Positions 1 to 32,868 of a stretch of DNA of 32,868 nucleotides are shown piece after piece; position 1 is the stretch's first letter; each line of letters starts with the position of its first letter. Under the pieces are notes generated by a model that saw nothing but the letters and a program-made list of their open reading frames with translations, was not told the origin of the DNA and made no database searches. This stretch comes from a virus, in IMG/VR virus record IMGVR_UViG_3300029448_000192, positions 480-33,347 of that record; one strand, given 5' to 3'. Both the position numbers and the translations under genes were made by a program.

Positions 1-186
1 AACTACACAAGTAGCACGGCGTCAACAAACTGTTCTTGTGCTGGAAGTAACATATCAACAAGTTCAGATTTAGGAATAACTAATAAAGCTGACACTACCG
101 CTAGAGCAAGAACTATTACTAGAAATAGCAGTAACTCGTTAGTAGATAGCGATAGGAACTTTCAGTTACACGGAGACCTCGCATAA
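1..186 (+). CDS. C-terminal fragment of a tail-fibre-like protein (5' end outside window)
   Basis: Frame 1 is open from the first base to a TAA at 184-186, giving the last 61 residues of a protein rich in Ser, Thr, Asn and Ala. It ends in FQLHGDLA. The next gene ends in the very similar YTVNGDLA, so the two look like tandem relatives at their C-termini. The stop overlaps the next start (TAATG), which indicates translational coupling. The low-complexity Ser/Thr/Asn composition suits a phage tail or fibre protein. Without the N-terminus a specific role cannot be given. Confidence 0.7.
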   Translation, partial: NYTSSTASTNCSCAGSNISTSSDLGITNKADTTARARTITRNSSNSLVDSDRNFQLHGDLA

Positions 187-566
187 TGGCAAGCGAACTT
201 AGAGTAAACACATTAAAGGATGCCTCTGGTAACAACAGCATTGCTACTAGCTTTGTGGCAAGTGGTAGTGCGAAGGCTTATGGGAACATTGAACAAGGCA
301 CAACGGCCTTAAAAAGTGGCAGTTTAAATACCGCTAGTGTTTCAGATGATGGTCAAGGTATTTGTACTATTTCCTATACATCAGCTATGTCAGATTCTAA
401 TTATGCAATAGCAGGTTATGTGTATAACGACAGGACTGGTCTTGTTAATGCTACTTCTGGATACACCTATACTACCACGCAAAAAAAGTTTGATGTTGTA
501 GATTCTAGGGATGTAAGCAGAGAGGATTATGATTTTACATATACTGTTAATGGAGACCTCGCATGA
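186..566 (+). CDS. Small tail-fibre-like structural protein
   Basis: A 126-residue protein beginning MASELRVNTLKDASGNNS, an N-terminus I associate with small tail or fibre-like proteins of marine phages. It is rich in Ser, Thr, Gly and Tyr with no charged core, membrane segment or signal peptide, which fits a beta-structured virion protein. Its ATG overlaps the previous stop, and an SD-like GGAG lies about 10 bases upstream inside the previous gene. Its own end carries the same 13-base string (GGAGACCTCGCAT) found at the end of the preceding gene, which again supplies the SD for the next start. The virion location is inferred from context and composition, not from a catalytic motif. Confidence 0.7.
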   Translation: MASELRVNTLKDASGNNSIATSFVASGSAKAYGNIEQGTTALKSGSLNTASVSDDGQGICTISYTSAMSDSNYAIAGYVYNDRTGLVNATSGYTYTTTQKKFDVVDSRDVSREDYDFTYTVNGDLA

Positions 567-1642
567 GTAAAGCAGCAGAACTAGCCGCACTGATTGGTTC
601 GCAGTCGGCGTTGTCGAACAGGAACCTGATTATCAACGGTGCGATGCAGGTGTGGCAACGGGGTACAGGAAGCACTGCTGTTGGTTCTACAAATACTTAT
701 CATGCAGACCGTTGGCTTGCTCGTGAAGATAGCGATGGTTCTTTGACAACAGAGCAGTCAACAGATGCACCAGCTAATTTTAAGTACTCTAATAAAGTAA
801 CTGTAACCAGCGCAGACACATCTATTGGTGCGGCACAAAAATGTTACTTTTCACAAAGAGTAGAAGGTACTGTATTTGACAGTTTAGGTTTTGGTACATC
901 AGCGGCAAAAACTACAACCTTATCTTTTTATGTAAAAAGTAGTTTAACTGGAACTTTTAGTGGCTCTCTTACAAATGATAATAACAACCGTTCATATCCG
1001 TATGAATACACAATTAGTAGTGCTAATACTTGGGAACGTAAATCTGTAACTTTTCCCGGTGATACTACTGGAACGTGGGATACAGGGTCATCAGATTGGC
1101 TGGAGTTGTATTGGGATTTAGGTATAGGTTCTAACTTTGAAGGCAGTGCTGGTGCTTGGGTAGCGGCGCAAGATTTTGGCACATCAGGTTCAACTAAACT
1201 TATTGGAACTAACGGAGCAACGTGGCTTATCTCTGGTGTTCAATGGGAGCAGGGCGAACAGGCCACGCCTTTTGAGCATCGGTCGTTTGGCGATGAGTTG
1301 GCGGCGTGTCAGCGGTACACATATAAAGCAACAGCAGACAGTTCTTACGGACATTTTGGTGGTGGTTATGGTGCAACTACAACAATAGCGTATGCTAATA
1401 TTCCTTTGCCTGTTAAAATGCGGGCTATCCCGTCATTAACTACTAGCGGTAGTTTTCGTAACTATACTGCCGCTAACTCAGGACGAGCAATAACTACAGG
1501 ACCATCTGCTCTTAACTCAGGTACAACAATGTATTCAACTCAAGCAACATCTAGCAGTGCGGGAATAGGTCAAGGTGATTTTGTTTTTTTGGCTGCTAAT
1601 AACGATGCAGATGCCTTTTTGTTGTTTGATGCAGAACTTTAA
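563..1642 (+). CDS. Tail fibre / receptor-binding candidate
   Basis: A 359-residue protein overlapping the previous gene by ATGA. After a short helical start, residues about 17-60 contain the segment NRNLIINGAMQVWQRGT followed by ADRW. I recognise this as common in marine phage tail fibre or host-specificity proteins, where it begins a beta-sandwich, carbohydrate-binding-like fold. The middle (about 85-230) is Ser/Thr/Gly-rich with a spaced tryptophan pattern, and a short conserved-looking GVQWEQGEQATPFEHRSFGDEL block follows near 225-250. The C-terminal 110 residues are Ser/Ala/Gly/Thr-rich and probably form the variable tip. I infer binding to a host surface glycan. No enzymatic site is visible. 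Confidence 0.75.
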   Translation: MSKAAELAALIGSQSALSNRNLIINGAMQVWQRGTGSTAVGSTNTYHADRWLAREDSDGSLTTEQSTDAPANFKYSNKVTVTSADTSIGAAQKCYFSQRVEGTVFDSLGFGTSAAKTTTLSFYVKSSLTGTFSGSLTNDNNNRSYPYEYTISSANTWERKSVTFPGDTTGTWDTGSSDWLELYWDLGIGSNFEGSAGAWVAAQDFGTSGSTKLIGTNGATWLISGVQWEQGEQATPFEHRSFGDELAACQRYTYKATADSSYGHFGGGYGATTTIAYANIPLPVKMRAIPSLTTSGSFRNYTAANSGRAITTGPSALNSGTTMYSTQATSSSAGIGQGDFVFLAANNDADAFLLFDAEL

Positions 1643-1653
1643 GGATTAATATA

Positions 1654-1824
1654 ATGGTAATTACAAATGCAAAATACAACTCACAAGATGGTCAGAATTG
1701 TAGTGTTAACGCAACCATTGATGGCACTGAAATGTCAGTACCACTAGACCCAGCCAACCGCCACTACGCAGAAATCCTACGCCAAGTAGCCGCTGGCGAT
1801 TTGACGATAGCTGACGCTGATTAA
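1654..1824 (+). CDS. Small hypothetical protein in tail operon
   Basis: A 56-residue ORF with AAGGA about 9 bases before the ATG. Its stop overlaps the next start (TAATG). The product begins MVITNAKYNSQDGQN and contains PLDPANRHYAEILRQVAAGD, a pattern seen in small phage proteins beside tail-fibre genes. No membrane segment or cysteine motif is present. Its place between the fibre candidate and the membrane protein at 1824 makes it a real operon member. Its function is unknown. Confidence 0.65.
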   Translation: MVITNAKYNSQDGQNCSVNATIDGTEMSVPLDPANRHYAEILRQVAAGDLTIADAD

Positions 1825-2030
1825 TGAAGATGGTACAGCAACAGGAACAAACCTTGAAAGTAGCAATGGACTTGGAGTCACACGAGAAAGAGTGTGCGAT
1901 GTTCCGTGAGTTGGTACACGGTAAGCTGGACAGTTTAGACAAGCGCATGTGGCGTCTGGAAGCAATGATAATGGGTAGCACAGTAATGGTAGTGGCTATG
2001 GTCGTTACAGTATTTATGGGAATGAATTAA
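1824..2030 (+). CDS. Small membrane protein, holin or XhlA-like candidate
   Basis: A 68-residue protein. Residues 1-45 are hydrophilic and likely helical or coiled (LESHEKECAMFRELVHGKLDSLDKRMWRLE). Residues about 47-66 form one strongly hydrophobic segment rich in Met and Val at the extreme C-terminus. A soluble coiled-coil followed by a C-terminal membrane anchor is the architecture of haemolysin XhlA-like and some holin-associated phage proteins. The start overlaps the previous stop and the following gene begins two bases after its stop. A role in lysis is inferred from topology and position only; no endolysin is encoded beside it. Confidence 0.65.
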   Translation: MKMVQQQEQTLKVAMDLESHEKECAMFRELVHGKLDSLDKRMWRLEAMIMGSTVMVVAMVVTVFMGMN

Positions 2031-2031
2031 T

Positions 2032-4152
2032 ATGGCGATGTTCAAAGCATTTAAACCTGAAGCAATGAATAAGATTGCAGGGGCAATGGGATATACTGGT
2101 AACATGGATTCATTCCAGCAGTATATTGAACAAGACCCAGCACGTAAAGCACGTATGAATGGTTTTGTACAAGCTGCACAGACTATGGCTAAAGGTGGTA
2201 TGGTACGTAAGATGCAGACAGGTGGTAATGTACAGCCACTAGCCCAAGCTGCTGTGCCACAACAAGGTGATATGTCAGGTAAAACAATTACTGACATTGC
2301 TGCTGAACGTGCCTTTACACCGGGTATGCCTACAGGTTCTACTATTACACCCGTAGGAACTGTAGCTACACAACAGCAAGATATTAATGTAGGTGCAGGT
2401 CAAGTATCTGGTACAGTTGCAGTGCCTACAGCACAAGCAGGTACAGCGTTAGCTGCTCAACCAGCACAGGAAACAGCTAATGTAATGCAAGCTGCTACTG
2501 CTGCGCCAGCGGTTGATGCGGCTATGACAGCTACACAAGCTGCACAACTTAATCCTGCTGACCCACGCGCACAGGTAGCTGCCGCACAACAGACTGCTAC
2601 CAGCGTAGGCAATCTATCTGCTGCACAAGGTAATGCTACACTAATTAATTCCCCTGTACAACGTCAGATACAGTCAGGTGAACTTATATCTGGTTCTGCT
2701 GATGCACAGACTGCTGCTACATTTACTGAGCAGATACAAGAAGCACAGGCTACACCAACACAACAAGCTACAGTACAAGGCCAACTAGCCTCAATGACTG
2801 CTAACTTTGATGCGACTAACCCACCATCATGGGCTGCTGGCGCATTAAGGGGTGCTACACAGGCAATGGCAGCACGTGGCTTGGGTTCTAGCAGCCTAGC
2901 AGGTCAGGCTATTGTACAGGCTACGTTGGAAGCTGCACTGCCTATCGCACAAGCTGATGCTTCTACACAGGCACAGTTTGAATCACAGAATTTATCTAAC
3001 AGACAGCAACGTGCAATGCTTGCGGCACAACAACGTGCTACATTTATGGGTCAGGAGTTTGACCAAGCATTCCAATCACGTGTACAAAATGCAGCCAAGG
3101 TTAGTGATGTAGCTAACATGAACTTTACTGCTGAACAGCAGGTACAGTTAGAAAACTCTCGTGCTGCTAATACAATGAACCTAAACAACCTGTCTAACTC
3201 ACAGGCATTAGTTATAGCTGAAGCATCTGCCCTAGCTAATATGGACTTGTCTAATCTTAATAATCGCCAGCAAGCTGCAGTTATGAATGCTCAATCATTC
3301 TTACAGTCAGACATGGCTAACTTATCTAATCAACAACAAACAGAAATGCTTAAAGCACAACAGCGTGTACAGTCTTTGTTTACTGACCAAGCTGCTACTA
3401 ACGCTTCGCGGCAGTTCAATGCATCTAGTCAGAATCAAACTGACCAGTTCTTCTCTTCTCTAGCGAATCAGGTATCGCAGTTTAACGCATCACAATCAAA
3501 TGCGCAAGCACAATTTAATGCTGGTGAACGTAATGTACTTGAACGCTTTAACAGTGAACTAAACAACCAGCGTGACCAGTTCAATGCCAGTAACCAGCTT
3601 GCTATTGAACAGAGTAATGCTGTGTGGCGTAGAGAGATTGCTACAGCAGATACTGCCGCAGTCAATCGTGCTAACGAACTCAACGCTAACTCTGTACTTG
3701 ATATGTCTAAGAGTGCTTATGATAATCTGTGGGGTTACTATGCTGATACGATGGAATGGGCATGGACATCTGCAGAGAATGAGCAGAACCGTACTGCAGA
3801 CATGGCTATTGCTGCGCTTAATGCAGATGAACGTGCTAAGATTGCTAAAGAACAATCGGGTACAGCAGCAGGTACTGCTATTGGTGGACTGATTGGTACA
3901 CTTGGTAGTGCCTTTATATCATCTAAGTTCTGTTGGGTAGCACGTGAAGTGTATGGTGAAGGAGACCCACGCTGGTATGCCTTCCGTATCTGGCTAAAGT
4001 ACAAAGCACCTAAATGGTTGTACGCAATATATGCAAAGCATGGTGAAGATTTTGCTAAGTTTATTAGCAACAAGCCAGCACTTAAGTGGATTGTTCGCCA
4101 GCTTATGAATACAGTAGTTGACAAGACAAGGAAAATACGTTATGCTTACTAA
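2032..4152 (+). CDS. Large Ala/Gln-rich internal virion protein candidate
   Basis: A 706-residue protein with three parts. Residues 1-65 are a basic, Met-rich head including AKGGMVRKMQTGG, an (R/K)GGM motif shared with other proteins here. Residues about 65-590 are low-complexity Ala/Gln/Asn/Thr, predicted largely helical, with repeated LSNxQQ and FNAS-type units. Residues about 610-635 form a Gly-rich hydrophobic stretch (GTAAGTAIGGLIGTLGSAFI), followed by an aromatic, basic C-terminus starting CWVAREVYGEGDPRW. That CWVAREVYG module is recurrent at the ends of marine phage structural proteins. A helical body with one membrane-active segment suits an internal core or ejection protein. This is inference; no lytic transglycosylase motif is seen. 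Confidence 0.7.
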   Translation: MAMFKAFKPEAMNKIAGAMGYTGNMDSFQQYIEQDPARKARMNGFVQAAQTMAKGGMVRKMQTGGNVQPLAQAAVPQQGDMSGKTITDIAAERAFTPGMPTGSTITPVGTVATQQQDINVGAGQVSGTVAVPTAQAGTALAAQPAQETANVMQAATAAPAVDAAMTATQAAQLNPADPRAQVAAAQQTATSVGNLSAAQGNATLINSPVQRQIQSGELISGSADAQTAATFTEQIQEAQATPTQQATVQGQLASMTANFDATNPPSWAAGALRGATQAMAARGLGSSSLAGQAIVQATLEAALPIAQADASTQAQFESQNLSNRQQRAMLAAQQRATFMGQEFDQAFQSRVQNAAKVSDVANMNFTAEQQVQLENSRAANTMNLNNLSNSQALVIAEASALANMDLSNLNNRQQAAVMNAQSFLQSDMANLSNQQQTEMLKAQQRVQSLFTDQAATNASRQFNASSQNQTDQFFSSLANQVSQFNASQSNAQAQFNAGERNVLERFNSELNNQRDQFNASNQLAIEQSNAVWRREIATADTAAVNRANELNANSVLDMSKSAYDNLWGYYADTMEWAWTSAENEQNRTADMAIAALNADERAKIAKEQSGTAAGTAIGGLIGTLGSAFISSKFCWVAREVYGEGDPRWYAFRIWLKYKAPKWLYAIYAKHGEDFAKFISNKPALKWIVRQLMNTVVDKTRKIRYAY

Positions 4153-4348
4153 TCCAGCAAGACAACTATATATTAATATGGATATTGAAAACTTAGAACA
4201 GCCTGAAGATGACAAACCTACAGGTGGTCTACTGTCTCCTCGTAAGTCTATGTTAACACAACCCCCTAGCGTAGCTTCACAACCTGCTGTGCGTGTTGGA
4301 CAACATATGCTTATCCTACGTAAACAAAGAGAGAAGCTAAATGGCTGA
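4142..4348 (+). CDS. Small hypothetical virion-operon protein
   Basis: A 68-residue protein starting MLTNPARQLYINMD. The ATG at 4142 is preferred over an upstream TTG in the same frame at 4118, because AAGGAAAA lies about 8 bases before it and it overlaps the previous gene by only 11 bases. The product is Pro/Gln/Arg-rich and hydrophilic, without membrane segments. It ends 8 bases inside the next gene, so the two are coupled. The context suggests a minor virion or assembly role. The function is unknown. Confidence 0.6.
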   Translation: MLTNPARQLYINMDIENLEQPEDDKPTGGLLSPRKSMLTQPPSVASQPAVRVGQHMLILRKQREKLNG

Positions 4349-4835
4349 ACCACAACCCCTTCTTGATGCACCTATTCCGGGCATGGCACTTACTGCTGAA
4401 CTAGGTGGTAGACCTTGGCAGTCTCCGGCACAGTACCCTACAGTAGATGGGGCCATTGAATACTATATGTCTCGTATGGCTACAGATGAGTTTGCTGACA
4501 GCTTGCTTGAAGTCATGGAGATGGGCATTCCTCTGACTACTCTAGCTAATACAATTCAAATGTCTAGTGTAATGGAAGGCAAGCACTCTGTAGATGTTGG
4601 TATGCTAGTCATGCCTATGCTTATTGAGATGATGATGCTGATTGGTGACAGTGCTGGTATTGAGTATGACAACGGACTAACTGAGTTAAAGGATGATACC
4701 ACTAAGGATGCTGTACTAGATAATATCCGGCGTAAGCTAAAGGAAAAGATTGGTGAGAAAGAAGAAACACCTGAAGTAGAAGATGTTGAAGAAGAAATAG
4801 AAGAGCCTACAGGCTTGATGGCACGGAGAAAGTAA
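4341..4835 (+). CDS. Virion-operon protein with acidic tail
   Basis: A 164-residue protein, AGAGAAG before its ATG. The first 20 residues are Pro-rich (MAEPQPLLDAPIPGMALTAEL). The middle (about 45-110) holds Met/Leu-rich segments (MGIPLTTLANTI, VGMLVMPMLIEMMMLIGD) that look like amphipathic or buried helices rather than clear membrane spans. The last 40 residues are strongly acidic (Glu-rich), then ARRK. It overlaps both neighbours by a few bases. Its position between two large virion protein genes suggests a small internal or chaperone-like partner. I do not recognise a family with a known activity. Confidence 0.65.
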   Translation: MAEPQPLLDAPIPGMALTAELGGRPWQSPAQYPTVDGAIEYYMSRMATDEFADSLLEVMEMGIPLTTLANTIQMSSVMEGKHSVDVGMLVMPMLIEMMMLIGDSAGIEYDNGLTELKDDTTKDAVLDNIRRKLKEKIGEKEETPEVEDVEEEIEEPTGLMARRK

Positions 4836-6424
4836 TGAGTTTTTTTGAGGGCATACTTACTGGTGCTGCTACTAGCATTGATACACAGCTAAAGAAAGAT
4901 ATGGAACGTACACAGGAACGTGCTGAAGGTATGGCACAGTACCGTGTAACCCGTAGACGTGCAGAGATTGAACGCCAAGACAAAGAGAAGCGAGAAGTAA
5001 GTGATGTGCTTAATAAACTTGCAGGACTTGTTGGCGGTGACGTAGATAAAGCAGCACAGTTGTATGTATCTGGTGGTAAAAGTGTAGCTGGTGGTACTGC
5101 GTTATATGATGAACTTAAGAAAAATGCAGATGCTGGTAAAGATATTAGTACAGCAATAGGATTTGCTGAACCTCGTGCTAAACCCGGACAGCTTACAGAG
5201 TATGTAAGTCAGTTTATTACTCCTATTACTGCTTTACCTGCTATGGAAGGTGAAATGAAAGGTTCTGGTTTGTATGGTGCTATGTTTAAACCTGACCTTG
5301 CTAAGACAGTTATGCAACAGGTTGAAGAAGAAGCACCACTACCAGCTTCAGAGAAATTCTTAGAGGGTGCTGGTCCATCTGCTGCTAAGATTGACCGCAC
5401 TGGTTTCTTAGCTGCCGAAGAATATAAGGAAACAGTAGCACAACGTGAACGAGGTGCCGCTAAAGAAAAAAGAGAAGTAACTGCCTTTACCTCTGCGGAA
5501 GCACGTTATAAATCTGCTGAAGCAAGGGCGGTTTCTGCTGAAGCAAGAGCAAAAACAGCCGCTGCAACAGAAGATGAAATTAGAAAAGCGCAAGAAGCAC
5601 GTGCTGTAGCAGAAGAAGCACGAAAAGTTGTAGCCGAAACCCGAAAGGCCGAAGAGTTTGTAAGTCAACAAAAACTTACAGGATTGTCTATTGAAGAAAA
5701 ACAAATTGCCCTTCTAAAAGAAAAAGACCACCCTGAGTTTGCTACCTTTGAAAAGATGGCAGTCTATGCGTCCACTAAACTAAATACACCGGGGCTTACA
5801 ACAGACCAAACAAATACATTCAATCAAATGTATGATGATGCTATTGCTGGTGCGCTTGCGTATGAAGGTGCGACTGATTCAACAGTACCTAAACCTGCCT
5901 TTTCACCATCCTCTTTAGATAGTATTATTGATAATGCAATTGAACGACAGCTTAAACCTATTGGTTTAGTAGCTGGAGTAGACCAGAAAATTGAAGACTT
6001 GATTGAAGGTAATGAATCTAAGTACTTTGACAATATGTCAATTGCTCTTGGTAATATTACTAAACGTCTTACTACTGCTGATGGTAGTATGCCAGCAGAA
6101 GCACAACGTGCTATTGCAGCAGAGAAAGAAGCCCTATCCAATAGAATACAAGGTTACTCTGACAACATAGCTAATGCCTATGCTACAGCGGATGGCACTA
6201 ATAGAAATCCAAAGCCAGATAACTTTAAAGATATAAGTACAGTGGATACAGCAACTTCAACTATTATGACTGCTAATAGCGGATTGTCAAAGCTAGAAGC
6301 TATAAGAGAATATGGTAGAACTTCTTTAAAACCGGGAGATGTTGTTGAAATGCAAGAGCCTACAAGCAGTGGTGGTGTAAGAACATTCTATTCTGTCTGG
6401 ACAGGTACAAGGTATGTTAGATAA
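4835..6424 (+). CDS. Coiled-coil internal virion protein candidate
   Basis: A 529-residue protein beginning MSFFEGILTGAATSID. It is highly charged and helical. Residues about 210-280 form a regular Ala/Glu/Arg coiled-coil with tandem SAEARA-type heptads, and a second Arg/Glu-rich helix covers residues 15-55. The C-terminal 30 residues (SLKPGDVVEMQEPTSSGG...TRYVR) look like a small beta fold. It starts on the base after the previous stop overlap and runs into the next gene by one base. Long helical proteins in this position of T7-like and marine podovirus maps are internal core or injected proteins, which is the inferred role here. Confidence 0.65.
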   Translation: MSFFEGILTGAATSIDTQLKKDMERTQERAEGMAQYRVTRRRAEIERQDKEKREVSDVLNKLAGLVGGDVDKAAQLYVSGGKSVAGGTALYDELKKNADAGKDISTAIGFAEPRAKPGQLTEYVSQFITPITALPAMEGEMKGSGLYGAMFKPDLAKTVMQQVEEEAPLPASEKFLEGAGPSAAKIDRTGFLAAEEYKETVAQRERGAAKEKREVTAFTSAEARYKSAEARAVSAEARAKTAAATEDEIRKAQEARAVAEEARKVVAETRKAEEFVSQQKLTGLSIEEKQIALLKEKDHPEFATFEKMAVYASTKLNTPGLTTDQTNTFNQMYDDAIAGALAYEGATDSTVPKPAFSPSSLDSIIDNAIERQLKPIGLVAGVDQKIEDLIEGNESKYFDNMSIALGNITKRLTTADGSMPAEAQRAIAAEKEALSNRIQGYSDNIANAYATADGTNRNPKPDNFKDISTVDTATSTIMTANSGLSKLEAIREYGRTSLKPGDVVEMQEPTSSGGVRTFYSVWTGTRYVR

Positions 6425-9400
6425 TGGCAACACAATTTCCGGGTCTTTTTGAGGAAGAAGAAAAACCTAAGAAAATTGAATCTGAATTACCTATTGATAA
6501 TGAAGAAGATTCATGGCTAGGTAATGTTATTCTAGGTAATGCAGAAGCAGAAAAAGTAACCTCTGATGCCACTACAGATGTACCTGAAATCGGAGATAGA
6601 GGAAGTGTAATAGATGAAGATGACTCACAATTTAATTTAGCAAATCATTACTATAATAAATATCCTGAATTGTACGAAACAGAAAGTGTAATTAATTCAG
6701 AAGGTCAAGACCGACAGATACCTACGAAGTTAAAAAATATACAAAAGGCTAGAGAGTTAGGAATTATATCAGAAGTTCCTACAGGTCCTGTTGTTCCTAC
6801 TGATGATACGCCTTTACGTGATATTCAAATAGATGATACAACAGAAGGTTTAGGATTAGTATATAATCAAAGAAGTGATGCATTAAGACTAGAAAGAAAT
6901 TCTGCTAGAGCAGACATGACACGCCTTGAAAGAGGCTCTGCTGAAAGAGAAGAACAGGCATTAAACATAGAAGCTGATGCAGAAGAAGCAGGTATGTCTG
7001 TAGACCAGTACACAGAAGAAGTACTAATTCCTAAAACCTTTACTGAAGAAAAATCACCTGTACTTAATAAACTATTTACTGCTGCCCCGTGGACTTTTGA
7101 CATATTGAATGGTGCAGTAACAGGTTTGCAAATAGGTGCAGATGGATTTCAAGATAGTCTTCAGTATGTATTTGAAGGTATGCAAAAACATACACCGGAT
7201 ACTTATGATGTCTTTACTAAGTTGATGGTAGGTAGTAAAGCTACACCAAAAACTATGGCGGGTAAGGGTGGAAGAGAAGCATTTAACTTCTTAGTCTTTA
7301 CTGATAGTTTGGGTGCAGGTGTATCTGGTGTTGTATCTAAGACAGCTACTAAGATAGCCACCACCACTAAAGAATCTCGTGCTGCTATGGCGGCAGCAAA
7401 AGAATTAGATAAGGCTATAGCAAAACAAGTATCCATTAAAGACGGATTAATGAGTGGTGCTAAGAAGAAAAAAGAGATTGCTAATGCCGGAAAAGAAGTC
7501 AAAGCAGCAAAGGAAAAGCTAAATAAAGCTGTTGGTGTAGAAATAGCCGCAACGGATGCTAAGAAAGCTGCTATACGTAAAGCTGCCGAAGAAGCTGTAG
7601 ATAAACGTGCTGGCAGAAAGATGAATATTCAAGTAGCAAAGCAAGCTACGGAAATGGATGTAGCAGCTAAAGCTGAAGCAGCAAAGAAAGCTGCAGCAGG
7701 GCAGACTGAATTAAGTACCCGTGTTATTAAAGAGTTTGAACAGAAGATAGGTGCTAGGTCATTAGATAATATAGATGAAGTCATTGATGAATCAAAGATT
7801 ATATCCACAGATAAAGATGGTGTACTTACTGTTGACGGTGATAAGGCAAGGGCAGTTGGCTTAGAAACTGCAAGAGAAGTGTCAAATAGAAAGGGTACAC
7901 TAAGAGAGTTCCTTACAGGTAATAGCCTAGAGACAGAAGCGGCGTTGCAAGCTGACCTTCTTGGTGAATTAACTCAACCACTATTAAAGCCAGAGAAATT
8001 TGATGGTATAATAGCCGCCGCAGCAGAATTAAAAGAACGCATCCCTTCCGCTTTTGATAATAACAAAACTGTTATAGATAATCTCTTTGAACTTACCGTC
8101 AATAAAGATTTAGGACTTGGCGGTGATGAATTAATAGATGTACTTAATAAGTATAATATATCTTTTGAAGATTATGTTCTTACTGTTGTTGGTTCTGGCT
8201 CTGAAGCAGGTAGACTATTACAGAAGCTATCTCAAATTAAACGCATACGACCTACTAATGAATTAATCGCAATGCAAGAATCTATAACTACAGCTAATCA
8301 AGGTAAGATACGTGATGCTGTAATGCGTATAGAAGGTGTTCGCCGTGGTGGGCTTGTATCACAGGTAGCTACCGCCGCTAGAAACCTATCTTCCGCTGGC
8401 ATACGTGCGCCACTAGAAGGGCTTGGTAATGTAATGGACACTGCCCTACTGAACCTTAGTGATGAAGGCGTGGGTGCAGGAGCAAAGGCTTTAGTTAGCA
8501 AAGCTAATTGGGAAGATAGTTTCAGACATATGAAGTATATGTTTGGTCAAAATGCTAGTGATAGTAAAGACTATGTGGACTTTATATTAGGTCAACCCGA
8601 ACTTGCTAAACAATTTGACATGATGTTTAACAACATTAACGAAATTCAAATGTCAACAGGTAGAGGTAGAGCAGCAGCACAACAGGCTGACCGTCTCTTT
8701 GATGAGGCAAAGGAAGCTGCTCGTGTAGCTAAACGTAAGTTTGACCCTATTGCTGCTCGTGAAGCGGCAGTAGCAGAAGCTAACAGACTTACATCTGGTA
8801 CAACAGGAGACACACTAGCTAAAGGGTTTGATAACTTCTTATCTGAACTAGAAGATGGCGTAGGTGTACTTAATGGACCTAACCGTTGGCAAGAATACTT
8901 AGTTAGACGCGCCGCATTTCTAGGTGAACTAGAACGCCTTGTTAAACGCGAATACAAGATTGATTTAATAGACACATTAAACAATGGTAAGATACGCGAC
9001 TTACTAAATGATGCGTCTTCAGTACGTCCTGAAGGTGCTAGAGCATTTAAAGATATTGTTGCAGATGCTACCGACAAAGCATTAGATGTGACATATGCTA
9101 AACAGCCAGACATTCCTGTGTTTCGTGCTACAGCACAATTCATTACACGTAATGGTCTTACTGCAGTCATAGCCTTTCCTCGTTTCATGTTTAATAGTAT
9201 GGAACTTATGGGTCAATATGCTGGCGGTGCTTCTATACCACTTACCCGTAAAATGATGGGCATAGTTAATCCTAAATTTGCAGGTAAATTAACTGCTAAA
9301 GATAGACAAAGAATTTCTCGTAACATAATAGGTGCTGCTGCTGGTGCGCCAATCATACCTGCAATCGGTGGCGCGGCATTAAATGCAGCAGGGGATAAGT

Positions 9401-10521
9401 CTGACCCTAATATTGTAACAGATGCATTGCTAGGTATGTCTGCTGTTGGTGCAGCTTATATGATGCGAATAGATGAAGATGCGCCATCAGATTATAAGAT
9501 GTTAAAGACTACTGAAAATACCGAACTAGATACAACACCACAGTATCCATTGCGTCAATTCTTATATCTAGGCGAAGCTACCAAAAGACTACAGGATGGT
9601 ACATTTGATGACTGGTTTAATGCTAAAGAATTAGCTGATACTTTTATGGGTAGCAGTATAAGAACAGGCGTAGGCTCTAGCATAATAGATGAAGTTAGAG
9701 ACTTGTTTAGTGGTACTGACTTAACTAAGGGCGAAGCATTAGGCAGAGGTGCAGGTAAAATACTAGGTGGTTATCTGGCAAGCTGGATGGTTCCCTTTGC
9801 ACAGATTATTGAAGCGCAACGTGCCGCTGGTATACGCGGTACTACCTATAAAGATTCCGCTACAGACCCAGAGTTAGATGGCTTGACAAGTTTCAAGAAA
9901 GCATTTGGGCGTAACTTTACTAGGTTTGAATCTGCTGATGATGAGGCTAAAAGAGCAAAGCGTGAAGGGTTATTCCAAGATGAAAAGAAACGAGTTGCTC
10001 CACTAGCCCGTGTTGCAGGTGGACTTAATATAAGTACGTCAGACAGTGACGCCGGAGAATATATAAAGAACTTAGGACTTACTGAATTTGAATTAGGTAG
10101 TTCCTCAAAGGTAGGTAGCATTCGTAGATTTGAGAACCAACAACTTAGGGATGCTATACCGGATATAGTATATGCAGCCCAAGCATATGAAGCAAAGCTA
10201 CGTGATAAGTTTAGAGTTGCACCAAAGTCTATACGTTCTGAAATGACTGAACAAGAATACGTTAATAGTAAAGTACGTTCATTAATAACAAGTCAAATAA
10301 AGAGCCTAAAGAGAAAGCTAACTAATGGTAAGAAGCTAAGTGCTAATGCACCTGCATATGTAGAAGCATCCACAGCTTATCGTAGACTACCACCGGAAAT
10401 AAGAAAGAGTGCGTCTGTAGAGTTCTTAGAAAGAGAAGGTAGATACCCAGATGGTACATCCACTAAGGATTTATATAGACTAGCTGAAATAGGCAAAGCA
10501 CTAAAGTCAGCATACGAATAA
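6424..10521 (+). CDS. Very large structural / ejection protein (1365 aa)
   Basis: The largest gene in the window and the last of its operon, ending 7 bases before a strong terminator. Residues 1-150 are acidic and disordered. About 300-430 is a Lys/Ala-rich coiled-coil region. About 620-1000 is helical with many charged residues. Near 960-990 a hydrophobic Gly/Ala/Pro/Ile stretch (GAAAGAPIIPAIGGAALNAAG) could enter a membrane. The C-terminal 150 residues are basic. Size, helical character and position match the giant internal or ejection proteins of podoviruses (compare T7 gp16). No transglycosylase or polymerase motif is visible, so the assignment is by analogy. Confidence 0.65.
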   Translation: MATQFPGLFEEEEKPKKIESELPIDNEEDSWLGNVILGNAEAEKVTSDATTDVPEIGDRGSVIDEDDSQFNLANHYYNKYPELYETESVINSEGQDRQIPTKLKNIQKARELGIISEVPTGPVVPTDDTPLRDIQIDDTTEGLGLVYNQRSDALRLERNSARADMTRLERGSAEREEQALNIEADAEEAGMSVDQYTEEVLIPKTFTEEKSPVLNKLFTAAPWTFDILNGAVTGLQIGADGFQDSLQYVFEGMQKHTPDTYDVFTKLMVGSKATPKTMAGKGGREAFNFLVFTDSLGAGVSGVVSKTATKIATTTKESRAAMAAAKELDKAIAKQVSIKDGLMSGAKKKKEIANAGKEVKAAKEKLNKAVGVEIAATDAKKAAIRKAAEEAVDKRAGRKMNIQVAKQATEMDVAAKAEAAKKAAAGQTELSTRVIKEFEQKIGARSLDNIDEVIDESKIISTDKDGVLTVDGDKARAVGLETAREVSNRKGTLREFLTGNSLETEAALQADLLGELTQPLLKPEKFDGIIAAAAELKERIPSAFDNNKTVIDNLFELTVNKDLGLGGDELIDVLNKYNISFEDYVLTVVGSGSEAGRLLQKLSQIKRIRPTNELIAMQESITTANQGKIRDAVMRIEGVRRGGLVSQVATAARNLSSAGIRAPLEGLGNVMDTALLNLSDEGVGAGAKALVSKANWEDSFRHMKYMFGQNASDSKDYVDFILGQPELAKQFDMMFNNINEIQMSTGRGRAAAQQADRLFDEAKEAARVAKRKFDPIAAREAAVAEANRLTSGTTGDTLAKGFDNFLSELEDGVGVLNGPNRWQEYLVRRAAFLGELERLVKREYKIDLIDTLNNGKIRDLLNDASSVRPEGARAFKDIVADATDKALDVTYAKQPDIPVFRATAQFITRNGLTAVIAFPRFMFNSMELMGQYAGGASIPLTRKMMGIVNPKFAGKLTAKDRQRISRNIIGAAAGAPIIPAIGGAALNAAGDKSDPNIVTDALLGMSAVGAAYMMRIDEDAPSDYKMLKTTENTELDTTPQYPLRQFLYLGEATKRLQDGTFDDWFNAKELADTFMGSSIRTGVGSSIIDEVRDLFSGTDLTKGEALGRGAGKILGGYLASWMVPFAQIIEAQRAAGIRGTTYKDSATDPELDGLTSFKKAFGRNFTRFESADDEAKRAKREGLFQDEKKRVAPLARVAGGLNISTSDSDAGEYIKNLGLTEFELGSSSKVGSIRRFENQQLRDAIPDIVYAAQAYEAKLRDKFRVAPKSIRSEMTEQEYVNSKVRSLITSQIKSLKRKLTNGKKLSANAPAYVEASTAYRRLPPEIRKSASVEFLEREGRYPDGTSTKDLYRLAEIGKALKSAYE

Positions 10522-10527
10522 TACAAA

Positions 10528-10554
10528 GGGGGCAATTAAGCCCCCTCTTTTTTT
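10528..10554 (+). terminator. Strong rho-independent terminator between convergent operons
   Basis: GGGGGC (10528-10533), loop AATTAA, GCCCCC (10540-10545), then TCTTTTTTT. The 6-bp GC stem and long T run end plus-strand virion transcription. Read on the minus strand the same stem is followed by TTTGTATT, a weaker T run, so it may also end the long minus-strand operon. The stop codon of a minus-strand microprotein (10536-10607) lies in this loop. Confidence 0.92.
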
Positions 10555-10607
10555 GCAAAGATATATAACACATACATATATAGCATAGCTACAAGTCCTA
10601 TCATCAT
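10536..10607 (-). CDS. Membrane microprotein ending in the terminator
   Basis: A 23-residue ORF made of one hydrophobic segment (MIGLVAMLYMYVLYIF) followed by AKKEGA, a typical small membrane peptide with cytoplasmic Lys residues. Its ATG overlaps the previous gene's TGA. A perfect AAGGAG lies 8 bases upstream, which is the main reason to believe in such a short gene. Its last codons and stop fall inside the terminator stem-loop. It pairs with the 46-residue membrane protein just upstream. A role in lysis or membrane change is possible but unproven. Confidence 0.45.
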   Translation of the reverse strand: MMIGLVAMLYMYVLYIFAKKEGA

Positions 10608-10744
10608 TGCCAATACTCCTTTGTCCACCAACCATTTAATTCCCTAGTACAGTCGCAGACCATTTCCGTTACAGCCATGCCCATTATGTAACACAGCCAA
10701 AGAACAATCAATATACCGGGTATCTTCCTAGCGATTGTCACCAT
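10604..10744 (-). CDS. Small single-pass membrane protein
   Basis: A 46-residue ORF. Residues about 8-25 (IPGILIVLWLCYIMGMAV) form one membrane helix after a basic N-terminus (MVTIARK). A Cys/Trp-rich tail with CDC and WW follows. It starts inside the end of the MazG gene (17-base overlap) and ends on the ATG of the next microprotein. The start lacks a clear SD site, so translation would rely on coupling to MazG. The layout resembles a small phage lysis or membrane pair, but no family is recognised. Confidence 0.5.
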   Translation of the reverse strand: MVTIARKIPGILIVLWLCYIMGMAVTEMVCDCTRELNGWWTKEYWQ

Positions 10745-11111
10745 CACCACTAATTTTCCCACGGTCTTTCCTTCCCTGTAACTTATTCAAGTTAGCTGCC
10801 GCCAGTGCCGACAACTCAAAGCCTAAGTCATTGGCTAGTGCCGCACAGTACCAGAGTACATCCCCAATCTCTGCCGCAATCTCCATCTTCTTAACTTCAA
10901 ATGATTCACGGTCAGCACCGTCACGTATGAACTTCTTGACCTTGTTAGCTACCTCACCAGCTTCACCAGCCAGCCCTAAAGCTGGGTAGGTGATTGCATG
11001 TGTCTTAGGGTAGATGGCAAACTCAGCGGCCTTCTCTTGATACTCTTGTAGTTTCATATCTTTGTACCTCTCTTTCATCCAGTTACTAGCGTCTTGCTCT
11101 AGCTTGTTCAT
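10728..11111 (-). CDS. mazG: MazG-like NTP pyrophosphohydrolase
   Basis: A 127-residue single MazG domain, which hydrolyses nucleoside triphosphates (or alarmone-like nucleotides) to monophosphates plus pyrophosphate in the cytoplasm. The family hallmark is visible: GLAGEAGEVANKVKK (about residues 46-60) and EIGDVLWYCAALA (about 80-92), which supply the acidic Mg-binding helix pair. An alternative ATG at 11057 (residue 19) has GAGAGG 9 bases upstream and may be the true start; the annotated ATG has AAAAGGG at similar spacing. Marine phages often carry mazG, with proposed roles in dNTP recycling or in altering the host stringent response. Confidence 0.88.
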   Translation of the reverse strand: MNKLEQDASNWMKERYKDMKLQEYQEKAAEFAIYPKTHAITYPALGLAGEAGEVANKVKKFIRDGADRESFEVKKMEIAAEIGDVLWYCAALANDLGFELSALAAANLNKLQGRKDRGKISGDGDNR

Positions 11112-11325
11112 TGTGTTGTACCCTTTTCAAGTTGACGTAGTAGGCATCATTGTACCCACGTAGCCATTCACGATGCTGCATTGTGTTGTAGTCAATGCCG
11201 CTGTCACCTATATAGAACTTACCCTTCTTTGATTTCAGGGTCTTGCCCTTCATAAAAGCATCGAAGCCCCACTGGTATTGTATCTTTAGTGGGGCATCGT
11301 ACTTAGTCAATCCATTACGCCGCAT
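11086..11325 (-). CDS. Small hypothetical protein
   Basis: A 79-residue basic protein with many aromatics. It contains KFYIGDSGIDYNTMQHREWLRGYNDAYY, and the REWLRGYNDA part resembles small phage proteins of unknown function. AAGGA lies about 9 bases before the ATG, which falls within the end of the nuclease gene. Its own end overlaps the MazG start by 26 bases. There is no membrane segment or metal motif. Being between a nuclease and MazG, it may belong to nucleotide or DNA metabolism. Confidence 0.6.
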   Translation of the reverse strand: MRRNGLTKYDAPLKIQYQWGFDAFMKGKTLKSKKGKFYIGDSGIDYNTMQHREWLRGYNDAYYVNLKRVQHNEQARARR

Positions 11326-11740
11326 CAGCTTGTTCCTTGAATGCCTTGATTACATCAGAAGAGAACAGCTTCTGTAGGTTTAGCAAGTACATACGAGATG
11401 CATTGTTATCCCCGCCAGAAACACTACGCTTCTTATCTAGGTTAGCGATGATGCGCTTCAACGAGGCAGTATCGAACACCAGTGTTGCAAATGTTTCATC
11501 ACCAATACATAGATTGTGGAACCAGTAATCTGATTCCGTAGCGTTAATGCCACTTGGTTTGCCGTAGCACTCATACTCAATAGCAATGTTACCAGTCTTT
11601 TGCCACACGTCTCTTTCACTTTTCACCTCTATCTTTTTGTCCTGTAGCATATCAGCTACCTGTTGCTCACGTACCTTTCCATACTCTAAATCAATGTCAA
11701 ACTTCTTACGGTCTTCAATCTTTGGCTCTAGGTTTTTCAT
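11315..11740 (-). CDS. PD-(D/E)XK-like phage nuclease
   Basis: A 141-residue protein from the ATG at 11740, which has AAGGAG 7 bases upstream; the same frame stays open to 11833 but without a better start. The N-terminal half shows a nuclease-like core: FDIDLEYGKVREQQVADML (helix with an acidic residue), IEVKSER (E38-V-K40, the E-x-K signature) and NIAIEYE (E55, E57), followed by GKPSGI..TESDYW. I recognise this combination from small phage nucleases or resolvase-like proteins. It probably cuts or trims phage or host DNA. The precise substrate is unknown. Confidence 0.65.
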   Translation of the reverse strand: MKNLEPKIEDRKKFDIDLEYGKVREQQVADMLQDKKIEVKSERDVWQKTGNIAIEYECYGKPSGINATESDYWFHNLCIGDETFATLVFDTASLKRIIANLDKKRSVSGGDNNASRMYLLNLQKLFSSDVIKAFKEQADAA

Positions 11741-11870
11741 TGGTGTTCTCCTTCTCTGCATGTTTCTGTTTAAGTTTTTGCCATTCTTCCCACTGCTCTG
11801 ACTTACGGGGTGGGTCATATCGTAAGTACCCATCCCGTAATTCCCAGATTAGTTTACCATTATGCAGCAT
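11715..11870 (-). CDS. Small Trp/Lys/Glu-rich protein
   Basis: A 51-residue ORF filling the gap between nrdJ and the nuclease gene. It starts 11 bases inside the end of nrdJ and ends 26 bases inside the nuclease gene, containing that gene's SD. The product is hydrophilic (MLHNGKLIWELRDGYLRYDPP then WEEWQKLKQKHAEKEN), with four Trp residues and a charged helix. No SD is obvious, so it would depend on coupling. Composition is protein-like and it explains an otherwise empty stretch. The function is unknown. Confidence 0.45.
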   Translation of the reverse strand: MLHNGKLIWELRDGYLRYDPPRKSEQWEEWQKLKQKHAEKENTNEKPRAKD

Positions 11871-13803
11871 TCAAGTCAACTATTTCACAAGCATCTGCAG
11901 TACACGCTAACTCACGTCCACCTGATGTTGTATCTTCTTTCTCAAACTCCTGTAGCAATGACCAGTCCACACTCGTAGGCATTTGTGCCAGCATAGCATC
12001 ATACTCGTCTTCTGTACAGTCCTGATACGGTGCTTGCTTGTACGTATGGTCACTGAATGGTAGGAAGCTGATGCCTGACACTTCATCAAAGTGTTTGTAT
12101 ACCCACGCACCTACGTCCATCCATTCAGATTCTTTTACAGAGATTGTTACACTAGGCTTGTGTTCACACCAGTGACGCTGGTAGGTAAGCCACAACTCTA
12201 GCTGTTCAATAGCTGTCAAGATTGTACGTGTCACTGCACCTCGTGGTGATGCCATAGGGAAGCTGAACACTGTAGTAGATTCAGGCTTCATAACATCAGC
12301 CTCTGCTGGGATACCCTGCGATGTAAGGAACTGCGTTAGTGGGTCTTTGTTGTCACCACGTACAGTACGGATGTAGTGTGCATTGTGCCTTGCATGAATG
12401 CCACTGGCACTATCTACAAGCTGTGACACTGTACCACTAGGCTTCACACAGGTGATTGCTGTTGACCGTGGTATACCTAGCTTCTTAGCCATACCTTTGT
12501 TAGTCTCTACAGCTACCTCACGTAGCAATTCAAGTGTAGCACTAATGTTTGTGCCTAGTGTGGCACTGTTACCTGACAGCAGTTCATTGTCCATGATACC
12601 AGTAAGTGATACACCCAACAGTCTTTCTTCCTCTGTGTTCTTCTTCCAGATGTTACGCAGGTACTTGAAGTCAGTCAGTGTTGACTGGAATGTACCCAAG
12701 ATTGTAGCCAAGCCTACCTTAGTAGCTAGTGTCTTTTCTGTATCACCAGCACGTGCTACTACCTCTGACAGATTACAGAACTGGTATGGACGTAGGATTA
12801 TCTCACTGCAGGGGTTGCAACCGAAGTCATGGTCAGCATCACGTCTGCCATTTTTAGCGGCCTGTACTTGTGCTGACTTACGGTTGAAGATACCACGTTC
12901 ACCTGACTTACTCTCGTACAGTGACACCCACTCACGCATGAATGTACCCATCTCAGGCTTGCCCTTGTAAGCTACAGAGTTGTTAGCCAACGCACGTTGC
13001 CCTTCATTCTCCCACCACATACCTGACTTAGCATGTGCCATCTGGTCATCATTAAGATTAGACAATGAAATCAATGCACTACGGCGTACACCACCGACTA
13101 CAACAACCTCACCAATCTTGCACATTATATCATGGCATTCAATAGGGAACAGCTTACGACCTGCCGCACCCCTAAACTTGTCAATAACAAACTGGAATAG
13201 TTCTTCCAGTGGCTCTGGGCCTGATGCTCTACCACCGAATGTCTTTAGTCTTTCACCTGCGGCACGTACTTGTGATACGTCCCACTTAGGTACTTGACCA
13301 GCATACAGCATAGCAATCAATTCACGTAGTGACTTAGCCCATCCGGGTCTGCTATCACCCACCTTGATTACTGTATCTGTAAGGTGCATGTCTTCATTAA
13401 CTGTAGGCATCTTCTCTATGTTGTGTCGTTCCACAGAGAAGCCTACACCTGTGCCACACATTAGGATGTACATAGTCTCATCAAATGCTCTAGGGCTATC
13501 CACAGGGACGTATGAGCAGTTGTATGCCCCTACGTGGCAACGGTCTAGTGCAGGGCCAGATGTCATCAAGGCTCTCATGCTAGGCATGATGTCTTGGTTC
13601 AGTACAGCTTGCTCTAGTTCACTGCGTAGGCCATCATCCAATACATAATTGCAGGTAGAGTACAGGTGATTCTTCATATAATCAAAGTATCGTTCTACTG
13701 TCTCACCCCATGTCTCACGGCGTTGTTCATCTTCCTTCCATCGGGCATACCGTGATAGCGCGATGAAGTTTTGATAGTCTGTTGGTAGGTAATTGCTTTT
13801 CAT
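11860..13803 (-). CDS. nrdJ: Class II (B12-dependent) ribonucleoside-triphosphate reductase
   Basis: A 647-residue monomeric reductase that converts NTPs to dNTPs using adenosylcobalamin. By comparison with the Lactobacillus leichmannii enzyme, the key residues are all visible. C96 (in NCSY) and C343 (QFCNLS) form the active-site redox pair. C332 in NPCSEI is the thiyl-radical cysteine, with N330 and E334 beside it. C634 and C639 near the C-terminus (CTADAC) form the shuttle pair. I chose the ATG at 13803 (GGAG 8 bases upstream) over an upstream GTG at 13812. No NrdB or activase is encoded, as expected for class II. The phage depends on host cobalamin and a host thiol reductant. Confidence 0.95.
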   Translation of the reverse strand: MKSNYLPTDYQNFIALSRYARWKEDEQRRETWGETVERYFDYMKNHLYSTCNYVLDDGLRSELEQAVLNQDIMPSMRALMTSGPALDRCHVGAYNCSYVPVDSPRAFDETMYILMCGTGVGFSVERHNIEKMPTVNEDMHLTDTVIKVGDSRPGWAKSLRELIAMLYAGQVPKWDVSQVRAAGERLKTFGGRASGPEPLEELFQFVIDKFRGAAGRKLFPIECHDIMCKIGEVVVVGGVRRSALISLSNLNDDQMAHAKSGMWWENEGQRALANNSVAYKGKPEMGTFMREWVSLYESKSGERGIFNRKSAQVQAAKNGRRDADHDFGCNPCSEIILRPYQFCNLSEVVARAGDTEKTLATKVGLATILGTFQSTLTDFKYLRNIWKKNTEEERLLGVSLTGIMDNELLSGNSATLGTNISATLELLREVAVETNKGMAKKLGIPRSTAITCVKPSGTVSQLVDSASGIHARHNAHYIRTVRGDNKDPLTQFLTSQGIPAEADVMKPESTTVFSFPMASPRGAVTRTILTAIEQLELWLTYQRHWCEHKPSVTISVKESEWMDVGAWVYKHFDEVSGISFLPFSDHTYKQAPYQDCTEDEYDAMLAQMPTSVDWSLLQEFEKEDTTSGGRELACTADACEIVDLNAA

Positions 13804-13808
13804 ATCTG

Positions 13809-13967
13809 TCACTCCGTTATTGTTCGTATTGTTCTAATATCAGCACCGTCTACGTCATAGAAGTATTCACGTATGCCATCCTCTATCTCTTCCCCCACCA
13901 TACCATCAGCAGGGATGGGGTACTCTTCTTCATCTACATCAATGGTAATAAATACTTTAACTCTCAT
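13809..13967 (-). CDS. Small acidic protein upstream of nrdJ
   Basis: A 52-residue acidic ORF (begins MRVKVFITIDVDEEEYPIP, then GMVGEEIEDGIREYFYDVDGADI) with the look of a small beta-alpha-beta fold. It overlaps the previous gene by 11 bases and ends just before the nrdJ start, with nrdJ's GGAG inside its last codons. Composition and coupling support a real gene. The function is unknown. Confidence 0.6.
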   Translation of the reverse strand: MRVKVFITIDVDEEEYPIPADGMVGEEIEDGIREYFYDVDGADIRTIRTITE

Positions 13968-14262
13968 CACTCGCCACCACATCTTCTAGCAGTGTATTGA
14001 GATACCACTGTGCCTTCTGCAAGTCTTCTAGTGGCTTGCCCTTGTAGTCAAAACGCCACATATATTTCATTATGTTACCCTGTAAGTAGTACTTGAAGTT
14101 TGGACCTAGTGCCGCCTGTATAGCGGCAATACACTCAATGCCAGACTGATTGTAATGCTCTGGACTATTGACCATATCATTATCAGCAGAAGGTGGATAA
14201 TCTTCTATACTACCTACATCACTTTGCTTCATAGCTTGTTTCATATATGCTTCATGTCTCAT
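13957..14262 (-). CDS. DUF3310 protein, T7 gp1.7-like nucleotide kinase
   Basis: A 101-residue protein whose residues about 30-92 match the DUF3310 signature: DMVNSPEHYNQSGIECIAAI, then YYLQGNIMKYMWRFDYKGKPLEDLQKAQWYL. The T7 member, gp1.7, is reported as a nucleotide kinase acting on dGMP and dTMP, although it lacks a classic P-loop, and none is seen here. With nrdJ and mazG nearby, a role in supplying dNTPs for replication fits. The first 28 residues are outside the domain and probably flexible. GGGGG lies 6 bases before the ATG. Activity on a given dNMP is inferred from the family. Confidence 0.8.
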   Translation of the reverse strand: MRHEAYMKQAMKQSDVGSIEDYPPSADNDMVNSPEHYNQSGIECIAAIQAALGPNFKYYLQGNIMKYMWRFDYKGKPLEDLQKAQWYLNTLLEDVVASDES

Positions 14263-14627
14263 GCTGAACCCCCTGTCTTTGAATTAAAGTTAAGATGAAC
14301 TACGTTACCATCATACTCTTTTTGAACGCCCATCTTCTCCTCTAGTTCTACATTAATATCCATCTCGTTGTCAAGAACTTTCATTACATATTCATGCACA
14401 ATGTTACGTATGTTTTCTTCCTGTTCCATGATAGGCACAGTAGCACATATCATCTTACAGAAGTGCATGACATTACTGTAGTCTTCATCGTCCATAGGAT
14501 TGTCAGGGAACGCCATGATTGAGATGTCTATCTCCCCACTCCATGTACCATCATCGTCAGCAAAAGGTCTCACTCGTATTACAAAGTCTTCGTCTTGTAT
14601 CTTCTCCATCATATCTTCTTTGTTCAT
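14259..14627 (-). CDS. Hypothetical acidic protein
   Basis: A 122-residue acidic protein with GAGGAG before its ATG, joined by overlaps to endonuclease I upstream and DUF3310 downstream. Residues 10-55 hold a regular alternating pattern (DFVIRVRPFADDDGTWSGEIDIS) suggesting a beta sheet, followed by helices with two Cys residues. No catalytic motif is recognised. It sits in the DNA metabolism operon and may be a small accessory or host-modulating protein. Confidence 0.6.
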   Translation of the reverse strand: MNKEDMMEKIQDEDFVIRVRPFADDDGTWSGEIDISIMAFPDNPMDDEDYSNVMHFCKMICATVPIMEQEENIRNIVHEYVMKVLDNEMDINVELEEKMGVQKEYDGNVVHLNFNSKTGGSA

Positions 14628-15085
14628 TTCTTGGTTCTCCTCTTCACTGTTGAGTTTGGATGACTTATAAAGTCAGGGTGTTTATCTTTGCCTTTCTCTT
14701 TTAGCCAGTCCTCTGGAATGATTCGGTCATAGTATCTGAATCCATTCTTAGTACACCAATCACCATAGGATGACTTAGCCCCCTTACGTATCTTACTACG
14801 GCTGTTCTCAAACACAAACCGTATATCTAAGTTAGGATGTTGCTTCTTAACTTCAAGATGCTTACGTCTGTCTGCCGCCATGAACCTGCCTTTTACTTCA
14901 ATGATGATACCATTGTCAAGTATTATGTCAGGTGTATAGGTACGGTAGGCTAGGTCTTGCCATTCAATCTTAACAGCTTCGTATCTGAATGATACCTTAT
15001 CTGCCTTCAATCTCTCTGCAATAGTTAACTCTAGCCCACTACGATACCCATACTTACGTGCGGTTCTCCATGCCTTATGGTGCAA
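14624..15085 (-). CDS. T7-like endonuclease I (Holliday junction resolvase)
   Basis: A 153-residue resolvase that cuts branched DNA during recombination, packaging and host DNA breakdown. The catalytic set is at positions almost identical to T7 gp3: E19 in SGLE, D53 in TPD, and E63-V-K65 (EVKGR); T7 uses E20, D55, E65 and K67. The C-terminal DWCTKNGFRYYDRIIPEDWL matches the family's second half. The start is a TTG at 15085, preceded by AGGAG at good distance and lying inside the end of the upstream gene; no in-frame ATG comes before the catalytic Glu. A weak start codon may keep levels low. Confidence 0.93.
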   Translation of the reverse strand: MHHKAWRTARKYGYRSGLELTIAERLKADKVSFRYEAVKIEWQDLAYRTYTPDIILDNGIIIEVKGRFMAADRRKHLEVKKQHPNLDIRFVFENSRSKIRKGAKSSYGDWCTKNGFRYYDRIIPEDWLKEKGKDKHPDFISHPNSTVKRRTKK

Positions 15086-15929
15086 CTACATCTCCTATGT
15101 ATGATATAGTCGGTGGTGACTTAGCTTTGGACATTACTGCTGGTAGTTCAGTCAGAGTATCCCAGCAATCAAAGCGGTAATTACAGAACCTACAGCCATC
15201 GTTGAGTACCTTGTTGCCTGTCTCCTTACCCCTGAATGTCTCAGGTACTGGTTCAAAGCATCGTTCAAACTTGTTCTCTTTCAATGTATCTGCCGTTGCC
15301 TGTATCTTATCCACCTCTGCATCTAGGTCTAAGCCTGTAGCTGGTACGTACTTGAACTCGCCATTAGCTTTGTTCACTACCCACCATCCACCAACCTTCT
15401 TGCCAGCGGCCTTGGCGTAACCAGCAAGCTGTGCTACGTAACCAAAGCCATCTCCTGATGCTAATGTATCATAAGATTCAAACTTGTTCTGGTACGACCA
15501 GTTAGATGCTGACTTAACGTCATCTACTGCACCATCAATTACTATGTCGTATTCACCATTTATCTTATCGTCTTTCAACTCTAGTGTAACCTTGCTTGCA
15601 TCTTCATACTGCACACCAGCAGACTTTAGCAAGCCCTTGAAGACAGCTTCAACGATGTCTCCAAGCATCATGTTCATCATAAACGTGGTAGGGAAAGGTA
15701 GGGCAACTTCTGGTTTGTTCTTGTCATACCATAGCTGGCAGTTAGGTCTGCCAACATTAGACATACGTAACCTGAAGTCACCCCGTGCCTTACCCCCACC
15801 GAACTGACGCTTCAGTGCATCGGATACATCATCAGCAACTTGCTTGATTGCATCCTCTGACATAGTGCTACTACCATTAATAGCATTAGTCATGTACTGA
15901 TGTAACGCCAGTTCAGCAGGGTGTTTCAT
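15075..15929 (-). CDS. Cas4/RecB-like PD-(D/E)XK exonuclease with Fe-S cysteines
   Basis: A 284-residue protein of the RecB/Cas4 nuclease superfamily. Motifs in order: C64 (GRPNCQLWY), G90-D91 (GDIVEA), the active site D132 region followed by D137-V-K139 (VDDVKS), and Q167-LAGY. At the end, C246, C249 and C255 (NDGCRFCNYRFDCW) are spaced as in Cas4 and AddB proteins, where four cysteines hold a 4Fe-4S cluster. It probably degrades DNA ends, giving single strands for recombination like T7 gp6 or lambda Exo. It lies between the ssDNA-binding candidate and endonuclease I, a normal recombination and replication setting. It is not evidence for CRISPR. Confidence 0.85.
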   Translation of the reverse strand: MKHPAELALHQYMTNAINGSSTMSEDAIKQVADDVSDALKRQFGGGKARGDFRLRMSNVGRPNCQLWYDKNKPEVALPFPTTFMMNMMLGDIVEAVFKGLLKSAGVQYEDASKVTLELKDDKINGEYDIVIDGAVDDVKSASNWSYQNKFESYDTLASGDGFGYVAQLAGYAKAAGKKVGGWWVVNKANGEFKYVPATGLDLDAEVDKIQATADTLKENKFERCFEPVPETFRGKETGNKVLNDGCRFCNYRFDCWDTLTELPAVMSKAKSPPTISYIGDVVAP

Positions 15930-16831
15930 TATGCTACCTCTTCTTCAACTTCGATGTCAACAATACCATCAACATCCACGTCATCCAAGTCGTTGTCGTG
16001 TCTGCTGACAGCCTTCTCTGCATAGGTATTGATGATGTATGTATTGTAGTTCTCAATCCATGCCATGAAGTCAGCGAACCTGTTCTGGTCATCCTGTGAC
16101 AGTTCGACTGTCTTGGTAACGTCCAGACTAACTACAGGTAGATAGAAGCTACTACCATTAGGTAGCTTACGTTCTTCTGTCTGTGCAGAAATCATGTGTT
16201 GTACAGGAAGACGCTTCATCTTAGCCAGCTTGCTAAAGCATGAGCCTACTTCTTTGAAGGCATCACGATTATCAATCTCCCAGATGAATGGTGTAGTCTG
16301 TACCTCTACAGAGTTACCGCTTGCATCTACAGGCTCAATCAAATCAACCGTACCTAGTACTACACGTACTCGCTTGACAGACTTGATTAGTTCCTTAGTA
16401 GCTTCTGGCAATGACTTGTAGTCTTCAATCCAACCAGAAGGCTTACCACAGTTGAAGCCACCATCATTATCTTTCAAGTCCATGTTGATGTTGTCACTCA
16501 TCACAGTCTTGACGTAACGATTAGGGGTAGCACCAGATGCCATGACAAACTTCTTATACATGAAGCGTTGCATGAATGGACGCACCTTGATGTCTTTAGC
16601 GTAGTAGGTAGGACCATCTGGAATCTCCAGCTTGTAGTGTCCACCTTCAATCACTTCCATGTTGACACGCTTACCATTCACCTCTGCCTCACCCATGATA
16701 GGTGTGTGATGAATGCGTAGTCGTGCCAGTGTGCTAGTCTGTTGCTTAGTCGAGCCACCTTCATGGGCGATGCCCATTGCTTTAGACATTGCGGCGTAGT
16801 TGTTAGTATCAATTGTTGTAAGTTCAGTCAT
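15929..16831 (-). CDS. Probable ssDNA-binding protein
   Basis: A 300-residue protein with AAAGGAG before its ATG, first gene after a promoter and just downstream of PolA. The last about 25 residues are almost entirely Asp, Glu and Val, the acidic tail typical of phage ssDNA-binding proteins (T7 gp2.5, T4 gp32), which recruits replication partners. The body (about 35-260) is basic and aromatic with alternating hydrophobics, compatible with an OB-like fold (GHYKLEIPDGPTYYAKDIKVRPFMQRF). High expression from its own promoter would suit a stoichiometric coating protein. No sequence motif proves it; position and tail are the evidence. Confidence 0.65.
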   Translation of the reverse strand: MTELTTIDTNNYAAMSKAMGIAHEGGSTKQQTSTLARLRIHHTPIMGEAEVNGKRVNMEVIEGGHYKLEIPDGPTYYAKDIKVRPFMQRFMYKKFVMASGATPNRYVKTVMSDNINMDLKDNDGGFNCGKPSGWIEDYKSLPEATKELIKSVKRVRVVLGTVDLIEPVDASGNSVEVQTTPFIWEIDNRDAFKEVGSCFSKLAKMKRLPVQHMISAQTEERKLPNGSSFYLPVVSLDVTKTVELSQDDQNRFADFMAWIENYNTYIINTYAEKAVSRHDNDLDDVDVDGIVDIEVEEEVA

Positions 16832-16863
16832 GTTGTATCTCCTTTTCTGAGTTAAGTTCCATA

Positions 16864-16892
16864 GTTATATCAGGTTACATCCACTACGTCAA
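16864..16892 (-). promoter_or_regulatory. Sigma70-type promoter for the ssDNA-binding gene and downstream operon
   Basis: Read on the minus strand: TTGACG (16892-16887), 17-base spacer, TATAAC (16869-16864). The start would fall about 30 bases before the gene at 16831. The spacer covers the stop codon of polA, so the promoter is nested in the end of the preceding gene. Confidence 0.7.
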
Positions 16893-18912
16893 GCCAATTC
16901 TTTCCTATTTTTGCTTCTAATAGTAGTGGTACATTGAACACCACACCCCAACGGGACGTGATGAGTGAAGGTAGTGCATCATTAGTAGCGTTGATGACAT
17001 TGATAACCTGCGATTCTTCGTCAGGGTGTACGTCAATAACAATACTATCATGTACTGAGTTGACTACACAGCTACGCATGTCCTTCAACAGTGCGTCAAT
17101 GTGTAGCAATGCAACAGGTACAATGTCTGCCGTAGCAAATGATTGCACAGGGTAGTTCTTTATCTGGGTAAAGAATGATACTGTACCATTAGTCTTACGT
17201 ACAACGTCAGGGAAAGCGAACTGCCTACCTGATGGCGTAGTAATGTGCCTAGTGTTTACAGCTTCTTTAGCCAGTCGGGAATGCCAAGCTGAGACCCCCT
17301 TGTACTTCTCGTTGAAGTGCTTGTAGTATGCGGCCTCTGATTGTGACCGTCCGTATCCGCTTGCCCCGTAGAGTGGTGCAAACGTGTGAGCCTTCGCATC
17401 TTGGCGAGACGTATGTTGACCAGCATCGGTAATAACTTTAGCGGTATATGCATGTACATCAAATCCAGTAGAGACTTCTTCAATTGCAACTCCATCTTGT
17501 GATAGGAATGCGGCGGCGCGGAACTCAAGCTGTGCAAAGTCAGCTTCCATTACCTTACCACCAGCAAACCGTGATACGAATACCTTCTTAACAGGGAAGG
17601 TTCCACCTCGCGGCATGTTCTGCATGTTAGGGTCAGCACCAGAGAACCTGCCAGTAGCAGTGCGGTGCTGTAGCAGACGAACATGCAGCTTGCCATCCTG
17701 CTTGGTGTGTAGTGCAATGCCATCAACGAATGATGACAGGTATGTGTCAACGGCTGACAGTCTACGTACCTTAGTCAAGAAGTCAACTGCATCTGTCATA
17801 CCCTTAGACTTAGCGACTGACTCAAGCAACTCAAGGTTAGTCTTGCTAGTACTAAAGCCATTGGCACTAGCCCACTTAGCAGACGGTGGCTTGAACTTTA
17901 GTCCAGCCAAGTTTTGACTAGGTATAAGAGTATAACCAGCCCCACTACAACGTGGACATTTATTTGTGTTAGCAAATGGGCTTCCATCTTTCTTTACCTT
18001 TCTTATCTGTCCTGTACCGTTACACTCATGGCACTGCTCTGCTGTTGTCTTGTACACACGTTCTGTACCGCCAGCCATGAGGCTACGGAAGTCTGCGTCT
18101 GCCATGTAAGGGTCAATGGTGTTACCCCAATAGGGCTTGTCCAATATCTTACGACTGTAGATAACCCATGACAACTGCTCTGGGCTATTGAGGTTGATAG
18201 GTGTATCACCCATCAGCTTACGTACATGAACTTGTAAGTCGTCAATAAGCTGACGCTTCTCCTGTTCAAACTCTTGACGCACCTCATCCAGCTTGGCAAC
18301 ATCAACACTGAAGCCACGCTGATAGATACGTGATAGGCATACAGCTACCTCATTGGTGAGTGTCACTGTAGGCATGAGCCTAGCATCTGCCTCTGTGTTG
18401 AGGCGATACACTAGCTTGTCAGATAGTTGCTGTGTAGCATGTAGGTCAGCAGATAGATACTCTGCCAACTCATCGTGCGGTATATCACGAGTAGAGTAGC
18501 CCTTCTTGAAGTACTCCTTGAGTGTGTCCTGCTTCTTGGTATCCAACTCATAGCGTTCAGCACAAGCCTCAAGAGACAATGGCTCTTTGATACCACGCTG
18601 TAGCACATACTCTGCAAGCATAGTGTCAAACACAGGGCCATCGTATGTGAAGCCTGACTCCCATAGCCAAAGCAAATCATGTGCGGCGTTGTGGCAGATA
18701 AGTACTGTTGCTTTATTCAGTTCGTTCTGCACTACACCATGACCGAATGGCGTAGCCTCTACATCGTTATGGTCAAAGTATATAAGATGTTCACGACCTG
18801 TATCGTCCAACATACCCACCATAGTCAGTGAATTGTCAGGCTCAAAGGGGTCAAGGTGCATCTTACCACCACGCTTGGTGACGGTGTTCTCTACATCAAG
18901 TGTTAGCTTCAT
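16870..18912 (-). CDS. polA: Family A DNA polymerase with inserted DnaJ-like zinc domain
   Basis: A 680-residue replicative polymerase. The N-terminal 3'-5' exonuclease has D6 and E8 (DVEN), D79 (CHNAAHD) and Y152/D156 (YLSAD). The polymerase has motif A D458 (DFAQLEFR), motif B R503-K507-F511-Y515 and motif C H621-D622 (VHDS). Between them, residues 294-327 hold two CxxCxGxG units (C294/C297 and C319/C322), half of a DnaJ zinc domain. I recall this central insert as characteristic of HMO-2011-type marine podoviruses. F511 matches E. coli Phe762. The ATG overlaps the helicase stop. No 5'-3' exonuclease domain is present. Confidence 0.95.
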   Translation of the reverse strand: MKLTLDVENTVTKRGGKMHLDPFEPDNSLTMVGMLDDTGREHLIYFDHNDVEATPFGHGVVQNELNKATVLICHNAAHDLLWLWESGFTYDGPVFDTMLAEYVLQRGIKEPLSLEACAERYELDTKKQDTLKEYFKKGYSTRDIPHDELAEYLSADLHATQQLSDKLVYRLNTEADARLMPTVTLTNEVAVCLSRIYQRGFSVDVAKLDEVRQEFEQEKRQLIDDLQVHVRKLMGDTPINLNSPEQLSWVIYSRKILDKPYWGNTIDPYMADADFRSLMAGGTERVYKTTAEQCHECNGTGQIRKVKKDGSPFANTNKCPRCSGAGYTLIPSQNLAGLKFKPPSAKWASANGFSTSKTNLELLESVAKSKGMTDAVDFLTKVRRLSAVDTYLSSFVDGIALHTKQDGKLHVRLLQHRTATGRFSGADPNMQNMPRGGTFPVKKVFVSRFAGGKVMEADFAQLEFRAAAFLSQDGVAIEEVSTGFDVHAYTAKVITDAGQHTSRQDAKAHTFAPLYGASGYGRSQSEAAYYKHFNEKYKGVSAWHSRLAKEAVNTRHITTPSGRQFAFPDVVRKTNGTVSFFTQIKNYPVQSFATADIVPVALLHIDALLKDMRSCVVNSVHDSIVIDVHPDEESQVINVINATNDALPSLITSRWGVVFNVPLLLEAKIGKNWLDVVDVT

Positions 18913-20132
18913 CCTTCATACCTCGCTGTCAGATAGTCCAACTCACAGTTCACCATACCGTGCCAGCCATTCAGCTTGTTCTTCACGATGTTCATGTGAC
19001 GTAGTGGGCTATCTTCTTCTTGTCCTTCAACGGTAGGTGACTTACCAATCAGCACCATAAGGTCAGCCTCTGCCGCCTTACCAGTACGTGAGCCTTCCAT
19101 CATAGACTGATTAAGTTGTGACCGTCCTTCTGCCTCTGCCGATAGCTGAGACATATAGAATACAGCACAGTCATACGTCTTGGCTATCTGTCGAGCATGA
19201 ATAGCGCAAGCCTTGAGTGCCTCATCAGGACGAGAGAAGCTTCCAGCAGTCTGGAACTTATCACCCATGTCAAGCACAAGTATGTCAGGCTTGTATGACT
19301 TACATACAGACTCAACCCAATTCATATCACGACCACCAGCTTCTTTGATTCTGATGTTGCTCATCACTGGTTCATATAATGACCTAGCCATTTGCATGTT
19401 AGCCTTGACATCACGGGCTGACATACCTGCGGCGGCTGTCAAGTATCTAGCACCAACACGGTGGGTAGGTTCCTCATTACATAGGATGACACACTTAGCA
19501 CCCTGTGATGCGAACCCACCCGGTGCGGCTATCAAGCTGGCGTGGAAGGAAGTCTTGCCAGTGTTAGGCCGTGCGCCTACCTCAATCAACTGACCACCAC
19601 TGACACCCTCAACCTTACGTGTTACGCTAGGTATATTGAATGACCACTTGGCTTCTAGTTCAGCCTTCGCCATCAACGTCTCAATGCTGATGTCATCCCA
19701 CTCAATCTTGAGATTAGGAGTGAAGTCATCACCATACTGCTCAAGTAGATTGCGTAGTGCCTCAAGTGTAGCGGCAGAACCATTGACCATATCGAATCCG
19801 ATATTGGCTACGTCCTCACCAATAACCTGCTGGAATAGTTTAGATAGCACCTCTTGTGCTACGTCACCACCCATAGGTTGCTCACGCTTGATGGTATTGA
19901 ACAGGGATGTATAGGCTTGCTTCTGTGCAGTGGTGAGTGTCGGATTGTTCGACATGAACAATGCCTCTATCTCATCAGGTGTAACAGTACGTTCATACCT
20001 ATCCATAGCCGTATCAATAGACTCTTTAATCTTACGCACGTCCTTGCTGAACAAGCGTGTTGGACAGCGCGAACCACGATGGTCATCGTAGAACTCCTTA
20101 TCCATTAGGCTTCTTATCAATGTAAGTTCCAT
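18909..20132 (-). CDS. DnaB-like replicative helicase (RecA-fold ATPase)
   Basis: A 407-residue protein. Residues about 176-405 form a RecA/DnaB-type ATPase: Walker A GARPNTGKT (186-194), Walker B ILVLDMGD (284-291), a sensor-like YMSQLS (327-332), and KNKLNGWHG (384-392), which resembles the C-terminal basic loop of DnaB helicases. The N-terminal 170 residues are helical and charged and do not show a primase zinc motif, so helicase and primase are separate genes here, unlike fused T7 gp4. AGGAG precedes the ATG. It would unwind the fork 5'-3' with the neighbouring primase and polymerase. Confidence 0.88.
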   Translation of the reverse strand: MELTLIRSLMDKEFYDDHRGSRCPTRLFSKDVRKIKESIDTAMDRYERTVTPDEIEALFMSNNPTLTTAQKQAYTSLFNTIKREQPMGGDVAQEVLSKLFQQVIGEDVANIGFDMVNGSAATLEALRNLLEQYGDDFTPNLKIEWDDISIETLMAKAELEAKWSFNIPSVTRKVEGVSGGQLIEVGARPNTGKTSFHASLIAAPGGFASQGAKCVILCNEEPTHRVGARYLTAAAGMSARDVKANMQMARSLYEPVMSNIRIKEAGGRDMNWVESVCKSYKPDILVLDMGDKFQTAGSFSRPDEALKACAIHARQIAKTYDCAVFYMSQLSAEAEGRSQLNQSMMEGSRTGKAAEADLMVLIGKSPTVEGQEEDSPLRHMNIVKNKLNGWHGMVNCELDYLTARYEG

Positions 20133-20136
20133 GTGG

Positions 20137-20913
20137 TTATTCTCCTATCTGTCTGCGGAGAGCATCTAGCTTCTCCATGTCTGTCGGGTTTCTATACTTT
20201 ATATCATCCACCAACCTCAATACGCGAACATCCGAAACGTGTCCTCGTAGTTCTTTCATCATGTGTAGCGTCTTAGGTAGAGCATCGGGGTCTAACGCTA
20301 TGATTGCTGTTGAGAACTGCGAGAGATACCTTTTATGCGACTCTTGGAGAGATGTACCAAGAAGCGCAACCCCGACAAAGGAACCGTAACCAACAACGGT
20401 TGCACTCACACAGTCCTCAACAACTACTGCGACTTTACCACAACCTGACGTGTATGGCAAGCCACTATTTCCATATCTTTTCCACTTAGGTATTCGCTTA
20501 CTCAATGACCTGCCAGTTGCATCAACCAGCTTGCCATCATGTACAACAGGGAATACTACACGGTCTTCCTTGACATCATACATCAAGCCATGCTCATCCT
20601 CATCAATACCCCATTCAGCACACCACTTGACTACGGCACGTTTGCCACGGTGCGGTACGATGTAGGTAGGCAGTTCAAACTTCTCATCTGCAAAGTCTTC
20701 TGCACCTGTGAAGCCACGGCGTATATCATCTACTGTAAGATGGACACGAGTACCACCTGATACACCACAAGACACCTTGTAACAGTTCCAGATAAGTTTA
20801 CCCATGTTGTTGGTCACAGTGAATGTCTTTGTCCCATTACATGATGGGCAGTTCATCCTGTGCGTGTGTCCATTAGGTATATCTAATTCACTTACTATAT
20901 TATATATGTTCAT
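20137..20913 (-). CDS. DNA primase (zinc ribbon plus TOPRIM)
   Basis: A 258-residue primase that lays RNA primers at the fork. The zinc ribbon is at the N-terminus: C22-x2-C25 and C44-x4-C49 (CPSC...WNCYKVSCG). The TOPRIM core follows, with E166 (VVEDCVSA) and D208/D210 (IALDPDA) as metal-binding residues. I chose the ATG at 20913. An upstream in-frame ATG at 20955 overlaps the integrase by 17 bases, has no SD, and would only add 14 residues before the conserved part. It ends four bases before the helicase start, with the helicase SD in its last codons. Confidence 0.88.
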   Translation of the reverse strand: MNIYNIVSELDIPNGHTHRMNCPSCNGTKTFTVTNNMGKLIWNCYKVSCGVSGGTRVHLTVDDIRRGFTGAEDFADEKFELPTYIVPHRGKRAVVKWCAEWGIDEDEHGLMYDVKEDRVVFPVVHDGKLVDATGRSLSKRIPKWKRYGNSGLPYTSGCGKVAVVVEDCVSATVVGYGSFVGVALLGTSLQESHKRYLSQFSTAIIALDPDALPKTLHMMKELRGHVSDVRVLRLVDDIKYRNPTDMEKLDALRRQIGE

Positions 20914-20938
20914 AACTATATCACTTTCTCTGCGGCAG

Positions 20939-21820
20939 TTAAGTGCTTTTACCATGAGACTTACGAGTTGTCAATGCATTATTTGCAGAGGCATACGTAT
21001 TCTTCATGTAAGGTTTAACTGACTGTGGGTTACTGTGTCCTGTTACCGACATGATTTGTCCCATAGGCACACCAGCTTCGACCATCTGTGTCGTACCAGT
21101 GCGGCGTAAGTCCATCAGTCGTAGTTCATCAGGCAGTCCAGCTTCGCGCATGACAGCCCGACCAGCTTTGGATAGCCTCTCCATACTATACGGGTGGTAC
21201 TCGCCCTGTACGGGGCTTGTACGTGGCACTACGTAGGTTTGGAATCCAAAGTCAGCCTCTTGTTGTGTCAGCATAGACAGCAAGTCATCATCAATGGGTA
21301 GTGTAACTGTTGCCCTGCGCTTCGACTGTTCTAAGTACAGCTTCTTCTCATGCAGGTCAAGGTTATCCCATGTCAGTAATCGCATGTCACCTAGTCGCTG
21401 ACACCATTCGTATGCCATGTGTACAATCAAGCCAAGACTACGCCACTGAAAGTCGCTGTATGCAGTGTCAAGGAATTGACGTACATCATCCTCAGTCCAC
21501 ACAACTTTACGTTGAGGTGCTGTCTTACGCTTTACACTGGCAAATGGATTGACTGTCGCGTACTCCATCTCAATAGCATAGCGATACACAATAGATGAGA
21601 CAGTACAGGTGTGATTGGCGAGGCTAATGCCCCGCGCAACCCACTCTTCGTAAGCGTGTTTGGCTTGCTTACTTGTCAACTCATCATACTTTACATCACC
21701 AAATTCTTGACACATTACACGCAAGAAGTATTGATAGTCTTGTTTAGTTCTATCACGTAACATATTGTAATCGTTAGATGTATAGTACTTGTCAACGAGT
21801 TGCTGAACTGTCTTCATCAT
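20939..21820 (-). CDS. int: Tyrosine recombinase / integrase
   Basis: A 293-residue site-specific recombinase. Residues 1-100 form the core-binding (SAM-like) domain. The catalytic domain shows R142 (QRLGD), K167 (beta-hairpin SKRRATVTLPI), R239 (MDLRRTG), H262 (TGHS) and Y271, nine residues after H262 as in XerD. The usual His of the HxLR box is Met236, a change seen in many phage integrases. It lies between DUF932 and primase, co-transcribed with replication genes rather than next to an attachment site or excisionase. It may integrate the phage, resolve genome multimers, or both. The overlap with DUF932 (ATGATG) marks tight coupling. Confidence 0.93.
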   Translation of the reverse strand: MMKTVQQLVDKYYTSNDYNMLRDRTKQDYQYFLRVMCQEFGDVKYDELTSKQAKHAYEEWVARGISLANHTCTVSSIVYRYAIEMEYATVNPFASVKRKTAPQRKVVWTEDDVRQFLDTAYSDFQWRSLGLIVHMAYEWCQRLGDMRLLTWDNLDLHEKKLYLEQSKRRATVTLPIDDDLLSMLTQQEADFGFQTYVVPRTSPVQGEYHPYSMERLSKAGRAVMREAGLPDELRLMDLRRTGTTQMVEAGVPMGQIMSVTGHSNPQSVKPYMKNTYASANNALTTRKSHGKST

Positions 21821-22650
21821 GCCGCTAACAACTCCTTGAACTGCTTGCTTTCAATCCACTGTGCTACCTTTGCTTCACGCTGAAACATATTCACTGCCTC
21901 AGTATCACCGCCAGTGTTACGTAGCTTGAAACCATTGCGGTCATCAGCATACGTTGCATAGTTAGTGAACGCAGAGTACAACGCCCAAGCATTGTGACCA
22001 CGGACGTTAGCTTCTTGAGCATACAGCCCAAGCATCTTGTCACCTACCTTCTCTGACTTGAGAAGAGAGTGAAGCATGTCACGTACATTTGTGTACACAA
22101 GAGGCTTGTCAGCCCAGCCTTGCAAGCGTTCTGACTGTGCATAGAAGTCCTGCTTGCTACGATTAAGCTGACCAATGAATGTGTCAAGGTCAAAGCCACT
22201 GGTATTCTTACGGCGTACCTTGTCATGCTCACCACGTATCTGCCCATTGGTACAGAAGAAGTCGATAGCACCAAACAGTACAGTGTTTGAACACGTACCA
22301 TCCACACCATGCAATGCAATGATGCGTTGTGCTACCTCAGTCTCATGCTTCGGGGTAGTAATCTTAGCCTTCACATTAGGCAGGGTCATGTCCATCATAG
22401 CCCAGCCATTGTGATGTGCATCACGCCATGCAATGTTAGCACCATCTACCTCATGTGAGGTAAGGTTCTCTGTCACTGTGTCCATGACACTGCGAAAGAA
22501 ATCACCATGTGATGCACAGGTGAAGTCCTTGCCAACGATGGCGATAGGTTCAGCAGTGCTACGATTGATGACATACTTCTTGTCACTAACTCTTGTTGGT
22601 TCAAAGTCTACCTTGAAGTCAAGGTTCTCAGGGATATATTCTAATGGCAT
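21817..22650 (-). CDS. DUF932 family phage/plasmid-like protein
   Basis: A 277-residue protein of the DUF932 family, widespread in phages and plasmids with unknown biochemical role. Recognisable parts are the N-terminal YVINRSTAEPIAIVGKDF, the central NTVLFGAIDFFCTNGQIRGE, and the C-terminal NVRGHNAWALYSAFTNYATY. The ATG at 22650 has AAAAGGAG at ideal spacing and follows a promoter by about 30 bases. It is first in the operon that continues into integrase, primase, helicase and polymerase. Early, strong expression is inferred. Confidence 0.82.
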   Translation of the reverse strand: MPLEYIPENLDFKVDFEPTRVSDKKYVINRSTAEPIAIVGKDFTCASHGDFFRSVMDTVTENLTSHEVDGANIAWRDAHHNGWAMMDMTLPNVKAKITTPKHETEVAQRIIALHGVDGTCSNTVLFGAIDFFCTNGQIRGEHDKVRRKNTSGFDLDTFIGQLNRSKQDFYAQSERLQGWADKPLVYTNVRDMLHSLLKSEKVGDKMLGLYAQEANVRGHNAWALYSAFTNYATYADDRNGFKLRNTGGDTEAVNMFQREAKVAQWIESKQFKELLAA

Positions 22651-22681
22651 ATCTATTCTCCTTTTGTTTGTGTAAGATGCA

Positions 22682-22710
22682 GTTATATCACATAAGATAG
22701 GTTGTGTCAA
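22682..22710 (-). promoter_or_regulatory. Sigma70 promoter for the DUF932-int-primase-helicase-polA operon
   Basis: Minus-strand TTGACA (22710-22705), 17-base spacer, TATAAC (22687-22682): 11 of 12 consensus bases at ideal spacing. The -35 box overlaps the stop codon of the gene at 22707. The first downstream gene starts at 22650 behind a strong SD. Confidence 0.85.
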
Positions 22711-22895
22711 TCACAACTGTCTAGCCTTTCTAGTACAGCCATCCACACATTCAGTTCTTCATTGAAGTATGGCGGCTTCACCAGTCTAGTCATGTAACCC
22801 AATGGGTTATACATATCCATGTAGTCCTCTACCCTACCTTCCAGCAGGTCAGGTGAACTAGCCATGATTCTGTGTTCTCGCATAGTGTTACTCAT
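22707..22895 (-). CDS. Small hypothetical protein
   Basis: A 62-residue protein (starts MSNTMREHRIMASSPDLLEG, ends with NVWMAVLERLDSCD). I chose the ATG at 22895, which overlaps the previous stop (ATGAGTAA); an in-frame ATG at 22910 has no SD. The last gene of the small-protein block before the DUF932 promoter. No motif is recognised. Confidence 0.55.
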   Translation of the reverse strand: MSNTMREHRIMASSPDLLEGRVEDYMDMYNPLGYMTRLVKPPYFNEELNVWMAVLERLDSCD

Positions 22896-23148
22896 TTGTG
22901 TCATCCTCATCTAATATCCAGTCAGCGTAGTGCATACGATGCCCAGCATCATCTTGCTTGGGTACAAACTTAAAGATGCGGTGCAGGTCACACTCTAGCT
23001 TCTCTAGGTTGCGTACATCAGACATCCACAAATCTTGGCACTCTACCACTGTCTGTAAGGCTGTCCGTAGATTGTTATGCGCCTCAAGTAATGCAAGGCG
23101 TTCTTCATGTGTAATCGTGTACGGAATTACTGTTTTCTTTTTGCTCAT
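22888..23148 (-). CDS. Small helical hypothetical protein
   Basis: An 86-residue protein from the ATG at 23148, preceded by AAGGA. Residues about 15-60 are a long amphipathic helix (HEERLALLEAHNNLRTALQTVVECQDLW), and the end is acidic (DWILDEDDTNE). The ATG overlaps the TGA of the membrane protein upstream. No family is recognised. Confidence 0.6.
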   Translation of the reverse strand: MSKKKTVIPYTITHEERLALLEAHNNLRTALQTVVECQDLWMSDVRNLEKLECDLHRIFKFVPKQDDAGHRMHYADWILDEDDTNE

Positions 23149-23288
23149 TGTGTTATCCTTTCTATGATTCCAGTTATTGCGTGATAGGCCATCCAACCTA
23201 GAGAGCCAAGCATACATGATAACAATAACATTTCAATGCCATCATGCGTGAGGTAGTAGTGTCTTGCTTTGTGCCAGTATTTACTCAT
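23145..23288 (-). CDS. Small single-pass membrane protein
   Basis: A 47-residue protein with GGAGG before its ATG. A basic, aromatic N-terminus (MSKYWHKARHYYLTH) precedes one membrane helix (about residues 18-37, IEMLLLSCMLGSLGWMAYHA). The positive N-terminal side suggests an N-in orientation. Overlaps with both neighbours support it. The function is unknown; host membrane modulation is one possibility. Confidence 0.6.
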   Translation of the reverse strand: MSKYWHKARHYYLTHDGIEMLLLSCMLGSLGWMAYHAITGIIERITQ

Positions 23289-23535
23289 GCTCACCTCCAT
23301 TGCCTCTCCTATGTATACCGCTTAATGTACCCCAAGCGTGGTACAAATAAACAGTGTCTATTTTACCTGCCTTAAAATCATCATAAGCATACATATATGC
23401 ATATTCATACATACTGTATCGTGTTGTTAATCTTTCTATGTGTCCGTTAGAATCTAACACCTGTCTGGTATACTTCCACGGCTCTTTACCTTTTTCTTTG
23501 TATACTTCTCCAAAGTATTCGGATTGCTTACTCAT
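23281..23535 (-). CDS. Small aromatic hypothetical protein
   Basis: An 84-residue protein starting MSKQSEYFGEVYKEKG, with many Tyr residues (YSMYEYAYMYAYDDFKAGKI). The ATG at 23535 overlaps the previous stop by ATGAGTAA. A longer frame open to 23556 has no better SD. It ends inside the membrane protein's leader region and contributes its SD. No known motif. Confidence 0.6.
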   Translation of the reverse strand: MSKQSEYFGEVYKEKGKEPWKYTRQVLDSNGHIERLTTRYSMYEYAYMYAYDDFKAGKIDTVYLYHAWGTLSGIHRRGNGGEHE

Positions 23536-23713
23536 GCTCACTATCATTCCCCTCAAACTTACAACGTGTGTTATAATACGCTATCAACAGTGCGGCAACC
23601 TCTGGGAACGATTCCCAGTCAACGGGTCTGCCACCTAATTGCATCTCAATCTCTGCGTCAAGTGCTACCAGTATAGCGTTGACTTGTTTCGGTGGTAGGT
23701 TAAGTGTTATCAT
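23528..23713 (-). CDS. Small helical hypothetical protein
   Basis: A 61-residue protein (MITLNLPPKQVNAILVALDAEIEMQLGG...), AAGGAG before the ATG. Likely two helices around a Pro turn, no cysteine motif. It overlaps the next gene by 8 bases and the previous one by 14. Confidence 0.6.
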   Translation of the reverse strand: MITLNLPPKQVNAILVALDAEIEMQLGGRPVDWESFPEVAALLIAYYNTRCKFEGNDSEHE

Positions 23714-23858
23714 TGTTTGTCTCCTTATCTAAGATAGCCCAATACTGGTCAAATGTATATACTTGGGTATCGGTTTCAACTTCCATTGGGTATGCACCAA
23801 AATGTTCATAATGGTCAAGCACATATTCTTTGATGGCTTCAAAATCATCAGTCATCAT
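23700..23858 (-). CDS. Small acidic hypothetical protein
   Basis: A 52-residue ORF filling the gap between 23713 and 23848. Three in-frame ATGs lie close together; the one at 23858 sits 7 bases after AGGAG and is preferred over 23864. The product is acidic and aromatic (DDFEAIKEYVLDHYEHFGAYP, then FDQYWAILDKE). It overlaps both neighbours. The function is unknown. Confidence 0.55.
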   Translation of the reverse strand: MMTDDFEAIKEYVLDHYEHFGAYPMEVETDTQVYTFDQYWAILDKETNNDNT

Positions 23859-24066
23859 TTTCATTCTCCTTCTTTGGATACATTTGTTCGGCAGTGTAGT
23901 ATATCACTTCCCAATTAATACCAATGCAAGCATCGTGTCTATGTTCTATGGCATTGAGTATGTGTTCTGATTCATCAACAGTCAGCCATTTGCATTCAGT
24001 TCTTACATCTTCGGCTGACCACACAATTGCAATCTCATCATCTTGTAATTCAATTGTTCTAGGCAT
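23848..24066 (-). CDS. Small hypothetical protein
   Basis: A 72-residue protein starting MPRTIELQDDEIAIVW. Of two adjacent ATGs (24069, 24066) the second is 7 bases after AGGAG and is chosen. It is acidic, with WSAEDVRTECKWL and CIGINWEVIYYTAEQMY, giving two Cys and three Trp. No recognised family. The SD lies within the end of the previous gene. Confidence 0.6.
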   Translation of the reverse strand: MPRTIELQDDEIAIVWSAEDVRTECKWLTVDESEHILNAIEHRHDACIGINWEVIYYTAEQMYPKKENENDD

Positions 24067-24068
24067 CA

Positions 24069-24215
24069 TCAATCTCCTTCATCTTCGTCTACATCAAAGT
24101 AAAAGAATACACGGCATTCAGCACCCATGTCATCAGCAAGAAACCAACCTGATGGGTCAGCGTTTTCTTTTGCTGGACAAGTTTCCATCCACTCCCAAAA
24201 CTCTTTCCTAGTCAT
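24069..24215 (-). CDS. Small FWxW-CP family protein (copy 2)
   Basis: A 48-residue protein from the ATG at 24215, with AAAGGAG at good distance; the frame is open further up to 24275 but without a start of equal quality. It begins MTRKEFWEWMETCP, which closely matches MTKSQEFWAWVDQCP of the neighbouring gene, and ends in an acidic FDVDEDEGD tail. The pair looks like a tandem duplication of a small phage protein. The function is unknown. Confidence 0.6.
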   Translation of the reverse strand: MTRKEFWEWMETCPAKENADPSGWFLADDMGAECRVFFYFDVDEDEGD

Positions 24216-24351
24216 TATCAATCTCCTTTGGTACTGCGAAACCAAAAACGTGTATCTTTTGGTCATCTTCGTCATCAGTGAAGTCGTGATTTATGTACAC
24301 ACCATCAGGGCATTGGTCAACCCATGCCCAAAACTCTTGCGATTTAGTCAT
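24208..24351 (-). CDS. Small FWxW-CP family protein (copy 1)
   Basis: A 47-residue protein. Three consecutive ATGs follow GAGGAG; the third (24351) has the best spacing. The N-terminus MTKSQEFWAWVDQCP is shared with the gene at 24069, and both have an acidic middle or tail. It overlaps the zinc-ribbon gene upstream by 8 bases. No function is known. Confidence 0.6.
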   Translation of the reverse strand: MTKSQEFWAWVDQCPDGVYINHDFTDDEDDQKIHVFGFAVPKEIDND

Positions 24352-24505
24352 CATCATTCTCCTCATCCTTTGGATACCACACCTCAACATCACACCCACA
24401 ATTAGGGCAATGCAGTGCAGTCATCATTGAATAGCTGTCACTTTCATGTTCAACATCAAAGTCACTGCCCCATATCAGTTCATGTCTACAGTTCCAGCAG
24501 TTCAT
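24344..24505 (-). CDS. Small zinc-ribbon protein
   Basis: A 53-residue ORF with two cysteine knuckles, C3-x2-C6 (NCWNCRHEL) and C33-x2-C36 with C38 (LHCPNCGC), enough to hold one zinc ion. Between them is an acidic Ser-rich loop, and the end is acidic (KDEENDDD). Such zinc ribbons in phages often bind nucleic acid or RNA polymerase, but this is only a fold-level inference. Overlaps with both neighbours and the paired cysteines make it a real gene. Confidence 0.6.
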   Translation of the reverse strand: MNCWNCRHELIWGSDFDVEHESDSYSMMTALHCPNCGCDVEVWYPKDEENDDD

Positions 24506-24726
24506 TCTTCTAACTCTACATGTACAGTGTGATAATCTTGGTCAACATACGTCCAACCACCATCGTTTTCCACATCTATGTCAGCATCAATAAGGTGCAT
24601 GGTCTGCTCTCTGGCAATGTCATGTGCTATGTTCCTTGCTTCATCTGCACTGTCAGCCTCAATCTCAAAGTTGCGGTCATACCAAACCTCAAAGTCAATC
24701 TTTACGTTGTATAGTTTCTTATCCAT
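24502..24726 (-). CDS. Small acidic protein, DpnD/PcfM-like pattern
   Basis: A 74-residue acidic protein with AAAGGA before its ATG. It opens YNVKIDFEVWYDRNFEIEADSADEARNIA: a beta strand followed by EADSADEA and a helix. This resembles the small DpnD/PcfM-type fold found on mobile elements, though I am not certain. It overlaps neighbours at both ends by a few bases. Confidence 0.6.
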   Translation of the reverse strand: MDKKLYNVKIDFEVWYDRNFEIEADSADEARNIAHDIAREQTMHLIDADIDVENDGGWTYVDQDYHTVHVELEE

Positions 24727-24895
24727 TATCTTTCCTTTCTATACAGAAACATTGCTGGTCTGAATAATCAAAGCCCCGCATAGTATTCTCTACATGGCAT
24801 CCAGCTATTGTATCATGTGTTGTCCACACTTCCAAGTGTATATTCTCTGCTGTCATCGTGCCTAAACAGGCAAGTACCCACAGTGCATTAGTCAT
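24719..24895 (-). CDS. Small protein with hydrophobic N-terminus
   Basis: A 58-residue protein from the ATG at 24895 (overlapping the previous stop, ATGACTAA); an in-frame TTG at 24904 is less likely. The N-terminus MTNALWVLACLGTMTAEN is hydrophobic but short and lacks a basic start, so it is a weak signal or anchor candidate. The C-terminus has CFC and further Cys, suggesting disulfides or metal binding. The function is unknown. Confidence 0.5.
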   Translation of the reverse strand: MTNALWVLACLGTMTAENIHLEVWTTHDTIAGCHVENTMRGFDYSDQQCFCIERKDNG

Positions 24896-25070
24896 CTGTT
24901 TCAAACTCCTTTACAAACTCTAACTCAATGTGTGCTTGTGGATACAAGGCTTGCGCCATGTCCATTGCATGTTCAACAGCATGATTCCATACTGACTCAG
25001 CCAATGGCTGTGGGTGTACATTGTACACACCACTGACGCCATCCATCTTGATACCGATTTCCCAATACAT
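24888..25070 (-). CDS. Small hypothetical protein
   Basis: A 60-residue protein (MYWEIGIKMDGVSGVYNVHPQP..., ending LEFVKEFETDD) with AGGAAGG upstream in the end of the previous gene. The pattern is a beta hairpin followed by a helix rich in His and Ala (WNHAVEHAMDMAQALYPQAH). No family is recognised. Confidence 0.6.
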   Translation of the reverse strand: MYWEIGIKMDGVSGVYNVHPQPLAESVWNHAVEHAMDMAQALYPQAHIELEFVKEFETDD

Positions 25071-25071
25071 A

Positions 25072-25479
25072 TTATGCTACCTTCCTGATTGCCTTACGTC
25101 CACGCTTGCCACGGGCAAGGTCACGCAGGTTGTTGATAGTAAGGACACCAATCTCAATAGAGATAGCATCACGGTTCTTGCGGCGTACAGCCTTGCCAAG
25201 TGCCTTGTGCATTACATCCAGTGTCTTGAGTACAATAGCACCAGCATCACCATGAATGAAGCCACCACTGTCAGCCTTAGTTTCACGGGCAAGAGGCAGG
25301 ATAGCACGATACAGGTTGTAACGGCCTAGAGCCACGCCATGATACTTTTCGTACAGGGATTCAACTTTACCCAGCTTGGCCTCAATCTGAGGTGTTGCAA
25401 GTACTTGTCCAGTCATACCTGTTGAACGCTTGTGATATGTACCAGCCTTGATTGTAGTCTCAATGTTAAGTGATGTCAT
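25072..25479 (-). CDS. Basic hypothetical protein, possible nucleic-acid binder
   Basis: A 135-residue protein with a strong AAAGGAG before the ATG. The N-terminal half is mixed (TTIKAGTYHKRSTGMTGQVLATPQIEAKLGK). The C-terminal 40 residues are very basic (KALGKAVRRKNRDAISIEIG...DLARGKRGRKAIRKVA), compatible with DNA or RNA binding. One copy of the conserved 16-base hairpin lies just upstream, in the end of the preceding gene. No family assignment is possible by eye. Confidence 0.65.
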   Translation of the reverse strand: MTSLNIETTIKAGTYHKRSTGMTGQVLATPQIEAKLGKVESLYEKYHGVALGRYNLYRAILPLARETKADSGGFIHGDAGAIVLKTLDVMHKALGKAVRRKNRDAISIEIGVLTINNLRDLARGKRGRKAIRKVA

Positions 25480-25501
25480 AATAATATCTCCTTTATGTTG
25501 G

Positions 25502-25807
25502 TTAGTTTGTTAGTCCGCTGTCGGACTTAGGGTTGTTGTCGTTATTCCAAGAACGCAGAACGTACTTGGCCTTGTTTATAAACTGTCTTGCTTGTTCAGG
25601 GTCATGTGCTATGACTTGCTGTGCATCAGACAAGATAGACATAGCAAGCATGTAATGTCCACCAATAAAATTCATAGGGTCATTCATCATACACAACATA
25701 TCATCTTGTGTACAGCCGTACATACTCATGTACTGATTGTCTTTCTCAGACAATTCATAGTGTTCAATTTCTGTCCAATCATTCCAATCATGGTCAAACT
25801 CAGCCAT
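25502..25807 (-). CDS. Small hypothetical protein
   Basis: A 101-residue acidic, Met/Tyr-rich protein, AGGAG before the ATG. It contains YMSMYGCTQDDMLCMMNDPMNFIGGHYMLAMSILSDAQQVI, probably a helical core. Its last codons (KSDSGLTN) are encoded by a copy of the conserved hairpin repeat, so the repeat is part coding here. The function is unknown. Confidence 0.65.
   Translation of the reverse strand: MAEFDHDWNDWTEIEHYELSEKDNQYMSMYGCTQDDMLCMMNDPMNFIGGHYMLAMSILSDAQQVIAHDPEQARQFINKAKYVLRSWNNDNNPKSDSGLTN
25512..25527 (-). repeat. Directional hairpin repeat, copy 1
   Basis: In minus-strand RNA this reads AGTCCGACAGCGGACT: a perfect 6-bp stem with an ACAG loop. This copy lies in the last codons of the 25502 gene, about 30 bases before the start at 25479. 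Confidence 0.9.
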
Positions 25808-25931
25808 AGTTCTGCTCCTGTGCTATCTGTGTGTTACGCCGTGCAGTACGCCGAACATTCTGCTTGCGCTTGTTGTAACTACGCCATTGGTCACGCTTGC
25901 CCTCTGGCTTAGTTGTCTTTTGATTCTTCAT
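25800..25931 (-). CDS. Small very basic protein
   Basis: A 43-residue ORF of mostly Lys, Arg, Gln and Asn (begins MKNQKTTKPEGKRDQWRSYN, then RRTARRNTQ). It overlaps the 25807 start by 8 bases and supplies that gene's AGGAG, and it overlaps the upstream gene by 23 bases. The charge suggests nucleic-acid binding. No SD is clear before it, so coupling is assumed. Confidence 0.55.
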   Translation of the reverse strand: MKNQKTTKPEGKRDQWRSYNKRKQNVRRTARRNTQIAQEQNYG

Positions 25932-26067
25932 GTTGTCTAGCTTGATTTGCATTTTGTCTATCTTTCTTTTTGTTGTGTTTCTTTTTGTCAGGCACTACTT
26001 GTGAACGCTTGCGATTACTCTGTAGGAGTGCCTTTGCTACAGGGTTTATAGTATTTCTTATTCGCAT
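25909..26067 (-). CDS. Small basic NPVAKALL protein
   Basis: A 52-residue basic ORF beginning MRIRNTINPVAKALLQSNRKRSQVVPDKKK. The NPVAKAL...R..VV.DKKK pattern is one I associate with small conserved proteins of T7-like phages, function unknown. AAGGAGA lies 8 bases before the ATG and directly follows hairpin repeat copy 2. It is the first gene of a small-protein run downstream of a putative promoter at 26162-26190. Confidence 0.65.
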   Translation of the reverse strand: MRIRNTINPVAKALLQSNRKRSQVVPDKKKHNKKKDRQNANQARQHEESKDN

Positions 26068-26080
26068 TGTTAAATCTCCT

Positions 26081-26098
26081 TAGTCCGCTGTCGGACTA
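26081..26098 (-). repeat. Directional hairpin repeat, copy 2
   Basis: Same 16-base hairpin with one extra flanking T-A pair (7-bp stem). The SD AAGGAG of the gene at 26067 begins immediately after the stem, so folding could alter ribosome access. Confidence 0.92.
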
Positions 26099-26102
26099 GT
26101 CT

Positions 26103-26168
26103 AGTATATCTAAGTAACAATATATACTTCACTAAAGTATCAGTATATATATGTTACATAAGATATAC
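26103..26168. promoter_or_regulatory. 66-bp imperfect dyad (operator or attenuator-like)
   Basis: The arms GTATATCT..AAGTAAC and GTTAC.ATAAGATATAC face each other, continue inward as AT-rich pairs (26114-26157), and meet at CACTAAAGT (26130-26138) at the centre. It fills the gap between the GP88-like gene and the next gene and overlaps the -10 of a putative minus promoter. Confidence 0.7.
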
Positions 26169-26190
26169 ATAAGGTTTTAGCGGTTGTCAA
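26162..26190 (-). promoter_or_regulatory. Putative minus-strand promoter
   Basis: TTGACA (26190-26185), 17-base spacer, TATATC (26167-26162). The -35 is perfect and lies in the last codons of the GP88-like gene; the -10 matches four of six bases. It would transcribe the 26067-to-22707 small-protein run. Confidence 0.55.
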
Positions 26191-26881
26191 TAACAAATCC
26201 GCTATCATCGTGCTTGGCTCTGCCTTTGGCTTTGAGTCCAACGACTACACCCTTTGGGTCAAGGAATCGCAAGTCATCCTTGTCACCATCAATGACACGC
26301 AAGCCACGGAATGTCTCAGGCAATTCATCACGGAATACTACCGCCATGTTTACACCTGTATCCAGAACAGCTTGGTGAACCTTGTCAGCATAGTCCATAT
26401 CAGCTTCACTGTAAGACAGTGTGATGTGATAGTTGGCTGGCAATTCCATGTAAGCACGTTTGATTACCTTAGTGTAATCATAGAACTGAGCATCAGGATA
26501 GCTAGAGGCCAGCTTGATAGCATCACCCTTGTCATCTGTACCACCAAGCCGTATGCAAGGCATGATACCATTCTTAAGCTGACGCCGAATGAATGTCACA
26601 ATGTCAGCATTGAGAGCATCATAGAACCCGATAGGGTCAGACAGTAGCCACATAGTCTTGCGTTCCCTGCCACGTTGCACAGCGTTCATAGCCCCACGCC
26701 CTGCTGTAAACAGGCAACCCTCATGGCACTTGGCTGTCTCAGCCATAGCACATAGGTTATGCACCTTGCCCTTGAACATGGTCTTGAACGGCTTGAGATA
26801 GCGGATAGCTGTCACATATTCAGAGCCATCACCCTTGATAGTCTTGGCATTATTGCCAACGCCTAATATTTGGTAAGTCAT
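26177..26881 (-). CDS. GP88-domain protein
   Basis: A 234-residue protein resembling the phage 'gene product 88' domain family. The hallmark is a cysteine cluster followed by a Gly/Arg block: C44-x7-C52-x3-C56 then LFTAGRG (HNLCAMAETAKCHEGCLFTAGRG, split here at residue 57), then RERKTMW. A central IRLGGTDD and a later DAVVF-like hydrophobic core follow. The three close cysteines could bind metal or an Fe-S cluster; that is speculation. I chose the ATG at 26881 (GGAG upstream) over an earlier one at 26908. The biochemical function of the family is not established. Confidence 0.65.
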   Translation of the reverse strand: MTYQILGVGNNAKTIKGDGSEYVTAIRYLKPFKTMFKGKVHNLCAMAETAKCHEGCLFTAGRGAMNAVQRGRERKTMWLLSDPIGFYDALNADIVTFIRRQLKNGIMPCIRLGGTDDKGDAIKLASSYPDAQFYDYTKVIKRAYMELPANYHITLSYSEADMDYADKVHQAVLDTGVNMAVVFRDELPETFRGLRVIDGDKDDLRFLDPKGVVVGLKAKGRAKHDDSGFVIDNR

Positions 26882-26886
26882 ATCAT

Positions 26887-27045
26887 TTACTCCATATGTA
26901 AGTGGCAAATAATGCCACGGTCATCGTCACAATAGCACTCATCGTCAATGAGTTTTTGCTCATAGCACTCAGCGCAATACATATCATCTGCATCAGGGCA
27001 ATATGTGAAAGCGTTATGCTGGTCACAACTTGCACATTTACTCAT
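26887..27045 (-). CDS. Small cysteine-rich protein (zinc-binding candidate)
   Basis: A 52-residue acidic ORF with eight cysteines: C4-x2-C7, C16, C24-x2-C27, C37-x-C39 and C47, plus several His. The two CxxC knuckles suggest a treble-clef or double zinc ribbon. It overlaps the previous stop (ATGA) and ends shortly before the GP88-like start, providing its GGAG. It may be an inhibitor or nucleic-acid binding peptide; the function is unknown. Confidence 0.6.
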   Translation of the reverse strand: MSKCASCDQHNAFTYCPDADDMYCAECYEQKLIDDECYCDDDRGIICHLHME

Positions 27046-27320
27046 CACACCCACTCCATTTCATAAGCATCTTCAAGCCAACGCATAGCGGTAGCTATGT
27101 CTGGACAGCCACTGTCCATGCAAGAATTGATTGCATCATCTTCTAGCTTGCGCTGATGACGTAGTTCCTCATCAAGCATACGTTGAAGCGTAGCAACCTC
27201 AGACTGTAGGTCTGTGATAGAACACAGGTCATAGTTCATGCCACGAGGCCTTACACCATGTACATCCTTGAACAAGTCCCACAAGGTCTGTACTAATTCA
27301 TCTTTGTAAATTGTAGCCAA
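27045..27320 (-). CDS. Small conserved phage protein (WDLFKDVHGVRPRG)
   Basis: A 91-residue protein whose N-terminus, LVQTLWDLFKDVHGVRPRGMNYD, belongs to a common small protein of marine and enteric phages with unknown role. Residues 35-60 form a coiled helix (LQSEVATLQRMLDEELRHQRKLEDD). The start is a TTG with AGGAG 8 bases upstream; no in-frame ATG precedes the conserved block. The end overlaps the Cys-rich gene. Confidence 0.7.
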   Translation of the reverse strand: MATIYKDELVQTLWDLFKDVHGVRPRGMNYDLCSITDLQSEVATLQRMLDEELRHQRKLEDDAINSCMDSGCPDIATAMRWLEDAYEMEWV

Positions 27321-27331
27321 TTTATAATCTC

Positions 27332-27544
27332 CTAAAATCTAGTGCTGTCTTGGTCACTATATAGTGGGTCAGGGTAAGTATTACCCTTGTCACCATATAC
27401 AACGAGGTCATTGTCAAAATCAATGTCACCATATGACCTATAGTCATGGTAAGAGTGGATGAAGTCAGGCTTCCCAAACGCTCTCACAGCGGCACTGTAC
27501 TGTGCATCAGTACGGAATCCGACAAAGTGTATAGCGCATTTCAT
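27332..27544 (-). CDS. Small hypothetical protein
   Basis: A 70-residue protein from the ATG at 27544, AGGAG 8 bases upstream immediately after hairpin repeat copy 3. It is rich in Asp, Tyr and Phe (AIHFVGFRTDAQYSAAVRAFGKPDFIHSYHD). This resembles small conserved phage proteins that begin with a beta strand and helix. No catalytic motif. Confidence 0.6.
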   Translation of the reverse strand: MKCAIHFVGFRTDAQYSAAVRAFGKPDFIHSYHDYRSYGDIDFDNDLVVYGDKGNTYPDPLYSDQDSTRF

Positions 27545-27557
27545 TTTCAATTCTCCT

Positions 27558-27575
27558 TAGTCCGCTGTCGGACTA
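27558..27575 (-). repeat. Directional hairpin repeat, copy 3
   Basis: Identical core and loop, 7-bp stem. The SD AAGGAG of the 27544 gene starts directly after it, exactly as at copy 2. Confidence 0.92.
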
Positions 27576-27596
27576 GCTAGAGTGGATATAAGTAAG

Positions 27597-27624
27597 AACA
27601 CTTATCACTTACGTTCTAAGTGTT
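27597..27624. promoter_or_regulatory. Inverted repeat at promoter start site (operator candidate)
   Basis: AACACTT (27597-27603) and AAGTGTT (27618-27624), 7-bp arms with a 14-base centre that contains another CACTT. It covers the expected transcription start of the promoter at 27630-27659. The half sites resemble those of the 29701 palindrome. Confidence 0.55.
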
Positions 27625-27629
27625 ATTAC

Positions 27630-27659
27630 GTTATACACACTAAAGTAAATTCTTGTCAA
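27630..27659 (-). promoter_or_regulatory. Sigma70-type promoter with operator-like spacer
   Basis: TTGACA (27659-27654), 18-base spacer, TATAAC (27635-27630). The spacer contains CACTAAAGT (27638-27646 on the plus strand), and the -35 lies in the last codons of the 27640 gene. It would drive the genes from 27544 downwards. Confidence 0.78.
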
Positions 27660-27897
27660 TCATCCTTTGTTTCAACTCAAGCAAAGCTTGCATTTGTGCA
27701 TCACGCTTTGCATCTGCCGCAATCTTGGCATCATACTCAGCTTGCCAAGCATCAGCTTGACCTGTCACATAAACATGGAAATCAGGCCGTGTCTCAGGCT
27801 CATAGCTACGACTATAGGCTTGAGTATCCATGCTACGCCAGCTTGAGCCTAGCGGCTTGTGCTTACCCATGTCTACGATTGCGCCACGTTTAGCCAT
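27640..27897 (-). CDS. Small hypothetical protein
   Basis: An 85-residue protein from the ATG at 27897 with GAGAGG upstream. It begins MAKRGAIVDMGKHKPLGSSWRS. The C-terminal 35 residues are an Ala/Lys/Gln helix (WQAEYDAKIAADAKRDAQMQALLELKQRM). The overlap with the membrane protein gene upstream is 8 bases. Its last codons hold a promoter -35. The function is unknown. Confidence 0.6.
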   Translation of the reverse strand: MAKRGAIVDMGKHKPLGSSWRSMDTQAYSRSYEPETRPDFHVYVTGQADAWQAEYDAKIAADAKRDAQMQALLELKQRMIDKNLL

Positions 27898-28126
27898 TGT
27901 TTCTGTACCTCTCAATAATTTCATCTTCGATGCGGAACTGTCTAATCCGCAAAGCACTCTCATAAAAACACAAACCCATTGCCCAAGTCATAAAGCTAAT
28001 GCAAAGCATTATTCCTGCAGACATGGCATCATGTAGCACAAGGATAATGGGTGATGATGCAAACGCCATGAACGCTATACACCACCAGAACAGGCAACAA
28101 ATGCTATGGAAATATTCTCTAATCAT
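27890..28126 (-). CDS. Two-pass membrane protein, holin candidate
   Basis: A 78-residue protein. Two hydrophobic helices are visible, about residues 9-32 (ICCLFWWCIAFMAFASSPIILVL) and 36-56 (AGIMLCISFMTWAMGLCFY), followed by a charged basic/acidic C-terminus (RIRQFRIEDEIIERYRNNG). Size, two spans and charged tail fit a class II holin, but its place in the early minus-strand block argues for host membrane modulation instead. A CGGAG lies about 9 bases before the ATG, downstream of hairpin repeat copy 4. Confidence 0.65.
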   Translation of the reverse strand: MIREYFHSICCLFWWCIAFMAFASSPIILVLHDAMSAGIMLCISFMTWAMGLCFYESALRIRQFRIEDEIIERYRNNG

Positions 28127-28150
28127 AATTTAATACTCCGTATTAAGCTA

Positions 28151-28166
28151 AGTCCGCTGTCGGACT
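28151..28166 (-). repeat. Directional hairpin repeat, copy 4
   Basis: Identical 16-base core. It lies about 25 bases before the start at 28126 and just after a separate hairpin at the end of the upstream gene (28180-28199). Confidence 0.9.
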
Positions 28167-28179
28167 AAGAAAAGGTAGA

Positions 28180-28199
28180 CTGTAGGGATTACCCTACAG
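28180..28199 (-). terminator. Hairpin around a stop codon (attenuator candidate)
   Basis: CTGTAGGG-TAAT-CCCTACAG as minus-strand RNA, a perfect 8-bp stem. The TAA stop of the 28189 gene forms the loop. The following TCTACCTTTTCTT is only moderately T-rich, so it may be a weak terminator or an mRNA 3'-end stabiliser. Confidence 0.5.
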
Positions 28200-28812
28200 C
28201 CTCAAAAGGTACAACTTCGTTGTCTTGTTTAATCATACCAATAGCATTTGCTATTGCAATCTCAAAATCAGCTATGCTGATATTATTCATTTCTACTTGC
28301 AGTAGAACTTCGAGAGCCAAATCTTCAGCAGTCTTTTCAGACTGTACAGAGGACTTGTCCTCAATCTGCTTAACCTCATCTTGAGGTTCAACAGGTGTCT
28401 CAACCTCTGGTTCAACAGTCTCTTCAACCTTTGGGTTGACAATCTTATCGACTGCTTTCAGTAAATCTTTCATAGAAGCAAACTTGCCAATCAGCTTGTT
28501 ATCTTCGATAACTTTGAAATGACGAACAAAGTCCATTGCCTCTTTACGCCGTTGCTTTGCAACAGTGTGGAGGTTGGCATCTTTCAGCAAAGCTGAGTCA
28601 GTCCGAACTCCACCAGACTGCTTTAGCAGTTCAAGACAAATCTCTCCAAGAGAGAACCAAAAGCCATCCTTAGCACAAAGTGCTTTGAAGCGGCTCTTAT
28701 CAGCTTTGCTGATTGACTTATCCCATTGGGATAATACTAAGCCTTTGGCTTGAACAGTGTTATTAGCTTCAGCTAATTGAACAGAGAACGATTTTGAAGT
28801 TGGTTTAGCCAT
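28189..28812 (-). CDS. Hypothetical protein, first gene of the minus block
   Basis: A 207-residue protein with AAAAGGA before the ATG. The N-terminal 110 residues are basic and helical (LSQWDKSISKADKSRFKALCAKDGFWFSLGEICLELLKQSGGV, then AKQRRKEAMDFVRHF). A Pro/Glu/Val-rich acidic linker (about 128-165) and an acidic helical end follow. Being nearest to the divergent control region, it is a reasonable candidate for an early regulator or host-takeover protein, though no HTH motif is clear. Stop lies in a hairpin loop. Confidence 0.6.
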   Translation of the reverse strand: MAKPTSKSFSVQLAEANNTVQAKGLVLSQWDKSISKADKSRFKALCAKDGFWFSLGEICLELLKQSGGVRTDSALLKDANLHTVAKQRRKEAMDFVRHFKVIEDNKLIGKFASMKDLLKAVDKIVNPKVEETVEPEVETPVEPQDEVKQIEDKSSVQSEKTAEDLALEVLLQVEMNNISIADFEIAIANAIGMIKQDNEVVPFEAVG

Positions 28813-28846
28813 GATAATTTCCTTTTATCTATCTTTAGGTTTTATA

Positions 28847-28879
28847 GGGATATATCCCCTTTCACTAAAGTTCAAGGGG
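28847..28879. promoter_or_regulatory. Overlapping palindrome and hairpin with operator core
   Basis: GGGATATATCCC (28847-28858) is a perfect 12-bp palindrome. It overlaps CCCCTT (28856-28861) ... AAGGGG (28874-28879), whose 12-base loop holds CACTAAAGT (28863-28871). It lies 35-67 bases before the 28812 start, where a promoter or operator is expected. A minus-strand TTGAAC-N15-TATATC is present but weak. Confidence 0.6.
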
Positions 28880-28924
28880 TATATTCCTTAAAACCGTAAG
28901 AAGATAGTTAAAGTTTGGAGGTTG

Positions 28925-29018
28925 CCTCGCGCCATCTCCTGCTTGCGCCGTTTCGCTTGTGATTGCAGTAATCGTAGATTACGAAATTGGTGCGTGAAAC
29001 TCGTGACGGGTAGCGAGG
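28925..29018. ncRNA. Candidate structured RNA or DNA element
   Basis: Three nested complementary pairs share one axis: CCTCGC (28925-28930) with GCGAGG (29013-29018), GTTTC (28950-28954) with GAAAC (28996-29000), and GTAATC (28968-28973) with GATTAC (28977-28982) around a GTA loop. The stretch is more GC-rich than its surroundings and has no convincing ORF on either strand. It is not a tRNA: there is no T-loop consensus or 7-bp acceptor. The strand is not determined; no promoter dedicated to it is seen. Confidence 0.4.
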
Positions 29019-29045
29019 TTTGCCATTTGGTTGCTATCCCTGTGA

Positions 29046-29140
29046 CTATCACCTTCAGTGATAGGGGGTGTAGTCCGCTGTCGGACTAAGGTTCACCTTT
29101 GGTGAGATAATAGAAGCATAAGCATTACAACTTGTTGTAA
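29046..29140. repeat. String of short-loop hairpins
   Basis: Four consecutive hairpins: CTATCAC-CTTCA-GTGATAG (29046-29064), repeat copy 5 (29071-29088), TCACC-TTT-GGTGA (29093-29105) and TTACAA-CTTG-TTGTAA (29125-29140). All have perfect stems of 5-7 bp and loops of 3-5 bases. No gene covers them. Confidence 0.75.
29071..29088 (-). repeat. Directional hairpin repeat, copy 5
   Basis: Identical core with a 7-bp stem. Unlike copies 1-4 it is about 260 bases before the nearest minus-strand start (28812), within the hairpin string. Confidence 0.92.
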
Positions 29141-29175
29141 ATCTGTAGTTCTGCTGTTCACAAGACATACTTCGT

Positions 29176-29385
29176 ATGGCAACTGATACCATAACAGTTG
29201 TTCCAACTGGGTTTGGCTGGTCAACTACTGCATATTCTATGCAATATCAATGGGTTGAACGAATGGTGAACACCAACACACGCTTGGTTACGCATAATGC
29301 AAGCGCATACACGCCTTGGAGGGTGGCCGGGCAGGGGGCAGCCGGGGGTATAGGCGTTATATACTTGTATATCTACACAGATTAG
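29176..29385 (+). CDS. Doubtful 69-residue ORF
   Basis: An open frame starting MATDTITVVPTGFGWSTTAYS, rich in Thr, Val, Tyr and Gly. No SD precedes the ATG, no close promoter is seen, and its second half runs through an unusually G-rich block that forms a quadruplex motif. It is not overlapped by neighbours as other genes here are. It could be a small orphan protein or a by-product of a structured non-coding region. Confidence 0.25.
   Translation: MATDTITVVPTGFGWSTTAYSMQYQWVERMVNTNTRLVTHNASAYTPWRVAGQGAAGGIGVIYLYIYTD
29321..29348 (+). other. Canonical G-quadruplex motif
   Basis: Four G tracts: GGG (29321-29323), GGG (29329-29331), GGGGG (29334-29338) and GGGGG (29344-29348), with loops of 5, 2 and 5 bases. 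This satisfies the usual G3+N1-7 rule. It is enclosed by the complementary ACGCCT (29311-29316) and AGGCGT (29352-29357), so a hairpin could compete with it. A second small hairpin, CGCTTG/CAAGCG (29281-29305), precedes it. Confidence 0.7.
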
Positions 29386-29428
29386 GTAAATCAAGTGTTA
29401 ACCACAGAGGCAACTGTCATTATATATA

Positions 29429-29445
29429 TGCACAAGTATTGTGCA
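29429..29445. repeat. Hairpin TGCACAA-GTA-TTGTGCA
   Basis: A perfect 7-bp stem with a 3-base loop in an AT-rich stretch between the G-rich block and the plus-strand promoter. A short A run (TTAAAAAATA) follows; on the plus strand it is not a T-run terminator. Confidence 0.65.
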
Positions 29446-29533
29446 ACTGCTTAAAAAATAGGCATGTATAGCTATAGTGTTGCATAAATGTCACACTCTA
29501 TAATTAATTTCGCTTGCTTCATAAAAAGTGCTA

Positions 29534-29562
29534 TTGACAAACTCCTTAAAATCAGGTATAAT
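29534..29562 (+). promoter_or_regulatory. Perfect sigma70 consensus promoter
   Basis: TTGACA (29534-29539), 17-base spacer, TATAAT (29557-29562): 12 of 12 consensus bases at ideal spacing. The start is expected near 29569, beside the first operator-like palindrome (29580-29591). It reads into the 29755 gene and the plus-strand block. Such a strong promoter is likely active at once on entry unless repressed. Confidence 0.9.
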
Positions 29563-29566
29563 TACC

Positions 29567-29712
29567 CTATAACTAAGACTCACTTAAGTGACTTACTTAA
29601 ATGTTATTTACTTCTAACTAAAATACACTATAACTAAGTCACTTAAATGTAGCATTGTTAGCTATCCCTAAATATTCTTTGCTAATGCAGTTTAACTGTA
29701 ACACTTAAGTGT
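29567..29712. promoter_or_regulatory. Operator or iteron array with ~60-base period
   Basis: CTATAACTAAG occurs at 29567-29577 and 29628-29638, each followed by a CACTTAA(G/A)TG palindrome (29581-29590; 29640-29649). A third palindrome, ACACTTAAGTGT, is at 29701-29712, and a weaker ACTTAAATG at 29595-29603. The three main palindromes are 59-62 bases apart. The region is very AT-rich and lies between two promoters, as expected for repressor operators or replication iterons. Confidence 0.7.
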
Positions 29713-29714
29713 AA

Positions 29715-29723
29715 TGCTATAAT
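29715..29723 (+). promoter_or_regulatory. Extended -10 promoter candidate
   Basis: TGCTATAAT, a full extended -10 element, lies 3 bases after the ACACTTAAGTGT palindrome and about 30 bases before the 29755 start. No good -35 is found at 17 bases, as extended -10 promoters permit. A bound repressor would block it. Confidence 0.55.
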
Positions 29724-29754
29724 TGTCTTATCCGTACAAAGAAAGTTCTTGACA

Positions 29755-29967
29755 ATGGCTAAGAAATCTGTAAAACTATATACAGATAATGTGCTTGAAG
29801 CATTTTATACTGCAATAGTTAATAATACTTTAGATAAACTCCATATACCCCATAGCGATGTCTTCTACGTGCGACAGGCAGTAGAGGCACACTATGGTCG
29901 TTCCTTTACTTTAAAGCATGTAGAAGATGCAATGAGGGCAGAAGGATGGACAGAGAGGAATGAATAA
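29755..29967 (+). CDS. Small basic/helical protein after the divergent control region
   Basis: A 70-residue protein from the ATG at 29755, with a weak AAAG upstream; a TTG at 29749 is less likely. It reads MAKKSVKLYTDNVLEAFYTA, then DVFYVRQAVEAHYGRSFTLKHVEDAMRAEGW. The last 35 residues look like a helix-turn-helix or small winged fold, so it might be the regulator of the adjacent palindromes, but no family is recognised. It overlaps the next gene by one base. Confidence 0.6.
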   Translation: MAKKSVKLYTDNVLEAFYTAIVNNTLDKLHIPHSDVFYVRQAVEAHYGRSFTLKHVEDAMRAEGWTERNE

Positions 29968-30167
29968 TGTTTGAAGCATGGGTAATGGTCTGTTTAATGG
30001 GGCAAGCAGGTAATTGCTTTCCTACACAAGATACTCGTGGTCCGTACAAGACACATGATGAATGTTATGAACGTACTATTGAAATGGGTAAAGACATATT
30101 AATGGATGTTCCCGGCTTTGTGCCTGTGGACTGGAAGTGTAATAAAATAAAAGGTATACCTACGTAA
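29967..30167 (+). CDS. Small cysteine-containing protein
   Basis: A 66-residue protein starting MFEAWVMVCLMGQAGNCF, with Cys at 9, 17, 33 and 58 that could form two disulfides. The N-terminus is mildly hydrophobic, perhaps a short signal or anchor. The block DTRGPYKTHDECYERTIEMG recurs in small marine phage proteins as I recall. It overlaps both neighbours by one base. The function is unknown. Confidence 0.6.
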   Translation: MFEAWVMVCLMGQAGNCFPTQDTRGPYKTHDECYERTIEMGKDILMDVPGFVPVDWKCNKIKGIPT

Positions 30168-30460
30168 TGGCTATACCTGAAAGAGTAAAGACTAAGATGA
30201 AAGAGGAAGGGCTGTCTGGCGTTAATAAGCCAAAGCGTACTCCTAATCACAAAACTAAGTCACACGCTGTCATGGCTAAAGAAGGTGACACGTACAAGTT
30301 TATTCGCTTTGGACAGCAGGGCGTATCAGGTGCTGGCAAGTCTCCTAAGACTGCTAAAGATAAAGCACGTAAGAAGTCCTACTATGCACGTCACAATGCA
30401 CAGGGCAAGCCGACCAGCAAGCTGTCAGCGAAGTACTGGTCACATAAAGTTAAATGGTAA
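30167..30460 (+). CDS. Basic phage protein (RFGQQGVSGAGK type)
   Basis: A 97-residue strongly basic protein. The conserved part is residues 35-97: HAVMAKEGDTYKFIRFGQQGVSGAGKSPKT..., KKSYYARHNAQGKPTSKLSAKYWSHKVKW. I recognise this as a widespread phage and large-virus protein of unknown function, found near head genes. Charge and position suggest binding to packaged DNA or a virion role. The last W-containing motif is typical. The SD of the next gene lies in the short gap after its stop. Confidence 0.7.
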   Translation: MAIPERVKTKMKEEGLSGVNKPKRTPNHKTKSHAVMAKEGDTYKFIRFGQQGVSGAGKSPKTAKDKARKKSYYARHNAQGKPTSKLSAKYWSHKVKW

Positions 30461-30475
30461 ACAGGAGAAACTGAT

Positions 30476-31408
30476 ATGTCTGCCGGAATCACAAAATTAA
30501 ATAAACTAAAAGCTACTCTTAAATTACTTAAAGATAATTTAGGTAAGGGTCTTAAAGGTACAAAGGCACAAAGAAAAGCCGAAAAAGAAGCACAGCAAAA
30601 AGCAATAGAAACTGCAAAACTACGTATTAAAAAACAAAAAGAAATAGTAGCAAAAGAAAAAGCTGCCGTAGAAAAGAAACCTTCAGCTAGAGATGCTGCG
30701 GATGGTGATATTAAAGAAACAAAGAGTACAGCTAATCCAAAAGTAGAAGCGGATAAAGCAGCAAAGAAACAGCTTACAGAACAGCGAGTAAAACGCCCAG
30801 CAGAAAAACAAGCTGCGCGAGATGATGCAGATTCGCCTATGATTCAACAGTTACAAAATGAAGTTGACATTCGTACTGGTGGAAATAAACCCCCTGCATT
30901 CTTTAGTGATGGTCCTACTAAGGCAGAATTAGGTGCTGCTGCATATCGTAAAACTTCTGATTTTACTGCACAGCAAGTTAAAAAACAACAAGCAAATTAT
31001 GAACGCTTGTATACAAAGCTGCAAAACCCTGACTTAAGCCCTGCTGAAAAAAGAGGTTTGCGTAAGTCTATGAATAATGTAGAGAAGCAGATTGGTAAAG
31101 AAAATCTGAATATGGACTTTAAGTCCAGCGTAAGGCCGCCTAAACCTAAAGCAAAAAAAGAACCTAAACAGAAACCTTTCACTGGAAGTTTGCGCGGTGC
31201 TTATAATCAAGCAAAGAAAGATGGTTCAGCAAGTTTTACTTTTGATGGAAAGAAAATGAATACAGAAGCTGTTGCAAAACGCTTTGCTGCGGCAGAGGAA
31301 AAAGCGGGTCTTTTTCGTGGCGGGATGCCTCGTAAACGTATGGGTAGTACAGACTATCGTAAAGGTGGTATGGTAAAATCTTCTTCTATCTTAAAAAGGG
31401 GACGGTAA
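30476..31408 (+). CDS. Lys/Ala-rich scaffold-like or DNA-binding protein
   Basis: A 310-residue protein with AGGAG 8 bases before the ATG. The first 110 residues are a Lys/Glu/Ala helix (coiled-coil), the middle (about 140-210) is mixed and contains LSPAEKRGLRKSMNNVEKQIG, and the C-terminus is basic with FRGGMPRKRMGSTDYRKGGMVKSS. The (R/K)GGM motif occurs twice and is shared with three other genes here. It may be a scaffold or DNA-condensing virion protein; this is inferred from composition. Confidence 0.6.
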   Translation: MSAGITKLNKLKATLKLLKDNLGKGLKGTKAQRKAEKEAQQKAIETAKLRIKKQKEIVAKEKAAVEKKPSARDAADGDIKETKSTANPKVEADKAAKKQLTEQRVKRPAEKQAARDDADSPMIQQLQNEVDIRTGGNKPPAFFSDGPTKAELGAAAYRKTSDFTAQQVKKQQANYERLYTKLQNPDLSPAEKRGLRKSMNNVEKQIGKENLNMDFKSSVRPPKPKAKKEPKQKPFTGSLRGAYNQAKKDGSASFTFDGKKMNTEAVAKRFAAAEEKAGLFRGGMPRKRMGSTDYRKGGMVKSSSILKRGR

Positions 31409-31409
31409 C

Positions 31410-31625
31410 ATGAAAAGTAAAAATAAAGGTGTGCCTGTATTAGCTATTAGTATTGGTATGGGTAAAATGAAAAAGCCTAAGAAAAAAGGTATGATGCGTG
31501 GCGGTATGGCTAATGGTAAAGAACATATGTATGCAGCAGGTGGTATGGTTAGTGATGGGTTGAAAGCACTTAAAGCTAGTGGCCCTAAAGGACTAGAAGC
31601 CTTTAATAAAATTACAGGTAAGTAG
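31410..31625 (+). CDS. Small RGGM-motif basic protein
   Basis: A 71-residue protein starting one base after the previous stop, with AAAAGGGG upstream. It reads GMGKMKKPKKKGMMRGGMANG, then AAGGMVSDGLKALKASGPKG. Two GGM motifs flank a short aromatic linker. It is basic and Gly-rich, likely disordered. The same motif occurs in the genes at 2032, 30476 and 32142. A virion or DNA-binding role is possible. Confidence 0.6.
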   Translation: MKSKNKGVPVLAISIGMGKMKKPKKKGMMRGGMANGKEHMYAAGGMVSDGLKALKASGPKGLEAFNKITGK

Positions 31626-32158
31626 TGCATAAGATAGCCTCTGACATACGTAAGTGGTCCCATGAGTTTCTTGAACTACCTAGTGAGAAACTTAATGGGC
31701 TACCACCATGTCCCTACGCTAAACAGGCATGGGCAGATGATAAAGTTACCTTCAGCATCAATACAGGTATAGAAGGTTTAATACATTCTGTACGTGACTT
31801 TGATAAGCATGACTATGACATTGTTGTATGGGCAAGTGAAGAATTGCCAGACATGGAGTACCTAGATGGTCTCTGTGATGGCATAAATGAATTGATGTCT
31901 ATTGCAGGTATGGATATGCACCTGATGGTGTTTCATCCAGACTACGATGCTGATAAGGCAGGTCTGGACTTTCTAGTTGCAGATAATATTGTAGATGAAT
32001 CTTTAGAATACTGCATGGTATTTGTGCAGAGACTGTCAGTGTTGGATGATGCAGCATTGAGTTTAGAAAAGAGTGGGTACTACCTACACTTCCCTGTAGA
32101 CGTATTCCAATCATTAGTAACAGACAGACGGAGATTAAGAAATGAAGGGCAAAACTAA
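31625..32158 (+). CDS. Hypothetical acidic protein
   Basis: A 177-residue acidic protein. The start is a GTG at 31625, which overlaps the previous stop by one base; AGGTAAG lies just upstream. An early block, HEFLELPSEKLNGLPPCPYAKQAW, followed by VTFSIN, resembles a conserved cyanophage and marine phage protein of unknown function. The C-terminus has SGYYLHFPVDVFQSLVTDRRRLR. No catalytic motif is visible. It precedes basic microproteins and a putative tail or head protein. Confidence 0.65.
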   Translation: MHKIASDIRKWSHEFLELPSEKLNGLPPCPYAKQAWADDKVTFSINTGIEGLIHSVRDFDKHDYDIVVWASEELPDMEYLDGLCDGINELMSIAGMDMHLMVFHPDYDADKAGLDFLVADNIVDESLEYCMVFVQRLSVLDDAALSLEKSGYYLHFPVDVFQSLVTDRRRLRNEGQN

Positions 32159-32294
32159 AATGGCATCAAAGAAGATGATGCGTGGCGGTATGGCAGCTAA
32201 GACATCACCAAAGCGTATGCGTGGTGGTGGTATGATGAAAGCAGCATCAAAGAAGAAGATGATGCGCGGTGGCATGGCTAAGAAGAAGAAGTAA
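32142..32294 (+). CDS. Basic RGGM-repeat microprotein
   Basis: A 50-residue ORF made of three repeats of (K)MMRGGM or RMRGGGMM separated by Lys/Ala/Ser. It starts 17 bases before the previous stop and overlaps the next start by TAATG. ACGGAG precedes it. The extreme charge (about a third Lys/Arg) suggests nucleic-acid binding or a peptide cleaved within the virion. Its repeat motif links it to three other proteins here. Confidence 0.6.
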   Translation: MKGKTKMASKKMMRGGMAAKTSPKRMRGGGMMKAASKKKMMRGGMAKKKK

Positions 32295-32653
32295 TGCCAG
32301 TACTAGCAACAGGCTCAAAGTTCCGTACCGAAGTAGTGGCGTTAGGTACTACCAACAAAACTACTGTGTACACTGTACCTGCAAACTTTTCTTCTCATTT
32401 AGAGAACTTGTTTGTAAGTAATAACCACACAGGTATTGTGACTTTGGGCCTACACCTTTTTCATGCAGATGATAACGCAGAGTATGACTTGTTGACTGCT
32501 CACAATATTGCAGGTGGTTCTTATGAGTCTGTATTTACTGTGGACAGACCACTGTACCTACATGCAGGTGACATTATTAAATGCACAGCGGGTACAGCTA
32601 GTAAGCTAGTGGTCACTACTTCTGCTGAAGAATTTTTTGACCCAGCCCGATAG
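32294..32653 (+). CDS. Small beta-rich virion protein candidate
   Basis: A 119-residue protein with alternating hydrophobic strands (TTNKTTVYTVPANFSSHLENLFVSNN, VTLGLHLFHADDNAEYDLLT, LYLHAGDIIKCTAG) typical of a beta-sandwich. Similar small proteins occur in the head-to-tail part of marine phage maps. It has no cysteine pair or membrane segment. A decoration or adaptor role is possible; not proved. Confidence 0.65.
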   Translation: MPVLATGSKFRTEVVALGTTNKTTVYTVPANFSSHLENLFVSNNHTGIVTLGLHLFHADDNAEYDLLTAHNIAGGSYESVFTVDRPLYLHAGDIIKCTAGTASKLVVTTSAEEFFDPAR

Positions 32654-32663
32654 GAGATAGGAA

Positions 32664-32868
32664 ATGGTACGTGTCCCTAAAAAACCAGCCGTTAAAAAGA
32701 AAGCCACACAAGTTAGAACGCAAAAGAAACCGATTAGAAAGGTTAGCCTTGCGAAAGGCGGTGCGCCACAGAGCAAGTCGAGAGTTAACGAAGCTGGCAA
32801 CTACACTAAGCCCGGAATGAGAAAGCAACAGTTTAATCGTATTAAAGCTGGTAGCAAAGGTGGTGGTC
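32664..32868 (+). CDS. Basic conserved phage protein, 3' end cut by window
   Basis: Open from an ATG with GGAGATAGG upstream to the window end, 68 residues seen. It begins MVRVPKKPAVKKKATQVR and contains RVNEAGNYTKPGMRKQQFNR. I recognise this N-terminal half as a common podovirus protein that usually continues with a GQWSARKAQ block and lies just before the head or packaging genes. It is strongly basic. The function is unknown. Confidence 0.7.
   Translation, partial: MVRVPKKPAVKKKATQVRTQKKPIRKVSLAKGGAPQSKSRVNEAGNYTKPGMRKQQFNRIKAGSKGGG

Follow-up and report, generated by a model that had tools for sequence, protein, structure and literature searches.

Introduction

The early control regions of lambdoid phages have the order leader site, first early gene, and terminator, and the N proteins and their nut sites, in which boxB forms an RNA hairpin, have matched specificities. 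Operators of the lambda/P22/434 type consist of palindromic half-sites one turn apart, and the replacement of the regulator together with its sites results in heterotypic specificities. In the cluster A mycobacteriophage L5, the repressor gp71 contains an HTH plus a stoperator domain, represses initiation and elongation, and mediates superinfection immunity, and its sites are 13–14 bp long, asymmetric, present in 20–30 copies per genome, strand-oriented, and bound by a monomer (PMC6550527, PMC9283540). Our literature searches turned up no relevant report of stoperators or dispersed operators from marine phages. Phages of the HMO-2011 type have been described as dominant and widespread in the ocean, some of them with an integrase, and no repressor is mentioned in their description (PMC9038755). 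Temperate phages are presumed to be among the integrase-bearing members, and CRP-3 is known to integrate (PMC9038755, PMC6918029).

Five copies of a palindrome in the window

The window, i.e., the whole stretch of 32,868 nucleotides that was analysed, is a portion of a 33.3-kb virus record. Its genes include DNA polymerase I, helicase, primase, integrase, and ribonucleotide reductase, and its DNA is ~80% identical to the SAR116 podovirus HMO-2011 over 41% of a 7.5-kb query. Because of this gene content and DNA identity, it was grouped with HMO-2011 and is, on these grounds, a fragment of an HMO-2011-type marine podovirus. It contains five exact copies of the 16-mer AGTCCGACAGCGGACT, all on the minus strand and at the very positions given in a preliminary description of this DNA (Table 1), in a region that would be expressed early. 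When up to three mismatches are allowed, the chance expectation is 0.13 matches, and a single additional match turns up, which has three mismatches. A de novo search of positions 24400–30000 for repeated dyads with 5-bp arms gave a maximum of five copies, versus one or two in 30 dinucleotide shuffles. HMO-2011 has the same five-site array, which is limited to ~3.3 kb of the 55-kb genome, and the counterpart of site 5 lies within the annotated CDS phage1322_02.

Table 1. Array sites, proposed cognate gene, and anchor genes in the window
Feature	Position	Strand	Remarks
Array site 1 (leader site)	29072..29087	-	~260 nt ahead of gp01
gp01, 207 aa	28189..28812	-	First gene after the leader site; putative cognate DNA-binding protein
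Array site 2	28151..28166	-	24 nt before ORF 27890-28126; just past the terminator-like stem 28202-28177 at the gp01 end
Array site 3	27559..27574	-	AAGGAG of ORF 27332-27550 adjoins the site directly
Array site 4	26082..26097	-	AAGGAG of ORF 25909-26067 adjoins the site directly
52-aa protein NPVAK...VVPDK	25909..26067	-	Between sites 4 and 5; motif-blind anchor (A4)
101-aa ORF	25502..25807	-	End ...PKSDSGLTN*; last codons KSDSGL = site 5
Array site 5: AGTCCGACAGCGGACT	25512..25527	-	In the 3' end of ORF 25502-25807; ORF 25072-25479 starts 32 nt further on
DUF932-like protein	21817..22710	-	Control gene; first motif-blind anchor (A1)

The position relative to genes is also much as described before: AAGGAG was seen directly after the stem of sites 3 and 4, and sites 2 and 5, which had been placed 25–30 bases before a start, end ~24 and ~32 nt from one. 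Across the arrays, one site is found in the leader, and further sites lie 13–35 nt ahead of successive starts, just upstream of Shine–Dalgarno sequences, or are intragenic, with 67% of sites within 60 nt of a gene start, compared with 24% of random positions. A −10-like TATACT is present 5–6 nt upstream of site 4 and is conserved in relatives. Consensus promoters in the region (16 found, 13.8 expected) showed no excess near the sites, and we therefore make no promoter claim for them. The terminator scan includes none of the five sites, and no T run follows them, which excludes intrinsic terminators and agrees with the earlier suggestion of a sequence-specific recognition rather than plain termination. 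N4-type hairpin promoters, which need a phage virion RNA polymerase, were also rejected, as the HMO-2011 annotation contains no RNA polymerase.

Arrays of different palindromes in relatives

Relatives were fetched via the DUF932-like protein (A1) and the 52-aa protein (A4), without using the motif. A first GTCC sample had been picked by motif, and all conclusions on frequencies rest on the motif-blind samples only. GTCC arrays were found in 10 of the 18 loci of the DUF932 sample that had enough upstream DNA, and the loci L180, L193, and L200 of this sample carry arrays of other palindromes. In the sample obtained with the 52-aa gene, 48 of 61 loci had three or more copies of a dyad family, or 46 of 61 without L277 and L278, which have three copies of TCCCTAGGGA; arrays with weak or short arms may have been missed in some genomes. 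In a shuffle control with five shuffles of each of 20 regions, there were never more than two dyad copies. The arrays of the relatives consist of 3–9 near-identical dyads over ~3 kb of the left gene block, and at least eight different palindromes occur at this same place, namely, GTCC(R)-N4, GTCAC-N3, GTAAC-N3, GTGGT-N4, GTGTT-N4, GTCTG-N5, TAATC-N3, TTTAC-N2, and possibly TCCCTAGGGA. The Roseobacter phages CRP-1 and CRP-345 contain the variant GTCCA-N4-TGGAC, with some copies being intragenic. A search of the early regions of CRP-2, CRP-3, CRP-207, CRP-13, HTVC115P, and ctYwJ313 revealed no dispersed arrays, and CRP-603 has only a local TGTGATCACA cluster. A match in the integrase gene of CRP phages, GTCCAAGGTTGGAC, was rejected as an array member, as it looks like conserved coding sequence instead.

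Pairing of site type and first gene

All 13 genomes with GTCC arrays proved to contain the gene gp01, which was not detected in any of the nine array-less genomes, with the reservation that this control set is small and that array and gene counts are not independent, because the genomes are related. Nor was gp01 found in L180, L193, and L200, whose arrays are of other palindromes. In L193 and L200, the first gene lies on a swapped segment that is flanked left and right by 88–94% identical DNA; the two first genes are unrelated, and the distal site in the 94%-identical right flank reads GTGGTAAGTACCAC in one genome and GTAAAACATTTTAC in the other. The first genes of the other array types belong to families that match the palindrome type, and in three loci that were retrieved solely by means of the first gene (L314, L317, and L319), the predicted palindrome is present in the leader at −123 to −132. 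The first gene of L234 (GTCAC-CGC) groups with the GTAAC family and not with the other GTCAC genomes, and the arm sequence alone is therefore an imperfect label; L233 and L250 have a TTTAC-like core in common and different first genes. The automatic choice of the first ORF missed the expected gene at one GTGTT locus and in L252, and it returned none for the other GTGTT locus and L283.

Among 26 genomes, the divergence of the site core correlated with that of gp01 (rho 0.71; partial Mantel 0.71, p = 0.001 given DUF932), and the partial correlation of the core with DUF932 given gp01 was −0.18, in tests that pooled the motif-picked and motif-blind samples and whose permutations account for kinship only via the control genes. 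Six further control genes were tested, of which five belong to the same region; gp01 had core partials of 0.56–0.82, and those of the control gene did not exceed 0.27, or 0.37 when full half-sites were used instead of the core. None of the seven control genes tracks the site divergence as well as gp01, and within gp01 the core signal resides in the N-terminal domain (0.67, versus 0.04 for the remainder). The comparison of genomes, from which all our evidence comes, shows an array of dyads whose type is swapped jointly with the first gene. A cognate pairing of site and first gene is well supported by these data, and it is very likely that the sites are DNA dyads that are paired with gp01.

Properties of the first-gene product

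The AlphaFold2 model of gp01 shows a confidently predicted helical N domain, a disordered linker (residues 132–157), and a C-terminal helical hairpin, and the same layout is predicted with lower confidence for the first gene of the GTAAC family, which is unrelated to gp01. We read an HTH-like arrangement into the gp01 model, with the helices 73–78 and 86–97 and a (R/K)RRR/KQRR stretch. Searches with gp01 against Pfam, PHROGs, PDB sequences, and PDB and BFVD folds gave nothing except one 79%-identical viral protein, the GTAAC-family first gene had no significant match to a solved structure, and the family and fold searches with other first genes resulted in nothing firm. As these proteins are without a known family, they may include new DNA-binding folds. 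A Pfam scan of 41 gp01 members detected no ParB/KorB domain above the cut-off, with one member at E = 0.099. Among 84,980 genomes of bacteria and archaea, no gp01 relative could be confirmed; three DUF932 matches in this genome search look like phage contigs that were binned into MAGs.

DNA sites, RNA hairpins, and other explanations

Based on a constant ACAG loop and orientation, the preliminary description had proposed a post-transcriptional switch, an RNase site, or an RNA–protein operator. Loop and orientation are indeed constant inside the window but not in relatives: one of the five copies in HMO-2011 has the reversed loop (CTGT), the centre of the leader site is reversed at the position of site 1 in L183, L008, and L240, 18 of 34 genomes have one centre in both orientations (3:3 in L234 and L237), and L006 and L010 contain mixed centres within one genome. 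The constancy across close relatives, on which that description had made its own reading depend, is likewise not seen, as ACAG, CTGT, ATAG, and ATGT all occur in the nearest clade. If gp01 bound RNA hairpins, either for an N/nut-like antitermination with the order leader site, first gene, site, terminator, and further genes, or for translational control, this would agree with the site–gene–site–terminator order in L180 and L193, with the distance of 13–35 nt between sites and starts, and with the short 5–7 bp stem-loops of the GTCC class, which fold at about −6 to −10 kcal/mol. On the sense strand of this class, the centre is ATGT in 94 and ACAT in 29 cases, and the asymmetric inner pairs are G-T in eight cases and A-C in none, which mildly favors an RNA or directional function; because sites at homologous positions are not independent, we read both features as inherited or directional. 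However, the centres flip freely within genomes, and the TTTACTGGTAAA (TTTAC) arrays of L250 and L251 have an RNA folding energy of 0.0, compared with −6 to −9 for the GTCC class, yet their sites are mostly at the same positions as those of the foldable classes, 18–30 nt before starts. Part of the GTGTT and GTAAC arrays also hardly folds as RNA, yet is similarly placed. Sites within coding sequence, site 5 of the window among them, likewise point to DNA. Furthermore, of 245 sites, 109 have C-A or A-C at the ±1 positions and only 21 have T-G or G-T there, and the stem is therefore not extended by wobble pairs. An Rfam search gave no relevant match. After these folding, flip, and pair-asymmetry tests, RNA mechanisms were rejected as the main explanation and appear unlikely, and the copies most probably serve as DNA sites at which the product of the first early gene docks.

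DNA sites could also serve other purposes. The presence of 4–9 perfect palindromes in one region, independent of the reading frame, would be compatible with centromere-like sites of the parS/KorB type, on which the first-gene product would load and then spread on or condense the DNA for partition, replication, or packaging, with regulation being secondary, and there is the precedent of KorB, whose dispersed operators silence at a distance (PMC11790492). We regard this as quite improbable, as gp01 lacks a ParB/KorB domain above the Pfam cut-off, no ParA was noticed, and the sites follow gene starts. It is highly improbable that the sites are selfish, self-copying small palindromes without a regulatory role, comparable to REPINs: copies are near-identical per genome and in-frame insertions in genes occur, but number, region, and start distance are alike across unrelated palindrome types, the sites are coupled to one gene, and the site in L193/L200 has been replaced in place. 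It is hardly conceivable that the phage integrase uses the sites for site-specific recombination, which would require asymmetric centres of identical sequence. An integrase gene is nearby, and centres are identical inside many genomes and differ between genomes; against this, L006 and L010 mix centres, the sites do not track the integrase (partial −0.01 to 0.06), array-less genomes also have an integrase, and early genes would be lost by recombination.

Proposed mechanism

We propose, with a probability of about 0.6 for the explanation as a whole, that the five copies are DNA operators with dyad symmetry that form a dispersed array and are bound by the first-gene product, which would shut off transcription by blocking or slowing elongation. 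Each copy has two half-sites (T/A)AGTCCRA one helical turn apart, with a loosely constrained 4-bp centre, and a protein dimer on one DNA face would fit because the half-sites are 10 bp apart from centre to centre. The N-terminal helical domain of gp01 would recognise the sites and repress by this binding. At the leader site, gp01 would limit its own transcription, and from the later sites in gene gaps or within genes, it would act like a stoperator repressor and halt or retard elongation in the left operon, which would thus be shut down as gp01 accumulates. As the sites are start-proximal or intragenic without a promoter excess, the data fit a regulator acting on the path of the transcript, as in the case of stoperators, better than a promoter-only regulator. 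The first-gene product is probably such a stoperator-like repressor, with about even odds that the repressor mechanism applies to gp01 in this form.

In integrase-bearing members, gp01 may double as an immunity repressor. In CRP-3, the sole member for which lysogeny has been demonstrated, the searched regions lack such an array, and a role of the array in lytic-phase shut-off or exclusion may stand equal to a role in lysogeny. We only tentatively consider a lytic-phase immunity, in which the first early protein would saturate its own array and silence incoming phages of the same specificity, rare specificities would be favored, and several unrelated DNA-binding families would have been recruited to the slot, every one of them together with an array that matches it. 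The unannotated first gene and its matched operator array are a probable control system of HMO-2011-type phages, and protein/site pairs are readable for at least eight specificity types, which provides a handle on superinfection immunity and on the turnover of specificities among marine phages.

Comparison with known systems

As in the case of the cluster A stoperators, one short site is present in many copies per genome (here 4–9), mostly outside recognised promoters in small gene gaps, and the specificities of site and phage protein diverge together. Unlike those stoperators, the sites are perfect dyads with a flippable centre, clustered as 4–9 copies within ~3 kb, and unlike L5 gp71, gp01 is the first gene of the operon and has no detectable relationship or fold match. 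As for orientation relative to transcription, which is a stoperator feature, the GTCC class has a bias of 94:29, and 18 of 34 genomes have both orientations. The dispersed palindromic operators, promoter-proximal and distal, with one global regulator resemble the RK2 KorB/O_B system (PMC11790492), whereas gp01 has no KorB/ParB domain that was found and many site types exist within one phage group. With lambdoid N/nut systems, the locus has in common the matched specificities and, in some relatives, the order of leader site, first gene, and terminator, but its sites would act as DNA dyads, exist in 4–9 copies, and are in part unable to fold as RNA. Half-sites one turn apart and a joint replacement of regulator and sites are also known from lambda/P22/434 operators (for lambda cI, see PMC9283540), from which the locus differs in that the sites are not grouped at one control region and gp01 is not a recognisable cI or Cro. 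A pairing of dyad sites with a phage-encoded protein, as is general for phage operators and repressors, is seen here at the level of covariation, and this pairing of site and first gene across relatives resembles the immunity switches of other phages.

Sequence elements near the array

Between the leader site (array site 1) and gp01, the proposed cognate DNA-binding protein gene, the leader is conserved and possibly structured; it has no match in Rfam. Close to the leader, other small palindromes form local clusters (L029, L025, L023, L031). In two relatives with arrays of other palindromes, the first gene is followed by the second array site and, immediately past that site, by a strong intrinsic terminator. 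In the window a perfect consensus promoter is directed into the plus-strand genes. The same 62.8-kb HMO-2011-like contig (L311, L312) was found in two MAGs from different phyla, and it is therefore probably a binning contaminant.

Elements in the window and its relatives
Element	Window (strand)	Sequence	Relatives
Leader	28870-29060 (-)	CCTCG...CACGAG...CGAGG	CRP-1, CRP-345, L167 (similar pieces)
Palindrome cluster near leader		TGTGATCACA	CRP-603, CRP-1, CRP-345
Palindrome cluster near leader		TACTNNNAGTA / GTTTAAYRTTAAAC	CRP-13
Terminator			L180 4561-4620; L193 3973-4030
Promoter	29534-29562 (+)	TTGACA-17-TATAAT	
AT-rich stem	26100-26150	ATATATACT...AGTATATAT, AACACTT...AAGTGTT	present
GGA hairpin	28127-28150 (-)	TTAATAC-GGA-GTATTAA, CAAAC-GGA-GTTTG, TTAAC-GGA-GTTAA	L183, L194, L167

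Upstream of array site 4, both sides of the AT-rich stem seem to change between relatives. The GGA of the Shine-Dalgarno sequence is often the triloop of a short hairpin, a presentation that resembles that of CsrA sites.
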